DNA of 64,000 nt, from positions 310,001-374,000 of the forward strand of contig NZ_JAHHUL010000002.1 in NCBI RefSeq assembly GCF_019008365.1, given 5' to 3'. Origin of the DNA: Phosphitispora fastidiosa. Lineage in GTDB: Bacteria; Bacillota; Thermincolia; Thermincolales; UBA2595. A program made the position numbers and the translations under genes. The notes beneath the pieces are model-generated. The model was not told the origin of the DNA and made no database searches. It worked only from the letters and a program-made list of their open reading frames with translations. Numbering within the stretch: the first letter of the stretch is position 1; every line of letters begins with the position of its first letter. This document shows, piece by piece, positions 1 through 64,000 of the stretch.

Positions 1-23
1 TTCTAAAAGACAATACCCTTACT

Positions 24-2684
24 TTACTTCGTACTTACAGAACTTTCCCCGCCGGCGGCAGCCTGTGCAGAAGCCAGCCGGGCAATAGGCACACGGTATG
101 GGGAACAGCTCACATAGTTCATACCAATCCGGTGGCAGAAACCTATCGAACTGGGTTCGCCGCCGTGTTCACCGCAGATTCCAACCTTGAGCGCCGGATT
201 GGCTTGACGCCCCAGGTCTGTGCCCAGTTTAACCAGCTTGCCGACACCTGCCTGGTCCAGGACCACGAATGGGTTGTCTGTCAGGATCTTCTTATTGATG
301 TAATCAGGGAGAAACTTGCCTTCAGCATCGTCACGGCTGAATCCAAGGGTTGTCTGGGTAAGGTCATTTGTGCCAAAAGAGAAGAAATCGGCTTGGGTGG
401 CAATTTCATCTGCCGTAACAGCAGCCCTTGGCAGCTCTATCATAGTGCCGATATGGATATCGAAGTCAATGCCGTGTTCCTGCTGGACTGCTTTAGCAAT
501 TTCCACAGCCTGCTCCCGAAGCATTTTAAGTTCATTCACATGAATAACAAGTGGAATCATTACCTCCGGTTCTGCATCCACACCCTCTTTGACCAGTTGT
601 GCAGTGGCCTGGTAAATAGCTTTAACCTGCATTGCATAAATTTCCGGGAAGGTTACCCCGAGGCGGCAGCCCCGGTGACCCAGCATCGGGTTAAATTCAT
701 GAAGCTGTCTTACCTTACGCAGAAGTTCTTCTTTCTCAGCAATGAGGTTTTTATCGCCGCCGGTACATTTAAGCTCAGTAATCTCCACCACCAGTTCCTC
801 AATATTTGGCAGGAACTCATGGAGCGGCGGGTCCAGCAGCCGGATATACACCGGGAACCCTTCCATAGCTTTAAGGATGCCGTAGAAATCTCCCTGCTGT
901 ACCGGTAAAAGCTTTTCCAGAGCAGCTTCCCTGTCCTCAAGCGTTTCGGCAAGAATCATCTCCTGCACAACAGGCAGTCTGTCCTGAGCCATAAACATGT
1001 GCTCAGTGCGGCACAGCCCTATTCCTTCAGCGCCAAACTCGCGAGCTTTGGCGGCATCCTCGGGAGTATCGGCATTGGCCCTTACAGCCATAGTCCTAAT
1101 GTCATCAGCCCAACCCAGCAGTTCCTGGAACTCGGGGGACAGTTCAGGGTCAATCATGGGAACAGTACCCAAAATCACCTGACCGGTGGCCCCATCAATA
1201 GAAACAGTGTCTCCTTCACGGACTACTGTGCCATTGACACTAAACAGTTTTTCGGCGTAGTTTATCTTAATAGCTTCACAACCGCAGACACACGGTTTTC
1301 CCATCCCGCGGGCAACGACAGCAGCGTGGCTGGTCATACCCCCCCGGCTGGTAAGAACACCCTGGGCAGCCACAATACCGTGAATATCGTCAGGTGTAGT
1401 TTCAGTCCGGACAAGGACTACCTTTTGTCCGGACTGGCCCTGCTTTTCAGCCTCATCGGCATCGAAAACAACGGTGCCGGAGGCTGCTCCGGGCGATGCC
1501 GGCAAACCTTTGGCGATTACTTCAAATTTAGCAGCAGGGTCAATCCTCCTGTGCAGAAGCTGGTCGAGAGCGCCCGGTTCAACCCGGAGGACCGCTTCAT
1601 TCTTGTCAATCAGGCCTTCAGCCGCCATTTCAACTGCAATTTTGATGGCAGCATTGGCTGTCCTCTTACCATGACGGGTTTGTAATATGTAAAGTTTGCC
1701 TTTCTCAATGGTGAACTCTATATCCTGCATATTCTGGTAATGCTGTTCAAGGGTCTTGCAGATATCCACAAACTGCTGATAAATCACCGGCATTTCTTCC
1801 TGGAGTTTGCTAATCGGCTGGGGTGTCCTGATACCGGCAACCACATCCTCGCCCTGAGCATTGATAAGGTATTCACCATACAGCGCTTTTTCTCCGGTAG
1901 AAGGGTTACGTGTAAAGGCAACCCCTGTACCGCAGTCCTCACCCATATTTCCGAATACCATTGACTGGATATTGACCGCAGTCCCCAGGTCGTCGGGAAT
2001 CTGGTTGAGCCTGCGATATACTATCGCTCTTTGGTTGTTCCAGGAGCCAAACACTGCCTGAACTGCCAGCAGAAGCTGCTGCATAGGGTCTTCCGGGAAG
2101 TCGTTTCCGGTTTCCCGTTTGACCACTTTCTTGTATGCGGCAACAACCTCCCTAAGGTCATCGGCATCGAGTTCAGTGTCGAAATGAACCCCCCGCTTTT
2201 CCTTCTGAGCATCCAAAACACTTTCAAACTTGTGGTGTTCCAAACCAAGAACAACACCGCTAAACATCTGAATAAAACGGCGGTAACAGTCAAGAACAAA
2301 CCTTTCATTGTTTGTCGCTTTGACCATGGCCTCACATGTCTGGTCATTTAGCCCCAGGTTAAGGATTGTATCCATCATTCCGGGCATGGAAAACTTTGCC
2401 CCTGACCGTATTGAAAGAAGCAGCGGATTGGCGGCATCCCCAAAGTTTTTGCCAATTTTAGCCTCAAGACCAACCATTTTCTCTTTTATTTCTGCTTCAA
2501 GTCCTTCGGGCATCTTCCCACCTTGGGCATAGTAGTCGTTACAGGCCTCAGTTGTTACTGTAATACCTGTTGGCACGGGAAGACCAATATTGGTCATTTC
2601 TGCCAGGTTAGCTCCCTTCCCTCCCAACAAACCTTTCATATCTGCTTTACCCTCTTCAAAAGAATACACATACTTCTTCCCCAT
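24..2684 (-). CDS. ppdK: pyruvate, phosphate dikinase
   Basis: Interconverts pyruvate + ATP + Pi and PEP + AMP + PPi in the cytoplasm; in anaerobes it can run in either glycolytic or gluconeogenic direction. At 886 residues it has full family length. The N-terminal ATP-grasp part opens with GGKGANLAEM near residue 21. The swivelling phosphohistidine domain carries GGMTSHAAVVARG, with the catalytic His at 453 and the regulatory Thr at 451, two residues before it. The C-terminal PEP/pyruvate barrel ends with GICGEHGG, holding the conserved Cys. The next two genes upstream on the same strand are the PPDK regulatory protein and a CcpN-like regulator, so both phosphorylation control and transcriptional control sit beside the target. 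A start at MGKKYVYSF preceded by GGGG is normal. Confidence 0.97.
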   Translation of the reverse strand: MGKKYVYSFEEGKADMKGLLGGKGANLAEMTNIGLPVPTGITVTTEACNDYYAQGGKMPEGLEAEIKEKMVGLEAKIGKNFGDAANPLLLSIRSGAKFSMPGMMDTILNLGLNDQTCEAMVKATNNERFVLDCYRRFIQMFSGVVLGLEHHKFESVLDAQKEKRGVHFDTELDADDLREVVAAYKKVVKRETGNDFPEDPMQQLLLAVQAVFGSWNNQRAIVYRRLNQIPDDLGTAVNIQSMVFGNMGEDCGTGVAFTRNPSTGEKALYGEYLINAQGEDVVAGIRTPQPISKLQEEMPVIYQQFVDICKTLEQHYQNMQDIEFTIEKGKLYILQTRHGKRTANAAIKIAVEMAAEGLIDKNEAVLRVEPGALDQLLHRRIDPAAKFEVIAKGLPASPGAASGTVVFDADEAEKQGQSGQKVVLVRTETTPDDIHGIVAAQGVLTSRGGMTSHAAVVARGMGKPCVCGCEAIKINYAEKLFSVNGTVVREGDTVSIDGATGQVILGTVPMIDPELSPEFQELLGWADDIRTMAVRANADTPEDAAKAREFGAEGIGLCRTEHMFMAQDRLPVVQEMILAETLEDREAALEKLLPVQQGDFYGILKAMEGFPVYIRLLDPPLHEFLPNIEELVVEITELKCTGGDKNLIAEKEELLRKVRQLHEFNPMLGHRGCRLGVTFPEIYAMQVKAIYQATAQLVKEGVDAEPEVMIPLVIHVNELKMLREQAVEIAKAVQQEHGIDFDIHIGTMIELPRAAVTADEIATQADFFSFGTNDLTQTTLGFSRDDAEGKFLPDYINKKILTDNPFVVLDQAGVGKLVKLGTDLGRQANPALKVGICGEHGGEPSSIGFCHRIGMNYVSCSPYRVPIARLASAQAAAGGESSVSTK

Positions 2685-2727
2685 TGTCCTATCCCCCTCA
2701 TTACATTAAAAAATATTTGATTATTAA

Positions 2728-3552
2728 TTAGGTCTGGTGTCTGATAATTTCCAGAACCTTGCTAGCTGTTTCCTCAACGGCTTTATTGGATACATCTATT
2801 ATCGGGCAACCTGCTTTTCGCATAATTCCATCAGCGTAATCCAACTCAATAAGAATTCGTTCCAGACTGGCGTAATCAGCTCCTGATTTAAGACCAAGGG
2901 TTTTTAAGCGTTCCTGCCTAATCTCATTTAAAAGCTCAGGCTTAATAGTAAGTCCGATAATTTTTTTCTTGGGCAGACTAAAAATTTCTTCAGGAGGCAA
3001 TACTTCCGGAACCAGCGGAACGTTAGCCGCCTTGATGCTTTTGTGGGCCAGGTACATACAGAGCGGGGTCTTGGAAGTTCGAGAAACCCCTATAATAACT
3101 ACATCAGCCCGCATTATGCCCCTTGGGTCCTTCCCATCGTCATACTTAACGGCGAACTCAATAGCTTCTACCTTCTTAAAATAATTTTGGTCCAGTTTAT
3201 GCAACAGCCCTGCTTTCATTTTGGGAGCCCGTCCTGATATCCTCGTCAGGGCATCCATCATGGGACCAAGTATGTCGACAATGGGCACTCCTTTTTGCTC
3301 CGCCTCTTTAACCAAGGTCTCCCTAAGCTCTGGAAGCACAATAGTATAGGCAATAATTCCCGGAACATCTTTGGCTTCATTAACAATCTCGATAATATGT
3401 TCCGGGGTATTAACATAGGCGCTCAGCCTCATGTCAACAAAACCGGCATTAAACTGACTGACAGCGGCTCGAGCAACAAAATCTGCAGTCTCACCTACGG
3501 AATCAGATACAACAAAGACTACCGGTTGTTGTTCCTGTTTTGTTGTGATCAG
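2728..3552 (-). CDS. PPDK regulatory protein (bifunctional Ser/Thr kinase/phosphorylase, DUF299/YqfL)
   Basis: Family members inactivate PPDK or PEP synthase by ADP-dependent phosphorylation of the Thr beside the catalytic His, and reactivate it by Pi-dependent dephosphorylation. The P-loop-like motif GVSRTSKTPL is present at about residue 155 of the extended protein. The first ATG is at 3432, but the conserved N-terminus (VVFVVSDSVGETADFVARAA) lies upstream in the same open frame. No ATG, GTG or TTG precedes it before the in-frame TAA. A CTG at 3552 follows AGGAGG at a 5-nt spacing, giving 274 residues, so I chose CTG; ATC three bases later is the alternative. It lies between the CcpN-like gene and ppdK, its presumed substrate. 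Confidence 0.9.
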   Translation of the reverse strand: MITTKQEQQPVVFVVSDSVGETADFVARAAVSQFNAGFVDMRLSAYVNTPEHIIEIVNEAKDVPGIIAYTIVLPELRETLVKEAEQKGVPIVDILGPMMDALTRISGRAPKMKAGLLHKLDQNYFKKVEAIEFAVKYDDGKDPRGIMRADVVIIGVSRTSKTPLCMYLAHKSIKAANVPLVPEVLPPEEIFSLPKKKIIGLTIKPELLNEIRQERLKTLGLKSGADYASLERILIELDYADGIMRKAGCPIIDVSNKAVEETASKVLEIIRHQT

Positions 3553-3594
3553 TATCTCCTCCTTTTTTGCGTATTTTTAGTTTGCTCGCCCGTA

Positions 3595-3636
3595 TTTTGT
3601 CATATCTCTTTTGTCACATCTCTTTTGTCACATCTC
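3595..3636. repeat. 14-bp tandem repeat, three copies
   Basis: Three head-to-tail copies of TTTTGTCACATCTC (first copy TTTTGTCATATCTC) fill most of the spacer between the HTH-CBS gene and the PPDK regulatory gene. A degenerate fourth copy runs into the TGA stop of the HTH-CBS gene. The first copy matches the remembered CcpN operator consensus TRTGHYATAYW at 9 of 11 positions, so either a minisatellite or a degenerate operator array is possible. Confidence 0.7.
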
Positions 3637-3646
3637 TGTATATTTG

Positions 3647-4285
3647 TCATTTCCCATGTCCCAGCTCGACAAAAAGGCGCGTAATCGTCGTTTTAGTAAC
3701 CCGGCCAATAACTTCAAGCTCTTCATTCCCATCCCCGTTCAGCAAAACCCTGACTACAGGAAGGGAATCTACCTCCCTGCCAGTAAGCTTCTCAGCTGCA
3801 ACCAGGATGGGTTCCTCCGGAGTTGTTGTTATCAGATTGGGCATCCTTGTCATAACTACACTTATAGGCATTTTATGTATATCTGCACCACCCATTGTCG
3901 CTTTCAGCAGGTCTTTCCGGGAAATAATCCCATCAAGAATCCCCCCTTCCCTGACAACAAACAGGGTTCCCACATCTTCCAGAAACATAGTAACAACAGC
4001 ATCATATACCGTTGCATCTGCCTTAACGACAACGGGTACTGATTTCACGTCTCCGACAGTTATTTTCTGAATTGCTTCAGCAATAAAATTAGTGGGAGTC
4101 TTTCCGGCATAATAATACCCTACCCGAGGCCGTGCCTCCAAAATGCCGGACATGGTCAGTATCGCCAGGTCAGGACGCAGTGTAGACCTTATCAGGGACA
4201 GTTTTGCAGCAATCTTGCTGCCGGTAATCGGGCCTTCGTTCTTTACAATTTTGACAATCTTTTCCTGTCTTTTGGTAAGTTCCAC
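3647..4285 (-). CDS. ccpN: HTH plus tandem CBS-domain transcriptional regulator (CcpN/YqzB-like)
   Basis: CcpN of Bacillus represses gluconeogenic genes and is encoded next to yqfL, the same pairing seen here. The protein has 212 residues: an N-terminal winged-helix HTH (about 1-60, ELTKRQEKIVKIVKNEGPIT then SLIRSTLRPDLAIL) and two CBS domains (about 73-130 and 140-200), which usually bind adenine nucleotides. The start is GTG (VELTKRQ) with GGTGAG just upstream. The likely role, by analogy, is control of the following PPDK regulatory gene and ppdK in response to energy state. A sequence matching the CcpN box lies in its own promoter region, suggesting autoregulation. Orthology to true CcpN is likely but not proven. 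Confidence 0.85.
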   Translation of the reverse strand: MELTKRQEKIVKIVKNEGPITGSKIAAKLSLIRSTLRPDLAILTMSGILEARPRVGYYYAGKTPTNFIAEAIQKITVGDVKSVPVVVKADATVYDAVVTMFLEDVGTLFVVREGGILDGIISRKDLLKATMGGADIHKMPISVVMTRMPNLITTTPEEPILVAAEKLTGREVDSLPVVRVLLNGDGNEELEVIGRVTKTTITRLFVELGHGK

Positions 4286-4311
4286 ATGCTCACCGTCTTT
4301 CCCGGATCAAT

Positions 4312-4322
4312 TGTGTTATACT
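4312..4322 (+). promoter_or_regulatory. candidate CcpN-type operator
   Basis: TGTGTTATACT fits the CcpN box consensus TRTGHYATAYW, as I remember it, at all 11 positions. On the minus strand it overlaps TATAAC, a plausible -10 element 27 bp upstream of the GTG of the HTH-CBS gene. No convincing -35 is visible. Autoregulation is inference. Confidence 0.5.
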
Positions 4323-4463
4323 AATTATGAAATTACTCTTATTAATATACTATATTTATCCTTAATGTCCTCCTTTATGCCGCAAAAATCCTCTAAATTT
4401 ATCCTCATTTCTCATAACCACGAATCAATCTATGAATTAACCTCTGAAAATATTACTTTCAGA

Positions 4464-6545
4464 TCAGGCAACTATTTTTGTCAGGTCGGCAACTGCCCCG
4501 GTTAGCCCGGCAATATTCCTCAGCAGCGCCAGGCGGTTACTCTTGATTTTTTCATCATCAACCATAACCATTACACCTTCAAAGAAATTATCAATATGCT
4601 GCTGCAACAGGGCAAATCGCTGCAGGAACTGCCGGTACTGCCTTTCCTCAAGATAGATTTTCATTTCATCCTTTGCTTTTATAAACTCGCTATAAAGCTC
4701 TTTTTCTACATCCTCGGTAAACAATCCCGGATCAATGTCATCAGTTTCCGCATTTTTGGCCAGATTGGATACCCTTGTGTAAGCTGTCAGCAGCTTTCCG
4801 AAAATTTCCTGACTGCGCAGGTTAGTCAAAGCCTCAGCCCTGATGAGGGTACCTGTCAGCCTGTCATAGCCCACACTGAGTACGGCATCAATAACATCAT
4901 AAGTAAACCCTTTGTCAGCAAATATATTTTTGAGACGCTGCCTAAAAAACTCCCTGACCTCCACCGCAGTTTCCTCGGCTGAAAGCTGGGCTTTGATACT
5001 GTCTGCATAACACTGGTATGACTTTTCAATTAGATTGTTAAGTGAGAAGTTAAGTTTCCCTTCAATAGCAATATGGCATATCCCCAGGGCCTGCCTTCTT
5101 AAGGCATAAGGATCCTGGGAGCCTGTAGGCTGGATACCTGCAGCGAAACACCCGACAATGGTATCGATCTTGTCGGCGATACTGATAATCGATCCTGCTG
5201 TTGTCTCAGGAAGAATATCTCCCGAAAACCGTGGCAGATAGTGTTCAAATACTGCCTGGGCTACTGATACTTTTTCACCGTTACTAACGGCATATTCCCT
5301 GCCCATAATTCCCTGCAGTTCGGGAAATTCGTAAACCATGTTTGTCACCAGGTCAGCCTTACACAGGTAAGCGCCCTGTTCAATGTCCTCCAGGAGGTTT
5401 TCTTCGTTTAGCCCCATTTCAGATGCAAGATACCTGCCAAGCGCTCCGATACGCTCAACTTTCTCAAAAACCGTGCCCAGACTTTCCTGAAAGACTATTT
5501 TGTTAAGTTTAGCGACATTATCGCGCAAAGGTGTTTTCAGGTCCTCCTCGTAAAAGAACTCAGCATCAGCCAGCCGCGCCCTGAGAACCTTTTCATTACC
5601 TTCTTTTACAGTGTCAAGGAAGGAATCGGTCCCGTTCCTTAGGGTAATAAACTTGTTCATTAGTATGCCTTTGGAGTCTACCACCGGAAAATAGCGCTGG
5701 TGCTCCCGCATGGGAGTTATTAGCACCTCTTTGGGCAGCCGCAGGTAATCCCGGTTAAATGTCCCGCACAATGCAGTGGGATATTCCAGCAGATGGGTAA
5801 CCTCATCCAGCAGTTCATCATCTGGCAGCACTGCTCCGCCTTCACGTTCAGCAACTTTTAACACCTGATTCCAGATTTTTTCTCTCCGTTCCACGTGGTC
5901 TGCGATAACAAAGGCATCCTTTAGCCTATCCAGGTAGTCAGGAGCCTGATAAAGCTCAATTGGTCCCTGGGAAAGAAACCTGTGTCCATAGGTTAGCCGG
6001 CCTGATGCCAGACCCTCAATCTCAAACGGGATTACTGTATTGCCGAAAAGAGCCAGCAGCCACCTTATAGGCCGGGCAAAACGCATTTCCTGATTACCCC
6101 AGCGCATGGGTTTGGGGAAAGACAACCCATTAATCAATTCAAGGCAAAATCCCGGCAGGACACCGGCAGTTTCCTGTCCGGCCTGCCTTTTTTCAGCAAA
6201 GATATATTCTCCGTTGGGAGTTTCCTGGACTATAAGATCAGATACATTCACGCCCTGGCCTTTGGCAAAACCCTCTGCAGCCTTGGTGGGGCTCCCGCTT
6301 TCATCAAAAGCAGCCTTTTTGGAAGGCCCTTTGACCATATCCACAAAATCGTCCTGTTCCTCAGCAAGTCCGGTAATATACACTGCCAGACGCCTTGGTG
6401 TGCCATAAGCAGCCAGTTCATCACAGGCCAGCCGGTTTTCCTTTACCCACCTTCCGGCAATCTCCTTTAACTGGTTTATGGCTGAAGGCATAAAACGGGC
6501 CGGGATTTCCTCGGTCCCAATTTCCAGAATAAAGTCCTTAGCCAT
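4464..6545 (-). CDS. glyS: glycyl-tRNA synthetase beta subunit
   Basis: The beta chain of the bacterial alpha2beta2 glycyl-tRNA synthetase binds tRNA-Gly and supplies part of the active site. At 693 residues it is of normal length, with the hallmark N-terminus [12 protein letters not shown] and the [17 protein letters not shown] segment. I start at [10 protein letters not shown] (6545) rather than the upstream MWS because GGGAGGTG precedes this ATG at the usual spacing. The ATG lies inside the last codons of glyQ (AATGGCTAA), an 8-nt overlap that implies translational coupling. The gene is controlled together with glyQ by the T-box upstream. Confidence 0.97.
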
Positions 6546-7425
6546 TGACCACACCTCCCTTTTTCAGCAGAGGATATCCCATCCGCTCGCGCTGTTCAAC
6601 ATATGCCTGGGCACAATGCCTGGCCATATTCCGCACCCGGGCAATATACCCCTGCCTTTCGGTAACACTGATAGCTCCCCTGGCATCAAGCAGGTTAAAG
6701 GTATGGGAACACTTCAGAACATAGTCATAGGCCGGAAGCACATAACCCTTTTCAATTATCCTTATAGCTTCTTTTTCAAACATGTTAAACATCTCAAACA
6801 ACATCTCGGTATCAGCTATCTCAAAGTTATAATGGGAGTGTTCCACTTCTCCCCGGTGATGCACATCACCATAGGTAATATCTCCAACCCAGGTGATGTT
6901 AAAAACACTGTCAACCTTCTGAATGAACATTGCCAGCCTTTCCAGTCCATAGGTGATTTCGGCACAGACCGGCTTGCAATCGATTCCGCCGCACTGCTGG
7001 AAATAGGTAAACTGGGTTATTTCCATACCATCCAGCCAAACCTCCCAGCCAAGCCCCCAGGCCCCCAGGGTCGGTGATTCCCAGTTATCCTCAACAAACC
7101 TGATATCATGATGATCCGGATCAATCCCAATTGCCTTCAGACTATCGAGATATTGCTCAATTACATCATCAGGGTTTGGTTTCAGAATGACCTGGAACTG
7201 GTAGTAATGCTGCAGCCTGTTGGGGTTTTCGCCGTACCTTCCGTCTGTTGGCCTGCGGGATGGCTCAACATAGGCAACATTCCATGGTTCGGGCCCCAAA
7301 GCCCGCAGGAATGTTGCAGGGTTCATGGTTCCGGCGCCCTTTTCAACATCATAAGGCTGCTGTATGATACAGCCCCGGTCTGCCCAGAATTTGTTTAAGG
7401 TTAATATAATCTCCTGAAAGTTCAC
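6538..7425 (-). CDS. glyQ: glycyl-tRNA synthetase alpha subunit
   Basis: The catalytic alpha chain of tetrameric glycyl-tRNA synthetase activates glycine with ATP. At 295 residues it matches family length, with [19 protein letters not shown] at the N-terminus, the class II segments [18 protein letters not shown] and [19 protein letters not shown], and [19 protein letters not shown]. The start codon is ATG or GTG at 7425 after AAAAGGAGGTACATAGA. It overlaps glyS by 8 nt. About 230 nt separate it from the T-box terminator, and that spacer contains an additional long inverted repeat. Confidence 0.97.
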
Positions 7426-7536
7426 TCTATGTACCTCCTTTTAAAAAATGCCCTGAGTCCCTCGAAAATGAAATTCCCTTTAAGGCCAAGTTATTGCGCC
7501 CAAAACTTTTTGTTTTTTCCATCATTGTAGGCTCCG

Positions 7537-7641
7537 GAAATGACCGTTGCATATGGTGAGTTGTTGTACAAGATTTTCCTTGCAGTGCTGCCGTTATGAG
7601 TCTTGCTGCCCAACTCACTATATTACATTTTCGGTCATTTC
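7537..7641. repeat. nested inverted repeat between T-box and glyQ
   Basis: Outer arms GAAATGACCG (7537-7546) and CGGTCATTTC (7632-7641) are perfect complements. Inner arms GTGAGTTG (7556-7563) and CAACTCAC (7611-7618) are also perfect. Together they form one interrupted hairpin about 105 nt long in the glyQS leader, downstream of the T-box terminator. Its function is unknown; it may be a second folded leader element or a small palindromic insertion. Confidence 0.7.
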
Positions 7642-7656
7642 AGGGAGTCTGCAAAG

Positions 7657-7925
7657 TTCAAAAAACCTCTCATCCCCGGCCTACGAGCCAGGGACGAGAG
7701 GTTATCTCCCGCGGTTCCACCCTGATTGGCCGGGTTTAACTCCGGCCCGCTTGAAAACAGGCAGGCTTTACTAACGGCGCTGTACCTTCAGGGCATACCC
7801 CGGTACTGATAACCGCTTTCCTCCTACAGCTCCGGAGTGCCTTATCCTGCCCCTGCTGCCGGTTTGCACCTGCCACCGGCTCTCTAAAAAACCGGGAATC
7901 AGTCTGTGTCTCCTTCATAGCCTGT
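7657..7925 (-). promoter_or_regulatory. T-box riboswitch (glycine) controlling glyQS
   Basis: The minus-strand RNA carries the T-box sequence AGGGTGGAACCGCGG (7709-7723), followed by a strong intrinsic terminator (stem 7666-7701, then six U). Upstream are typical stem I/II features: AGAGAGCCGGTGG, GGTGCAAACCGG, CCGGAGC, GTAGG and GCCGTTA. A GGC glycine codon at 7839-7841 sits in the expected specifier position just before ACTCCGGAGC. Uncharged tRNA-Gly would stabilise the antiterminator and allow glyQ-glyS transcription. The 5' end is approximate, and the specifier identity comes from remembered alignments. Confidence 0.95.
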
Positions 7926-7948
7926 CTTATCAAGTTATTAATACAAAT

Positions 7949-7977
7949 ACTTTACCAAAATTGCTTTCAAAAGTCAA
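7949..7977 (-). promoter_or_regulatory. sigma-A-type promoter for the T-box transcript
   Basis: On the minus strand, TTGACT (-35, 7972-7977) and TAAAGT (-10, 7949-7954) are separated by 17 bp. Initiation about 10 nt downstream would place the T-box at the 5' end of the transcript. The -35 abuts the stop of the DUF4342 gene. Confidence 0.6.
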
Positions 7978-7981
7978 TCAT

Positions 7982-8410
7982 TCACTGTCTGGGCCTGTTA
8001 ATCGGGATTATCTTGGTATTTCCATCGGGTTTCTCCACTTCCAGGGTTACCTTGCCGGCAACTGCCGCCACTGTGCCTATGCCTGCCACAACTGCCAGCT
8101 GGGTACTGGCCAGAACTGCCAGAACGCCGATAGCCCCTGCAGTAGCCGGGAACTCTGCAATAGTCTTATCTTCCCGCTTAAGCCTGATCCGCGTACGGTT
8201 GCCCCGGTTTATGTAAGATTTGAGCTCACCGAATAATTCCTCACCCTTTTCCAGCCACCTGCTGCTGCACTCCCTTGCGGTCCGTTCCTCAGCCAAAACG
8301 ATAGCCTCAACCAGGTCACCCCCGGCCTCTTCCAGGCATTCTTTAGCCTCACGATAGGAAATCCCCATACGTTCCCTGATTATATCAAGTTTCTCAAGTT
8401 CGTCACTCAT
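7982..8410 (-). CDS. DUF4342 domain protein
   Basis: A 142-residue protein of unknown function. The N-terminal 45 residues (LDIIRERMGISYREAKECLEEAGGDLVEAI) look like the UBA/EF-Ts N-terminal three-helix fold. The C-terminal half has a basic stretch (NRGNRTRIRLKRED) and a hydrophobic Ala/Val/Gly-rich segment (about residues 85-118) that could be a membrane hairpin, which is the DUF4342 pattern. The start is MSDELEK at 8410 because AAGGAGGGG lies 5 nt upstream; an in-frame start further upstream has no ribosome binding site. It sits between recO and the glyQS leader. No function is proposed. Confidence 0.8.
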   Translation of the reverse strand: MSDELEKLDIIRERMGISYREAKECLEEAGGDLVEAIVLAEERTARECSSRWLEKGEELFGELKSYINRGNRTRIRLKREDKTIAEFPATAGAIGVLAVLASTQLAVVAGIGTVAAVAGKVTLEVEKPDGNTKIIPINRPRQ

Positions 8411-8473
8411 ATTGCCCCTCCTTTTTAAAGCGCTGCCCATAACTATCAAGGTAATTATTCATGTGTTCCGTAA

Positions 8474-9247
8474 CTAGTATTCCCCGAATTCCCCTTTATT
8501 TTGCACTGATGCCAGAGATTGAATGAAGTCTGCTGACCTGATTCTCTTTTCAATTCTCTGACTAATATATTGCTGCATTATTTCACCAATTTCCCTTTTC
8601 ATCTTTGCAGTCAGCCTGAGCACTCTCAGCCTTTTCAAATCCCATCTTGACAGCTGTTTCAGCATATTCAGTGTTCCCAGGGTACAGACTGCGGCCTCCG
8701 GGTCAGTGGAAGAACAGATGCCGCACAACCCGCCCCCCATGCTCGAACTGAAAGCCACCTGCGAACCCTTCAGCGAACTTCCGCAGTGAACACAGTCATC
8801 CAAGTGAGGCATATATCCCAGTAATCTCATAATCCTTACCTCAAAAACCCGGGTTACCAGTTCCGGGTCTTCAACAGTCAGCAAATGCAGGCACACCAGG
8901 GCAAGATAAAACAAATCTTCCTGGATTTCCCCAGAAACAGCAAAACCATCCAGAACCTCTGCCAGATAAGCGGCATAAGCCATCCTGTCCAGGTCACCCC
9001 TGATGCCCGCAAAGGACTCCTTGCCTTCACACTGGGTAATTGTGTCCAGGTTACGCCCCCGGTATAAGACAAAGTCAGCATGAGTAAAAAGCTGAATTAG
9101 CCCCCGTTTACGACTTTTGGGCTTGCGGCAGCCTTTGGCAATAGCCTGCACCTTTCCATATCCACTTGTAAGAATGGTAACAATCCGGTCAGCCTCACCA
9201 TAATCACGCACCCTGATTATAATTCCTTCTGTTTGATAATCTTTCAT
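8474..9247 (-). CDS. recO: DNA repair protein RecO
   Basis: RecO anneals single strands and loads RecA with RecF/RecR in recombinational repair. The protein has 257 residues from MKDYQTEGIIIRVRDYGEADRIVTI, the classical RecO OB-fold start. A zinc-binding knuckle is visible (CVHCG, then GLCGIC about 20 residues later). The frame is open for a further 49 codons upstream, but that stretch is the yqzL gene in another frame. The recO ATG begins one base after the yqzL TAG, so expression is probably coupled. The order yqzL-recO-glyQ-glyS matches Bacillus. Confidence 0.95.
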   Translation of the reverse strand: MKDYQTEGIIIRVRDYGEADRIVTILTSGYGKVQAIAKGCRKPKSRKRGLIQLFTHADFVLYRGRNLDTITQCEGKESFAGIRGDLDRMAYAAYLAEVLDGFAVSGEIQEDLFYLALVCLHLLTVEDPELVTRVFEVRIMRLLGYMPHLDDCVHCGSSLKGSQVAFSSSMGGGLCGICSSTDPEAAVCTLGTLNMLKQLSRWDLKRLRVLRLTAKMKREIGEIMQQYISQRIEKRIRSADFIQSLASVQNKGEFGEY

Positions 9248-9248
9248 C

Positions 9249-9404
9249 CTAATCCACACCGGTATTATCCAGATAGTCAAATCCTCTGTTCGGCAGCATC
9301 TCTTCTGCGGCTGATTCTGCAATGCCAAAATCTTTATACAGCAAATAGGCTCCAATATGTCCCGTAGTCCTAAATATTTCCCAAAGCGCTTCACTGGTTC
9401 TCAT
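9249..9404 (-). CDS. yqzL: YqzL family small protein
   Basis: A 51-residue ORF: it starts MRTSEALWEIFRTTGHIGAY, continues LLYKDFGIAE and ends DYLDNTGVD. This is the conserved YqzL pattern (W-x2-F-x3-G-x3-A-Y-L-x-Y) of a small Firmicute protein normally located between era and recO. It is present here immediately before recO, although era now lies 9 kb away beyond the restriction island. Function unknown. GAGGGGATGA provides a plausible ribosome binding site. Confidence 0.9.
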   Translation of the reverse strand: MRTSEALWEIFRTTGHIGAYLLYKDFGIAESAAEEMLPNRGFDYLDNTGVD

Positions 9405-9496
9405 TTCAGCTCATCCCCTCTTATTAGGATTGCAACATTTTGTCCGGATCAGCATTATTTATCATCTCCGTAAGAGAAAAGGCGTATACTGGGGGG

Positions 9497-10192
9497 TTAT
9501 TCCCATTCCAGTTCTTTCATGATAAGCACCCCGGAGCTGGTGCCAACCCTGGCAGCTCCCGCCTTGATCATGTCCATCGCCTGTACCGCAGACCGGATAC
9601 CGCCGGCTGCCTTTACGCCTACAGACCGGCCAACGCTTCTTCTCATCAAGGCAACGTCTTCAGACAAAGCCCCGCCTGAAGCAAAACCTGTTGATGTCTT
9701 GACGAAATTTGCTCCAGCTGCTTCCGCAATTCTGCAGGCCTTAACCTTTTCTTCATTATCAAGGAGGCAGGTCTCAATTATCACTTTTAAAATCCCCTGG
9801 GGATTGACTCTTCTAACTGCCCGGACAACTTCAGATATATCGCTGCCGACAGCCTCATACCGCTTTTCCTTCAACATCCCTATCCCAATTACCATATCTA
9901 TTTCATGGGCTCCTTCATTAGCAGCAGCAGCAGCTTCCCATGCTTTCATCCCGGTTGTGCAAGCCCCCAGTGGAAAACCTGCCACAGTACATACCTTAAC
10001 CCCGGTTCCAACCAGCAGTTTGACTGCAGCGCCAACAAAAATGGGATTTACACAGACAGCTGCAAAACCATAATGAGCCGCTTCCTCACATAACTTGCGG
10101 ATATCGGCGGTTGTCGCGTCAGGCCTCAGGATTGTGTGGTCAATATACCTGGCCATTTCACCGGGGCTTATAGAAAAATCTTCTGCAGCCAT
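9497..10192 (-). CDS. deoC: deoxyribose-phosphate aldolase
   Basis: Cleaves 2-deoxyribose 5-phosphate to glyceraldehyde 3-phosphate and acetaldehyde in deoxynucleoside catabolism. It is a 231-residue TIM barrel with IDHTILRPDAT near the N-terminus, EIDMVIGIG (Asp99), the Schiff-base Lys165 in FVKTSTGF, and the second catalytic Lys194 in GVKAAGGIR. The start follows AGGAGGAACAA. It lies beside the restriction island between yqzL and hsdM; cdd, another pyrimidine-salvage gene, is on the far side of the island. Confidence 0.96.
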   Translation of the reverse strand: MAAEDFSISPGEMARYIDHTILRPDATTADIRKLCEEAAHYGFAAVCVNPIFVGAAVKLLVGTGVKVCTVAGFPLGACTTGMKAWEAAAAANEGAHEIDMVIGIGMLKEKRYEAVGSDISEVVRAVRRVNPQGILKVIIETCLLDNEEKVKACRIAEAAGANFVKTSTGFASGGALSEDVALMRRSVGRSVGVKAAGGIRSAVQAMDMIKAGAARVGTSSGVLIMKELEWE

Positions 10193-10609
10193 TTGTTCCT
10201 CCTCTGTTCCCTATAATCCATAAATCCGATTCTGTTCTTTTCTAGCATAGCATTTATTATGGCATCCTGCAACATCGGCGGAAGCGCAGACGGTATTAAC
10301 TTCTTGCAGGATTTTTTCTTTTGAGATGCTAACATTAAGTGCATCCAAATTTTACACAGCATATTCTTCACTCCATATTTTTAGCAGCTATGATGCAAAT
10401 TCCTATGGTTTTTAAAGTTTCCATATCTATTCTCATAGCAAAAGTGGCATATCCAAATCTTCATCGGATATGCCACCTTTGGTGTTATATATTGCAGTTG
10501 TTAACTTGACGCTAAGCCGAAAGCCGTGCTCGAAGCTGTCCTGTGCAATGATGGCAAATGTCAAATTCATTAGGCGGCTTTCAGATATACCTGAAACAAC
10601 TCCCTCCCT
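10193..10609. other. intergenic region at the 3' end of the hsd operon
   Basis: No convincing gene. It holds a terminator-like hairpin for hsdM (listed separately), a second hairpin-forming pair GAAAGCCG/CGGCTTTC (10519-10526 and 10575-10582), and a pair ATCCTGCAA/TTGCAGGAT flanking about 31 nt near 10263-10312, followed on the plus strand by a T-rich run. A 67-codon minus-strand frame crossing into deoC (10168-10371) has no family features and overlaps deoC, so I leave it out. Confidence 0.5.
10440..10476 (-). terminator. intrinsic terminator candidate after hsdM
   Basis: Arms GTGGCATATCC (10444-10454) and GGATATGCCAC (10466-10476) are perfect complements with an 11-nt loop. The minus-strand transcript ends in UUUUGC, a short U run. 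It lies 130 nt beyond the hsdM stop. Confidence 0.6.
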
Positions 10610-12367
10610 TTATGGCAACTCAGGTAAACCAAGCTCTTTTAAAAAATGATTGTGCTTAGCCTTAGCCTTGCTAATAGTATCTTCTATTGTATCCAAACCC
10701 TTTTTTACATCTGCAAGGTCAACAATTTCTTCTTCCACAGCCGTGCTAACATATCTTGAAATGTTTAAATTGAAATCATTCTTTTCAATTTCTTCCATAG
10801 ATACACGGCGAGAGTATTTTTTGTCATCTTCTTTTCGATATTGATATGTGTCAACTATTTTGTCGATATGCTCTGGCAATAGCACATTTTGCCGTTTGCC
10901 CCTGTCGTAGTACTCACTTGCATTGATAAACAGCACGTCATCAAATTTTTTGCACTTTTTTAGCACAAGAATGCAGACTGGAATGCCTGTTGAGAAAAAC
11001 AGGTTAGCCGGCAAACCAATAATCGTGTCAATATTCCCATCCTTGAGTAGCTTTATTCTGATTTTTTCCTCTGCACCACCACGGAACAGAACACCATGAG
11101 GCAAGATGATTGCCATTGTTCCCTCATCACTTAAAAAGTGAAATCCATGAAGCAAAAATGCAAAGTCGGCTGCTGATTTTGGTGCAAGGCCGTAACTTTT
11201 AAAGCGAAAATCCTCTGCCAGGGTTTCGTTAGGCTCCCAGCGGTAGCTGAAAGGTGGATTGGCTACTACTGCATCACATTCCAACTTTTTTGCTGGGTTC
11301 ATTTCGTTGAGAATGTCCCAATCATTTAGCAGTGAATCTCCGTGAAATATTTTAAACTCGGAATCTTTAAGCCCATGCAGAAGCATATTCATACGAGCAA
11401 GGTTGTAAGTTGTGATATTCTTTTCCTGTCCGTATATCTGACCGATTCTATTAGCACCAAGCTGCTTTCTAACATTAATTAGAAGCGAGCCGGAGCCACA
11501 CGCAAAGTCAAGCACGTTTTTGAGATGCTTCTTTTTGCCTGTGCTTGGGTCTTGGCTATCAAGGGTAACGATGCGAGAAAGGATGGTTGAGATCTGCTGG
11601 GGTGTATAGAACTCTCCGGCTTTTTTGCCTGAGCCCGCTGCAAACTGCCCGATTAAGTATTCATAGGCATCGCCTAAAATATCACTCTCATTTTGGAACT
11701 CAGATAATCCGTCGGCAATAGCAGTTATAATCGAACACAGGGTTGTATTGCGCAATTCATAATTTTTCCCAAGTTTATCAGAGTCAAGGTTAACTTCTGA
11801 GAATAGTCCACGAAATGTACTATCAAAGGATTCATTTTCTATAAACTTAAAAGCTGCCTGCAAGTTTTTCAAAAGATCCTTGCTCTGCGTGCGAGCTAAT
11901 TCATATATATTACTCCAGAGATAGTGTGGTTTAATTACAAAATGAACTTTACGGCGCATTTGTTTTTCAAACGTCGTCACTTGATCTAAATTATTATTGT
12001 ACCATAAGACAAGCGGGGTTAACTTTTTACTACTATCTAACGATGCAAGATGATCGTCAATCATCATCTTTTTTGCGTTTTCTTCTAGTTGTTGTATGCT
12101 GAAATAATCCGATATTTGTTCTTTCAGCAAATTAATAGCCTCATCTTTCTTGCCAGCACTATAGATGCCATTAATTTCCTTTTCACATTGTAGATAATCG
12201 CTGCCAAGCTCTTTTTTCGCCGCCTCCTCATAATTATCTGAAAGATAGCGCAAGAAAAGGAAAGACAGCATGTAATCACGGAAATCATCGGCATTCATGG
12301 CTCCGCGTAATTTATCGGCAATACCCCATAGGGTTGCGCCTAATTGTTTTTGTTGATTTTCAGTCAT
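10610..12367 (-). CDS. hsdM: type I restriction-modification system, methyltransferase (M) subunit
   Basis: N6-adenine methyltransferase subunit that forms M2S with HsdS and R2M2S with HsdR. It has 585 residues: an N-terminal HsdM helical domain (LWGIADKLRGAMNADDFRDY), SAM-binding motif I in DFACGSGSLLINV, and catalytic motif IV NPPF in VVANPPFSYRWEP. The start ATG overlaps the stop of the preceding ATPase gene by four bases (ATGA). This is the last gene of the hsdR-hsdS-ATPase-hsdM operon. The operon is visibly more A+T-rich than its flanks and interrupts the conserved era-yqzL-recO order, suggesting horizontal acquisition. Confidence 0.96.
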   Translation of the reverse strand: MTENQQKQLGATLWGIADKLRGAMNADDFRDYMLSFLFLRYLSDNYEEAAKKELGSDYLQCEKEINGIYSAGKKDEAINLLKEQISDYFSIQQLEENAKKMMIDDHLASLDSSKKLTPLVLWYNNNLDQVTTFEKQMRRKVHFVIKPHYLWSNIYELARTQSKDLLKNLQAAFKFIENESFDSTFRGLFSEVNLDSDKLGKNYELRNTTLCSIITAIADGLSEFQNESDILGDAYEYLIGQFAAGSGKKAGEFYTPQQISTILSRIVTLDSQDPSTGKKKHLKNVLDFACGSGSLLINVRKQLGANRIGQIYGQEKNITTYNLARMNMLLHGLKDSEFKIFHGDSLLNDWDILNEMNPAKKLECDAVVANPPFSYRWEPNETLAEDFRFKSYGLAPKSAADFAFLLHGFHFLSDEGTMAIILPHGVLFRGGAEEKIRIKLLKDGNIDTIIGLPANLFFSTGIPVCILVLKKCKKFDDVLFINASEYYDRGKRQNVLLPEHIDKIVDTYQYRKEDDKKYSRRVSMEEIEKNDFNLNISRYVSTAVEEEIVDLADVKKGLDTIEDTISKAKAKHNHFLKELGLPELP

Positions 12368-13680
12368 TGTTGTTCCTCCTGAACTTGAACATCTTCAAAT
12401 AGCTTTTGATTAAATTTATAATCCTCTAAAAAGTTATTCAATATATTTTTGAAGTGTTCTTTGTTTTCTTCGACCATTTCTTTAGGGTCAAATAAAGAAT
12501 AGTTACCATGGCTCAAAAGATTTATTATTCTGGTATAGACAGGTTCATCTTCATCCGCTCCTTTTCTAATACAAGAAGAGAAGTGCGCAAAACCATGAAA
12601 AGATGCTGTTCTTTCTAATATATTTCTGAGAATATTAAAGTGATATGTATATAATTCCCCTGAATCAGATGCTTTTTTCAACTCCTTTAATAAGGCAACA
12701 TGATGAAAGAAAGGTGTTTTTGTGGTGTCTTTAAGCATATAGGTACCACTCTTGGCGTTTATCTGTAAAAATAATTGTTCTGCTTTATTAATTTCGTTAC
12801 ATAAAACATTAAAAAACAATGTGTGATGTGATGAAACAATTACTTTAACATCATTACCACTCATTAATTGTGCCAAATGACTTGCAACGGCAATAACATT
12901 ATTGTCATCCAAAGAAGAAATAGGGTCATCGACATAGATATACTTTACCCAATTATACGATTCTACTTTATCCACTACCAACTGCACAACAGCAAGAAAG
13001 AAACACCAAACAAAGATGTTTTCTTCACCACGAGATATTTTTATATTATCAATCCTCTGAGTAGTGCCAGAAGTTAGTACATCTCTGGAAAAGCTAATTG
13101 CCAAACTCTCATAATTTATAGTGAAATCAAAATCGGCATATCTATGGAGCAATGGACGAATTCTACTTTCCATTTCTAATTCTTTAAGCCCTGCAAAAAA
13201 TTTGGAGTTGCTATTTAACTTTAAGAAGCGTTCGGTATCATTATCTAAATCATTATCCCAATAAAAAATATCTTCAGTAAATGCGTTATAGTATAAAGTA
13301 TCAGCTATTTTTTCTCCAGTATCACCAATTAACTGTTGACCCAATGATTTAAACTCTACGGAAAGCCTCGTCTTACCTGTACCGTTATATGCAAACAGTA
13401 CAATGTACTTCTTTTCATCTAACAGCATCCTAAAATATTCGGCAATATCTTTAATCGAATCAAATTGATTATATCCGATCCTTTTAAGTACAAAGTCCAA
13501 TTTTGCAAGTAAGTCATCGGATAAATTTTCTTTCAAGGTATATTCTTCCGAATTTCTGGGACATTTGAAATTATCGTTAAACATTTTTTTGTAGTGGCTG
13601 AATTTATCATTGTTCAATTTATTAAGAATCATTGTCTTAAAGGATTCTTTTGCAATTTTCGAAGGAACATTATAACTCAT
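12364..13680 (-). CDS. ABC-type ATPase, PrrC-like anticodon nuclease candidate embedded in type I RM operon
   Basis: A 438-residue protein with ABC-ATPase motifs: Walker A AYNGTGKT (97-104), signature SRGEE (216-220), Walker B/D-loop YIYVDDPISSLDDNN (247-261) and switch His in VSSHH (285/286). This is the AAA_13-type head of PrrC and RloC. The C-terminal region has Arg352-x3-Glu356 and His391. The spacing resembles the Arg320/Glu324/His356 triad reported for PrrC anticodon nuclease; AAA_13 proteins in general share parts of this region. No zinc hook is present, so it is PrrC-like in size rather than RloC-like. Start and stop overlap hsdS and hsdM by four bases each. Inferred role: a tRNA-cleaving guard held silent by the HsdRMS complex. 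An ATPase accessory without nuclease activity is possible. Confidence 0.75.
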   Translation of the reverse strand: MSYNVPSKIAKESFKTMILNKLNNDKFSHYKKMFNDNFKCPRNSEEYTLKENLSDDLLAKLDFVLKRIGYNQFDSIKDIAEYFRMLLDEKKYIVLFAYNGTGKTRLSVEFKSLGQQLIGDTGEKIADTLYYNAFTEDIFYWDNDLDNDTERFLKLNSNSKFFAGLKELEMESRIRPLLHRYADFDFTINYESLAISFSRDVLTSGTTQRIDNIKISRGEENIFVWCFFLAVVQLVVDKVESYNWVKYIYVDDPISSLDDNNVIAVASHLAQLMSGNDVKVIVSSHHTLFFNVLCNEINKAEQLFLQINAKSGTYMLKDTTKTPFFHHVALLKELKKASDSGELYTYHFNILRNILERTASFHGFAHFSSCIRKGADEDEPVYTRIINLLSHGNYSLFDPKEMVEENKEHFKNILNNFLEDYKFNQKLFEDVQVQEEQQ

Positions 13681-14909
13681 TCCCCCACCTCCTTAGCAGA
13701 AGGGAACAGCCCTTGCATCAAGCCCTTTTTGTGTAATTTCAAAACTTCAATTTTTTCTGCTTGTGCGGTTATCAAATCATCAAGTGAAGAAAGACAATCG
13801 GCAACTTTTTGCTGCTCTTTAAGTTTCGGTATATATATAGGCATATCTGTGACCATTGACATTCTAACAGAATCAACAGAGTTTTTTGCACTTAACTGCA
13901 TTACTCGTTTTTTAAAATGCTCAGAAAAATATTGATAAACAAATTTTCCAGAAACTGTATCTTCGAAATTATAAATGCAATAAACTCTTTGATGAAAATC
14001 GAACTTCCCAACAATATAGTGAAAGTTTTTCCCAACACCAACGCCATCTCCGGATGTTAAAATAGCTTCGCAGTCAAATGTGTATGTGTCTATTTTCTCA
14101 ACAGTCTGAGAACGTACAAAAAATGGATATTTACCATTATCAACTTTATTTTGTGTGTCTTTGTTTCCTGTAGTCACTTTCGCAAAATCTCTAAATTGAC
14201 GTAATTCCCACTCCCCACTAGCCCTAAACTCCGGAAACCTCCATTCTGGTACAGTTGCTCCATCGGCAGGAAACAACTTCTGCATTAAGCCTTTTTTGTG
14301 CATTTTGAGAGCTTCAAGCTTTTTATCCTCTACAGTGATAAGGTCATCAAGTGAAGACAGGCAATCAGCAATTTTTTGTTGTTCAGATTTTTCTTTTGGA
14401 GTAGGCAAAACGATACTAAAAAAATCTGAAGGGCTGATGTTTAATAGTCCATCACTTCTCGCACTACTTGTAATAAATCTCGCCAATTGTTTTCCGTGAA
14501 AGTTATTATCAAAGTAACCTTTATAGAAGCTTGATACATAATCATCATTGAAACGGAAACTTATAAAAGCATTTGGCACAGCGGCTTCTTCAAATTCTTT
14601 TAGCTCGTAAATACAACCCTGTGGGAACTTTTTGGAATTCCCTTTGTTATAAGAAAAGGCTCCTTTTTTCAAGTATATATAGTTCTCATATTGTTTGCCG
14701 GAAATATCTCGGCTGAATTTCTCTTCTTGGGATACAAAACCAATCCCGGCAGAAATACTTAATGTTGTAAGGGACTTATCGCCTACTTTTTGTGTAATAC
14801 GCTCAGCAACTTCAATGAGCCTATATTTTTTCCATTCTCCCGTTGAGTGAAACTCCGGAAACCTAAGCTTTGGCACTAAAGTCACTTTTTCTTTCTTATT
14901 CATACGCAT
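13677..14909 (-). CDS. hsdS: type I restriction-modification system, specificity (S) subunit
   Basis: Recognises the bipartite target site. The 410 residues contain two target recognition domains (about 15-165 and 225-360), each introduced by a copy of RFPEF-x-(S/A)-(T/S)GEW and each followed by a conserved helical spacer: EQQKIADCLSSLDDLI near 175 and EQQKVADCLSSLDDLI near 370, then HKKGLMQ-x-LFP. The start is ambiguous between MRMNKKE and MNKKE. The gene overlaps the hsdR stop by up to 14 nt and the next gene by 4 nt, giving tight translational coupling. The two spacer copies are natural recombination points for domain exchange. Confidence 0.95.
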   Translation of the reverse strand: MRMNKKEKVTLVPKLRFPEFHSTGEWKKYRLIEVAERITQKVGDKSLTTLSISAGIGFVSQEEKFSRDISGKQYENYIYLKKGAFSYNKGNSKKFPQGCIYELKEFEEAAVPNAFISFRFNDDYVSSFYKGYFDNNFHGKQLARFITSSARSDGLLNISPSDFFSIVLPTPKEKSEQQKIADCLSSLDDLITVEDKKLEALKMHKKGLMQKLFPADGATVPEWRFPEFRASGEWELRQFRDFAKVTTGNKDTQNKVDNGKYPFFVRSQTVEKIDTYTFDCEAILTSGDGVGVGKNFHYIVGKFDFHQRVYCIYNFEDTVSGKFVYQYFSEHFKKRVMQLSAKNSVDSVRMSMVTDMPIYIPKLKEQQKVADCLSSLDDLITAQAEKIEVLKLHKKGLMQGLFPSAKEVGE

Positions 14910-17904
14910 TCAGCCCCACAATCACACGTCCGCTTGCCAGCTTTTTCAGCAGCGGAATTAAATCATCCATCAATTCCAGTTCTTTCTTAGTCCTATCTCT
15001 CCAGCCAAGCTCCAGAGGCTTTAATAAATCACTCAGTTTTTCACCGTCAAAAATCATACGCACCATAATTTCATCTACAAAGGCCTGCAGTGATACGGGC
15101 TCTATGTCATGTTTGTTTGCAATTGATTCCATTTCTTTTACTGCTTTTTCTTCCTTGAATTTTTGGTATCCGGCTTTTATTTCCTTTTCATCCAAGCCTT
15201 TTCCGGCTTCCAGTGTGCTGATATAAGCAATAATATCTTCACGCTCTTCCAGCATATTTGAATTTGAACAAAGCAAACTAATGAGCTGCTCACGGCTCAT
15301 TTTTTCTTTTTTAGGCACATCTGGTTGTGTATACCTAGAAATTAGTGACATGATGTAGTCATAATCAATTATGGCAGAGGAAAATAGAACAAACTCAAAG
15401 TCAAGCTGTTCAATCAACGGATATTTATCCCTGATATCTTTGCCTTGCTGTGCTTTTAGCATTTGAGCTGTTTCAATATAGACACCACGAAACGCACGCA
15501 AAGTGTCTTCCGGCAACAATTCCTCAATTTTTGCCGTTTGCTCTTCTTTAATATCTGTATATTGGTCAAGCTGGGTTTTAAGGCGCTGCACTTCCTTGAA
15601 TTTGTTGATAAATTCGCCTCGTGCGGCATCGCCCTTTAGGTTGTTTACTTGTTCCGGTTTGCATTCTAACCCTTGTGATTCCATAAATTTTTCAAGCTCG
15701 GCAACTGCCTTGTCCAGCTTTTCAACCACCACAGGAGCCGGGTCTACAAGCCAAATTTCTTTTGCCCTGCTACTGTTATCTTGCCCCGAGAACAGCGCAA
15801 TAGCTTCATCTACACCTTTTTCTTGCCCTCTAAAGTCAAGAATATTTCCGTAAGGCTTTGTGTCGTTCAAAACACGGTTTGTTCTTGAAAATGCTTGAAT
15901 TAAGCCGTGTTGTTTTAAATTTTTATCAACGTACAAGGTGTTAAGATACTTGGAATCAAAGCCGGTTAAAAGCATATCCACCACAATTGTTACATCAATT
16001 TTGTTTTCATGCGGATAATCGGAATTAGGGTACATTTGGTCTTTGATGCGTTTTTGCACATCTTGATAGTATAAATCGAATTCGTTAATGTTGTGGTTTG
16101 TGCCGTACTGCTTATTATAGTCATCAATAATGCTTTTAAGTGCAGCCTTTTTCTTATCGGGCTCTTGTTCATTGTCAGCTTTTTCTTGCTGTAGGTCTTC
16201 CTGTAGCTGCTTAACATCTTTATTCCCCTCAGCTGGAGGAGAAAAAACACAGACAATATTTAATGGCTTAAAGCTTTCCCCCTCGTTCTTTTTGCGTTCC
16301 TCTTGTAACAACTTGAAGAGCTCAAAATATTCTATCGCGTCGTTAATAGAAGCTGTGGCAAAAATCGCATTGTAACGTCTACCATTAGTAGCGGCATCGT
16401 GTTTTGATAGTATTGCTTCGGCAATCGCTTTTTTACTTACAGTATCAGAGACTTTTGCTGCTTTTTTGACATCTTCCGGCTTAAAATAATCGATGTGAAA
16501 ACGAAGCACGTTACGGTCATCAATGGCATTCGTTATGGTATAGGTATGCAGTTCTTTTTCAAAAACATCTTTTGTTGTGATATAAGAACCAACCGTGCCA
16601 TCAATTTTCTTGTATGTTGCATTTTCATCAAATATTGGTGTTCCGGTAAAGCCGAAAAGTTGTGCTTTCGGAAAAAAGTTTTTAATTGCTTCATGATTAT
16701 CTCCAAACTGTGAGCGATGACATTCGTCAAAAATAATGGCCATCCGTTTATCGGTGAGCTTTGCCAATCGGTCTTTGTAGGTAGGTTCGCCTCTTTTCTT
16801 TTTCTCTTGGTTGCGCTTGCTGTCTTCATCAAGAGCTAGCCCAAGCTTTTGAATTGTAGTAACAATAACTTTATCACGATAATCATCCGAAGTAAGCCGT
16901 TTAACTAAACTTTCTGTGTTGGTATTCTCTTCAACGCATCCTTCTTGAAATTTATTAAACTCCAATCGAGTTTGTCTATCAAGGTCTTTTCTGTCAACGA
17001 CGAATAAACACTTCTCTACTTCAGGATTGTCCTTCAAAAGTGTTGATGTTTTAAACGATGTAAGTGTTTTTCCACTTCCGGTAGTATGCCAGATATATCC
17101 GTTCCCGCGATTCTGCTCGATACAATCCATTATTGCCTTAACAGCATAAATCTGATAAGGACGCATAATCATCAATTTCTGTTCACTTACCACAAGTACC
17201 ATGTATCGGTTTATTAATTGCCCAAGAGTGCATTTTGGCAGAAACCTATTAGAAAAATCAAGCAGATGGGTAATTTTGTTATTTTCCTCATCTGCCATCT
17301 GGTAAATTGGCAAAAAGCGCTCTTCTGCATTAAAACAAAAGTGCTCCTTGTGATTGTTGGCGAAATAATATGTGTTACTCTCATTGCTCACAATAAAAAG
17401 CTGCATAAAGCAAAGCAATGAGTTTGTATAACCATTGCCCGGGTCATTTTTATATTCTACAATTTGCTCCATTGCTTTTTTAGGTGTGATTTGCAGTGAC
17501 TTCAGCTCAACCTGAACAACAGGAACACCATTGATGAGGATAATAACATCATAACGGTGGTTGCTGTTATCAGTGTTTATGCGTAGTTGGTTTATTACTT
17601 CAAATTCATTTTTACACCAGTCTTTGATATTAACGAGTGTATATTGCAGTGGCGTATCATCATCACGTTTAAATGTATTTATTTCTCGTAATGTTTTTGC
17701 TGCTGTAAACACATCAGATGAAATAATTCTATCTTTCAGGCGTGCAAATTCGGAGTCACTTAAATTGACTTTGTTTAATCTTTGAAAATGCGCCTTAAAA
17801 TTAGCTTCAAGTGCCGCTTTGTCTCGAATGTCTTCCCGATATGTGTATTTTAAATCTCGAAGCTTTTCAATAAACTCTACCTCTATTTGCTGTTCAGATT
17901 TCAT
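14896..17904 (-). CDS. hsdR: type I restriction-modification system, restriction (R) subunit
   Basis: ATP-dependent DNA translocase and endonuclease of the R2M2S complex, 1002 residues. An N-terminal PD-(D/E)xK nuclease core is visible around residues 110-140 (VIILINGVPVVQVELKSLQ, with ELK as the E-x-K half). Superfamily 2 helicase motifs follow: WHTTGSGKT (I), DECHRSQFG (II), GFTGTP (III) and QAFSRTNR (VI). The C-terminal helical domain is complete. It is the first gene of the operon, with GGGGATTTAG before the ATG. A 6-bp palindrome in the 63-nt gap to the XRE regulator may be its operator. Confidence 0.96.
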   Translation of the reverse strand: MKSEQQIEVEFIEKLRDLKYTYREDIRDKAALEANFKAHFQRLNKVNLSDSEFARLKDRIISSDVFTAAKTLREINTFKRDDDTPLQYTLVNIKDWCKNEFEVINQLRINTDNSNHRYDVIILINGVPVVQVELKSLQITPKKAMEQIVEYKNDPGNGYTNSLLCFMQLFIVSNESNTYYFANNHKEHFCFNAEERFLPIYQMADEENNKITHLLDFSNRFLPKCTLGQLINRYMVLVVSEQKLMIMRPYQIYAVKAIMDCIEQNRGNGYIWHTTGSGKTLTSFKTSTLLKDNPEVEKCLFVVDRKDLDRQTRLEFNKFQEGCVEENTNTESLVKRLTSDDYRDKVIVTTIQKLGLALDEDSKRNQEKKKRGEPTYKDRLAKLTDKRMAIIFDECHRSQFGDNHEAIKNFFPKAQLFGFTGTPIFDENATYKKIDGTVGSYITTKDVFEKELHTYTITNAIDDRNVLRFHIDYFKPEDVKKAAKVSDTVSKKAIAEAILSKHDAATNGRRYNAIFATASINDAIEYFELFKLLQEERKKNEGESFKPLNIVCVFSPPAEGNKDVKQLQEDLQQEKADNEQEPDKKKAALKSIIDDYNKQYGTNHNINEFDLYYQDVQKRIKDQMYPNSDYPHENKIDVTIVVDMLLTGFDSKYLNTLYVDKNLKQHGLIQAFSRTNRVLNDTKPYGNILDFRGQEKGVDEAIALFSGQDNSSRAKEIWLVDPAPVVVEKLDKAVAELEKFMESQGLECKPEQVNNLKGDAARGEFINKFKEVQRLKTQLDQYTDIKEEQTAKIEELLPEDTLRAFRGVYIETAQMLKAQQGKDIRDKYPLIEQLDFEFVLFSSAIIDYDYIMSLISRYTQPDVPKKEKMSREQLISLLCSNSNMLEEREDIIAYISTLEAGKGLDEKEIKAGYQKFKEEKAVKEMESIANKHDIEPVSLQAFVDEIMVRMIFDGEKLSDLLKPLELGWRDRTKKELELMDDLIPLLKKLASGRVIVGLNAYE

Positions 17905-17919
17905 ACCTAAATCCCCTCA

Positions 17920-17934
17920 TACTATAAAATAGTA
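17920..17934. promoter_or_regulatory. palindromic operator candidate upstream of hsdR
   Basis: TACTATAAAATAGTA is a perfect 6-bp palindrome with a 3-nt centre, located 16 bp upstream of hsdR and 33 bp downstream of the XRE gene. The position suits repression by that regulator. No matching palindrome was found upstream of the XRE gene itself. Confidence 0.35.
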
Positions 17935-17967
17935 ATAGCCAAACCCTTTTTCAAAACTACGCAACGA

Positions 17968-18183
17968 CTACTTTGTTTTCATGAGCAACTCCATCAATTC
18001 AGGACTAATGCTTTTGTTCTTACAAAGCTCTATTATAGCATGACGGGCTATTTGATTCGGCTTTGCATGATTGTTCTCCCATCGGTTCACAGATGTAAAT
18101 CCAACATGAAGCTCACGGGCAAACCCCTCTTGGGACAAACATAGCTCCAAACGCACTTGTTTAATCGCTTCGCTTAACTCCAT
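17968..18183 (-). CDS. small XRE-family HTH regulator
   Basis: A 71-residue single-domain helix-turn-helix protein. The motif reads LSQEGFARELHVGFTSVNRWE, a canonical lambda-Cro/XRE HTH, and it is followed by a short helical tail. GAGGTGACATGAA precedes the ATG. It is co-directional with and immediately upstream of hsdR, with its own strong promoter. It resembles control proteins that delay restriction-subunit expression after entry into a new host; that role is inferred from position. Confidence 0.85.
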   Translation of the reverse strand: MELSEAIKQVRLELCLSQEGFARELHVGFTSVNRWENNHAKPNQIARHAIIELCKNKSISPELMELLMKTK

Positions 18184-18222
18184 TTCATGTCACCTCGTTA
18201 TTGGCAAAATTAACCATAATTT

Positions 18223-18251
18223 ATTATATCATAAGCTATAGCGTTTTGCAA
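18223..18251 (-). promoter_or_regulatory. promoter of the xre-hsd operon
   Basis: TTGCAA (-35, 18246-18251) and a perfect TATAAT (-10, 18223-18228) are separated by 17 bp on the minus strand, about 40 bp upstream of the XRE start codon. Confidence 0.7.
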
Positions 18252-18270
18252 AAAGTTCTTGTTTATTAAA

Positions 18271-18392
18271 GAAAAGTGTGCAAATGTTTTCCTCAGTGAA
18301 ACGATTAAAACGTCTGCCGGTCCGCAATCCGCGAAGCGGGAGCGGATACCGGCTGAGTTTTTGTTTCACGAGGAATTATTTGCACACTTTTC
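18271..18392. repeat. palindromic repeat element, copy A
   Basis: A 122-nt interrupted palindrome just downstream of era. Outer arms GAAAAGTGTGCAAAT (18271-18285) and ATTTGCACACTTTTC (18378-18392) are perfect. Inside are a TTCCTC/GAGGAA pairing, GTGAAAC/GTTTCAC, and a core hairpin CCGGT-CCGC-AAT-CCGC-GAA-GCGG-GA-GCGG-AT-ACCGG. It shares the TTCC, GTCTG, GTCCG and GAGGAAT blocks and the overall architecture with copies at 54622-54887 and 61857-61974, while its arms differ in sequence. Family not recognised. No flanking target duplication is visible. Confidence 0.85.
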
Positions 18393-18419
18393 ACTTAGGC
18401 CTTTCACAATAGGACAATT

Positions 18420-19331
18420 TCATCTATCCTTGAATTCATAGCCCAGGTTCCGGAGGATGCTGTCTTTATTTCTCCAGTCTTTCTTGACCTTTACCCACAG
18501 GTCCAGATAAACCTTTGAGCCAAGAAGATTCTCTATGTCTTCCCGAGCCATCCCCCCGACCTTTTTCAGCATTGTGCCATTCTTGCCGACAACTATTCCC
18601 TTTTGTGATTCTTTTTCCGTAAAAATAACTGCCCTTACATAAATCAGATCATTATCTCGCGGTACAATTTCCTCTATTTCAACAGCAACCGAATGCGGAA
18701 TCTCTTCCCTGGTAAGGTGGAGCACCTTTTCCCGAATTATCTCCCGGATTATGGCCTGTTCCGGCTGGTCTGTCACCATACCATCCGGATAATACATCGG
18801 CCCTTCGGGAAGCAATCCTGATACCAGTTTGATGAGAGTATCCACATTGTCCCCTTCAAGGGCGGAAACCGGGACTACCTCACGGAATTCCATGATGCTG
18901 CGGTACTTATCTATCAGGGGAAAGAGATCATCTCGTTTTACCAGGTCAGTCTTATTTATTACCAATATTACCGGTGTTTTTGTCTGGCCGAGAACATCTT
19001 TGATATAAAGGTCACCAGGCCCAATCTCTTTTTCTGAGGCTTCAATCAGGAATAAAATAACATCAACTTCCTTCAGAGCATTCCGGGCCACTTTTACCAT
19101 ATATTCACCCAGCTTATGTTTTGGTTTATGGATACCCGGAGTATCAATAAATACCAACTGAGCCTCATCAGTTGTCAGGATTGCCGTAATCTTATTTCTG
19201 GTTGTCTGGGGCTTGTCAGACATGATGGCCAGTTTCCGGCCAACCATGCGGTTCATCAGGGTGGATTTCCCCACATTGGGCCTGCCCACCAAAGCTATGA
19301 ACCCGGATTTGAATCCCACTTTGGTATTCAT
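18420..19331 (-). CDS. era: GTPase Era
   Basis: Ras-like GTPase that binds the 3' end of 16S rRNA and is needed for 30S assembly. The 303 residues contain G1 [10 protein letters not shown]3 DTPGIH, G4 NKTDLV and a C-terminal KH domain ([31 protein letters not shown]). ATGA overlap with the cdd stop implies coupling. In Bacillus, era is followed by yqzL-recO; here the restriction island and deoC intervene. Confidence 0.97.
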
Positions 19332-19762
19332 TCTACCGTCTCCTTTCCCAAAATCCCGGCATGAAAACTGCCCGGAAGCAATTCTGCCACTGTATTGATA
19401 ACATAATCCCCGCGCTTATTAAACTGGATTACCAGCAGGTTGCCAAACTCAGCCATTACCTGCCGGCAGCCGCCGCAGGGAGTGCAAAAATCCTCAGTAT
19501 CGGCAAATATGGCTATAGCTTTAAAATCCTTTTGCCCCTGGGAAACCGCCTTAAAAAGAGCTGTCCTTTCGGCACAGTTGGTGAGCCCGTAAGAGACATT
19601 TTCCACATTACACCCTGTATAGACTGTCCCATCACTGCCCAGCAGCGCCGCACCCACTTTAAACCGGGAATACGGGGCATAGGCATTTTCCCGTACTGCT
19701 CTGGCTTCAGCCAGCAGCATATCGATTTCATCCCTCGTTATTTCAATAGCCAATTCATCCAC
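19328..19762 (-). CDS. cdd: cytidine deaminase
   Basis: Hydrolyses cytidine and deoxycytidine to uridine forms in pyrimidine salvage. At 144 residues it is the homotetrameric type. The active site NCAERTA gives Cys63 and Glu65, and PCGGCRQ gives Cys96 and Cys99, completing the zinc site. The annotated GTG start has AGAAGG almost abutting it, so TTG at 19753 ([10 protein letters not shown]) is an alternative with better spacing. It lies directly upstream of era, as in Bacillus. Confidence 0.96.
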
Positions 19763-19822
19763 CTTCTCTCAATCCTGAACAATTACAGCTCATCCTCAAC
19801 TGTAAGCGCTAAACACTTGTGC

Positions 19823-20893
19823 CTAATACTCAATTTTGAGGGTCGCGGGCACAACCTCAATCCAGGTCTGTCCCGGATTCAGCTTCCATTCCGCACCGTT
19901 CTCGTCATAAAAGAATGTCTGAGAGCGCATCCCTCTTTTGGACCACTTTCCGGTATATACCTGGCCGCCGGTCAGCAGGAGCGCCCTGCCGCTTCCCACC
20001 ATTTCTATGTCCCTGCGGCCTTCGTTGTCTATTATTCTTGTTTTTGCATATTGGATTATAATATTTGCCCCGGTAAGCTGCCTGCCGGTAACCGCATCCC
20101 TGTGGGCTTTTCCGCCATTACTCCTGAGGTAGAGTCCGGTTCCGGTATCATAATCCCACCGGACAACGCTGTAGCTCTTAAGGTAATTGATTATTACTTT
20201 ATCTGCTGAAATCCCGCCGGGATTCTCTTCACCCTCACCCAAAAAACTGAATCCGGGGAGTGCCACGGTTTTTTCATAACCTCTTTTTTCCCCCACTTGT
20301 CTCAGTTTTTCCGTATCGGTATAGAGATTATGTGGAGCCTGGCGTTCTTTTATTCTCCAGTAAGCCTGCCGGCCAACCCCAAATTCATCCAGGGAAGCAA
20401 CCCCCTGAACCCGAACCATCTTTTTGGCATCCTCACTGCCGCCGCAATAGGCGTATATTGCATTATACTCGAACATGCGCTCTATGTAATACGGTCTGGC
20501 GCTGCGGACAGGCCCCAGTTCACTGGTGTCACCATGCAGATAGACTGCCAGAAACCTTGTAATCTCGCCTTCAGCCAAAATCTCGTAGATTATGTCTGCC
20601 TTGTCCAGCCCTGACTGCGGTCTGGCAGCAGGGGCATTTTCTATCATTACCGCCAGGGGCCGCCTGTCGGTAGTACCTTCAGGAACCATGTCACCTGAAA
20701 GCGGACAGCGGACTGTTCTGGGCAGTGGTTCAGGAACCTTAAGCTTGCCCTCTCTTTGACTATATCCCGAACTGTTGACAGTATCCCTGCCATCGTCATT
20801 TCCGGACCCAGGTCCGGAGCAGCCTGAAAATATTAACAGACAGGTACCCAGTATCAGCAGGATAAATACTGTTTGCTTTTTCACCCAAGACAT
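19823..20893 (-). CDS. YerB-like DUF3048 lipoprotein
   Basis: A 356-residue predicted lipoprotein. The N-terminus KKQTVFILLILGTCLLIFSGC has a basic start, a hydrophobic core and a lipobox with Cys at residue 25. The mature part contains the DUF3048 signatures RPLAVMIENAPAARPQSGLDKADIIYE and GPVRSARPYYI. Family function is not established to my knowledge; members are surface lipoproteins of Firmicutes, some linked to pcrA/ligA clusters. Here it separates ybeY from cdd, the place where Bacillus has dgkA. Confidence 0.9.
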   Translation of the reverse strand: MSWVKKQTVFILLILGTCLLIFSGCSGPGSGNDDGRDTVNSSGYSQREGKLKVPEPLPRTVRCPLSGDMVPEGTTDRRPLAVMIENAPAARPQSGLDKADIIYEILAEGEITRFLAVYLHGDTSELGPVRSARPYYIERMFEYNAIYAYCGGSEDAKKMVRVQGVASLDEFGVGRQAYWRIKERQAPHNLYTDTEKLRQVGEKRGYEKTVALPGFSFLGEGEENPGGISADKVIINYLKSYSVVRWDYDTGTGLYLRSNGGKAHRDAVTGRQLTGANIIIQYAKTRIIDNEGRRDIEMVGSGRALLLTGGQVYTGKWSKRGMRSQTFFYDENGAEWKLNPGQTWIEVVPATLKIEY

Positions 20894-20966
20894 AAGCCTT
20901 ATACTAAAACACCCCCAAGAAAGTTAACAGGGTGGCTTTATTCATTATCCACCCCTCTTTGATATA

Positions 20967-21452
20967 TTATCGTGTGATATTCACCAGTGAAAGAACCTTT
21001 TCCTCACGCTCCCTCATAATCCTGCGCCTGTCTTCGTTATCATGATCATAGCCCAAGAGGTGAAACATACCATGTGTCGCCAAAAAGGCCATCTCCCTCA
21101 TCAGGTCGTGTCCGTACTCTTCAGCCTGACGCTGTGCCATTTCCATCGAAATCACAATATCTCCCAGGATATTCTCAGACTCCCCGTTAATCTCATCCTC
21201 CCCGTTAATCACAGGCTCCCCTTCACCGGCCTCCTCCATTGGAAAAGAGAGTACATCGGTGGCATCGCCCTTATGGCGAAATTTATAATTAAGTTCCTTG
21301 ATATACGCATCATCAACAAAAGCAATGGTGACTTCAGGGTCGTCCTCTCGGCCCTCAACTTTAAGTGAAGTCGCCGCAACCATTTCCATAGCATCAAGTA
21401 GCTTGTTGGTCACCGGCACTTTTTCCTGAAGATTGTTTACGAATACTGGCAT
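20967..21452 (-). CDS. ybeY: endoribonuclease YbeY
   Basis: Metal-dependent RNase for 16S rRNA 3'-end maturation and ribosome quality control. At 161 residues it carries the family zinc motif H-x3-H-x5-H in THGMFHLLGYDH and the conserved DATDVLSFPM. A Glu/Asn/Gly-rich insertion (about residues 72-92) is longer than usual. The start MPVFVNNLQ is preceded by AAAGGAG at 11 nt. It lies inside the pgpH 3' end, giving a 59-nt overlap. Confidence 0.96.
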   Translation of the reverse strand: MPVFVNNLQEKVPVTNKLLDAMEMVAATSLKVEGREDDPEVTIAFVDDAYIKELNYKFRHKGDATDVLSFPMEEAGEGEPVINGEDEINGESENILGDIVISMEMAQRQAEEYGHDLMREMAFLATHGMFHLLGYDHDNEDRRRIMREREEKVLSLVNITR

Positions 21453-23601
21453 CTCTGGCTTTTCTCCTTTCGATTTCCTTAATCACTGTTTCCGGGTATT
21501 CTACCCGGGTGTGGAAAATTCCCGACAACACTCGTACAAAAGCCCCTGCAATAATATCCAAATCCTTAAATGTCAGGTCACATTCATCTAACTGCCCATC
21601 AAGCAGCTTTTCCTTAATAACCCTGCGGACCAGTCCTTCAATCCTGCCTGGGGTCGGTTTCTGCAGAGCCCTTACCGCTGCTTCCACAGAATCCGCCATC
21701 ATAACCAGTGCGGCCTCCTTGTTCTGCGGCTTAGGCCCCTCATACCGGAAATCCTCCTCATTTACCGTTTTCTCATTTTTGTCGTTTTCGAGAGCCCGGT
21801 GGAAAAAGAAACTTACCAGACTTGTGCCGTGGTGTTGTTCAATGATGTCAATGACCATTCTGGGTAATTTATATTCACCGGCAATTTCAGCGCCATCTTT
21901 TGTATGTGAAGTAATAATCAGAGTACTAAGGTTAGGAGTAAGCTTATCATGCGGGTTTTCACTTGATAACTGGTTCTCAATAAAGAAATACGGGCGGCGC
22001 AGTTTCCCGATATCGTGATAATAAGAACCCACCCTGACCAGCAGTGAATCACCACCTACGGCATCAGCCGCAGCTTCTGCCAGGTTGCCGACAAGTATGC
22101 TGTGGTGATATGTACCGGGCGCTTCCATAAGCAGTTGCTTTAACAGGGGCTGTCCCGGATTGGCAAGCTCCAGCAGCTTGACTGATGAGGTGATCCCAAA
22201 AGCGCTTTCCAGGTATGGCAGGACCCCGATAGTCAGGACTGCTGAAAAAATTCCGTTTAAAAGGCCAAACAGCACTCCAATAGCCAGGGATGTTGAATCA
22301 ACTCCCCTGGTTACCAGCTCTACAGATATAATTGCCAGGATATTTGCCGAGCTGACATAAACCAGCCCCGCTTTAGCCATATCGGAACGCTGGCTGAGTC
22401 TGGAGACACTATAGACGGCAACCAGCCCGGAAATCATCCCCACAAGGGCAAAACGCAGTTCGCTCCCGGTGATTACCCCGACCATCCCGCTCAGCACAGC
22501 CGTCGCCAACAGAGCCAGCCTGGTGTCCAGGAGAATGGCCAGCAGCATGCTGGCTGCGGCAACCGGTATCATGTACCCGAGCATATCCGCCCAACCGGAA
22601 CTAATCTGAATTGCCATTACCGTTTTTGCCAACAGCAGTTCACAGATAACGATAAGGGCTATCAGGAGCAAAAAGCCTTCGTTAAGGTAAATGTTACTGT
22701 GATTCTGGTAAAGGTATACCATGACTACTGCCATGGCGATGGCAACCATCATAGCAATTCCCAGTACAGCGCTGACGGGCACAGGCGCTTTCAATAACCC
22801 CAAAGCTTCAAGCTTCTGAATATGCTCTGCTGTTACAATATCACCCTGGCCGACAATCTTTTCGTTGTTCTGGACTACAACCCTTACCGGAGCAACCGCT
22901 TCCATAGCTGCTTCCTTTTTCCGCTGGGTTTCTTCGGCATTATAAATAAAATTCGGCCTCAGGGTATAGTCTATCAGTGCACCCATAAAGGTCTTGGCAT
23001 CTTCGGGGAGATTAACGGCAGCCACATCCTGTTCCAGGATGGATGACTTTATCTGGCTGATGTTTTCTTCAGGAATCCCCTTGTTATAGGCAGCTGTAAC
23101 AATCTCCCGGGTTTTTATATCAAGGCCCTGAACCGTTGGGCTTTCATACTTGGCAAGGCTTGAATAGACACCCTCAGGCAGGATGAAGGGAATGTCAGTT
23201 TTCAGCTGAGCCACCTTGTTCTCAGGAGTCATTTCCTGATTCCCGCTGACGGCCTTAACTTTGTTCATAATATTATTAATATCGGCAATTGTTTCATCAA
23301 GGGCGCCCGGGTCCTCCTCATGCACCTTGCCAACAGCCTCAGCGGCTCTTCGCTTTGCTTCGGAGGTCTTGATTTTATCCTCGAACTCTATGGTCCTGTT
23401 GGCAAAAATGGGGTTTTTCTGGGCAAAAGGTTGTCCAACGTTAATATCAATTCTTTCCGGCAAAAAGTTCATCGAAAGAATAGCTGTAACACTAATGAAA
23501 AACCCGGTTCCAATTAATAGGCGCTTAGTTGTTGTATTCTTTAAAGCCGGCACCAGTTTTTTCCATAAAAAAGATGCCAGGTCTCTGATAACGAGTGCCA
23601 T
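21394..23601 (-). CDS. pgpH: 7TM-HD cyclic-di-AMP phosphodiesterase (PgpH/YqfF family)
   Basis: A 735-residue membrane enzyme. An N-terminal signal/anchor segment (about 20-45) is followed by the extracytoplasmic 7TMR-HDED domain, seven membrane segments (about 275-460) and a cytoplasmic HD domain with HHSILVGNLAEAAAD, YYHDIGKL, SHTKDGAEIA and IEQHHGTSLVSFF. Characterised relatives hydrolyse c-di-AMP. The gene order phoH-pgpH-ybeY is conserved in Firmicutes. The C-terminus overlaps ybeY by 59 nt. Confidence 0.94.
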   Translation of the reverse strand: MALVIRDLASFLWKKLVPALKNTTTKRLLIGTGFFISVTAILSMNFLPERIDINVGQPFAQKNPIFANRTIEFEDKIKTSEAKRRAAEAVGKVHEEDPGALDETIADINNIMNKVKAVSGNQEMTPENKVAQLKTDIPFILPEGVYSSLAKYESPTVQGLDIKTREIVTAAYNKGIPEENISQIKSSILEQDVAAVNLPEDAKTFMGALIDYTLRPNFIYNAEETQRKKEAAMEAVAPVRVVVQNNEKIVGQGDIVTAEHIQKLEALGLLKAPVPVSAVLGIAMMVAIAMAVVMVYLYQNHSNIYLNEGFLLLIALIVICELLLAKTVMAIQISSGWADMLGYMIPVAAASMLLAILLDTRLALLATAVLSGMVGVITGSELRFALVGMISGLVAVYSVSRLSQRSDMAKAGLVYVSSANILAIISVELVTRGVDSTSLAIGVLFGLLNGIFSAVLTIGVLPYLESAFGITSSVKLLELANPGQPLLKQLLMEAPGTYHHSILVGNLAEAAADAVGGDSLLVRVGSYYHDIGKLRRPYFFIENQLSSENPHDKLTPNLSTLIITSHTKDGAEIAGEYKLPRMVIDIIEQHHGTSLVSFFFHRALENDKNEKTVNEEDFRYEGPKPQNKEAALVMMADSVEAAVRALQKPTPGRIEGLVRRVIKEKLLDGQLDECDLTFKDLDIIAGAFVRVLSGIFHTRVEYPETVIKEIERRKARDASIRKQSSGKSAGDQQAT

Positions 23602-23617
23602 TCATGTCACTCCCAAT

Positions 23618-24613
23618 TTAACTCAAAGATTTGTTTGACTTCTCAGTCTCCTTTTCCTGTTCTGCCTTCTCGTAAGCGGCAATAATCTTCTGTACCAGTT
23701 GGTGTCTCATAACATCTGCCCCGCTCAACTGCTGAAAAGAAATCCCCTCAATCCCGCCAAGGGTTTTTCGTGCTTCCAAAAGTCCGGAATACTGGCCTCT
23801 GGGAAGGTCAACCTGAGTAACATCACCTGTGATAACCGCCTTGGACCCGAATCCAATACGGGTCAAGAACATCTTCATCTGTTCAGGTGTGGTATTCTGG
23901 GCCTCGTCCAGGATTATAAAAGCATCATCAAGGGTGCGTCCTCTCATATATGCCAGAGGAGCAATTTCAATTATGTTTTTCTCCAGCAGTTTCTGGGTCT
24001 TATCAGTACCCAAGATATCATAGAGACTGTCATATAGTGGTCTCAGGTAAGGATTGACTTTTTCCTGCAGATCCCCCGGCAGAAACCCCAGCTTTTCCCC
24101 TGCCTCCACCGCGGGCCTGGTAATTATCAGCCGGTTGATTGCCTTTTCTTTCAGCGCTTTTGCAGCCATAGCAACTGCCAGGTAAGTCTTCCCTGTTCCT
24201 GCAGGTCCGATCCCAAAAACTATATCATTTTCGGCAATAGCATCTACATATCTCTTTTGCCCGTGAGTCTTGGGCTTTACCAGTTTCCCCCGGAAAGTCA
24301 CCGCAATGACATCTGAAGCCAGATCACCAATTTTCTCACCATGACCATCCTTTACCAGCTTTATACTGTATTGGACTTCCCTGAGGGTTATTTGGTTCCC
24401 CAATGCGCTTAGTTCGATCAACTGATTTAAAACCCCTGTACTCTGTTCAACCCGCTCCATCTCACCGGAAACAACGAGATGGCCATCCCTGACCACAATC
24501 TGCACACCCAGGTCGTTTTCGATAAAATGCAGATTCTCGTCATGATTGCCAAAAACATTGACCGCATCTTCAAGCTTCTGCAACGGAATCTTCTTTTCAG
24601 ACTTAACAATCAA
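23618..24613 (-). CDS. phoH: PhoH-like ATPase
   Basis: A P-loop ATPase of the PhoH/YbeZ family that partners YbeY in many genomes and is thought to act on RNA. The 331 residues have an N-terminal KH-like region (about 1-100), Walker A GPAGTGKTYL and Walker B FIILDEAQNTTPEQMKMFLTR. The start is TTG at 24613 after GGGAGGTC with 11-nt spacing. It sits in the conserved run yqfC-yqfD-phoH-pgpH-ybeY. Confidence 0.95.
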   Translation of the reverse strand: MIVKSEKKIPLQKLEDAVNVFGNHDENLHFIENDLGVQIVVRDGHLVVSGEMERVEQSTGVLNQLIELSALGNQITLREVQYSIKLVKDGHGEKIGDLASDVIAVTFRGKLVKPKTHGQKRYVDAIAENDIVFGIGPAGTGKTYLAVAMAAKALKEKAINRLIITRPAVEAGEKLGFLPGDLQEKVNPYLRPLYDSLYDILGTDKTQKLLEKNIIEIAPLAYMRGRTLDDAFIILDEAQNTTPEQMKMFLTRIGFGSKAVITGDVTQVDLPRGQYSGLLEARKTLGGIEGISFQQLSGADVMRHQLVQKIIAAYEKAEQEKETEKSNKSLS

Positions 24614-24646
24614 GAATTATGAGACCTCCCGGTATTGTAGTATGAT

Positions 24647-25903
24647 CTAATTCAACTGCTGCTGTTCTTCTGTCAGGGTTTCTGTACCGCCAATATCCTC
24701 AATGGTCTCCAGAACCTGTTTGACCCTGACCACATTGCTTCCGCGGGCCGGAATCTCTTCAAAAATCTCTCTCAGTATTCTGGCATCAGAAGGCAGTTTA
24801 GCTTTTACGTTAGCAAGCGCCCTTTCCCGGGCAGCTTTCTTGGCCTGAGTTATGCCTATTATATCACGGTAACTTTCAACTTCATAATAATTCATTGTAA
24901 TTAATTCGACAGGAATGCTGAGATTCCTCCAAGCAGGAATTCTTTTAACATTTGTGTCTGTAACATAGGATTGAAATGGTATTGACCTGGGACCTTTAAT
25001 CAAAAAATCTTTGTTCAAAGCCCTGATGCTGAGTACCTGTACTTTTTGGCCGGTTCTGCGGGTCCCGGCATTAACAAGCAGACACTCTCCATAGCCTTCA
25101 TACCAAACCTTTGCCCGCACAATCCCCCTGGCCCTTACCAGTTCAACAGGCACAGGAGGCTGATCCTCCTCATCATTCGGTTCACTGTCATTCTCAGCTT
25201 CCGGCTCAGGTTCAGGTATAATTACCCCGGTAATCAGGATATCACCTTTCTTTACCATGTCCCCTTCAACAACTGCCGCTTTCCCCCTGAGAACGAGGAT
25301 TTCCTGGATAAGACCGTCTTTACGGGCCACAACATTTGCCGGCGAATTATCTGCCGGAGGTACGAGGACCTTCTCGGCAATCTCTATTACCGCCCTAGTA
25401 CCGGTAATCTTGATACCAACCCATGAAACTTCGGGTATTTCATTTCTGAGGTGCTTTTCAACCCCGTCCTTATCAAGCCCCGTCTTCAGTGTTCCCATCG
25501 ACAGACCGGCTTCTTCCGCCGTCTTCAGCAGCCTCTCCCGGGGAATGATTTTATTTCCCTTAATCTCCACAAACCAGATAAAAGACGATAGCAGATAAAT
25601 CACCAGGGCTGACAGAACGGCTCCGGCCAGCAACACCTTTCTCTTTTTCATCCCGGCAATCCGAAAAGGGACCCCACCCCTGCCGACTATCCTGAAACGG
25701 CAGCCGGTCCGGCGTCCGATGTGCCGCAAAGCCCAGATTCCGTTTAACCTGAGCTTAACCCTGGCTTTTCCGGGTTCAATCAATTTTACATCCCAAAGAT
25801 ATAATCCCCGGCTTACCGCCATATTTATTAATTTTTCAAGATTTTTACCTTCAACCACCAATGATACATATCCCGTAATAAAAGACCACAATCGCGCCAG
25901 CAC
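24647..25903 (-). CDS. yqfD: sporulation protein YqfD
   Basis: The 418 residues match the YqfD/SpoIV family: a cytoplasmic N-terminal domain, one membrane helix (VLLAGAVLSALVIYLLSSFIWF, about 90-111), then a POTRA-like extracytoplasmic region (IKGNKIIPRERLLKTAEEAGL). In Bacillus yqfD is sigma-E controlled and needed for efficient sporulation. The start is GTG after AGGAGG. An acidic linker rich in Glu/Asp/Pro lies near residues 230-250. It follows yqfC by 14 nt. Confidence 0.93.
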   Translation of the reverse strand: MLARLWSFITGYVSLVVEGKNLEKLINMAVSRGLYLWDVKLIEPGKARVKLRLNGIWALRHIGRRTGCRFRIVGRGGVPFRIAGMKKRKVLLAGAVLSALVIYLLSSFIWFVEIKGNKIIPRERLLKTAEEAGLSMGTLKTGLDKDGVEKHLRNEIPEVSWVGIKITGTRAVIEIAEKVLVPPADNSPANVVARKDGLIQEILVLRGKAAVVEGDMVKKGDILITGVIIPEPEPEAENDSEPNDEEDQPPVPVELVRARGIVRAKVWYEGYGECLLVNAGTRRTGQKVQVLSIRALNKDFLIKGPRSIPFQSYVTDTNVKRIPAWRNLSIPVELITMNYYEVESYRDIIGITQAKKAARERALANVKAKLPSDARILREIFEEIPARGSNVVRVKQVLETIEDIGGTETLTEEQQQLN

Positions 25904-25917
25904 TCTTCCGATGCCTC

Positions 25918-26202
25918 CTAGTCCGTAAATATTACGGATTTAATTCGCCCTTCAACCATGATCTCGTCAGGCAGAATGTTTTTCAGTGTCAGGTCTGTCC
26001 CTGTAACAGCAAGGTCCCCAATAGTTGTACTGACCTTTACCGTTTCAGGGGTATAGACCATAATCCCCCGGTGATTTTCTATGAGAACCTGAACATCTCC
26101 CACCAGGACTACCTTGGGCAGGTCCATCATCAGGTCCCGGGGAATGTCAAACACATTGGCCACCTGTTGTTGAATTTGTTTTTTCCGGTCACGCCAGGAC
26201 AT
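25918..26202 (-). CDS. yqfC: sporulation protein YqfC
   Basis: A 94-residue YabP/YqfC family protein: FDIPRDLMMDLPKVVLVGDVQVLIENH and the IGDLAVTGTDLTLKNILPDEIMVEGRI tail typical of the family. Together with yqfD it indicates an endospore former. A GGGGGG tract precedes the ATG. It is the first gene of the yqfC-yqfD-phoH-pgpH-ybeY run and marks the border to the accessory region on its right. Confidence 0.93.
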   Translation of the reverse strand: MSWRDRKKQIQQQVANVFDIPRDLMMDLPKVVLVGDVQVLIENHRGIMVYTPETVKVSTTIGDLAVTGTDLTLKNILPDEIMVEGRIKSVIFTD

Positions 26203-26483
26203 CTAACCCCCCCTTGTCTCTTAAATAAATGTATGCCGCCGGTGGGACAAAAATTACCTGAAAAGGGTTCCTTTACACCGGAAAAGAAGAGCCCCGAAAG
26301 ATAAAAACCTCAGGGGGTCAATGTCATTGAGAATTTCGGAACTCACACTATACGGAAAGACCTGGGAACACTGGACTTATAAGGCATCGAGGTATAATAT
26401 TGGATTAAAAAACTGTCTTTCATCGAACCATTTTTCACTTGGAAGTGTATATATTATGAATTTAATTGAAAGGAGGACCAATA
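26203..26483. promoter_or_regulatory. divergent intergenic region upstream of the ECF sigma operon
   Basis: About 280 nt between yqfC (minus) and the sigma factor (plus). On the plus strand TATAAT occurs at 26393-26398 with a weak TGGACT 15 bp upstream. The sigma gene starts about 85 bp further on. I see no obvious operator and no gene. Confidence 0.35.
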
Positions 26484-27029
26484 TTGGAAGAAGAGATATC
26501 TAAAAGTTGTGCGGAAAAGCTTTTCAAGGAGTTTTCAAACTCGGTTTACAGATTAGCTCTAGTGCTTACAAAGTCAAAAGAACTCGCCGATGATATAACT
26601 CAAGATACATTCATTCAAGTGTTCCGGAAATATTATACATATGATTCTTCAAAACCGATACACCCCTGGATTTATAAAATTACCCTGAATATAACCCGTA
26701 ACATGCTGCGTAAACAAAAATGGCTGAAGTTCTTTAACCGCCTTCCCGAAAGAGGAAATTATAATTTAGTGGAAAACGCTGTGTGGAAAAGCGAAGAAGA
26801 AAAACTGCTGTGGACAGAGATCAACAGATTAGGGGTTAAGAGCCGTGAAGTAATAATCCTTCACTTCTACTTCGGCCTAAAACTTCAGGAAGTGGCGGAT
26901 TCTATGGGTATTCCATTGGGGACCTGCAAGTCCAGGCTAAACTATGCCCTTAACACTTTAAGAAAAAACCTTCCACAAAATGAATTCAGTTTTCTTAAGA
27001 ATGGAGGAGAACTTTATGAAACAACCTGA
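26484..27029 (+). CDS. ECF-type RNA polymerase sigma factor
   Basis: A 181-residue sigma factor with region 2 (LFKEFSNSVYRLALVLTKSKELADDITQDTFIQVFRK) and region 4 HTH (REVIILHFYFGLKLQEVADSMGIPLGTCKSRLNYAL), with no region 3. The start is TTG at 26484 preceded by AAAGGAGG. It overlaps the following membrane protein gene by 14 nt, so the pair is a sigma/anti-sigma style unit. It is one of the few plus-strand genes and lies in the AT-rich accessory region. Its regulon is unknown. Confidence 0.92.
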   Translation: MEEEISKSCAEKLFKEFSNSVYRLALVLTKSKELADDITQDTFIQVFRKYYTYDSSKPIHPWIYKITLNITRNMLRKQKWLKFFNRLPERGNYNLVENAVWKSEEEKLLWTEINRLGVKSREVIILHFYFGLKLQEVADSMGIPLGTCKSRLNYALNTLRKNLPQNEFSFLKNGGELYETT

Positions 27030-27993
27030 TCTCAGTATTGGAGCAATATTAGAAAATGCTTTACAGAATCAATCTACATCTGTCCCGTTTGAATCTGTCT
27101 GGAATAAACGACTAAAAAAGGGGAAAAAACCATTAGGGCTAAAAAGGTCTGTAGCGATTGCATTAATAAGTCTTTTCACATTGTTTTCAGCCGGATTTGT
27201 CAGTTTCACTGTTTTCAGAAACGTTGACAAAACCGACTACCCTTTCGTCAGCGATGTTAGGCTAATCGGGAAATGGGAAACAGTGGATTACATTGATGAA
27301 GTTGAAACTTTTAACCCTGAAAAGAAACAGGTTAAAGGTGATTTATTTCTTGGGTCTTTGGTGTTTATTAAAGAAGGTAAAATGCTCTTTTCAACTGAAA
27401 ATGGACCTTTAACCTATACTGCCTTCACATGGACAAAAGACATGATATTAGATAAACAAGAACAAACAGCCAGTAAATGTGAGCTAAAAGAGATTAATGG
27501 AACTACCTATATGTTTTTTGAATGGAAAGCCGGGGAATACATTTTTTTCCACATAAAGCCTTCCTATTATGTATTAAAGAAAGTAGACAGTGATGATTAT
27601 TCAAATTATATAATTGCACGCAATGAAGATAAGACAGACTATCCCTTTATCAATGACACCAATATGCTCGGTCAATGGAAAAGCGTAGATTTTGTTGAAG
27701 CTGTTGGTGATTTTAAACCGGGAACAAAAAGTTGGCTGCCAGACCTGTTCCTAAATGAATTAGTTTTTGAGGAAAATGGTGAGCTGACTGTAACAACAAC
27801 ATCAGAAAAATACTCAAATCCTTCAGTATCATGGACTAAAGGCTTAATCATCAATAAAACAGAAGAAACAGCAAGCAAATGTGAAATAAAAGAAATCGAC
27901 GGAACAACTTATATGTTTTTTGAATGGAAAAACAGAGATTACATATTTGGCGGTAAGAAACCATACTATTATGTGCTAAAAAAGGTTGAGTAA
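27016..27993 (+). CDS. membrane protein with two tandem beta-rich repeats, putative anti-sigma factor
   Basis: 325 residues from the ATG preceded by GGAGGA. A cytoplasmic N-terminus (1-43), one membrane helix (about 44-66) and two outside repeats of about 115 residues (72-190 and 206-325). The repeats share KTDYPF, GKW/GQW, TASKCE(L/I)KEI(N/D)GTTY, MFFEWK and YYVLKKV. The repeat resembles a lipocalin-like module I recall at the C-terminus of BlaR1/M56-type regulators. The topology and the overlap with the sigma gene suggest an anti-sigma factor that senses an external ligand; no zinc-binding HxxxCxxC motif is present. Function is inferred from context. Confidence 0.75.
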   Translation: MKQPDLSIGAILENALQNQSTSVPFESVWNKRLKKGKKPLGLKRSVAIALISLFTLFSAGFVSFTVFRNVDKTDYPFVSDVRLIGKWETVDYIDEVETFNPEKKQVKGDLFLGSLVFIKEGKMLFSTENGPLTYTAFTWTKDMILDKQEQTASKCELKEINGTTYMFFEWKAGEYIFFHIKPSYYVLKKVDSDDYSNYIIARNEDKTDYPFINDTNMLGQWKSVDFVEAVGDFKPGTKSWLPDLFLNELVFEENGELTVTTTSEKYSNPSVSWTKGLIINKTEETASKCEIKEIDGTTYMFFEWKNRDYIFGGKKPYYYVLKKVE

Positions 27994-28010
27994 TATTTTA
28001 TATATAGAAA

Positions 28011-28035
28011 ACCACGGGCAAATCCCGTGGTCTTC
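28011..28035. terminator. intrinsic terminator between convergent genes
   Basis: ACCACGGG (28011-28018) pairs with CCCGTGGT (28024-28031) around CAAAT and is followed by TCTTC. It serves the sigma operon on the plus strand. The minus-strand side also has a U run (TTTTC), so it may be bidirectional. Confidence 0.75.
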
Positions 28036-28091
28036 TATGTCTCGATTAAACTAATTTCCCATTATTTATCTGACCACTGCACATGCCTTCA

Positions 28092-30143
28092 TTAGCTCAC
28101 TTTTTCCTTTTCCCTCGCCTTCGCCTTTAAGAAGGAAATCAATTTTTCCCGATTCGTTTTACTTATTGGCTCTTCGGCAGAATAATACAAATAAAAAAGC
28201 GGGATTGTTTCTGAATAATTTAAATCCTGATCTGTAGAAACATCCTTCAATCTCATCGGCTTGTCCTTTAAAAGTATGAAAGTATTATCAATATCAAAAT
28301 CCTTCATCTTCACCTCTGCACTAACCCAAACAACATCGTCCATTCCATATTTTTTAAACTCCTCTGGCCAATCATTCACAAAATAGCCGAAGTTCGTATT
28401 TCCCTTCAATTCCATGTTATCTTTAAGAACAGCAAGAAGAGCCTCTTTCTCACCAACAGTCCAATCCCTAAAAAACAAATTATACTCTGCATATGATTTC
28501 CAAACACTCTTTTTGTAATTTCTAGTAAAAAACTCTTTATAGATTTTTTTTAACTGAAAAGAATTGGGACAACTATCAGCATTAAGGTAACACTCTTTAA
28601 AAAGAGCTATAATATCATAATCGGTTGTACGGAAAAATATATGACCATTATATTCGATTGGTTCAAGCATGGACAGCATATTTGTAAGAACTCTATCCGT
28701 ACGGATGTTCTCACCGGCATTAATAAGATATTTCGCTGAAATACGTAGTAATTCTATCAACAGATAGTTAGAATAATAGACTACCTTGTGATGCGCATAA
28801 ATCCATAAATATTCGTAATTTCTGGAATAAATCACATTTCGTAAGACGCTGAGTGAATTCTTGTGAAAAGCCAGGACCACTTCCACTCTACTGTTTTCAC
28901 ACTTAAAATGACCCAAAACTTCTCCGCTAAACTGTCCGGTAATACGGCCATTTAGATAAATAGAAGGCATCTGTATCTTAGCATCGTTATCACCAGAAAT
29001 CCCAATATTTTTTTGGCACCTAAAATTACCAGTTTCCAATATAAGATTCTCTGTAAGGTTTGCATTAATTTCAACTGGCACGACTTCTTTTGTTGACTGA
29101 AGACCCTCTAAGTCATATCCACCCATTTTTACATATCCATCAATTGCCTTCATGGAGTTCTTGATTCTAGCCTTGCCGTTAAGATAAATATGTCCTTTAA
29201 TACTACCTCTGAAATTATCAGCTATAATATCACCTAATATTGTGCCAGTTACCTTTCCTACCAACAGCCCATCTAAAATTGGGTTGTCAAAAAGCTCATC
29301 GCTTAACGTACAGTTGCTAAAATGGGTTTTTTCAACTATAGTTAAAGAGCTAAGCAACCGATCGACATCTAATGCAGCATTGTCCACCCCAGATAATCTG
29401 GCATCTCTAACGATGTAATCTAACCCGTCAACATCAATGGATTGAGAGTTAAGTAATTGAATTATGCAGTTTTTTATCTGATTTTCTCTGCTTTCAATGT
29501 TTTTGTACTTACAGCCGATAATAGCGCGGGCAATAAATTCCAGATCATAATCCACATAATCATTAAATTCATCTTGGATTATCTTTTTTACTGATGTTCC
29601 AAATTCGGTCTTCGCCAACAAAGCACTCATCCGCTCATGAGGTTTCCCAATCCCATCAAAATCATTACGAAAACTAGAACTGTTATATTCCTTTAGCAAC
29701 TTATCATTTAATGTTTCAGAATCATCCTTAGTAACGTAAATGTCATATAAATATTCGAGGGTATGGGAAAACGGTGAATGCCCACAGTCATGAATCAAGC
29801 AGGCAATAGAAAAAAGCACCCCACATTTGTCCCAAAAATTTTCATTTTCCTCTTTATCGGTGAAAACAAAATAATGATTTCTATCTTCGCCTTTATCAGA
29901 ATAATACATTTTAACATTCCCTCTAAATGCCTCAAATGCCTTAACTCCGAGGTGGAATGTTCCCAAGGAATGGATAAATCTGTCATGTCGGGCAGAAGGA
30001 TATAAAGTTCGCATACCGGTCTGTTCAATATATCTTAATCTCTGAAAAAGGCCCGTGTCGACAATTTCCTCGATAAAAGGTTTAGGAACCTGGATGTAAC
30101 CATGAACATTGTCTCTAAGAATTTTATATTTCCATCTGATCAT
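28092..30143 (-). CDS. SAMHD1-like HD-domain phosphohydrolase with beta-rich insertion
   Basis: A 683-residue HD protein. The N-terminus (KILRDNVHGYIQVPKPFIEEIVDTGLFQRLR) and metal ligands RFIHS (His58), CLIHDCGHSPFSH (His118/Asp119) and YIVRDARLSG (Asp247) follow the SAMHD1/dNTP triphosphohydrolase layout. Between about residues 285 and 420, where relatives are short, lies a Gly/Ile/Asn-rich segment (VGKVTGTILGDIIADNFRGS, IYLNGRITGQFSGEVLGHF) resembling the stacked turns of bactofilins. The family core then resumes at AFHKNSLSVLRNVIYSRNYEY. Possible roles are dNTP control or phage defence; neither is shown. The neighbourhood is AT-rich and accessory, with a small unknown gene just upstream. 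Confidence 0.8.
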   Translation of the reverse strand: MIRWKYKILRDNVHGYIQVPKPFIEEIVDTGLFQRLRYIEQTGMRTLYPSARHDRFIHSLGTFHLGVKAFEAFRGNVKMYYSDKGEDRNHYFVFTDKEENENFWDKCGVLFSIACLIHDCGHSPFSHTLEYLYDIYVTKDDSETLNDKLLKEYNSSSFRNDFDGIGKPHERMSALLAKTEFGTSVKKIIQDEFNDYVDYDLEFIARAIIGCKYKNIESRENQIKNCIIQLLNSQSIDVDGLDYIVRDARLSGVDNAALDVDRLLSSLTIVEKTHFSNCTLSDELFDNPILDGLLVGKVTGTILGDIIADNFRGSIKGHIYLNGKARIKNSMKAIDGYVKMGGYDLEGLQSTKEVVPVEINANLTENLILETGNFRCQKNIGISGDNDAKIQMPSIYLNGRITGQFSGEVLGHFKCENSRVEVVLAFHKNSLSVLRNVIYSRNYEYLWIYAHHKVVYYSNYLLIELLRISAKYLINAGENIRTDRVLTNMLSMLEPIEYNGHIFFRTTDYDIIALFKECYLNADSCPNSFQLKKIYKEFFTRNYKKSVWKSYAEYNLFFRDWTVGEKEALLAVLKDNMELKGNTNFGYFVNDWPEEFKKYGMDDVVWVSAEVKMKDFDIDNTFILLKDKPMRLKDVSTDQDLNYSETIPLFYLYYSAEEPISKTNREKLISFLKAKAREKEKVS

Positions 30144-30280
30144 AGCGTTTCTCCATTTTGCATATTCTTATAAATTGTTATCATAAATAGGATAAACACC
30201 CAAAATCATCCATATAGAAAGTCAAAAAAAAATACTTGTCGTTTGAAATACAAATTCTTCCCTAGTTAGCGGCAAAAAAC

Positions 30281-30625
30281 TCACTTTGCACACGAAGAAA
30301 TAAAAATCGCCGCACTTTTCTTAAGGGTATCGGAAACTTCCGGATTAAATCTCGAATTAAAATAATCGACATTGATTTTTTTGCATCCAAAAATTTTATT
30401 TCCAAATTGAGCAAAAAAGGTTTGGTATATTTTTACCGCATTTCTGATAGATTGCTCATCCACATCGAAATATACATATTCTGATTCCATGCTAGGAAGT
30501 TTTGCCAGCTCACTCTTTACTTCTTCGCAGTACTTCACTAGTTCATTTCTGTCAACCCCGCATTGCTGATCCACCTGTGATAAAACATTGGCAAGAATAA
30601 CCTCTGATTGCAGAACAAGACACAT
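30281..30625 (-). CDS. small protein of unknown function
   Basis: 114 residues from MCLVLQSEVILANVLSQVDQ; the ATG follows GGAGGAGAACATT, which is why I prefer it to the start five codons upstream. The protein is helical and acidic in the first half, with FGNKIFGCKKINVDYFNSRF in the second half and a Cys near the C-terminus. I see no membrane segment and recognise no family. It lies upstream of the HD protein on the same strand, 137 nt away, so co-transcription is plausible. A palindrome upstream may be its operator. Confidence 0.65.
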   Translation of the reverse strand: MCLVLQSEVILANVLSQVDQQCGVDRNELVKYCEEVKSELAKLPSMESEYVYFDVDEQSIRNAVKIYQTFFAQFGNKIFGCKKINVDYFNSRFNPEVSDTLKKSAAIFISSCAK

Positions 30626-30643
30626 AATGTTCTCCTCCATAAC

Positions 30644-30668
30644 ACATTTAATTTTTTAAGTTAAATGT
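30644..30668. promoter_or_regulatory. inverted repeat upstream of the small unknown gene
   Basis: ACATTTAA (30644-30651) and TTAAATGT (30661-30668) are perfect 8-bp arms with a 9-nt spacer, 18 bp upstream of the start codon, where an operator would lie. No clear -10/-35 pair is visible in this AT-rich stretch. Confidence 0.4.
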
Positions 30669-30854
30669 ACACCATGCTTTCATCAAATCACAAAATTCTA
30701 TTATTAATTAGACAACGGGCATCCAAAATCCTTCTTTTTGTAGAAAGACACTGGATATTTTTGTTAAATATCACTCAACTTACCAGAGATCAATGCGTAA
30801 TAATTAATTTATTATATGAAAATTCCACCTCAGAGATGCCTTTCTATACGTTAA

Positions 30855-30881
30855 CAAAAAGGAGCAGTATAATCACTGCTC
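30855..30881 (-). terminator. intrinsic terminator after alr
   Basis: On the minus strand GAGCAGT, loop GATTAT, ACTGCTC, then CUUUUUG. It lies 50 nt after the alr stop codon. The remaining intergenic sequence (30669-30854) is AT-rich with no gene visible. Confidence 0.75.
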
Positions 30882-30931
30882 ATCTCTTCATGTTTATTCC
30901 TATTGTGATGCCCAATATAACACAGTTTCCG

Positions 30932-32134
30932 CTAATCCTGCTTCTGTGTCGTCCCGGTGACGGCAGCCTCCCTGACCCCGGCATAAATCTCGCTTGCAGG
31001 CACACCCCCGACATCCGCCCCAGCCGCTGCGACACCCACATATATCCGTTCCATGCGGGCCGAAGCAAACAGCGGATTAAGACTGACATCAACCACATCA
31101 CCTGGTTTTACCGGCAGGCTGCCAATATCCACAACTGTGAGCTGCAAACTTGTTTTCCCAATAACCTTAAGGGGTTTCCCCTCAAAGGATACCATGTTAT
31201 CCGGGCGAAAGAAGGATTTTATCAGGTGGTACTGTTCCCTGAGGTAATCAGCAAACCTGAAGGCATCATTCTTTTTCTGAACCCCGAAGCCGTCCGTATA
31301 CCCAATAGGCAGGACGGCAGCTCTGGTGGTCTGCTGAGTCCTGTATGTGTTACTGTATCCGACATAACTCCCCTTCGGCAGGCTGCGTACCTGAAGTACC
31401 CTGACCCGGCAGCGGTATACCCGCTTCAGTGGTACAGCCGAATTAACGGTACTGTTACCCAGGAAGGCAGAACCGATGCTGACCATATCCATATGTGTCG
31501 CCGGGAATTTCAGGGCTGCCAGGGAATTGGCGCTGTATTTCAGGGGGATAGCCAGCCCCCGGTTCTCAAGTTCTGCCACCACATTGAGGAAATTCTCCCT
31601 CTGTACGGCTGTATAGCCCATTTCCTTTTCAAAGGCATTGCTGTAATGTGTAAACACACCCTTATACACCAGTCCATTCAGTTCCTTAAGCCGCTGTGCC
31701 GCTGACAGTAATTCTTCCGCAGTGAAACCCATTCTCCCCATACCGGAATCAATTTTCAAATGGACATCTATAGGCCTGTCCGCTTTCACGGCATGTTCGT
31801 TGAGGATTTCAGCGGCTTCCAGGGAATAAACGGCAGGAATCAGGCGGTATTCCCACAGCTGCTCAAGCTGCTTGGAGTCATGATACAGGGGAGCAAAAAC
31901 CAGGATCGGTGACTTAATCCCGCCCTGTCTCAGCTCAGCGCCCTCGGCAACAGTGGTCACAGCAAAAAATTGTATCCCCTGTTGTTCCAGAAAGTTCCCC
32001 ACCGCTAAGGCTCCCAATCCATAAGCGTTCTGCTTTATTACCGCCATTATGGGTACATCAAAATAACTTCGCAGGGCCTGAACATTATCCTTTAACCTGC
32101 CAAGATCTATCTCCATCCATTTCTCCAAGTTCAT
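30932..32134 (-). CDS. alr: alanine racemase
   Basis: PLP-dependent racemase supplying D-alanine for peptidoglycan. The 400 residues contain the PLP-lysine motif KQNAYGLG (usually KADAYGHG), HLKIDSGMGRMGF, VFTHYSNA and the C-terminal VGYSNTYRT, IGYTDGF and DIGSLPVKPGDVV. The KQNAYG variant and weak C-terminal motifs make it a divergent member. A start at MEIDLG (32116), preceded by GGAG, is an alternative to MNLEKW. It follows the FemAB gene by 3 nt, so both belong to a cell-wall operon with the M1 peptidase. Confidence 0.88.
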   Translation of the reverse strand: MNLEKWMEIDLGRLKDNVQALRSYFDVPIMAVIKQNAYGLGALAVGNFLEQQGIQFFAVTTVAEGAELRQGGIKSPILVFAPLYHDSKQLEQLWEYRLIPAVYSLEAAEILNEHAVKADRPIDVHLKIDSGMGRMGFTAEELLSAAQRLKELNGLVYKGVFTHYSNAFEKEMGYTAVQRENFLNVVAELENRGLAIPLKYSANSLAALKFPATHMDMVSIGSAFLGNSTVNSAVPLKRVYRCRVRVLQVRSLPKGSYVGYSNTYRTQQTTRAAVLPIGYTDGFGVQKKNDAFRFADYLREQYHLIKSFFRPDNMVSFEGKPLKVIGKTSLQLTVVDIGSLPVKPGDVVDVSLNPLFASARMERIYVGVAAAGADVGGVPASEIYAGVREAAVTGTTQKQD

Positions 32135-32137
32135 CCC

Positions 32138-33196
32138 CTACTTCCGCAGTTTCTTTTTAGCCATAATCACTTTGGAACGCAGCTTCTTAACTAACGGAAT
32201 CCCCACATCCCACAGTTTGTACATCAGCGGGTCAAACACAAGGTCAAATTCTCCGGCAAACTCGGTAAAGGTGCCATTAAATCCTTTTTTAAACCTGAAA
32301 AGCCCGTATAGTGGATTGGAAGGGTCCATATCTCCGGAAATTCCCCGGAAATCATAAATGTCGCACCCTTCTTCCTTGGCCCATTTAATCATATCCCATT
32401 GCATCAGGTAGTTTGGCATCAAATTCCTCTGTTCATTGCTGCTGGCGCCATAGAGATACCAGCACTTATCACCGAACGCAAGGGAAATAGCCCCCGAAAG
32501 CACCTTGTCCCCATACTCGGCAATGTAAAGCCTCATGTAGCCGGGGGGAACCAGTTCGTCGTACATCTTCTGAAAATATGCCAGGCTCCTGACCACAAAA
32601 TTATCCCGCATACCCGTAACTTCCATGATACTATGAAATGCCTTCAGGTCTTCCCTGCTGCCGATGCGTACCTTAACCCCCTTGCGTTCTGCCAGGCGGA
32701 TGTTATACCTGGTTTTGTGGTGAAAACCTGCCATCACTTCTTCCAGGTCAGACGTAATGTCCAGGCGGGAAACAAACCGGGGCTGGATACCCTCAAAATT
32801 AAGGGTCAGGGGTTTTCTGCGATACCCCAGGCCGAAGAGATTATCCACCTTATTTTTTTCCGCTGCCTCGATATCAGGGTCAACCTTCAACATAATGGCA
32901 TTATACCGGCGGGATATCTCCTTGATCTTGCCTGTAAAAAAACCGAGGACTTCTTTGTCAGTATAGTCCAGTACCGGTCCCCGGGGACAGTACATAAAAT
33001 TCTTCCCGATAACCGGGAGCCTCCTGATCAGGATGCTTCCGGCCCCCTTGACAATACCATTATCCCTAATCACAAAATAAATATTTTTCCAGTCAGCCTT
33101 TACTTTGGCCCACTCCAGTGTCTGCAGAAAGTTGCCCCCATGGGCCCTGATATACTCAGTATATTCTGCAGGATCCCCATTCAGTACTAACTCCAT
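32138..33196 (-). CDS. FemAB/FemX-family peptidoglycan bridge aminoacyltransferase
   Basis: 352 residues from MELVLNGDP, chosen because GGGGGAGAAT precedes it. The FemAB double-GNAT pattern is visible: GGNFLQTLEWAKVK, RGPVLDY, KVDPDIE, HHKTRYNIRLAERKGV, and GFNGTFTEFAGEFDLVFDP near the end. These enzymes transfer amino acids from aminoacyl-tRNA to lipid II or build similar bridges; the amino acid used here cannot be told. It sits between a membrane M1 peptidase and alr, consistent with wall precursor work. An alternative reading is a general GNAT-type peptidoglycan transferase. Confidence 0.85.
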   Translation of the reverse strand: MELVLNGDPAEYTEYIRAHGGNFLQTLEWAKVKADWKNIYFVIRDNGIVKGAGSILIRRLPVIGKNFMYCPRGPVLDYTDKEVLGFFTGKIKEISRRYNAIMLKVDPDIEAAEKNKVDNLFGLGYRRKPLTLNFEGIQPRFVSRLDITSDLEEVMAGFHHKTRYNIRLAERKGVKVRIGSREDLKAFHSIMEVTGMRDNFVVRSLAYFQKMYDELVPPGYMRLYIAEYGDKVLSGAISLAFGDKCWYLYGASSNEQRNLMPNYLMQWDMIKWAKEEGCDIYDFRGISGDMDPSNPLYGLFRFKKGFNGTFTEFAGEFDLVFDPLMYKLWDVGIPLVKKLRSKVIMAKKKLRK

Positions 33197-33231
33197 ATTC
33201 TCCCCCTGCCCTGTCAAAAAAGTATGCATTA

Positions 33232-34911
33232 TTAATCCAGTAACTGGCTCACCTGGTCTTCCCTGAGTTTACCATCCAGTATCATCCGGAATTCTGTGGC
33301 TGAAACAAAGCCAAACTTATATCTATCATAATATTCTTTAATGAAATTATCAAACTCATTTTTTCCCAACAGCAGATAAAGCTGTTCAAACAATTTCCGC
33401 CCATTCCGATAGTGCACATTCCGGTAGTCCTGCCATGACCCGAACCCTTCCAGGCTCCTGTTAAGGCCCCCGGTATCGCCGGTATATCCGGGAACTCGGC
33501 CGCTCTGTGCATAAGCGGTAAAAAACTCCACCAGACCCTCATCGATATATGGGGCATTATACTGGTCACTGCCTACAATATTGTAAAACCACTGGTGGGC
33601 CACCTCGTGAAAGACTGTATTTGGCAGGTTACCCCTCGATGTCCCTTTTGAGATTAGTATCATCGTGGAATATTCCATGCCATTTAAGAACATGTCATTT
33701 TCCACAATATTTAGCTGCTGCCACGGATATTTTCCCACATTTTTATTAAAAAATGCCAGAGCCTTCCGGGCAGCGGCAAGAACCGCCTCAGGACGGCTGT
33801 CAGGTGAATAGTAATAATAGTGGACCTCTATCTCTCCCTCTTTGGTTACGGCTTCCCGGTATCCCCTATTCAAAAACACCGGTAAATCGCGAACCCTTTC
33901 CAGAACACCGGTATATATTTTCCGACCGCCTTCTTGCTGTATAGTATTGGCATTACATAATATAAGGTTAAAATCCTGAGGAACCGAAAACCGGAATTGA
34001 TAAGTTGACGACATATTAACGAAGGGGTCGCCAATCTCAGTCGGCCTGTTTTCGCGGTTATCAGCGCTTAACACCGGCAGCCAGTTTCCCAGCCAAATTC
34101 CCTTTTCACTGCCGCCTACGCGATCAGCGATATAGGGAATTTTTACCCGGAATTTAATCAACAGGTTATGTTCCCCGCGTAAAAAACCACCGGTTCCGGG
34201 CGCTACGCTGAGGGTCTCACCCTTAACTTCAAAATAAACTGTTTCCCCGTTATAGGTAACATCCTCAATCTCAATATTACCTGCATCCTGGCCGTTCCGC
34301 ACGGCATAACGCCTGATCTCGGAGGAATCCAGGCTGCTGTCCCGGTAGCGGTTCATATACAAGTTGAATTTGACTTCCTCCACAGCTTCCCGGCACATGA
34401 AAGTAACTTCTTCCGTTCCCTCCACCATCCGGGAAGCAGGGTCAAAATCAGCTTCAATATTGTAATAAGGCATATTCATCCCATCAGCAGTTGAAACTGC
34501 TGCATAAACCGGAGGAGGTATTTCAGCAGCACCATTTGCTGCTCCCTGGGCAAAACCCGCAGTCACAAAAAGCGCCAAAGCCAGCACAGCAGCCACCCCG
34601 AAAGCAGGCCTGAACCTTCGTTTACCCCTTGTCGTTTTAGGGGAAGCCGCTTCCTTCTCCTTCATCGAATGCAGGCAGTTTTCCTCATAAGCCTTCCTCA
34701 TCCGGGCGGCATTACCGGCATATACAGCTGCAGACCTGTGGCCCGGACCATAAGTCTCTCCGGCTATTTGGCACGCTTTTTCCGCAGCCTGGGCAGCCTT
34801 CAGATAGAGCCCCTGGCGGTAACAAATGCTGATTGTCTCATCAAGCCTTGACAGCAACAGCAGATTTGATTTTTTCTTCCATGGGTCAATAGTCCTGCTC
34901 ACAGAAATCAC
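33232..34911 (-). CDS. membrane-anchored M1-family metallopeptidase with N-terminal TPR-like segment
   Basis: 559 residues. The cytoplasmic N-terminus (about 1-100) has a TPR-like helix pair (LDETISICYRQGLYLKAAQA, IAGETYGPGHRSAAVYAGNA), then a basic stop-transfer (TTRGKRRFRP), a membrane helix (about 104-123) and an extracytoplasmic M1 domain. The gluzincin site is intact: H435-E-x2-H439-x18-E458 in HEVAHQWF and IDEG. The exopeptidase GxMEN motif is reduced to NGMEYST. The TPR-like plus M1 fusion is uncommon. The TPR helices may dock a cytoplasmic partner; substrate unknown. Confidence 0.85.
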   Translation of the reverse strand: MISVSRTIDPWKKKSNLLLLSRLDETISICYRQGLYLKAAQAAEKACQIAGETYGPGHRSAAVYAGNAARMRKAYEENCLHSMKEKEAASPKTTRGKRRFRPAFGVAAVLALALFVTAGFAQGAANGAAEIPPPVYAAVSTADGMNMPYYNIEADFDPASRMVEGTEEVTFMCREAVEEVKFNLYMNRYRDSSLDSSEIRRYAVRNGQDAGNIEIEDVTYNGETVYFEVKGETLSVAPGTGGFLRGEHNLLIKFRVKIPYIADRVGGSEKGIWLGNWLPVLSADNRENRPTEIGDPFVNMSSTYQFRFSVPQDFNLILCNANTIQQEGGRKIYTGVLERVRDLPVFLNRGYREAVTKEGEIEVHYYYYSPDSRPEAVLAAARKALAFFNKNVGKYPWQQLNIVENDMFLNGMEYSTMILISKGTSRGNLPNTVFHEVAHQWFYNIVGSDQYNAPYIDEGLVEFFTAYAQSGRVPGYTGDTGGLNRSLEGFGSWQDYRNVHYRNGRKLFEQLYLLLGKNEFDNFIKEYYDRYKFGFVSATEFRMILDGKLREDQVSQLLD

Positions 34912-35156
34912 ATCCTGAATATGGCAGTTAAATTATCTAAATTAATTATTCGCTGAAATGGTTGTAAATTCCTGCTAATTTGACAAATTCCTCTATAATG
35001 CGACCCCCCCCCTGTCGCTGCACAACGAAAACGATGCCCAATATTTCACGGACACCGCTGTGTGTTCACCTGGCTTTTCCTTTACCGTACCTTTCGCTTT
35101 TACAGCGAGCTGATCTATTACATCACTCTCAGCGTCCAGAGAGTCTTTTGGGTCTT
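34912..35156. other. 245-nt spacer with several hairpins and a G9 run
   Basis: It lies between the NlpC/P60 gene and the M1 peptidase gene. On the minus strand it contains ACTCTC/GAGAGT, CGCTG-TAAAAGCG, ACACACAGC-GGTGT, and GCGAC/GTCGC enclosing nine G (plus strand 35003-35011). No riboswitch class that I know fits, and no gene is visible. It could be the structured leader of the peptidase gene or a decayed sequence. Confidence 0.4.
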
Positions 35157-36023
35157 TTAAAGTACCCTGCGCGCACCCAGATACTTGGGGACATAATAGG
35201 AGTTGGAAAGACTGGTAACAGTTATCCCCTTTGTATAAGAAGCATGAATAAAACTGTTATTTCCCACATAGATGCCCACATGGCTGACACTTTTGCCATT
35301 GGTGTTGAAATAAACGATATCACCAATTTGGAGTTCATCCTTGGATACCGCTTTACCAACTGTGGCCTGGCCGGAACTGGTCCTTGGAAGGCTGACACCG
35401 GCTCCCAGCCTGAAAACATAGCTGGTAAACCCTGAACAGTCAAATCCCTTGGGTGTTGAGCCCCCGCGGACATATGGGGTGCCTTTCAGGGAATTGGCAA
35501 TACTGATTACTTTATCTATTTTAGTCTGTCCTGAACCACTCCTTGATGCAGGATCTTTTTCCTCCTGTCCGGCATCAGGGGCCGGTGCCGGCTGTGGGCT
35601 GCTCTTAGCTGTATCCGGAGCCGGCTGAGCCTTAACTGCAGGTTCAGATACCGGCTTGGTCACTGTCTTCGATACCGGCTTGGTCACAGGTTTAGGTGCA
35701 GGCTCCGCTTTGGGCTGAACGGCTACTACGGTCTGGGCTTCCTTTTTCTCAGCGGATGCCTGTCCTTCCACCACTGTATTCATGGCAATATTAGTAACCG
35801 AAGCGGAGGTTTCCGTTTGTTCCTCCCGTTCATCTGTGCTGTGATCATTGAAAAGTAACGGTTCATCTTTAACGGCAACAGGGACAGCCATTATTATATG
35901 TGTTCTCCCGGTTTCCGGTCCGGGGCTGTTAACAGCAGAACTCTCCTGGGCATAGCTTGACATCAGCCAGGCAGCGGATATAATGGTTACCACGGCAAAT
36001 GCCGATGCAATCCTCTGTCTCAA
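35157..36023 (-). CDS. secreted NlpC/P60 endopeptidase
   Basis: Cell-wall gamma-D-glutamyl-type hydrolase. I start at TTG 36023 (RQRIASAFAVVTIISAAWL) because AGGAGG precedes it; this gives a clean signal peptide ending near SSYAQES. A low-complexity linker follows (PVTKPVSKTVTKPVSEP, PAPDTAKSSPQPAPAP). The C-terminal NlpC/P60 domain (about 170-288) carries the catalytic Cys in KGFDCSGFTSYVF, His in SVSHVGIYVG and the third residue in FIHASYTKG. No SH3 or LysM domain is visible. It may act in sporulation or germination or in vegetative wall turnover. Confidence 0.92.
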   Translation of the reverse strand: MRQRIASAFAVVTIISAAWLMSSYAQESSAVNSPGPETGRTHIIMAVPVAVKDEPLLFNDHSTDEREEQTETSASVTNIAMNTVVEGQASAEKKEAQTVVAVQPKAEPAPKPVTKPVSKTVTKPVSEPAVKAQPAPDTAKSSPQPAPAPDAGQEEKDPASRSGSGQTKIDKVISIANSLKGTPYVRGGSTPKGFDCSGFTSYVFRLGAGVSLPRTSSGQATVGKAVSKDELQIGDIVYFNTNGKSVSHVGIYVGNNSFIHASYTKGITVTSLSNSYYVPKYLGARRVL

Positions 36024-36174
36024 TAGCCGTTCCTCCTTTTTGGAGCATGTTACCATATCTGTCTAATTCGACATAGCTGCCGAAAACCCTCTGTATAACT
36101 CCCAAAATAATCATTTTTTTGCATTTGTTACTGCTATTTTACATAATCAGACCGGAAAGTGTGCAAAAATGGGC

Positions 36175-36214
36175 ACCAAAAAAAGAGAGTGTATCCATTC
36201 GGATCACTCTCTTT
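36175..36214 (-). terminator. intrinsic terminator after yqeY
   Basis: Minus strand: AAAGAGAGTG, 13-nt loop, CACTCTCTTT, then a run of T. Plus coordinates of the arms are 36182-36191 and 36205-36214. It closes the rpsU-yqeY transcript 5 nt after the yqeY stop. Confidence 0.88.
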
Positions 36215-36219
36215 CGCTT

Positions 36220-36669
36220 CTACCCAATCATTTCTTTTACTATCAGGTTAACCAGTTTACCGTCAGCCTTTCCTTTTACCACCGGCATAAGTTTGCCCAT
36301 AACCTTACCCATTTCCCTGGGCCCTGACGGCTTAACCTCATCTATCACTTCCTTAACCAGTCTGCGGATTTCCGCCTCAGACATCTGTTCCGGAAGGTAA
36401 TTCATTAAAATATCAATTTCATCCCTGAGCCCGTCAGCAATGTCCTGACGACCGGCCCTTTCATACTCTTCCCGGGCATCTTTCCGCTTCTTAACTTCCC
36501 GTGACAGAACTTCAATTACCTCGTCTTCGGAAAGCTCTGCTCTTTTGTCAATCTCAGCATTCTTCAGGGAGGAAATTACCATACGGATAACGGACAGGCG
36601 TTTCTTGCCGCTTTCCCTTGCTTTCATGGCGGCTTTCATGTCTTCAGTCAGCGTCTGTTTAAGAGACAT
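36220..36669 (-). CDS. yqeY: GatB/YqeY domain protein
   Basis: 149 residues matching YqeY throughout: LTEDMKAAMKARESGKKRLS, IRMVISSLKNAEIDKR, YERAGRQDIADGLRDEID, YLPEQMSEAEIRRLVKE and PREMGKVMGKLMPVVKGKADG. The fold is the tRNA-binding tail of GatB, and family members are thought to bind tRNA or assist transamidation. It follows rpsU by 16 nt, as in many Firmicutes. AAGGAGG sits before the ATG. Confidence 0.95.
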   Translation of the reverse strand: MSLKQTLTEDMKAAMKARESGKKRLSVIRMVISSLKNAEIDKRAELSEDEVIEVLSREVKKRKDAREEYERAGRQDIADGLRDEIDILMNYLPEQMSEAEIRRLVKEVIDEVKPSGPREMGKVMGKLMPVVKGKADGKLVNLIVKEMIG

Positions 36670-36685
36670 AGGAACCTCCTTTTAA

Positions 36686-36862
36686 TTACCAGAACCTTCT
36701 CTTCCTAGCTGCTTCAGACTTCTTCTTCCGCTTTACACTTGGCTTCTCATAGTGTTCACGTCTTCTTACTTCGGATAAAACTCCGGCTTTTTGGCAGGAC
36801 CTCTTAAAACGCCGTAAAGCACTGTCCAATGTTTCATTTTTTCCAACTTTAATTTCCGCCAT
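36686..36862 (-). CDS. rpsU: 30S ribosomal protein S21
   Basis: 58 residues from [20 protein letters not shown], with the basic C-terminus [15 protein letters not shown]. The start at 36862 is chosen because GGAGGGAAAAAG lies directly upstream; the nine extra upstream codons are not part of S21. It has its own sigma-A promoter, and downstream is yqeY then a terminator. Confidence 0.97.
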
Positions 36863-36963
36863 CTTTTTCCCTCCCTCCGCTGATGACAATGATGCGGGAT
36901 TCGGTCTGCAATAATTTCTATGACCATTGCCATATCGTTAGGGCATAAAATTACACATTCTTA

Positions 36964-36993
36964 ATTATACTATATGCCTCAATAAGGTGTCAA
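36964..36993 (-). promoter_or_regulatory. sigma-A promoter of rpsU-yqeY
   Basis: Perfect TTGACA (-35, 36988-36993) and perfect TATAAT (-10, 36964-36969) with an 18-bp spacer, about 100 bp upstream of rpsU. The intervening leader (36863-36960) shows no recognised riboswitch. Confidence 0.85.
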
Positions 36994-37030
36994 CTACGCC
37001 CGGCAACTTAAGCAGTCGGCTGCACCCGAA

Positions 37031-37372
37031 TTATGCAAAGTTCTTCAGTTCCTCACCGCCAATGAGGTGGTAATGCATATGGAAAACTATCTGTCCGCCT
37101 TCCTCATTACAGTTTGTCACAATCCGAAAGCCTTTTTCGGCAATTCCCGCTTCCCGGGCCAGCTTGTTGGCAACCAGATGGATATGACCAATTAAATCAA
37201 CATTCTTTTCATTGAGATCAAGAACATTTATCAGGTGTTCCTTTGGTATGATAAGCACATGTACCGGGGCCAGAGGACTTATGTCCCTGAAAGCCAGAAT
37301 TCTTTCATCTTCATAAACAACCTGACTGGGAATTTCCTTTTTTGCAATTTTACAGAAAATGCAATCCTGCAT
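37031..37372 (-). CDS. hinT: HIT-family nucleotide hydrolase
   Basis: 113 residues. N-terminal CIFCKIAKKEIPSQVVYED and the catalytic histidine triad in GGQIVFHMHYHLIGG identify a Hint-branch protein, a purine nucleoside phosphoramidase. GGAGGTG lies upstream. It follows mtaB on the same strand and precedes rpsU, a usual arrangement in clostridia. Confidence 0.95.
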   Translation of the reverse strand: MQDCIFCKIAKKEIPSQVVYEDERILAFRDISPLAPVHVLIIPKEHLINVLDLNEKNVDLIGHIHLVANKLAREAGIAEKGFRIVTNCNEEGGQIVFHMHYHLIGGEELKNFA

Positions 37373-37466
37373 TTATTCAGCACCTCCTTTTAACGATTCC
37401 TTTTTTGCCCATATTTTCGAAACAAATTTATTCGACATCTATGATAAAATTCCTGCAAGGCAGGCA

Positions 37467-38777
37467 TTAAATCCGCATCCTGGCCAGCAGGTTAGCACCT
37501 TTCAGCTTCACTGCCCTGACATCAACAAGTTTGCCCCTGATATCGTCACTGCTCTTGAACATTACCCTGATATAAGTATCAGTAAGGCCTTCCCACAAAT
37601 CATTATCCCTGTCAGCCATTTCTTCAGCCAGAACTTCCAGGTTGCTGCCGATAAACCTTGCAGCAAACTTTTTCTGGTTTTCCCGGTCAAGGGCAATCAG
37701 TCTTCTGCTCCTCAAATCCTTGGCCTCTGCCGTAACCTGCCCGGGAAATCCGGCTGCAGGCGTACCCTTTCTGGGGGAGTATTTAAAAACATGAGTTCTG
37801 CTGAATCCAACATCTTTAATGAACTCATAGGTATTTTCAAAGTGTTCATCTGTTTCCCCCGGAAAACCGGTTATTACATCAGTAGTTACCGCTATCTCCG
37901 GGATCTGGCCCCTGATTGCCCCAACCAGGCGCGAAAATTCAAATGTGGTATACTTCCTGTTCATCATTTTGAGAATATCGTCATCACCGCTCTGCAGCGG
38001 AATATGCAGATGCCGGCAGACTGTTTTGATCTGGGCTACCGCATCTATCAGGCGGGGGGTTATGTCAAGAGGTTCGACAGAACCGAGCCTGAGCCTTTTA
38101 ATTCCCGGAGTCAGGGCGATCTGGACGACCAGGTCGGCCAAATCTGTCTGTTCTGCTAGCCCGGCCCCATAAGCCCCGATATGGATACCTGTCAACACTA
38201 TTTCTCCAAAACCCTGTGAGATAAGCTTCCTGACTTCAGCAAGTACATTTTCGGGAGCACGGCTCCTCAAGGGTCCCCTGGCATAAGGAATGATGCAGTA
38301 AGTACAGAAATTGCTGCATCCCTCCTGAATCTTGACAAAGGCCCTGGTCCTGTTCTCATAATCGAGGATGGGCAGGTCCTCAAACTCCCGGTAGGTCATC
38401 ACATCACTAACTGTATTAACAGGTTCAGGGGACTTTTCAGCCTCTTCCACAAGCTCCACAATCCGTGACTTATCCCTTGTACCGATAACCAGATCAACAC
38501 CCGGAATATCAAGAACTTCCCCCGGGGAAGTCTGGGCATAGCACCCCGTAACGCCAATGACAGCATCCGGATTTTTCCTGACAGCACGCCTGATTACCTG
38601 TCTTGATTTGCGGTCACCCTGGTGAGTCACCGTACAGGTATTGATAATATAAATATCTGCAATTTCATCAAAATCCACTGTTTCATAACCCCGACTGCGG
38701 AAAGCGCTGGCCATGGCTTCTGTCTCATACTGGTTTGTCTTACATCCCAGGGTAAAGAATGCGGCTTTTTTAGCCAT
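37467..38777 (-). CDS. mtaB: tRNA t6A37 methylthiotransferase MtaB
   Basis: Radical SAM enzyme that converts t6A37 to ms2t6A37 in tRNAs. 436 residues from MAKKAAFFTLGCKTNQYETEAM: UPF0004 domain, radical SAM cluster motif CSNFCTYCIIPYARG, and C-terminal TRAM domain. The CKTNQ N-terminus separates MtaB from MiaB and RimO. The start at 38777 has GGGAGGCG upstream and overlaps the rsmE stop by 8 nt (AATGGCTAA), the same coupling design as glyQ-glyS. Confidence 0.95.
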   Translation of the reverse strand: MAKKAAFFTLGCKTNQYETEAMASAFRSRGYETVDFDEIADIYIINTCTVTHQGDRKSRQVIRRAVRKNPDAVIGVTGCYAQTSPGEVLDIPGVDLVIGTRDKSRIVELVEEAEKSPEPVNTVSDVMTYREFEDLPILDYENRTRAFVKIQEGCSNFCTYCIIPYARGPLRSRAPENVLAEVRKLISQGFGEIVLTGIHIGAYGAGLAEQTDLADLVVQIALTPGIKRLRLGSVEPLDITPRLIDAVAQIKTVCRHLHIPLQSGDDDILKMMNRKYTTFEFSRLVGAIRGQIPEIAVTTDVITGFPGETDEHFENTYEFIKDVGFSRTHVFKYSPRKGTPAAGFPGQVTAEAKDLRSRRLIALDRENQKKFAARFIGSNLEVLAEEMADRDNDLWEGLTDTYIRVMFKSSDDIRGKLVDVRAVKLKGANLLARMRI

Positions 38778-39528
38778 TTGACACGCCTCCCAGATCCCCA
38801 AGTTCATATAAAATAATGGCTGCAGCCACTATCCCGGCAGTTTCAGTCCGCATGATGCGAGGTCCCAAAGAGACCGGCAGAACCCCGGCATTCCGCGACA
38901 GCCTGGCCTCCTCCGGAGTAAATCCCCCCTCAGGGCCAATAAATACTGCTGCCTTTTTCCCAGTTATCTTATTACCTCTCAGGACGTCTTTTATGCCTAC
39001 CAATCGTTCCTCTTCCCAGGGCATTATTCCTAAAACATCTGGAGTGATTTCCGCAACAGCATCGACAAATGCGAGGGGTTCTGCAACCACCGGAACAACC
39101 ATGCGGCGTGACTGTTTAGCCGCTTCCTCGGCAACCCTCTGCCATCGGGTATGCCTGGCGGCAGCCTTCCTTTGGTCAAGTCTTACAATTGTCCGCTCAC
39201 AGATTACGGGAACAATCCGGCTCACACCTAATTCGGTGCTTTTTTGAATAACCAGGTCCAGCTTATCCCCCTTGGGAAGTCCCTGGTACAAAACGACCTC
39301 CAGAGGCGCTTCTGTGGCAGTTGCTCTTTCTGCAATTATATCACAAATTACCTCTTTGCCGGTAATTTCCCGAATTTCAGCATCAAACTCCCTGCCGCCG
39401 GCATCAGCTATCTCTATCTTGTCCCCGGGGCCTAAGCGCAGGACTCTACTGATATGTCTCAAATCAGGGCCTTTGATAGCAGTGGTTTTTTGACCTGCCA
39501 AAACTTCGGAAACAAAGAAACGCGCCAT
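38770..39528 (-). CDS. rsmE: 16S rRNA m3U1498 methyltransferase RsmE
   Basis: 252-residue SPOUT methyltransferase. N-terminal PUA-like part LRHISRVLRLGPGDKIEIAD and the C-terminal knot VFIGPEGGFTPEEARLSRNAGVLPVSLGPRIMRTETAGI are diagnostic. I start at MARFFVSEV after GGGAGGACTAAG; the ATG begins 2 nt after the prmA stop codon. Part of the dnaJ-rarD-prmA-rsmE-mtaB run. Confidence 0.96.
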   Translation of the reverse strand: MARFFVSEVLAGQKTTAIKGPDLRHISRVLRLGPGDKIEIADAGGREFDAEIREITGKEVICDIIAERATATEAPLEVVLYQGLPKGDKLDLVIQKSTELGVSRIVPVICERTIVRLDQRKAAARHTRWQRVAEEAAKQSRRMVVPVVAEPLAFVDAVAEITPDVLGIMPWEEERLVGIKDVLRGNKITGKKAAVFIGPEGGFTPEEARLSRNAGVLPVSLGPRIMRTETAGIVAAAIILYELGDLGGVSNG

Positions 39529-39529
39529 C

Positions 39530-40468
39530 TTAGTCCTCCCTGACAGCCCGAAATGACACCCATTCACCCTCCCGGCTGACCTCTTTGATTACAAAGCCCG
39601 CTCCCCGGGCAGCTTCAAAAACCTCTTCAGAACGAGTGCCGATTATCCCGGAAGCCACAAAAACCCCGCCATTTTTCAGAACCCGGTTAGCATCAGGACA
39701 TATACGTATAATCACATCGGCCACAATGTTCGCTGTCAGGATGTCTGCCTGGCCGGTTACCCCGTCCAGAAGATTTCCTTCCATTACCTTGATTTTGTCC
39801 TCCAGACCGTTTAGAGTCACGTTTTCGGCAGCCACAGTTACCGCAACCGGGTCAAAATCCACTGCCCAGACCTCTCCCGCACCCAGGAGTCCGGCAGCAA
39901 TGGAAAGAATTCCTGAACCTGTCCCAATATCCAAAACCGTTTCCCCACCCTGGATAATGTCCTCCAAAAATCTGATACACATAACTGTGGTCGGATGGGT
40001 CCCGGTCCCAAAAGCCATTCCGGGGTCAAGTGCAATCACAAGTTCACCCGGCTTCTGATGATAATCTTCCCACGTTGGTTTGATTACAATCCTCCTGCCA
40101 ATATTTACCGGCTTATAATATGCCTTCCATGAATTGGCCCAATCTTCTTCCTGTACCTGCGAAAATCCCATTCCCCTGATGGCGCCCGGAAAAAAATCAC
40201 TGTCAAGCTGCCTCAGCCGTTCACGAATCCGGCCCACCCTCTCTTCAAGCCTGCTGTCAACAGACAGATAAGATTTTACCAGGACAGATTCCCGGTTTAA
40301 CATATCCTGTGGAAATTCGTAAGCATCCCAAATTTTTTCGGCTATCTGCCGCTTAACCAGATAAGGATCCTCTATCGACACTCCTCCGGCGCCGCAGTCG
40401 ATAAGTATTGCGGAAACTGCTTCCACAGCATCCGGCTCTGTTTCTATAGCAATTTCCCGCCAGTCCAT
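39530..40468 (-). CDS. prmA: ribosomal protein L11 methyltransferase
   Basis: 312 residues. The SAM-binding motif VLDIGTGSGILSIAAGLLGA, the preceding KPTWEDYHQKPGELVIALDPGMAFGTGTHPTT and TANIVADVIIRICPDANRVL are characteristic of PrmA, which trimethylates L11. The N-terminal domain begins MDWREIAIETEPDAVEAVSAIL. Placement after dnaJ and before rsmE is conserved in Firmicutes, except for the intervening rarD. Confidence 0.96.
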   Translation of the reverse strand: MDWREIAIETEPDAVEAVSAILIDCGAGGVSIEDPYLVKRQIAEKIWDAYEFPQDMLNRESVLVKSYLSVDSRLEERVGRIRERLRQLDSDFFPGAIRGMGFSQVQEEDWANSWKAYYKPVNIGRRIVIKPTWEDYHQKPGELVIALDPGMAFGTGTHPTTVMCIRFLEDIIQGGETVLDIGTGSGILSIAAGLLGAGEVWAVDFDPVAVTVAAENVTLNGLEDKIKVMEGNLLDGVTGQADILTANIVADVIIRICPDANRVLKNGGVFVASGIIGTRSEEVFEAARGAGFVIKEVSREGEWVSFRAVRED

Positions 40469-40474
40469 TAATAA

Positions 40475-41398
40475 TCACATCCCTGCTTTTTTAAACAAGC
40501 GCGGCTGCAGCCGGTACATCCACTTCATCCCTGAAAGGGAATAAATCAGGAGCGCCACCCAGATAAGGCCAAAGCTGATGGCTTCGACAACTGTAAATGG
40601 TTCTCTGAATACGAATACTCCCAAAAACAGGGTTATGGTTGGAGCCAGGTACTGAGTCAACCCGACTGTAGACAGAGGGACAACCTGAGCTCCTTTGGCA
40701 AACCATAATAGGGGAAGGCCTGTCACTATCCCCGAGAAAACCAGCAACGCCGCCAAGCTGAGGGAGTATCCCAAATTTCCCGTACCGGCTGCCTGTTTAA
40801 ATATTATGTAGCCGAGCGCGGCCGGAGCGATGACCACTGTTTCCAGGGTGAGCCCCATAAGGGATTCTATATCGGCAACCTTTTTGATTAATCCGTAAGT
40901 CCCAAAGGTCAGTGTCAGGATCAGGGCAATCCATGGTATCCTGCCATAGGTAACGGTGATAACTGCCACACCGGCTGCAGCCAGTAAAATGGAACACACC
41001 TGCCAGAAATTGAGCTTTTCCTTCAGCACTACGACACCCAGAAAGACGCTGAAAAGAGGGTTTATATAGTAACCCAGGCTTGCCTCCACTACATGGCCTG
41101 CATTAACCGCCCATATATAGGTAAACCAGTTAGCGCTGATAAGACCGGCACATACCAGGGCATAAACCCGGTTCGGCCTTATTGAGAGCATGCTGATAAA
41201 TTCATGGCGGCGTCCGTAAATAAATAAAGCCGCCGCCGCAAAGACAAAGGACCAGAAAATCCTGTGGGCCAGTATTTCACCTGCCGGAACCTGTTTTAAA
41301 GCCTTCCAGTATAATGGCAGAATCCCCCATGCGGTAAATGCTGCAACTGTATATGCTATTCCCCGAAGATAGATTTTCCGCTGGTCCTTCTCATCCAA
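40475..41398 (-). CDS. rarD: RarD/EamA-family drug/metabolite transporter
   Basis: 307 residues with about ten membrane helices. RarD hallmarks are visible: AWGILPLYWKALKQVPAGEILAHRIFWS, SANWFTYIWAVNAGHVVEASLGYYINPL and LFLGVFVFREPF. RarD is linked to chloramphenicol sensitivity in proteobacteria, but its substrate is not established. It is inserted between dnaJ and prmA, which are adjacent in Bacillus. Confidence 0.9.
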   Translation of the reverse strand: MDEKDQRKIYLRGIAYTVAAFTAWGILPLYWKALKQVPAGEILAHRIFWSFVFAAAALFIYGRRHEFISMLSIRPNRVYALVCAGLISANWFTYIWAVNAGHVVEASLGYYINPLFSVFLGVVVLKEKLNFWQVCSILLAAAGVAVITVTYGRIPWIALILTLTFGTYGLIKKVADIESLMGLTLETVVIAPAALGYIIFKQAAGTGNLGYSLSLAALLVFSGIVTGLPLLWFAKGAQVVPLSTVGLTQYLAPTITLFLGVFVFREPFTVVEAISFGLIWVALLIYSLSGMKWMYRLQPRLFKKAGM

Positions 41399-41429
41399 AA
41401 TACAGTTCCTCCCTGCCTACAATAATACA

Positions 41430-41470
41430 GCATTGGCCCGAGCCCGCTGCCAACAGGGTCAGGCCAATGC
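41430..41470 (-). terminator. hairpin downstream of dnaJ
   Basis: Arms GCATTGGCC (41430-41438) and GGCCAATGC (41462-41470) are perfect complements with a 23-nt loop, 8 nt after the dnaJ stop. There is no U run, so it may protect the 3' end or attenuate rather than terminate fully. Confidence 0.45.
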
Positions 41471-41477
41471 CTTCCGG

Positions 41478-42602
41478 TTATCCCATGAACGCATCCTTTA
41501 CCTTGTCAAAAAAACCCCGTTCAACTCCTGCAGGGTGCTCCCCGGAAGTCTCGGCAAACTTTTGCAAAAGCTCCCTCTGCTCCTCGGTCAGTTTAGTAGG
41601 TGTGACCACAATAACCTTAACATGCTGGTCACCGCGGCCATAGCCATGCAGGTCTGTGATACCCTTGCCTTTCAGGCGGAAGGATGTACCCGACTGTGTC
41701 CCTTCCGGAATCTTTAACATAACTTTGCCGTCAAGGGTAGGCACCTCAAGCTCGTCGCCGAGGGCTGCCTGGGGGAAGGAAACCTTCACCTCACTAAGCA
41801 CATCATTGCCATCTCGCCTAAAGGTCCGATGTGTTTTCACCTGAAGATAGATATATAGGTCGCCTCTGGGGCCGCCGCGATCCCCGGGTTCACCCTCACC
41901 GGCAACCCGGAGCCTGGAACCGGTATCCACCCCGCCGGGAATCCTGACATGAATCTTGGCTGTTTTCCTGACCGTTCCCTTCCCGCCACACTTGGTGCAA
42001 GGCTTTTCAATAATAACACCTTCACCTTGACAGGTTTCACATACCCTTGACTGGACAAAACGCCCAAAGGGTGTGGTCTGCGCAAATTGGACCTGACCGG
42101 TCCCGCTGCACTTGGTACACTTTTTGGGAGAACTCCCTGGCGCTGCTCCTGTCCCCTCACACTTATCACAGAATTCCGTCTTGGGTATGCTGATATCCTT
42201 TTCGACACCAAAAGCCGCCTCTTCAAAGGTGATTTCCATGTTATACCTGAGGTCGGCGCCTTTGGCCGGTCCCCTGCGCCGTTGACCGCCTGAGCCTCCG
42301 AAAAACATGTCAAAAATATCTCCAAAGCCGCCAAAGTCCTGGAAACCACCGCCAAAACCGGCTTCACCAGCCCCGTTTCCGAAAGCCGCATGGCCGAACT
42401 GGTCATACTGGGCCTTTTTCTGGGGGTCGGAAAGTACTTCATAAGCCTCACTTACCTCTTTGAATTTGGCCTCTGCCTCCTGGTCACCCGGATTTACATC
42501 AGGGTGGTACTGGCGGGCCAATTTTCGAAAGGCCTTTTTTAAATCCGCCTCAGAAGCGTCTTTATCCACTCCAAGGACTTCGTAATAATCTTTCTTACTC
42601 AT
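41478..42602 (-). CDS. dnaJ: chaperone protein DnaJ
   Basis: 374-residue type I J-protein: J domain with HPD ([11 protein letters not shown]), Gly/Phe-rich linker ([15 protein letters not shown]), four CxxCxGxG zinc repeats ([32 protein letters not shown]) and the C-terminal substrate domain. It stimulates DnaK ATPase and delivers substrates. Last heat-shock gene of the hrcA operon. Confidence 0.98.
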
Positions 42603-42656
42603 TTATATTACACCTTCTTACCCCAGATTTACTGGAAAACAACTCCCGGAAGGGAA

Positions 42657-44504
42657 TTACTTGCTGTCATCATTTACTTCCTTGAACTCGGCATCAACCA
42701 CATTGTCATCTGCCTGGCTCCCGGCACCGCCCGGATTACCCGCTCCCGGACCTCCCTGGCCCTCTGCCTGTGCGGTTTGCTGGTACATAGCAGTTGTCAG
42801 CTCATAAAGCGGCTTAGTAAGCTCTTCTGATTTATTCTTGATAAGCTCAAGATCACTGCCCTTAAGGGCTTCCTTAAGCGCATCAGCTGCCTGGTTGACC
42901 TTATCCACCAATCCTTTATCTGCCTTATCACCAAAATCCTTTACGGTTTTCTCGGCCTGATAAACCAGTGAATCAGCCTGGTTCCTGGTGTCTACTTCTT
43001 CTTTTTTCTTGGCATCCTCTGCGGCATGAGCTTCAGCTTCCTTGACCATCTTTTCAATATCCTGATCATTTAAACCGCCTGAGGAAGTTATCGTTATTTT
43101 TTGTTCGTTTCCGGAAGCCATATCCTTTGCGGAAACATGAACAATTCCATTGGCATCGATATCAAATTTAACCTCAATCTGAGGAATGCCTCTTGGCGCC
43201 GGGGGAATTCCGGTCAGTTGGAATCTGCCCAGAGTCTTGTTATATGCAGCCATCTCCCGTTCGCCCTGCAGGACATGGATCTCCACCGAAGTCTGGTTAT
43301 CAGCGGCAGTTGAAAACATTTGGCTCTTGGAAGTCGGTATCGTGGTATTCCTGTTTATCAGCTTGGTAAACACCCCGCCAAGAGTCTCAATTCCCAGGGA
43401 CAGGGGAGTAACATCCAGCAGCAGGACATCCTTCACTTCTCCTGCCAGAACGCCACCCTGGATGGCAGCGCCGAGGGCTACTACCTCATCAGGGTTAACA
43501 CCTTTGTGGGATTCCTGTGCGGTTACCTTTTTAATAGCAGCCTGGACCGCCGGTACCCTTGTTGAGCCTCCCACCAAAATGATCTTATCAAGCTTGTCGG
43601 CGCTAAACCCGGCATCAGACAGGGCCTGCCTGGTGGGTTCCATGGTTTTTTCGATCAGGTCTGCAATCAAATCTTCAAATTTAGCCCTGGTCAGTGTCAG
43701 GTCAAGGTGCTTTGGGCCTGACTGGTCAGCAGTGATAAAGGGCAGGTTGACATTGGTGCTGGTAACACCGGAAAGTTCGATCTTAGCTTTCTCGGCAGCC
43801 TCTTTAAGGCGCTGCATGGCCATCTTGTCATTAGCCAGGTCAATGCCGCTTTCTTTCTTAAACTCACTGACCATCCATGCCATAATCCTGTCATCAAAGT
43901 CATCTCCACCAAGACGGTTATTGCCGCTGGTAGCTTTAACCTCAAAAACACCTTCACCAAGTTCAAGTATGGACACATCAAAGGTTCCCCCGCCCAGGTC
44001 ATAAACCAGGATAGTCTGGTCTTCACCTTTTTCGAGGCCGTATGCCAAAGCTGCTGCAGTAGGTTCATTAATGATCCGGAGAACTTCAAGGCCGGCAATT
44101 TTACCGGCATCTTTGGTAGCCTGGCGCTGGCTGTCGGAAAAATAGGCCGGAACGGTGATTACAGCCTGTTCCACTTTTTCTCCGAGGTAAGCTTCAGCGT
44201 CTGCCTTCAGTTTCTGCAGAATCATTGCTGACACTTCCTGGGGGGAGTACTCTTTTCCGTTTAGATTTACTTTGTAATCTGAGCCCATATGTCTCTTTAT
44301 GGACATCACGGTACCGTCGGGGTTGGTTACGGCCTGTCGTTTGGCTACCTGGCCGACCAGGCGCTCCCCGGTCTTGGAGAAGGCCACGACAGAAGGTGTA
44401 GTCCTGGAACCCTCTGCATTTGGGATAACTGTGGCTTCCCCGCCTTCCATAACCGCCATACAGGAATATGTAGTACCTAAGTCAATTCCAATTACTTTAC
44501 TCAT
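42657..44504 (-). CDS. dnaK: molecular chaperone DnaK
   Basis: 615-residue Hsp70. Phosphate 1 loop [14 protein letters not shown], phosphate 2 [22 protein letters not shown], adenosine motif [12 protein letters not shown] and a C-terminal Gly-rich tail ending [11 protein letters not shown]. The nucleotide domain lacks the extra segment of proteobacterial DnaK, normal for Gram-positives. Strong AGGAGG before the ATG. A 10-bp tandem repeat lies in the 121-nt gap to grpE. Confidence 0.98.
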
Positions 44505-44540
44505 ATAATTCTACCTCCTAATATCAATATTATTTATTAA

Positions 44541-44580
44541 TCTAATTCAATCTAATTCAATCTAATTCAATCTAATATAA
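44541..44580. repeat. 10-bp tandem repeat upstream of dnaK
   Basis: Three exact copies of TCTAATTCAA plus a degenerate fourth (TCTAATATAA) in the grpE-dnaK spacer, 37 nt upstream of the dnaK ATG. It would be in the mRNA leader if dnaK is read through from grpE. Copy number could vary between strains. No regulatory role is apparent. Confidence 0.9.
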
Positions 44581-44625
44581 CTTAACCATTAACCTGTAAC
44601 TTGTAACACCCGCGATTGAATCCGT

Positions 44626-45213
44626 CTAATTTTGGGCCACCTTTACCATGGCAGGCCTGATTACCCTGTCTGCCAGCAGATAACCCTTCTGAAGCTCCTC
44701 CATGACCACATTATCGTCATACTGATCGCTCTGTTCCTGCATAACAGCCTCATGCAGGTTGGGGTCAAACTGACTGCCAACAGCGTCCATCGGCTTGACA
44801 CCTTCTTTTTCCAGGACATCCCGCAGCTGTCTGTAAATCAGTTCGATGCCATTCCGGAAGCCCTGCAGGTCTTCTCCCTCTGCCTTAAGGGCCCGTTCGA
44901 AATTATCCAAAACCGGCAGCAGGCCCGTGGCCAGCCTTTGAGAACAATATTTTGCCGTTTCCTGGCGTTCCTGTGCAGTCCTTCTCCTGAAATTATCAAA
45001 ATCCGCCTGTACTCTCTGCAGCAGCTGCAGGTATTCGTCAGCTTTTGCCTTCAGATTGTTATCCTCTGCAGTTTCCTCCGGCCTTTCCGGTTCGGCACCG
45101 GTATCCTGTTGGTTTTCGCCGCCCTTTAAACAATCTTCAGTTAGATACTCTTCAGTGTTCCCCTGATCTTCATTGTTTTTATTTTTAAAGGTCACCTTTT
45201 TCCCCCCATTCAT
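44626..45213 (-). CDS. grpE: nucleotide exchange factor GrpE
   Basis: Releases ADP from DnaK. 195 residues: acidic N-terminus, a long coiled coil (about 55-105, DEYLQLLQRVQADFDNFRRR) and a C-terminal beta domain with GVKPMDAVGSQFDPNLHEAVMQ and VIRPAMVKVAQN. The ATG overlaps the chaperonin stop as TAATG. A GTG six codons on (45195) with GGGGGG upstream is an equally possible start. Confidence 0.96.
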   Translation of the reverse strand: MNGGKKVTFKNKNNEDQGNTEEYLTEDCLKGGENQQDTGAEPERPEETAEDNNLKAKADEYLQLLQRVQADFDNFRRRTAQERQETAKYCSQRLATGLLPVLDNFERALKAEGEDLQGFRNGIELIYRQLRDVLEKEGVKPMDAVGSQFDPNLHEAVMQEQSDQYDDNVVMEELQKGYLLADRVIRPAMVKVAQN

Positions 45214-46796
45214 TAACGTAATTCGTCATTATCAATTGTATCCCTACCAAACTGCCCGCCGGAGTCTTCTCTTTTCTTAATAATTGTGTCTATGCGCAGG
45301 ATGGCTTCGGCAATCTCTCCGGCTGCTTTCAGGGCATGAATCTTTACCAGCGCCGGATCCGCTACCCCAAGGGCAAACATATCTGCAACATCTCCGGTGT
45401 CACAGTCAATCGCCAGGCTTTCCCTGCCTTCCTTCAACTGAGCGGCAACCACATCACCGATTTTTTCAAGTGGGTTAAAGCCTGAATTAGCAACTATCTG
45501 AAAAAAGGGTCTTTGCAGCGCTTCCACAACACAGTCAATACCGTAAACCGCCATCCCCCGCACATTTTCCCTGACTTTCTCCACCTCACGCGCCAGAGCG
45601 AGTTCAATGGAACCTCCGCCAGGTACTATGCCTCCTTTAACAGAAGCCTGTACAGATGCAGCAGCATCCTTGGCGATCCTTGCTCTTTCACCAACCACCT
45701 CTTCAGTGGCAGCGCCCACCAGAATAGTCGCCATAGGCTTCCCGCCGCCGCCAAGAATCCTTATGTGCTCAAGCTTTTCATTCTCAAATACCCGCTCAGC
45801 TCTGCCCAGGTATTTTGCCAGATCTGCCGCCTCTTTACGCAGACCTGTTCGCTTAATCGGCCTGGCTCCGGTGTGCTCAGCGGCCTTGCGGAGTTCTTTG
45901 TTGGATACCCGCTGAACTGCCATAATCTCAGCATCAGTAAGCACTTCTTCGGCAAAACTGTCAATACCGCGATCTACCAGAACAACCTTTACACCCATCT
46001 CCACAATCTTATTCAGATTATTGCGGAACTCTTCCTGAAGCTCCTGATACCGGGCAAACCCGGCCTCTGTTGCCAGGGCTTCATCCTCCAGTTCCTCGGG
46101 CTCAAGAGCGTCATCTATAATAAGTACCCTGGCTTCTGATACTTCAGCGGGCATATGTTTGCTGATGCGTTCCTTGTTAAGGATAACACCCATAAACACT
46201 TCATTGTCGGCCCCCTCTTCAGAAAAAATTGCCTCAGAGAGCTTGAATGAAGGATCCTTAAGTTTCTCTTCACCCGTCATCCCGGCAGCTGCAACCACCA
46301 AATCGGCAATATCCTCATGGTCCCTGCCGGCAATCAGAGCAACCTGTTTTAGCACCGGGTCCTCGAGGCCTTTGATAGAAACGGCCCGTTCCCGCATCAG
46401 TTCCAGGGCTTTTTTTATCCCTGTGCGGATACCTTCAATCACTCTGGTTACCGGTACCCCCTTGGATACCTGTTCCACGCCTTCGCCCACCAATGCCCCG
46501 GCCATTACAGTTGCCGAAGTGGTCCCATCACCGATTTCCGCCTGTTGAGCCCTGGCTATATTAATCAGCATTTTGGCTGCCGGGTGGTTGGCCTCCATTG
46601 TGGTGAGAATGGTGACCCCGTCATTGGTGATAACCACTTCTCCAAACCTATCGACAAGCATTGTATCCAGCCCCTTGGGACCAAGGGTGCCTTCCACTGC
46701 TGAGGCGATAGCCCTGATCGCATTTGAATTGGTGATCAGAGCCGAAAGTCTTTCATCCACATCTGCTCCTTTTGCTGCCTGCTGCTTCAAACTCAT
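45213..46796 (-). CDS. archaeal-like (group II/III) chaperonin in the heat-shock operon
   Basis: 527-residue thermosome-type Hsp60, not GroEL. Motifs: [39 protein letters not shown], and [14 protein letters not shown] near the C-terminus (group II style). Group II members close the ring with a built-in lid and need no GroES; none is encoded nearby. Bacterial members, called group III, were described in Carboxydothermus and related Firmicutes in exactly this operon position between hrcA and grpE. Start at 46796 because AGGAGGTTTGCCA precedes MSLKQQ. Control is by CIRCE/HrcA upstream. Likely old transfer from archaea. Confidence 0.95.
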
Positions 46797-46829
46797 TGGC
46801 AAACCTCCTATATCAGTGTCCGTAAAATA

Positions 46830-47870
46830 TCAATGATTGTAAAAGTCCTTCATTATTTTTGACAGATGGCTGGTCATAAATTCAACAATACAGACCGCTT
46901 TTTCATAATCCATCCGGGTAGGCCCGATAATTCCGACAGAACCTATGGTCCTGCCGTCTATCTGGTAGGTTGCCGTAATAGTGCTGCAGTCCTGCAGACC
47001 GTCAACCCTGTTTTCGGCGCCTATGGTGACCGATATCCCTGTTTCGGCATGACTGCCATCATTTAAGATTTCCTTCAATATCTTATCCTGTTCCAGCAGG
47101 GACAAGAGTGTCCTGACCCTGGTTAAGTCGCGGAACTCGGGTTGGTTAAGAATATTCAGGGTACCGGCCAGGTACACTTTTTCCTCATGATTAAGGTCCA
47201 GAGTCTCCTGAATCATATCCATGGCGGCTTCAAAAATATGTTTGTGTTTGGAAAGCTCATAATATATCTCTTTAATGAGAGTCAGCTTTATCTGATCAAG
47301 ACTTACGCCCTGGAGCTTGGCATTCATTACCTGGCTTATCTTCTGAAGGTCTACTTCATTAACAGACTGGGGCAGCTCCAGTATTTTATTCTGCACCAAT
47401 CCACTGTCGGTGACTACCAGTACCAGGGCCCTGCTGCTGTCCAGGGGCACCAGCTGAACATATCTCAGATTACTGGTGGTAAACTGGGGTCCCATTACTA
47501 TAGAAGTATAATTGGTTATCCCCGAGAGAATGCTATTGGTCTGCCTGAGGACCGTCCCCATATCCTTAACCTTGGCCTTGTATCCGCCCAGGATAATACC
47601 CTCTTCCTGTTCAGAGAGTTTCTTTTTGCCCATCAGACAGTCCACGTAGTAACGATACCCCTTATCTGAAGGTATCCTTCCTGCCGAGGTGTACGGCTGC
47701 TCAATATAACCCAGTTCTTCGAGATCAGCCATTTCATTTCTTATGGTTGCCGGACTGACCCCAAGTTCGTACTTCTTGGCAATTGTCCTGGAACCTACCG
47801 GTTCAGCGGTACTGATATAATCCCTGATGATAGCCTGGAGCACCTTCTTTTTTCGTTCATCCAAGGTCAT
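46830..47870 (-). CDS. hrcA: heat-inducible transcription repressor HrcA
   Basis: 346 residues. N-terminal winged helix ([53 protein letters not shown]), a GAF-like dimer domain, and [15 protein letters not shown] near the C-terminus. It represses the operon by binding CIRCE and uses chaperonin activity as a co-factor. Here the only chaperonin in the operon is the archaeal-like one, so which chaperonin matures HrcA is an open question. Confidence 0.97.
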
Positions 47871-47888
47871 CTTAACACCCTCTTTTTG

Positions 47889-47915
47889 TTAGCACTCTAT
47901 CAAGTCGAGTGCTAA
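47889..47915. promoter_or_regulatory. CIRCE operator
   Basis: Perfect inverted repeat TTAGCACTC-N9-GAGTGCTAA, the HrcA binding site. It lies 18 bp upstream of the hrcA start and directly downstream of the promoter. Confidence 0.97.
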
Positions 47916-47929
47916 ATACCTATAAATAA

Positions 47930-47958
47930 AAAATACCATTGATATTTTTTTTTGTCAA
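47930..47958 (-). promoter_or_regulatory. promoter of the hrcA heat-shock operon
   Basis: TTGACA (-35, 47953-47958), 17-bp A-rich spacer, TATTTT (-10, 47930-47935). The CIRCE element starts 14 bp downstream of the -10, covering the likely start site. Confidence 0.7.
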
Positions 47959-47972
47959 GAAGCGGAATCGTC

Positions 47973-49109
47973 CTATATGAACTCAACAAACACTTCATTT
48001 GCCAGCGGAAGGCCTTTTTCCGTTAGTCTAATGCTGTTTGCGTTAATTTTTATCAGACCCAGGTCAGTCAGTTTTTTAAGCTGAGGTCCGAAAATATCGG
48101 CAGCCGAACACCCGAAACGCCGGGCAAAGGCCAGGGTATCCAATCCGCCCAGCAATCTCAGCCCAAGAAAAACCGTTTCCGAAATCTCATCTTCAAGAGA
48201 TAATGAAATTATTTCTTGAACTGCCAACTCATTTTTCTCCAGTTTTTTAATATATGATGCCACACATTTCACATTACTAAACCTGTGCCTGTCAAGCATT
48301 GAATGGGCAGCAGGGCCTAATCCCAGATACTCTTCATTGAGCCAGTAAATAAGATTGTGGCGTGCTTCCATCCCCGGAAGGGCAAAATTGGATATCTCGT
48401 AATGCTTAAACCCCCTGGCAGCAAGAATACTGATAACATACTGATACATTTCCAGCTCCGCATCTTCATCACAAGGGACCACACTGCCTGAAGCAACAGC
48501 TTTATACAGGGGAGTCTCAGGCTCAACCTTGAGACCATAGGCAGAAATATGTGCCGGTGACAGGTTCAGCACCCGGTCAAGGGTCTCCTGCCAGTCCTGC
48601 CCCGTCTGCCCCGGAATCCCGTAGATGAGGTCACAGCTAATATTGTCAATTCCTTCATCCCTGCAAGCCTTAACTGCTTCAGTAACTTGGGCAAAGGAAT
48701 GGATTCTGCCGAGAAATGAAAGAATTCTTGATTGAAATGCCTGGACCCCTATACTTATTCGGTTAACCCCGGCTCGTCTCATCAGGGCAAATTTCTCTCT
48801 GGTTACTGTGCCCGGGTTGCATTCAACGGTTATTTCCGCATCATCCCTGATTCTAAAATACCTGCGGCAGTTTTCCAGTATCAGGGCCAGGTGTTGTCCA
48901 CTCAACAGAGAGGGGGTCCCCCCTCCCAGGAAAACCGTCCTGACCTCCCTTTGGTCAGCCGGCATTTTCCCGGCATGCAGCTTCATTTCCCTTTCAAGGG
49001 CATAAACATAAGACGCAGCCAAACCTGCGTCATAAGGATAAGATATAAAATCACAGTAGTTGCATTTTTGCAGGCAAAAGGGAACATGTATATATATCCC
49101 GATAGACAT
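47973..49109 (-). CDS. hemW: radical SAM heme chaperone HemW
   Basis: 378 residues from MSIGIYIHVPFC. The radical SAM motif PFCLQKCNYCDF (CxxxCxxC), GGGTPSLL, and HNLIYW in RHNLIYWLNEEYLGLGPAAHS place it in the HemW branch of the HemN family, which lacks the extra Cys of true coproporphyrinogen dehydrogenases. Conserved position between lepA and hrcA. Confidence 0.94.
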   Translation of the reverse strand: MSIGIYIHVPFCLQKCNYCDFISYPYDAGLAASYVYALEREMKLHAGKMPADQREVRTVFLGGGTPSLLSGQHLALILENCRRYFRIRDDAEITVECNPGTVTREKFALMRRAGVNRISIGVQAFQSRILSFLGRIHSFAQVTEAVKACRDEGIDNISCDLIYGIPGQTGQDWQETLDRVLNLSPAHISAYGLKVEPETPLYKAVASGSVVPCDEDAELEMYQYVISILAARGFKHYEISNFALPGMEARHNLIYWLNEEYLGLGPAAHSMLDRHRFSNVKCVASYIKKLEKNELAVQEIISLSLEDEISETVFLGLRLLGGLDTLAFARRFGCSAADIFGPQLKKLTDLGLIKINANSIRLTEKGLPLANEVFVEFI

Positions 49110-49138
49110 ATTAATCACCCGTATTTGGCGGCCGGTCG

Positions 49139-50938
49139 CTAATCCATTTTAAGCACTGCCATAAATGCTTCCTGGGGTATCTCGACATTGCCCACCTGTT
49201 TCATGCGTTTTTTTCCCTCTTTTTGCTTTTCCAGCAGTTTCCGTTTCCGTGAAATATCCCCGCCATAGCACTTGGCCAGCACATTTTTTCTCAAGGCCTT
49301 TACCGTCTCACGGGCAATAACCTTATTTCCTATTGTAGCCTGGATAGGAATTTCAAACATGTGCCTGGGAATAATGTCTTTGAGTTTTTCCGCCAGATTA
49401 CGCCCTCTGGCATAGGACTTATCGGTATGGACTATAGATGACAGGGCATCAACTACCTCACCCGATACCAGGATATCGAGTTTTACCAGCCTTGATTCCC
49501 GGTATCCGCAAAACTCATAATCCAATGACCCATAACCCTTGGTCCGTGATTTTAAAAGGTCGAACAGATCGTAAATTATCTCAATCAGCGGCATTTCATA
49601 TGTCAGCATAACCCTAGCCTCACTCATATATTCCATATTTTGGAAAATACCGCGCTTTTCCTGGGCCAAATCCATAACCGCCCCCACATAATCGTTGGGA
49701 ACCATAATGGTAGCCTTAACAAAAGGTTCTTCCATTTGTTCAATGTTTTGCATCGGAGGCAGATTGGTCGGGTTATCAATTTCGATAACCTCACCATTTG
49801 TTTTGGTGATCCGGAAAATAACGCTGGGTGCAGTTGTAATCAGGTCAAGTCCGTATTCCCTCTCAAGGCGTTCCTGGATAATCTCCATATGCAGCAGTCC
49901 CAGGAAACCCAGCCTGAACCCAAAACCCAGAGCCACCGAATTTTCCGCTTCAAACATTAGTGAAGCATCGTTTAGCCTGAGCTTTTCCAGGGCGTCCCGG
50001 AGATCATCATAATCTGCCCCGTCGACAGGATACAGCCCGCTGAATACCATGGGAGTAATTTTCCGATATCCAGGCAAGGGCTTGTCAGTAGGTTTGTCAG
50101 CCCCGGTAATGGTATCTCCAACCTGAACATCCTTAACATTCTTGATACTGGCTGCAATAAAACCGACATCACCCACACCCAGTTCACCGACTGTGGTCAG
50201 AAATGGCCTGAAAATACCTACCTCATTGACTTCAAAAGCCTTGCCGCCGGCCATAAACCTTACTTTCATGCCCTGCTTCACCAGCCCGTCAACAACCCTG
50301 ACATACGCGATAACCCCTTTATAGGAGTCATAATGGGAGTCAAATACCAGCGCCTTCAGAGGGGCGTTTTCAACCCCCACCGGAGGAGGCACTTTCTGTA
50401 CTATCTGTTCCAGTATCTCCTTAATCCCTGTGCCGTCCTTTGCAGAAGCAAGTACAGCATCACTGGTATCCAGGCCGATAATATCTTCAATTTCACTTTT
50501 CACCCGGTCAGGGTCGGCGCTGGGCAAATCAATCTTATTAATTACCGGAATAATCTCCAGGTTATGTTCCAGGGCCAGGTATACATTGGCCAAGGTCTGA
50601 GCCTCAATTCCCTGAGCCGCATCAACAACCAGAATAGCGCCTTCACAGGCAGCCAGGCTGCGGGAAACCTCATAGGTAAAGTCAACATGTCCCGGTGTAT
50701 CAATCAGGTTCAGGGTGTATGTCTCACCATCGTCAGCCTGATAGAACAGCCTTACGGCCTGAGCCTTAATGGTAATCCCGCGTTCCCGCTCCAAATCCAT
50801 GGTATCAAGTATCTGATCCGCCATCTCCCTCTGGGTAAGGGCTCCGGTAGCCTCAAGGAGCCGGTCTGCCAGAGTGGATTTGCCGTGATCGATATGGGCA
50901 ATTATGCAAAAATTTCTGGTTTTATTATGTTTGTCCAC
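49139..50938 (-). CDS. lepA: elongation factor 4
   Basis: 599-residue translational GTPase that back-translocates or rescues ribosomes. G1 [15 protein letters not shown]3 DTPGHVDF, G4 [11 protein letters not shown], and the LepA-specific C-terminal domain beginning [22 protein letters not shown], then [19 protein letters not shown]. Order lepA-hemW-hrcA as in Bacillus. Confidence 0.98.
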
Positions 50939-50984
50939 CGATATTTCTCTCCCTTATAAAGGCCAGTAGATGGCCTCCTTCTCT

Positions 50985-52544
50985 TTATACCTTTTTGAAC
51001 TTTCTGCGCAGCAGATTAATAATCACCTGTGTTTCCTCCAGGCGGCACAAAAGAATTGCCACCACATATACAACCAGTCCGGCGCCAATGGAAACCCCGA
51101 CCTGAATCAGTTGATTGGAGGCATCCTGCAGGTCAAGGAACGTTCCCAGGTAATAAGCGACAGCATAAGCGACCACACCCATAACTGCTGACGATCCCAA
51201 AATAAGAAAGAATGATCTGGTAGTTTTCCGTAGATCAATAGGCCCGATTTTCCGGCGCAGAAAATACAATAGCAGCACCATGTTATATATTCCGGTCAGG
51301 GAAAAAGCCAGCGCAAGTCCTCTTTCGGCCATCACAGGGCGTAGTAGAAGATTAAGCGCTATATTTATGACTATTGTGGAAATTGCTATTAAAACGGGTC
51401 TCAAGGTATCCTGAAATGCATAGAAGGCTCTGGTGATGATCCAGATAGCTGCCTGAGCGAAAAGCCCCACACAATAAAAAACCAGGGCATATGCCGTTAA
51501 CTTTGTTGCGCCATGAGTAAATTCTCCGCGTTCAAACAGCATCCTGATAATTGGTTCACTGAGGACCGCCAGTCCCACCGATGCCGGTATGATTACCAGA
51601 AAAATTGAGCGGAGTCCCATGGAAAGGGTATTTTTAAAATCAGTCATTTCCCTGCGGGCCGCCTGGGAGGTCATGGTGGGGAACACCGCAACTGCAATGG
51701 ACCCGGCAAAAACACCCAGGGGAAGCCACATCAACCGGTTGGCCAGTCTCAGCGCCGTTATGCTGCCTTCATTAATGGTTGAAGCTATGGTCTGGTTTAC
51801 AATCAGATTGACCCTGTTGGCTGCCATCCCCAGCATGGCCGGGAGCATCAGGATAAGCATTTTCCGGACCCCGGGGTGACGGAGATTCAGGGTAAATTTG
51901 TACCTTAACCCCATTTTGTATAATACAGGCAGCTGAATTACCAGATTAGCAACGTGACCCACTACTACCCCAACGGCAAAAGCCATAATGCCCCACTGTT
52001 TCGCAAAAAGGAGGCCAAACAGGATAATAAAAAAATTATATGCTACCGAACCAATCGCAGGGGCGGCGAAGTGTTTGTAAGAATTAAGGATACCCATTAT
52101 AAGACCGTTAAGGGCCAGAATCACAAAAGCAGGAAACATGATCCTGGTTAGACTGACAGCCAGTTCCAGGGTTTCCCCGGAAAAATTATAGGCCACAAGC
52201 TTTGTCAGTGGAACTGCAAAAACCATCCCAAATACAATACAGACAGCCATTAAAAGAACAGTCAGGTTTATCATTGTACTGGCTATTTCCCACGCCTCTT
52301 CTTCCCTGTCGGTAGCCAGATAACCGGAAAAAACGGGGATAAAAGCGGCGCTCAGAATCCCGCCGACCAGAAGATCGTAAAACAGATCAGGGATAGTGAA
52401 AGCAGCCAAAAATGCATCTGTCTGCCAACTGGCGCCAAAAGACGAAGCCAGGACAGCCTCCCTGACATAACCAAGCACCCGGGAAAGCATCATGGCTAAC
52501 ATCAGTATGCCTGCTGCCTGGGCTACCTTTTTGCCTGTGGACAT
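50985..52544 (-). CDS. murJ: lipid II flippase MurJ
   Basis: 519 residues from MSTGKKVAQAAGI with about 14 membrane helices. The MVN/MATE family core is clear: SRVLGYVREAVLASSFGASWQTDAFLAAFTIP, GGILSAAFIPVFSGY and LPLGVFAGSIAVAVFPTMTSQAAR. It flips lipid-linked wall precursors. The ribosome binding site GGGG lies rather far (11 nt) from this ATG; an upstream start adds 11 residues. Confidence 0.93.
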   Translation of the reverse strand: MSTGKKVAQAAGILMLAMMLSRVLGYVREAVLASSFGASWQTDAFLAAFTIPDLFYDLLVGGILSAAFIPVFSGYLATDREEEAWEIASTMINLTVLLMAVCIVFGMVFAVPLTKLVAYNFSGETLELAVSLTRIMFPAFVILALNGLIMGILNSYKHFAAPAIGSVAYNFFIILFGLLFAKQWGIMAFAVGVVVGHVANLVIQLPVLYKMGLRYKFTLNLRHPGVRKMLILMLPAMLGMAANRVNLIVNQTIASTINEGSITALRLANRLMWLPLGVFAGSIAVAVFPTMTSQAARREMTDFKNTLSMGLRSIFLVIIPASVGLAVLSEPIIRMLFERGEFTHGATKLTAYALVFYCVGLFAQAAIWIITRAFYAFQDTLRPVLIAISTIVINIALNLLLRPVMAERGLALAFSLTGIYNMVLLLYFLRRKIGPIDLRKTTRSFFLILGSSAVMGVVAYAVAYYLGTFLDLQDASNQLIQVGVSIGAGLVVYVVAILLCRLEETQVIINLLRRKFKKV

Positions 52545-52625
52545 TATGTACTGTTCCCCTTTCCACAACCCATTCAATTACCTTTAATTAATATACCACT
52601 TTTGGGTTATCTGGAAAAGGAGAAT

Positions 52626-52904
52626 TTAATGAACGAGGTCATTTTTTTTGCGTTCAGCCCTTTCCAGAAGTACTTCCCCCGTTTTTACTATCCGGCTGCA
52701 AAATAGCCTCACATTCTCCCTCTTCTCCCGGTATATCTCATTGAACCCCGGAGCCAGCGGCTCTCCTGTCATCCTGCCGCAGGCAATCAGGGACTTGTTC
52801 ACCCCTGCTCCAATAGTCAGAACAAGAAATATCAGAGCCACCATTATAAGTGTCCTGTCTCTCAAACCAAATTCCACCCCTGTTCGTGAATTTCCCTTAA
52901 ACAA
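52626..52904 (-). CDS. small single-pass membrane protein, unknown
   Basis: Up to 92 residues. One membrane helix (LIMVALIFLVLTIGAGVN) followed by a charged tail (GFNEIYREKRENVRLFCSRIVKTGEVLLERAERKKND). The start is uncertain: the first TTG has no ribosome binding site, whereas a TTG at RDRTLIM with GGTGG upstream fits better. No family recognised. It lies just downstream of the secreted Cys-repeat gene's terminator and 82 nt before murJ. Confidence 0.55.
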   Translation of the reverse strand: MFKGNSRTGVEFGLRDRTLIMVALIFLVLTIGAGVNKSLIACGRMTGEPLAPGFNEIYREKRENVRLFCSRIVKTGEVLLERAERKKNDLVH

Positions 52905-52948
52905 TTATAATATTGTTCATTTACGCGAAATTTATTCGTAAAACAATT

Positions 52949-52980
52949 GAGAGGCTGCTGAACTTTGTCAGCAGCCTCTC
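52949..52980 (-). terminator. intrinsic terminator after the Cys-repeat gene
   Basis: GAGAGGCTGCTGA (52949-52961) and TCAGCAGCCTCTC (52968-52980) form a 13-bp perfect stem with a 6-nt loop. The minus-strand transcript continues AAUUGUUUUA. Confidence 0.85.
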
Positions 52981-52992
52981 AAAATCGCGCTA

Positions 52993-53226
52993 TTAGATAA
53001 GGCAGGAACCATCCTTGAGCTGGTCTTTGACTCGAAGCTGGGCGGCAGCCAACTGGCAGGAACCGTCCTTAGCCTGGTCTTTGGTGCGCAGCTGGGCGGC
53101 AGATAACTGGCAGGTCTCATCCCGAAGCCGGTCACAGTCCCCCTTAAGGCCCCCAAGGCATGCCCAGGAAAATGTCATACTGAAAACAAATACTGACACC
53201 AAAAGTGGAGTTATAAGCTTCTTCAA
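52993..53226 (-). CDS. small secreted Cys-containing repeat protein
   Basis: 77 residues starting at TTG after AAGGAGGT. Signal peptide MKKLITPLLVSVFVFSMTFSWA, then a mature part built from an 18-residue repeat: CQLSAAQLRTKDQAKDGS, CQLAAAQLRVKDQLKDGS, then CLI, preceded by a looser copy starting CDRLRDE. Each repeat begins with Cys, giving regularly spaced cysteines that might form disulfides or cross-links. No family recognised. It has its own terminator and lies downstream of spoIIP, so a sporulation-related role is possible but unproven. Confidence 0.75.
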   Translation of the reverse strand: MKKLITPLLVSVFVFSMTFSWACLGGLKGDCDRLRDETCQLSAAQLRTKDQAKDGSCQLAAAQLRVKDQLKDGSCLI

Positions 53227-53353
53227 AACTATGTACCTCCTTCATTCTTTTATTGTCAGCTGACTTATTATTAATACGCACTAATTTCCGTAGTTTAATA
53301 CCGTTGTTCTAAGAAATAATTAATATTTTTTACATTATTGGCATTAGTTTACT

Positions 53354-54514
53354 TCACTCGCTAGTTTCTTCCGCGGCTTGAGCCATGTCATTAAGTACGG
53401 CTACCACAACATTGGCAAACAGGCGGCCTGAAGCAACCGCCTCATCAGTGGCATTCTTGGCGCTGCCTATTTCCACCAGCAGCGCTCTCGGGCTGTACTG
53501 CTGATGGTATCTGCCCTCTTTAGTGGTGATACCCCTGGAGAGTCCGGGATACATAGCATCCATTTTAGCGGCAATTTCCCGGGCAAACTCGAGATTTTCC
53601 TGCCAGTGGGGATGGTCGGCCCTGGCATCGGTACCAACAATGATAAGTATTCGGGCCACCTGTTGACCATGAATGGTGACCAGACTTTGCTCCCGTGTAA
53701 CTGCTCCGTCGCGGTGAATATCGAAGACCATCTCAAGGCCTGGATTACCTTCTAATAGCTGTTTGACCGTTTTTTCCGACTCCGCATATGATTTGTTAAA
53801 TGACGTATCATGAAGCTTATCAGAATATACAACAGGTATACCGTAATCCTCCTCAATTGCCTTCTTTATCTCTCCGGTCACCAGAGCTATCCCGCCGGCT
53901 TTTCCCTTCAAGTGAGCCAGTCCGTCGGTAAGTTCAAAGGTTTCACTGGTATGAGTATTATACAGGGCTATCAAAGGGGTGTCGGACTTAACCCGGTTTT
54001 CTACCGGCAGCGCACTACCTGCAGCGCCCTCGGTCTCCTGTGAGCTGCCTGCCGGAAGCTGCCCCTCCCCCGGATCCTCCAAAACCTCATCCGGCCCGGT
54101 TTCATCATAGGTGTCAGCAGTTGCCGGGGTAACCTCCATCATCGGGATTTCTGACTTCAGATAAGTCAGGGGATCATCCAGCTTGACACCGGAAAGAGTA
54201 TTCAAACTAATCCGCAGCAGGCTTTTCCTGCGCTGTACCGCAGCCGGCTGTCCCGAGTCAGATGCTGCCAAAACGGGCAGTTCAGCTCTGAGAAGAGTTT
54301 TTAGAGTTTCATTGCCGACATTTTGTGAAAGACCCTGTACCAGATTTCTGCCTTTTTCATAATAATACTTGGAACTGAGCGCTGTAATATAAGGCCCCTC
54401 AGCGGCAGGAAACTGTCCGGCAATAACAGCAGTAAAAATAACTAAAATGGCGAAAAAAAATAATCCAAGATTTCTCACCAGAGGTACAATGCTGTCTGCT
54501 TTTACCTGCCTCAT
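53354..54514 (-). CDS. spoIIP: stage II sporulation protein P
   Basis: Septal peptidoglycan amidase/endopeptidase of the SpoIIDMP engulfment machine. 386 residues from MRQVKADSIVPLVRN (AAGGAG upstream). N-terminal membrane anchor (LGLFFFAILVIFTAVIAGQF) and the C-terminal amidase_3-like domain with LYNTHTSETFE, VFDIHRDGAV and ALLVEIGSAKNATDEA, which supply the zinc ligands and the catalytic Glu. In Bacillus it lies near gpr and rpsT; gpr is not seen here. Confidence 0.94.
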   Translation of the reverse strand: MRQVKADSIVPLVRNLGLFFFAILVIFTAVIAGQFPAAEGPYITALSSKYYYEKGRNLVQGLSQNVGNETLKTLLRAELPVLAASDSGQPAAVQRRKSLLRISLNTLSGVKLDDPLTYLKSEIPMMEVTPATADTYDETGPDEVLEDPGEGQLPAGSSQETEGAAGSALPVENRVKSDTPLIALYNTHTSETFELTDGLAHLKGKAGGIALVTGEIKKAIEEDYGIPVVYSDKLHDTSFNKSYAESEKTVKQLLEGNPGLEMVFDIHRDGAVTREQSLVTIHGQQVARILIIVGTDARADHPHWQENLEFAREIAAKMDAMYPGLSRGITTKEGRYHQQYSPRALLVEIGSAKNATDEAVASGRLFANVVVAVLNDMAQAAEETSE

Positions 54515-54621
54515 TTTAACCACTCCTTGTCTACCCAATTATATTCGGCAGTCAAGGCATTTATGACCTTTTGCCTCCCTGGTCCCGTAATTAAATGAGG
54601 CGTTACTTTTTTATGCATGGA

Positions 54622-54887
54622 TTTAGGAAGGGGCAGATGTGTTCCGGAAGAACGAGTCTGACGTCCGTTTGTCGGTTCCCGCTATGCGGGAACCGGTCAG
54701 GGGCCTCCCCGATTCGTCGGAGTCTCACGCTGGTTTTTAGTGTGAGACGACGGTAACGAATTGGGGACCAAACTGAGTCGTCAGGGGGTCCCCCCAATCC
54801 GTCGAAACGGCGGCCCTTCTTAAGGGTCGGGGTTTCGGTAACGGATTGGGGGCCCGTTCTGGAGGAATATATCTGCCCCTTCCTAAA
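54622..54887. repeat. palindromic repeat element, copy B (large multi-hairpin form)
   Basis: A 266-nt structure between spoIIP and the holin-like gene. Outer arms TTTAGGAAGGGGCAGAT (54622-54638) and ATCTGCCCCTTCCTAAA (54871-54887) pair perfectly. Next come TTCC/GGAA, then AGAACG (54649-54654)/CGTTCT (54855-54860). The interior has three hairpins: CGGTTCCCGC-TAT-GCGGGAACCG (54673-54695); H2 at 54707-54766; H3 at 54791-54852. H2 and H3 look duplicated: both open CCCC-x-AT-x-CGTCG and close CGGTAACG-x-ATTGGGG. It shares GTGTTCC, AGTCTG-x-CGTCCGT and GAGGAAT with copies A and C. Open frames inside it are artefacts. Confidence 0.85.
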
Positions 54888-54894
54888 AATAGGT

Positions 54895-54930
54895 AAAAAA
54901 AGAGGCCCCATTTGGTTATGGGACGCTCTT
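54895..54930 (-). terminator. intrinsic terminator after the holin-like gene
   Basis: Minus strand: AGAG-x2-TCCCAT, loop AACCAA, ATGGGG-x2-TCT, followed by a run of T. It lies 22 nt after the stop codon and immediately before palindromic copy B. Confidence 0.7.
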
Positions 54931-54952
54931 CTTCTCCCTGACACAAGACCAA

Positions 54953-55291
54953 TTATCTGATCATTGTAGGTACAAAGGCATCGATTATTCCGATGACAAA
55001 TGCGGCCAATAATGCCCCAATCACAGAGACATCCAGGTACGCAGGGATGATGAACTTGGCCAGATAAATTACCACGGCTGCTGTTGCAAATCCAACTAAA
55101 CCGCGGTTCTGGGGAGACACCTTGTCACCCAGTAGTTTTTCAACAACATATCCAAGAATTGCAATAATTGCAGCAGCAATAAGAGCCCCGGTAAAGCCTG
55201 CAATCTCAATTCCCGGAAGGATATAAGACACAAGCAGCAGCACCAGGGCAGAAACTATAAACCTTACTATGAAGCCTATCCATTCACGCAT
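54953..55291 (-). CDS. phage holin family (YvlD-like) membrane protein
   Basis: 112 residues from MREWIGFIVRF after GGAGGTGAAAAAG. Four membrane helices with IVSALVLLLVSYILPGIEIAGF, ALIAAAIIAILGYVVEKLLG, GLVGFATAAVVIYLAKFI and SVIGALLAAFVIGIIDAFVP, the pattern of the Phage_holin_4_2/YvlD family. These are chromosomal proteins of unclear role, and there are no phage genes around it. Confidence 0.85.
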   Translation of the reverse strand: MREWIGFIVRFIVSALVLLLVSYILPGIEIAGFTGALIAAAIIAILGYVVEKLLGDKVSPQNRGLVGFATAAVVIYLAKFIIPAYLDVSVIGALLAAFVIGIIDAFVPTMIR

Positions 55292-55361
55292 CTTTTTCAC
55301 CTCCTTCACAGAGCCTAAATCTAGGTTTGACCAAAAATAACCGGACTATACATTTATGTGC

Positions 55362-55390
55362 TTGCATTTTTTAAATGGTCATGGTAAAAT
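55362..55390 (+). promoter_or_regulatory. promoter of rpsT
   Basis: TTGCAT (-35, 55362-55367), 17-bp spacer, TAAAAT (-10, 55385-55390), about 70 bp upstream of the rpsT start on the plus strand. Confidence 0.7.
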
Positions 55391-55460
55391 GTAGATTGTC
55401 ACTTGAGAAAGTTACACTTTACTATATAGGTTTTTTTATGTTTGAGGAGGTGAAAAGCCA

Positions 55461-55718
55461 GTGGCAAACATTAAATCAGCTATCAAAAGAATTGAACTTA
55501 TCCGGAAAAATACCGTACGCAACACCGCAATTAAAACAGGTGTGAAAACCCGTTTACGTAAATTTGTTGAAGCTGAGAACAAAGACGAAGCCGCTAATGC
55601 TTTTAAACAGGCAGTAACTGCTCTGGATAAGGCAGTTGCCAAAGGTGTTTTACATAAAAACACTGCTGCCCGCAAGAAATCCAGACTGGCTAAAAGATTA
55701 AACAATATGGCTCAATAA
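55461..55718 (+). CDS. rpsT: 30S ribosomal protein S20
   Basis: 85 residues beginning (GTG) ANIKSAIKRIELIRKNTVRN and ending KNTAARKKSRLAKRLNNMAQ, the S20 signature. The GTG start follows GGAGGTGAAAAGCCA. Divergent from the holin-like gene, convergent with holA, and followed by two terminators. Confidence 0.97.
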   Translation: MANIKSAIKRIELIRKNTVRNTAIKTGVKTRLRKFVEAENKDEAANAFKQAVTALDKAVAKGVLHKNTAARKKSRLAKRLNNMAQ

Positions 55719-55760
55719 ATTGGCTAAAGCTGATTGGATTGAAAAATGGACATAAGCAAT

Positions 55761-55822
55761 AAAAAGGCTCACCAAAAGTGAACCTTTTTAAACAGGCTGT
55801 TGACAAAATCAACAGCCTTTTT
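55761..55822 (+). terminator. tandem terminators after rpsT
   Basis: First hairpin AAAAAGG-x-TCAC/GTGA-x-CCTTTTT (55761-55789). Second hairpin AGGCTGTTGA (55794-55803)/TCAACAGCCT (55809-55818), then TTTTC. The first can also act on the minus strand for holA, which ends about 125 nt away. Confidence 0.85.
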
Positions 55823-55914
55823 CAATCCTTTTAAAAATAAATTAAAGGTAAGCTTCGAAAATGGCGGTGGTGTAAGGTGAGGTGTTGTACCATTACACAT
55901 TCCCGGGAGCCTGC

Positions 55915-56970
55915 CTATCCTTTCTCACACAGAGCAATAATCAATAATTCCAGAGCCAATACCGCTTCCTGTTTTCCACCCTTGATGTCAGCATCAGTCT
56001 CAAGAATTTTTTCCAGAGAAGACTTAAGTTCCCCGGGAGTAAAATTCCGCGCCTGGCCGATACACTTCTGAGCTACAAATGGATGAACCTGCATCAAGCC
56101 TGCCGTTTCCCTTGCCGAAACACCGGTTTCCAGGAGGCTTTTGGCCTGAAGCAGCAGCCTGCATTGGCGGGCTACCATATAGAGTATCCTGATAACCGGT
56201 TCACCGAGAAAGACCATCTCTCGGGCCAGCCTGATGGCTTTACTGTAATTGCGGTCTCCCACAGCATCAACCAGCTCAAAAATGCTCAGCTCGGCTGTCT
56301 TGCTGACCATCATTTCCACGTCCGCAGCGGTAATAGCGCTGCTCTCCGAATAGCAGGCCAGCTTTTCAAGCTCAGTTCTAAGCTGACGCAGGTTACTGCC
56401 GGCAGCCGTGACAAGTCCCGCCGCTGCTGCAGGATCAATTGTTTTCCCCAGTTTCCTGGCGGTCCGATTTATCCATTCAGTCAGGTCACGCCCCTTCAAT
56501 TGAGCAAATTGAACAACCTGACCATTTTTCTCAATCCTTTTGTATATTTTTCGTTTCCTGTCCACCGAATCCGAGCAGAAAATCAGGCAGGTCGAATCAA
56601 CAGGGCTTTCCAGGTACCCGATGAGGGTATCCTGTGACGAATCAGGCTTTTCTCCATCTGCCTCATCCTGTTCCCCTTTGTCACCTTTTTTCTGACTTTT
56701 ACGTTTTGCTTTAAAGAACTCAGCATTTTTAACAATGACCAGCCTTTTCTCAGCCAGAAAAGGCAGGGTCGTGGCCATGTTAATGATTGACTCCATAGGT
56801 GTATCCCGACCGTCGATAATGTCCATGTTAAAGTCACGGCATTCATCCGGGAGCAGGGATTTAAACTTTTCCAGGTACTGGTCCCTAAGGTAGGTTTCCT
56901 CTCCGTAAAACAGGTACAGCGGAGAAATTAGCTGCCTTTTCAGACTGTTTTCCAATGCCTTAATATCCAA
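55915..56970 (-). CDS. holA: DNA polymerase III delta subunit
   Basis: 351-residue clamp-loader subunit. N-terminal LYLFYGEETYLRDQYLEKFK, RLVIVKNAEFFKAK, CLIFCSDSVDRKRKIYKRIEK, and helical LRQLRTELEKLACYSES follow HolA. A Lys/Glu-rich insertion (KSQKKGDKGEQDEADGEK, about 108-125) is longer than usual. The start overlaps the end of comEC by 11 nt. Order comEA-comEC-holA is conserved in Firmicutes. Confidence 0.93.
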   Translation of the reverse strand: MDIKALENSLKRQLISPLYLFYGEETYLRDQYLEKFKSLLPDECRDFNMDIIDGRDTPMESIINMATTLPFLAEKRLVIVKNAEFFKAKRKSQKKGDKGEQDEADGEKPDSSQDTLIGYLESPVDSTCLIFCSDSVDRKRKIYKRIEKNGQVVQFAQLKGRDLTEWINRTARKLGKTIDPAAAAGLVTAAGSNLRQLRTELEKLACYSESSAITAADVEMMVSKTAELSIFELVDAVGDRNYSKAIRLAREMVFLGEPVIRILYMVARQCRLLLQAKSLLETGVSARETAGLMQVHPFVAQKCIGQARNFTPGELKSSLEKILETDADIKGGKQEAVLALELLIIALCEKG

Positions 56971-59383
56971 TTCGATTCATCCCTTTTGTAGTAGTGACTT
57001 TGTAACCATATCCGTCCGACCTGACAGTAACAGCGCCATCCCGATCTGTCCTGACAACCCTTATATTCATCTGCTTCAGGCCCTCCAGGACTTTCGGTGA
57101 AGGATGCCCGAAAAGGTTTTGACCAACACTTATCACTGCAATCTCAGGATCAGCCGCCCGAAAAAAATCCTCTGTCCATGCATTACCGCTTCCATGGTGG
57201 GGTATCTTGACAATTTCTGCCCCGCAGTCCTGACCGCTTGCACTAATTGCCTCCAGGGGGACAGTTTCAGCATCACCGGTAAACATTATCCTAAAATCCC
57301 GGTATCCCAGCCTGATTACCAGTGAATCATCATTGGCATTAACAGCTGTACTGCCATTGGGGCTTAAAACCTCAAGGATTATGTCTTCGCCAAAATATAT
57401 GTTTTCTCCTCCACTAACCTCTCTGATTTCAATATTCCTCTCGATTAATTTTTGTTTCAGCTCGACACCTTCCGCATACTGGGCAAACTGTGGAGCCACC
57501 ACTATGGCCTTAATCTTGATTTTACCAAGCAAAGCTGATGCTCCCTGGATGTGATCCAAATGCGGATGGGTGAGCACCAAAATATCTATATCATTGACTC
57601 CCTTTCTGTTAAGAAAAGGAAGCAGTATTTGTTTTCCGACATCAAACCCTGTTGGGCTATCAGGAAAACCTCCCGTGTCTATGAGGAGATTCCTGCCTCC
57701 TGGGCTTTGCACCAATGCAGCATCACCCTGACCGACATCTATAAATGTTACTTCCAAAATTCCCGACTTGCTGTATGCCATCCCGCCCCACAGCAGAACC
57801 ACCAACACACCCAGGGCTGCCAGGACAAGCGCCGAACGGTTAAGATACCACAGTCGCTTTGCCCTGATACGGAGTTCATAATTCCTGAAAAATTCTATCA
57901 GAAGGCCCAAGGTTAGGTAATAGCAGGTGATTTTTATAATGCCCGGCGGTCTGAGATTTATGGCTGCAAATGGCAGCCCTGCCAACACTCCGGCTGCCAA
58001 CAAGGCGACATCCAGAACCGCAGCAGCTGAAATACTTAGAATTTCGGCCGGTGGATTCCAGAAAAGCCCCAAAATAGCTGCGATGCCGCCCAGAAGCATG
58101 ACAATACTTATCAGGGGTACTATTATCAGGTTAGCCGGAAGAAAAAAAAGCGAAAAATAATTAAAATAATATGCCGTCACTGGAAATACTGCAATTTGAG
58201 CTGCAAAGGCAACTGATGAAGCCTGGCCCAGTGGAGGCAAAATCCTGTTAAGCCTTTTAAACAATGGAGCCAGGCAAAGTATGCCCCATGCAGCCAAGAA
58301 CGATAATTGAAAACCCGGCTCGAATAATGCCAAAGGATTTGTTATCAAAATTATCAGCCCTGCCAGGCTCATAGAGCTTGGCCAGTCATACTCCTGACGG
58401 ACATACCTTACCAAGAGCAATACCCAGGCCATAATCAGCGCCCGTGTCACCGCAGGACCCGCGCCTGCCATTAAGGCATATAACCCGGTAGTAGCCGCTG
58501 CCAAAGCATCACACACCGGTTTCCTTAACCCCAGGGTATTCCCTGCCAGGATAATAAAACCTGCCACCAGGCCGACATGGTATCCCGAAACCGAAAGTAT
58601 GTGGGCAACACCTGCTAAAGCCATATCTTCTTTTATTTCCGGATTAATCCTCCCGGTAGAACCGAATAGAATTCCTTCCATCAGAGCTGCCTGCTTCTCA
58701 GGCATATTTTTGTTTATCACCGAGACTAATTTCCCCTTCAGTCCAATACTAAACTTCACCAGAGGATTTACCGTGCCTGTCCCAATTTTGCTCAGTCCTG
58801 CTCCGTTCCTTGATTTAAGTACCAGACGAATCCCTCTATCCTCCAGGTACTTCTTATAATTAAATTCCCCGGGGTTTCCGGGATCTTCGGTTTTTTGAAG
58901 CACTCCCGCAACCTGCAGCCTGTCTCCATAACCAAATTCCGGTCCTGGCCCCTTTATGGTAACAAGCACCCGCCCTCTGGGCCGGAATCCTGTCACAGCC
59001 CGGGTGCCGTCACTGTGTATAGAGTACTCAATCATTTCGGTTTTCACGACATAGTCCGTCCTGTCAACGCGCCTGTCCGGCTCAGTGATCACTGTTCCGG
59101 TAAAGACCGTGTATCTGCCGGCCAGGAAATCAATGCTGCCTTCCAAAACATATAATTCAAGACGACACATAAAAATCCCGCACAATAGCGCCGCCGCATA
59201 AAAGTATAATCTTATATTACCCTTTGCAGCAATCTCAGCCTTTGCGGCAAATCTTTTGACTGCTGCCCCGGCTGCCGCAAGAAGAACACCACATAACAGC
59301 AGATATGCAGGGAGATGGAGAAGATATCCGATAATTATTCCTGATGTGTAAAATATCAGCATCAGTACCAGGGGTCTGGACAT
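56960..59383 (-). CDS. comEC: DNA internalization competence protein ComEC/Rec2
   Basis: 807-residue DNA uptake channel. N-terminal membrane segments with an OB-fold DUF4131 part (GRVLVTIKGPGPEFGYGDRLQVAGVL), the competence domain with AHILSVSGYHVGLVAGF and GAGPAVTRALIMAWVLL, and a C-terminal metallo-beta-lactamase domain with LTHPHLDHIQGA and KIPHHGSGNAWT, proposed to degrade the incoming non-transforming strand. All three domains are intact. Confidence 0.95.
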   Translation of the reverse strand: MSRPLVLMLIFYTSGIIIGYLLHLPAYLLLCGVLLAAAGAAVKRFAAKAEIAAKGNIRLYFYAAALLCGIFMCRLELYVLEGSIDFLAGRYTVFTGTVITEPDRRVDRTDYVVKTEMIEYSIHSDGTRAVTGFRPRGRVLVTIKGPGPEFGYGDRLQVAGVLQKTEDPGNPGEFNYKKYLEDRGIRLVLKSRNGAGLSKIGTGTVNPLVKFSIGLKGKLVSVINKNMPEKQAALMEGILFGSTGRINPEIKEDMALAGVAHILSVSGYHVGLVAGFIILAGNTLGLRKPVCDALAAATTGLYALMAGAGPAVTRALIMAWVLLLVRYVRQEYDWPSSMSLAGLIILITNPLALFEPGFQLSFLAAWGILCLAPLFKRLNRILPPLGQASSVAFAAQIAVFPVTAYYFNYFSLFFLPANLIIVPLISIVMLLGGIAAILGLFWNPPAEILSISAAAVLDVALLAAGVLAGLPFAAINLRPPGIIKITCYYLTLGLLIEFFRNYELRIRAKRLWYLNRSALVLAALGVLVVLLWGGMAYSKSGILEVTFIDVGQGDAALVQSPGGRNLLIDTGGFPDSPTGFDVGKQILLPFLNRKGVNDIDILVLTHPHLDHIQGASALLGKIKIKAIVVAPQFAQYAEGVELKQKLIERNIEIREVSGGENIYFGEDIILEVLSPNGSTAVNANDDSLVIRLGYRDFRIMFTGDAETVPLEAISASGQDCGAEIVKIPHHGSGNAWTEDFFRAADPEIAVISVGQNLFGHPSPKVLEGLKQMNIRVVRTDRDGAVTVRSDGYGYKVTTTKGMNRIGY

Positions 59384-59409
59384 AGTTCACCTCCGCATTT
59401 CCTATATTG

Positions 59410-60078
59410 TCAAACAGTAATCTGGTCTTTGATATCACTGTACTTCTTCTCCCCAATACCCGAGACATTCATTATTTCCCGGATATCCTTAAACCCTCCC
59501 TGCTGCTTACGCCGGTCAATAATTTTCTGTGCTGTTGCCGGGCCTATCCCCGGCAGTCTAACAAGTTCCGCAGCTCCGGCCGTATTGATATTTATTTTGC
59601 CGGTTTTTCTGCCGTTTCCTGTCTGGACAGTATTACCGCTCGCCCCGGACGCAGTTGAAATTCCTGCCGATGCGGCCGCCTCGCCCCTGCGGGGAACAAT
59701 AACCTGCTGCTGGTCCAGCATCACTTCAGCCAGGTTTATACCTGCCAGGTCTGCATCTTTGGCTGGAACTGCCTTGTTTACCCCTTCCAATACCCTGGCA
59801 TTTTCAGCAAAGGTATATACTCCCGGCTTCTCGACGGCGCCGGCGACATGTACGTTAATTACAGGGTCAACTTTATCGCTTACTTCGCCTTGACCCTCCG
59901 CTCCATCTGGTCCCAGGGCATCTTCAGTACTTTTTTCCTGTTCCGAATCCGCCTGGGCAATAACCGGTCTGAAGTTTTTTTGCTCCTTCATTTGGCCTGC
60001 CTTAAATCCAATCCCAAACACGATTGCACAAAGAAGGGCCACTCCCATTAACAGATGTTTCCTATCAATTGTCCACAT
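59410..60078 (-). CDS. comEA: ComEA-type DNA-binding competence protein
   Basis: 222 residues from MWTIDRKHLLMGVALLCAIV, with GGTGGGG upstream. One N-terminal membrane anchor, an SLBB domain (VINVHVAGAVEKPGVYTFAENARVLEGVNKA), a Ser/Gly/Ala linker and a C-terminal helix-hairpin-helix pair (ININTAGAAELVRLPGIGPATAQKIIDRRKQQGGFKD, IMNVSGIGEKKY). Binds DNA at the cell surface for ComEC. Together these suggest an intact uptake core. Confidence 0.95.
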   Translation of the reverse strand: MWTIDRKHLLMGVALLCAIVFGIGFKAGQMKEQKNFRPVIAQADSEQEKSTEDALGPDGAEGQGEVSDKVDPVINVHVAGAVEKPGVYTFAENARVLEGVNKAVPAKDADLAGINLAEVMLDQQQVIVPRRGEAAASAGISTASGASGNTVQTGNGRKTGKININTAGAAELVRLPGIGPATAQKIIDRRKQQGGFKDIREIMNVSGIGEKKYSDIKDQITV

Positions 60079-60347
60079 GTACCCCACCCCAACAACTCTG
60101 TAATTTTTTACTGTATTTATTATATCTTACATCATTTGTTTTTTTTGTCATTTTTTGTCGTCAATATATTTTTTTAAAGGAAGGGTTTTCTATTCAACAT
60201 TCAGGAGCAATATTTTGTCGCTTAACATAATATACAGAAGAAACTTATTATGTTATCAAACTGCCAATTACAAGGAATTGAAGCAGCAACTTAGGAGGGT
60301 AGATTATTTCCAGTTAAATTTGAGTCAATGAGGAGGTATAAATATTT
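60079..60347. other. divergent intergenic region comEA / FFP-protein
   Basis: 269 nt, very A+T-rich, with no gene visible. On the plus strand it contains CATAATATA (about 60225-60233), which fits the sigma-K/sigma-E style -10 CATA-N3-TA, and an inverted pair CATAATA/TATTATG. Two GGAGG sites occur (near 60294 and 60333); only the second precedes a recognisable reading frame. Confidence 0.3.
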
Positions 60348-60548
60348 ATGTACTATCGCAATGATTTCTATGACCCTTATAACGTCCCGGCAAGAATTGA
60401 CGGCGGGTTTGGCGGACCTGGCGGACTTGGCGGATTCCACAAGTTTCCCTTTTTCCCCTTCTTTCCATTCTTTCCGTTCTTCCCGTTCTTTCCGTTCTTC
60501 CCCTGGGGAGGGTTTGGGGGAGGGTTTGGCGGAGGCTGGGGCTGGTAA
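60348..60548 (+). CDS. small Gly-rich / (Phe-Phe-Pro)n protein
   Basis: 66 residues. The N-terminus is MYYRNDFYDPYNVPARIDGG, then a Gly-rich stretch (FGGPGGLGGFHK), six tandem FFP units (PFFPFFPFFPFF and on), and a Gly/Trp tail (WGGFGGGFGGGWGW). GAGGAGG lies 10 nt upstream. There is no signal peptide and no Cys. The composition is reminiscent of spore coat or structural surface proteins of spore formers, but I do not recognise a family. The coding strand across the repeat is a near-pure pyrimidine tract (about 60450-60502). Confidence 0.7.
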   Translation: MYYRNDFYDPYNVPARIDGGFGGPGGLGGFHKFPFFPFFPFFPFFPFFPFFPWGGFGGGFGGGWGW

Positions 60549-60627
60549 AAAAAACAGTTCCGGCAAGGTATAATTAAAGTGTTTCCTGTCTATACTGGTA
60601 ATGTAAACCAAAAGCGGAGGAAACACT

Positions 60628-60741
60628 ATGAATAAAGAAGTTCTACTGAAACAAATAGGTTCAGACCTGAAAATGTTTGAGGATTATCTTAAGTCAGTTA
60701 AACAGAAAAAATCCCCCACTAATAAGAAACAGGCAAAATAG
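60628..60741 (+). CDS. 37-residue lysine-rich small protein
   Basis: ATG preceded by GGAGGAAACACT; the sequence starts MNKEVLLKQIGSDLKMFEDY, continues LKSVKQKKSP and ends TNKKQAK. An amphipathic helix with a basic tail and no known family. The good ribosome binding site and the terminator overlapping its stop codon support a real gene. It lies 79 nt after the FFP-protein gene on the same strand and may share its transcript. Confidence 0.55.
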   Translation: MNKEVLLKQIGSDLKMFEDYLKSVKQKKSPTNKKQAK

Positions 60742-60768
60742 GGCGCAACAGTGCGCCCTATTTTGCCT
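60731..60768. terminator. bidirectional terminator
   Basis: AGGCAAAATAGGGCGC (60731-60746) and GCGCCCTATTTTGCCT (60753-60768) form a 16-bp perfect stem around AACAGT. Its T-rich flanks on both strands suit the 37-residue gene (plus strand) and the DUF1858-siroheme gene (minus strand). The left arm includes the stop codon of the small gene. Confidence 0.8.
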
Positions 60769-60787
60769 TAGAAACACTCTTTGCGCC

Positions 60788-61678
60788 TTAGCGTCGTGCT
60801 GCAACCTGTCCCAAGACTTCCTGTTTAAGCCTGTCCAGTCCTATGCGGTCAATCAATTCTCCTATGCGTTCATTGTGTTTCCCGTTATCCTTATACCATT
60901 TAATAATCTTATCAACCAAATCTAACACCTGGTCCGGTTCCAGCTCTGCAGCGATTTTATCACCAAGTCTGGGATTAAGTCCTGCATTTCCGCCAACCAT
61001 TAAAACATAGCCCTTGGGTGTACCCATAATTCCAAGGTCCCTGACAGCAGGCTCTGAACACGAGTTCTGACAGCCGCTGACAGCTATCTTAAATTTACTG
61101 GGCAGGTCCATGCCATGGTATTTTTTATCCAGTTCCAGACCCAGACCTACTGCATCTTGTTGACCGCGTTTACAGAATGTAGTCGCCGGACAAATTTTTA
61201 TACTTCTGACACAAAGCCCCGCCGCATGACCGGGGTCCATCTGCAGGTCATTCCATGCTTTTTCCACATCACCGTGTTTTAGTCCCACAATTGCTATTCT
61301 TTGGGCTGAGGTGCATTTCAGCGCTGCCGCATGATACCTTTCAGCAACATCTGCAATTTTACGCAGGGTTTCCACATTAGTTATCCCTCCGGGCATATGA
61401 GGCACAATGGCAAATGTCTCTTTGTCCCTCTGTAAAACGGCGCCTCTAGGCTGAGCCAAAGCTCGGGCAGCAGTTGACATTTCTCCCTGTTCAACAGCAT
61501 TGAGTTTCTGCAGGAGATCTGCCTCGGAAACCCCATGGGTTCTGGCAGCCCCGGCAACTGTCTCCCCTGTAGCAGAAGGGCAGCCCAGGCACTGCATCCC
61601 TAAAGACCTGAAAACATCGGCCGTTTTTGGGTTTGCCTTCAGGATATCCCCCACAGTCATATCTCTGGTGATATTCAT
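60788..61678 (-). CDS. DUF1858 plus nitrite/sulfite reductase-like siroheme protein
   Basis: 296 residues from MNITRDMTVGDILKANPKTA (AAAGGAGG upstream). Residues 4-60 are a DUF1858 domain with LGMQCLGCPSA. The rest is a single nitrite/sulfite reductase half: ferredoxin-like part (FAIVPHMPGGITNVETLRKI), then the 4Fe-4S/siroheme ligands CPATTFC (Cys-x5-Cys) and CQNSC (Cys-x3-Cys). This is much shorter than assimilatory NirA/CysI (about 500), resembling small anaerobic siroheme proteins. Substrate unknown; sulfite or nitrite reduction, or siroheme handling, are options. Upstream is a PCP_red-CGGC fusion gene. Confidence 0.85.
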   Translation of the reverse strand: MNITRDMTVGDILKANPKTADVFRSLGMQCLGCPSATGETVAGAARTHGVSEADLLQKLNAVEQGEMSTAARALAQPRGAVLQRDKETFAIVPHMPGGITNVETLRKIADVAERYHAAALKCTSAQRIAIVGLKHGDVEKAWNDLQMDPGHAAGLCVRSIKICPATTFCKRGQQDAVGLGLELDKKYHGMDLPSKFKIAVSGCQNSCSEPAVRDLGIMGTPKGYVLMVGGNAGLNPRLGDKIAAELEPDQVLDLVDKIIKWYKDNGKHNERIGELIDRIGLDRLKQEVLGQVAARR

Positions 61679-61782
61679 GTAATTTTTCCTCCTTTGCAAC
61701 GAACCAAAATGGCCGCCGGCTATGATACTATTGTTTACCGGCCCGAAACATAATATGTAGCTCATCACTCTCGCCGTAATAT

Positions 61783-61814
61783 GCAGAGGCGGCCTGATGA
61801 CAGGCCGCCTCTGC
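61783..61814. terminator. terminator-like hairpin, copy 1
   Basis: GCAGAGGCGGCCTG, loop ATGA, CAGGCCGCCTCTGC: a perfect 14-bp stem. It is identical at 31 of 32 positions to the hairpin at 62020-62051; the two bracket palindromic element copy C. Neither strand has a strong U run here, so its function as a terminator is uncertain. Confidence 0.6.
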
Positions 61815-61856
61815 TAGCTGACAAAGTCAACAAAATTGAGCATTAAAGTGTTATAA

Positions 61857-61974
61857 GACAGGGGTAGATGTGTTCCAGAGGGCGGAGTCTGTCGTCCGTC
61901 CGGCCCGCGACCGCAAAGCGGGAGTGGATGCCGGCGGAGATGTAGCCCGCCCGAGGAATTCATCTACCCCTGTC
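61857..61974. repeat. palindromic repeat element, copy C
   Basis: 118-nt interrupted palindrome. Outer arms GACAGGGGTAGATG (61857-61870) and CATCTACCCCTGTC (61961-61974) are perfect, then TTCC/GGAA, GGGCGG/CCGCCC, then a core CCGGC-CCGC-GA-CCGC-AAA-GCGG-GA-GTGG-AT-GCCGG. The core matches copy A position by position, with the T:A pair of A replaced by C:G, a compensatory change. It is bracketed by a duplicated 32-nt hairpin. Confidence 0.88.
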
Positions 61975-62019
61975 CTTGGTTACATTTTAATACTTAAAAA
62001 ATATAGAGTTTGTCAATCA

Positions 62020-62051
62020 GCAGAGGCAGCCTGATGACAGGCCGCCTCTGC
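62020..62051. terminator. terminator-like hairpin, copy 2
   Basis: GCAGAGGCAGCCTG, loop ATGA, CAGGCCGCCTCTGC; one mismatch in a 14-bp stem. It lies 17 nt after the stop of the PCP_red-CGGC gene (minus strand). Near-identical to copy 1 on the other side of palindromic element C. Confidence 0.6.
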
Positions 62052-62068
62052 TTGAATACTGTCTTTAT

Positions 62069-62587
62069 TTAGTGATGTGTACCTTCAACCACCTTAACCC
62101 CCTTGGCCTCAATGGCCTTCTTGATCTGGGTTTTAAAAGGACACCTGGGATAGTCATCATCATCCATACACATGCAGGAACTTAGGTGAACAACATCAAG
62201 TCCGTGGTCCAGCAGCTTTTCAACCAGCCGTGACACCCTCCTGCCGGAACATCCGCCACAGGTAAAGAAGCCAATTATTTCGGTGTCAGGGCCGTATTCG
62301 CTGAAATTTAGTTTGCGGTGTGTGAAGGCTTTGAGACAGCCAACTCCGGGACATACTTCAGCAACAGTATGACACCTGACTACAGCTAATTTAGTAGTTC
62401 GGCTGCCCCCCTCCTTTTCCTTACCCACGAGAGAAAAATACTTCTCTTTGGTTTTCAGGACAATTTCGGGGGTTACGCTGTCAATTCCCTCTTCCTTAGC
62501 TGCTTTTTCTACTGCCTTTTTGGCCATGTGTCTGACAAACCGCGGCACTTGTTCAAGCTCCGTCAATGCCTCTTTGGTCCATTCCAT
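62069..62587 (-). CDS. PCP_red domain fused to CGGC domain protein
   Basis: 172 residues. The N-terminal 45 (EWTKEALTELEQVPRFVRHM, then AKEEGIDSVTPEIV) match the small C-terminal domain of light-independent protochlorophyllide reductase, which also occurs in redox proteins of anaerobes. Residues 65-168 are a CGGC domain: VRCHTVAEVCPGVGCLKAF, FFTCGGCSGRR and HLSSCMCMDDDDYPRCPF, with at least nine Cys that probably bind metal. Function unknown; metal or redox sensing is a guess. GGGGGG precedes the ATG. Downstream on the strand is the DUF1858-siroheme gene. Confidence 0.85.
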   Translation of the reverse strand: MEWTKEALTELEQVPRFVRHMAKKAVEKAAKEEGIDSVTPEIVLKTKEKYFSLVGKEKEGGSRTTKLAVVRCHTVAEVCPGVGCLKAFTHRKLNFSEYGPDTEIIGFFTCGGCSGRRVSRLVEKLLDHGLDVVHLSSCMCMDDDDYPRCPFKTQIKKAIEAKGVKVVEGTHH

Positions 62588-62629
62588 TATTCATCCCCCC
62601 AGCTTCATTAAATCATTAGCTGCCACAAA

Positions 62630-63299
62630 TCATGCTTTGTCAGCTATGATAACCAAATCCTGTGAATTTCCGGGGTCATATGGTTTAAAAAACATATCCC
62701 CATATACCCCAACAGCTTTCATTCCTGCATTTCCAAGACCTGTAACAATATCTTTCAAGGTCCAGGGCTTAAGTTTTTCCGATTCCACCCGATAGGCCCA
62801 TTTCCCTGCTTCATCCCGGGATAAAATAAGAATGTTAAAGGTAACAATTTCTGGTTCAAGGTCGTTCATGCGAAGGTAAAGGTACTCTTTACCTTCCTGC
62901 TGATACGAATTAAGTGGCATAAACCTTTCATTTACTGCATATATCCGGGGATAGTTTCTTATCTGCAGAAAATACTGTCCGTCATCCTCCAAAAGGTTGT
63001 TAACTGCCCGGAATGCCGTTTCCATAATCATATCCTGAATTCAGGGCATTTGCCCTGGCCCTGTCTATCATCTCTGAGCTGGCATCAGAAGCTGCCACCT
63101 GTAGGCCCCAGGAACCAAACATTAATGCATGGCGTCCTGTTGCACATGCTGTATCCAGGACCTTTCCCGACACCCTTTCCGCAAAAAGTCTTTTAAAAAA
63201 AGGGGCTTCCCGTGTCAGCCTTTTTTCCCAATCAATCATCCGGTCATAATCCGAAGCGAAACCGGAAAACAGGTTTTCGCTGTTATTGGCATTTATCAT
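62630..63299 (-). pseudogene. class I SAM-dependent methyltransferase, internally deleted and frameshifted
   Basis: The 5' part (from MINANNSENLFSGFASDYDRM, 63299) has the SAM motif I VLDTACATGRHALMFG and motif II region VAASDASSEMIDRARANALN, then runs off-frame into GYDYGNGIPGS. The 3' part, in another frame (62630 to about 63031), resumes with the late family core METAFRAVNNLLEDDGQYFLQIRNYPRIYAVNERF. Roughly 50-60 residues covering motifs III-IV are missing between them (junction near 63020-63045). An intact gene would be about 270 residues. Neither half should be active. Confidence 0.85.
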
Positions 63300-63380
63300 A
63301 ATTATCCCCTCCCCTGCCTTATTTACTATATGTTTCCGCAGGGCCTCCAACAATATTATACCTTACTTAAATAATAATAC

Positions 63381-63418
63381 AAAAACCGGGTGTCCGCTGC
63401 GAAGCAGCTTCCACCCGG
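63381..63418 (-). terminator. intrinsic terminator after the beta-propeller gene
   Basis: Minus strand: CCGGGTG, GAA, GCTGC-TTC-GCAGC, then CACCCGG and TTTTTGT. Outer arms are at 63386-63392 and 63412-63418; the T run is 63381-63385. Confidence 0.85.
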
Positions 63419-63477
63419 ATGTGATTTCCCTCACACATTAAGCAGTTTATCCCCTGCAGCGAAAAATTGCGCAAGGC

Positions 63478-64000
63478 TTACCAGCCTTCGACCCAAGAAA
63501 TCGCTGTCAGTCCCTTCAATGGATTTAAGGCCCCCGACAGGTCATAAACAAAATTGCCCTCCACTACCTCAACAAGTCTGGGAACACCGTCTCCCGGGAA
63601 GGCAATCCAACGTCCATCAGGGGAGCATGTCGGCAGAGCACCAACAATTATCCCGCTTTGGTCAAGCGGTGAAGGCTGTCCGGAAAAAACAGCTTTCTGA
63701 CCACTACCGGCACTAATGGCAAACCCGTCAAAAATTATATAGCTGCCATCCCGCGACCAGGAATATGCCATCGGTTCCCTGGCAGAACCCAGGAGATCTG
63801 AAATCACAATAGATTCTGCCCCCTCAGTATTAGCTGTCCTTATTTCTCCACCGCGGTCATTGGCGATGTGATAGAGAATCTTTTCCCTGTCAGGAGAAAC
63901 CAATGGTTCCCGCCCCTGTTGGATGATAACCTGCTTTTCCGAGCCGTCTGCCTTTATCTTCATAATATTATAATGGTACTCAGCCTGACCGTCGAACTCC
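63478..64000 (-). CDS. WD40-like/TolB beta-propeller protein, 5' end outside the window
   Basis: The open frame continues to the window edge, so only the C-terminal 173 residues are seen. TolB-type propeller blades are visible: EPLVSPDREKILYHIANDRG, PMAYSWSRDGSYIIFDGFAI and PTCSPDGRWIAFPGDG (the PDG-x-x-I/W-I-x-F signature), ending AISWVEGW. Probably periplasmic or extracellular; whether it has a lipoprotein signal cannot be seen. An internal ATG at 63963 is not the start. Confidence 0.8.
   Translation of the reverse strand, partial: EFDGQAEYHYNIMKIKADGSEKQVIIQQGREPLVSPDREKILYHIANDRGGEIRTANTEGAESIVISDLLGSAREPMAYSWSRDGSYIIFDGFAISAGSGQKAVFSGQPSPLDQSGIIVGALPTCSPDGRWIAFPGDGVPRLVEVVEGNFVYDLSGALNPLKGLTAISWVEGW

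Follow-up and report, generated by a model that had tools for sequence, protein, structure and literature searches.

Target duplications left by mobile elements are normally near-fixed in length, a length that is set by the transposase. The bcr1 repeats of the Bacillus cereus group, which are short, dispersed mobile repeats with an RNA-like fold, have a short and fixed target duplication of this kind. Among palindromic repeats, REP elements are single hairpins of 20-40 bp with a fixed GTAG/CGTC tag (PMC3733652). Among insertion sequences, IS1272 replaces its target stem-loops and leaves no duplication behind (Wan et al. 2017, PMC5678879). The scheme in that study also has a branch with joining at the 5' feet, through which the whole stem-loop would become duplicated, an outcome that was proposed, not observed. 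Here, we report a new family of short, mobile DNA elements in which an RNA-like fold is conserved. Copies of it lie in a 64,000-nucleotide stretch of the Phosphitispora fastidiosa genome (hereafter, the window).

The three palindromes listed in the initial annotation (at 18271, 54622, and 61857) make up about 1/20 of the family, counted in this genome. All three are present at those coordinates, and their arms (GTGTGCAAAT, GGGGCAGAT, and GGGGTAGAT) are each matched by a partner inside their own copy, as it had claimed; the core covariation that it gave, CCGGT/ACCGG versus CCGGC/GCCGG, is correct. The shared string that it proposed holds in its letters but not in its fixed spacing, reading GTCTG-x-CG-x-CCG in two copies and GTCTG-x-CG-xx-CCG at 18271. 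Since spacing varies among the window copies, the plain string is a weak pattern, and the consensus GTCTGNCGNNCCG was dropped as a family detector. Likewise, the palindrome at 61857 stands but its extent had to be redrawn, the whole element being the longer type B copy between two 32-bp hairpin copies (Table 1). The three copies fold with z scores of -11.7 (54615-54895), -11.3 (18268-18395), and -10.2 (61855-61976) relative to dinucleotide shuffles, none of which folded equally well. A covariance model trained on 13 copies from the same genome, with 18271 left out, recovered the 18271 copy with an E-value of 1.4e-13, while the main copy at 54622 reached only 0.014 because of its inserts (these E-values are rough). 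The named matches come from two same-genus genomes, the Thermincola ferriacetica MAGs BL5_bin.1 (G002) and BM5_bin.4 (G001). Both have an orthologous copy of the 18271 element, with different matched arms. The main copy has a simple copy as its orthologue in G002, and the orthologous site in G001 is without the element.

Table 1. Coordinates of family copies and their parts in the window
Feature	Position	Strand	Basis
Main copy, composite (simple core with two additional hairpin modules)	54622..54887	+	z -11.7; orthologue comparison
Main copy, P1 5' arm TTTAGGAAGGGGCAGATGTGTTCC	54622..54645	+	sequence, fold
Main copy, P1 3' arm GGAATATATCTGCCCCTTCCTAAA	54864..54887	+	sequence, fold
Module D2, CAGGGG..CCCCGATTCGTCG..GACGGTAACGAATTGGGGACC, instead of AAC after CCGGT	54698..54769	+	missing in G002 orthologue; same in L005-L007
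Module D3, CAGGGGGTCCCCCCAATCCGTCG..TTTCGGTAACGGATTGGGGGCC, instead of AGC after GTCGT	54782..54854	+	missing in G002 orthologue; ~20 other copies in the same genome
Simple copy, P1 arms GAAAAGTGTGCAAAT / ATTTGCACACTTTTC, downstream of gene 18420-19331	18271..18392	+	covariance-model match, orthologues
Whole type B element, ends CTGACAAAG..TTTGTCAATCA	61815..62019	+	comparison with other type B copies
Folded core of the type B copy	61856..61975	+	model match, 103 bits
Left terminator-hairpin copy GCAGAGGCGGCCTGATGACAGGCCGCCTCTGC at the type B element	61783..61814	.	sequence; empty-site alignment
Right terminator-hairpin copy GCAGAGGCAGCCTGATGACAGGCCGCCTCTGC, 31/32 identical to left	62020..62051	.	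sequence; empty-site alignment

DNA and covariance-model searches together identify ~65 distinct copies in the P. fastidiosa genome, mostly about 120-270 nt in length. The DNA search returned 67 pieces with the main copy as query and 46 with the type B end, and the covariance-model search of both strands gave 92 matches, corresponding to about 65 distinct copies. The copies are short, dispersed, and without coding capacity, as is the case for MITEs. Absence from relatives would have spoken against the initial annotation, but each of the 10 Thermincolales genomes tested has the family, at 10 to about 65 copies. None of 289 other genomes of the phylum showed the family under stricter filters, which could miss weak matches. 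The view that no published family fits was borne out by our searches: Rfam gave no match at the gathering score (weak matches fell far below it), the plasmid and phage collections contained no family match, and no description of the family was found in the open-licence literature.

The consensus fold, exemplified by L010, begins with an outer stem P1 of ~21 pairs, closing with GTTCC/GGAAT. Inside P1 lie a GGA/GGA internal loop, P2, a partly paired GAGTCTGNCGTC / GTNGCC segment, and P3, beyond which come a 3-nt bulge on the 3' side (GUA in many copies) and an apical hairpin. In a purely sequence-based alignment (A4) of 33 copies drawn from ten genomes, standard pairs occupy 94.2% of the cells, and pairing falls to about 42% when partners are slid by one base. 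Changes on both sides are seen in 35 of the 51 pairs (22.7 in shuffles) and the covariation score is 0.436 (0.185 in shuffles), which is strong but does not amount to a formal test because a single row of A4 supplied the structure and the shuffles ignore relatedness. The three orthologues at the 18271 site have almost the same core, and the arms (GTGTGCAAAT/ATTTGCACAC, GGGGCCAAAT/ATTTGGCCCC, and GGAGCCACAT/ATGTGGCCCC) have changed in step over three pairs. Together with the two-sided pairs and the covariation score, these arms uphold the earlier proposal of selection on a folded molecule. Pair covariation beyond that of shuffles would, however, be seen in a folded DNA substrate as well, not in a functional RNA alone.

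Part of the arm matching may result from palindrome correction instead of selection. According to this alternative, template switching during replication keeps the arms of a quasipalindrome matched and thereby generates covariation, which would fit the in-step arms around a fixed core at 18271. It would also fit L014, where an outer inverted repeat of 34 nt, adjoining a gene end, encloses the core, as it does in L246 of G002. Since the G001 orthologue (L275) has the gene-end arm only (score of 25 vs. 7.5 for the other arm), the second outer arm at L014 was probably copied in inverted form from the other side. Hairpin-primed fold-back synthesis would both copy an arm in inverted form and correct arms, and for this reason palindrome correction may still account for some of the matching. 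However, it would erase the core mismatches, the 3-nt GUA bulge, and the wobble pairs, all of which are conserved across the ten genomes, and as an account of the family we judge it rather improbable. Two other repeats were seen beside cores. In L128 (HGW-Firmicutes-14), one side of the core carries the end of a putative tRNA gene, recognized by eye, and part of this end recurs, inverted, on the opposite side. Another dispersed repeat family, GGAAATGACCGGGAATGGAATATGGTNNGGCATTGTACCG..., occurs at the left flank of L055, and at L281 (G002) and L277 (G001), with dozens of matches in both genomes.

The wobble pairs of the core lean toward one folded strand, better explained as RNA. A U-G wobble is conserved in 32 of the 33 A4 copies, and in variable pairs G-U outnumbers A-C by 46 to 22 cells (p 0.005, although cells are not independent); counted by column, the difference is 16 vs. 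8 and not significant (p 0.15). With genes called as simple open reading frames, the loci of the P. fastidiosa genome lie downstream of genes, 21 in convergent, 30 in co-directional, and 1 in divergent arrangement, at a median distance of 61 nt from the gene 3' end. In 24 of the 30 co-directional loci, the model strand is opposite to the genes (p 0.001), so that read-through from the host would produce mostly the other strand. Together, wobbles and orientation hint at one functional strand of the core. The core could then be a structured RNA of the host that serves the cell as a small RNA or 3'-end RNA element and is only incidentally mobile. Strong covariation, the conserved wobbles, the G-U excess, the presence of the family in every tested genome of the order, and the orthologous retention of one copy in three genomes are all in keeping with this. 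We nevertheless consider it unlikely, because sister genomes differ in how many copies they have and where these lie, because several of the insertions happened recently, and because the model strand is mostly oriented opposite to the host genes.

The composite structure of the main copy is explained by modules D2 and D3 (about 72 bp), each of which occupies the place of three bases after GT (AAC and AGC, respectively) and carries the GTCG/CG-GTA-AC bulge found in the simple core. Since both are missing in the G002 orthologue, they have been gained in the main copy or lost in G002, in either case as units. Module D3 is common in type B copies. A third palindromic insert of ~50 bp (CTCTTAGCGCTTTAGCGCTTAGAG...TACCCTTGGGGTA or a variant) is nested in the apical hairpin of L007, L020, L022, and L025. 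In two instances (L086 vs. L279, and L071 vs. L280), the same intergenic site is occupied by another core type in another species, through either reoccupation of a hot spot or module exchange.

The type B copies form a mobile subfamily. They have terminal inverted repeats CAGGCTGTTGACAAA / TTTGTCAATAAGCTG (CAG...CTG), and they sit between two copies of a terminator hairpin, the sequence of which differs from locus to locus. Mobility is evident because orthologous empty sites carry the hairpin once and filled sites carry it twice. Empty sites with a single hairpin were found in G001 or G002 for L040, L042, L044, L045, L052, L054, and L055. L054 is the window copy, whose empty G002 site holds one diverged hairpin; at L052, G002 has the filled site and G001 the empty one. 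The duplicated stretch extends from one foot of the hairpin to the other and is about 17 to 38 bp long: 22 bp in L042 (GTGGCAGGTATGTTCCTGCCAC), 21 bp in L052 (CAAGGAGAATACTTCTCCTTG), about 36 bp in L055, and 32 bp in the window copy. Because it is the whole terminator hairpin that is duplicated, how long the duplication is depends on the shape of the target.

These observations are reinforced by a count of flanking direct repeats. Repeats with a score of at least 13 flank 21 of 139 copies, compared to 0.65 expected from swapped flanks, and 19 of the 21 fall among the 29 type B-like copies. The repeated stretches contain hairpins, mostly within a few bases of the element. Outside type B, only a few copies show a clear hairpin duplication, and the majority have no clear direct repeat. 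In the second flank search, a few loci were covered on one side only or not at all. Outer inverted repeats partly restate the palindromic duplications and were not counted as separate evidence. Type B ends are present in G000 and G002, with one marginal match in G001, and absent from G003 and G007, a restricted distribution that points to recent spread. Both consensus ends read TTGACA-18-TATAAA inward, a promoter-like match by sequence; in the window type B copy, this match is degenerate and a promoter scan returned nothing. Isolated type B ends, in L287 (~2026-2069) and L288 (~2075-2131), adjoin a terminator-like hairpin. They were considered as traces of an autonomous copy and rejected, being remnants that have lost the folded core by internal deletion and in which no transposase was seen.

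No transposase gene with matching ends was found in the searched relatives, and a partner outside these assemblies is possible. A first candidate is a RAYT (Y1 tyrosine transposase) moving REP/BIME-like repeats, an idea with which the many intergenic palindromes and the presence of IS200-like genes would agree. However, the P. fastidiosa genome has only three Y1_Tnp genes, which look like ordinary IS200/IS605 genes and none of which is flanked by family copies. Moreover, the family has no GTAG foot, and its target duplications are long, whereas single-strand transposition by Y1 enzymes produces none of that kind. RAYT/IS200 was therefore rejected as the mobilizer, and we see hardly any chance that this reading is right.

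A stronger contender is that the family is a MITE of an IS1182-family insertion sequence, a family with a DDE enzyme and with members that insert at palindromes. IS1182-type fragments or genes are present in G000, G004, G005, and G009, and the type B targets are hairpins of differing sequence and length, as would be expected of the palindromic targets of that family. One IS1182-type transposase fragment (PF05598) in the P. fastidiosa genome (L200, contig C2:13841-13975), with ends CTGTGTGAAAACC/GGTTTTCACACAG, is itself inserted inside a family copy at a palindrome, TCTGACGTCAGA; to judge from the sequence, the TCTGACGTCAGA on both of its sides looks like its duplication. Conversely, none of the IS1182-type genes found has type B ends, L200-L205 having other ends, and IS1272 is reported to replace stem-loops without duplication. 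We regard an IS1182 origin as possible, at somewhat less than even chances.

The reading that we favor, and consider probable, is that of a non-autonomous MITE-like family of the Thermincolales, ~120 nt long without inserts, with a folded core under selection on one strand and insertion at hairpin targets. By analogy, the type B sites look like the branch of PMC5678879 in which the whole stem-loop is duplicated, and an IS1182-type enzyme is the nearest precedent known. In such a scheme, the terminator would be extruded as a hairpin, and a DDE-type transposase supplied in trans would attach the ends of the element (CAG...CTG) to both DNA strands at the 5' feet of this hairpin. Repair of the gaps would then duplicate the whole hairpin, so that the length of the duplication would be set by the structure of the target. 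Insertion at a terminator would be harmless since one intact terminator copy remains; because the terminator is copied, not broken, this would represent a safe-harbor strategy. The core fold would be important for movement, and the core is most likely kept folded because the element is recognized in the form of RNA or single-stranded DNA. A bolder proposal goes further: a transposase would read the target as a hairpin whose feet set the duplication length, with the folded RNA or single strand of the element as a working part. To this we give little credence.

Our findings add a large, order-wide structured repeat that is missing from Rfam and whose hairpin modules are gained or lost as units. 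They also offer a system in which the reading of chromosomal secondary structure by a DNA enzyme can be tested. With the bcr1 repeats as generally described, the family shares dispersal and a conserved RNA-like fold, and it differs from them in that their duplication is fixed. Like REP elements, it is palindromic, intergenic, and repeated, and CGTC-tagged repeats are also without a known transposase (PMC3733652); unlike them, it is about 120-266 nt long, has several helices, lacks the GTAG/CGTC tag, and shows target duplications in type B. As with IS1272/IS1182, its targets are stem-loops that are unrelated in sequence and vary in size (21-85 bp in PMC5678879). However, whereas IS1272 replaces the stem-loop, here the whole hairpin is duplicated, by a non-autonomous element for whose ends no IS1182 gene was found. 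The natural empty and filled sites, with duplications of ~17 to 38 bp at hairpin feet, thus present the outcome that was proposed but not observed in PMC5678879. In comparison with these systems, the elements are a structured MITE-like repeat that is new as a family, and their unusual feature is the duplication of a whole target hairpin.
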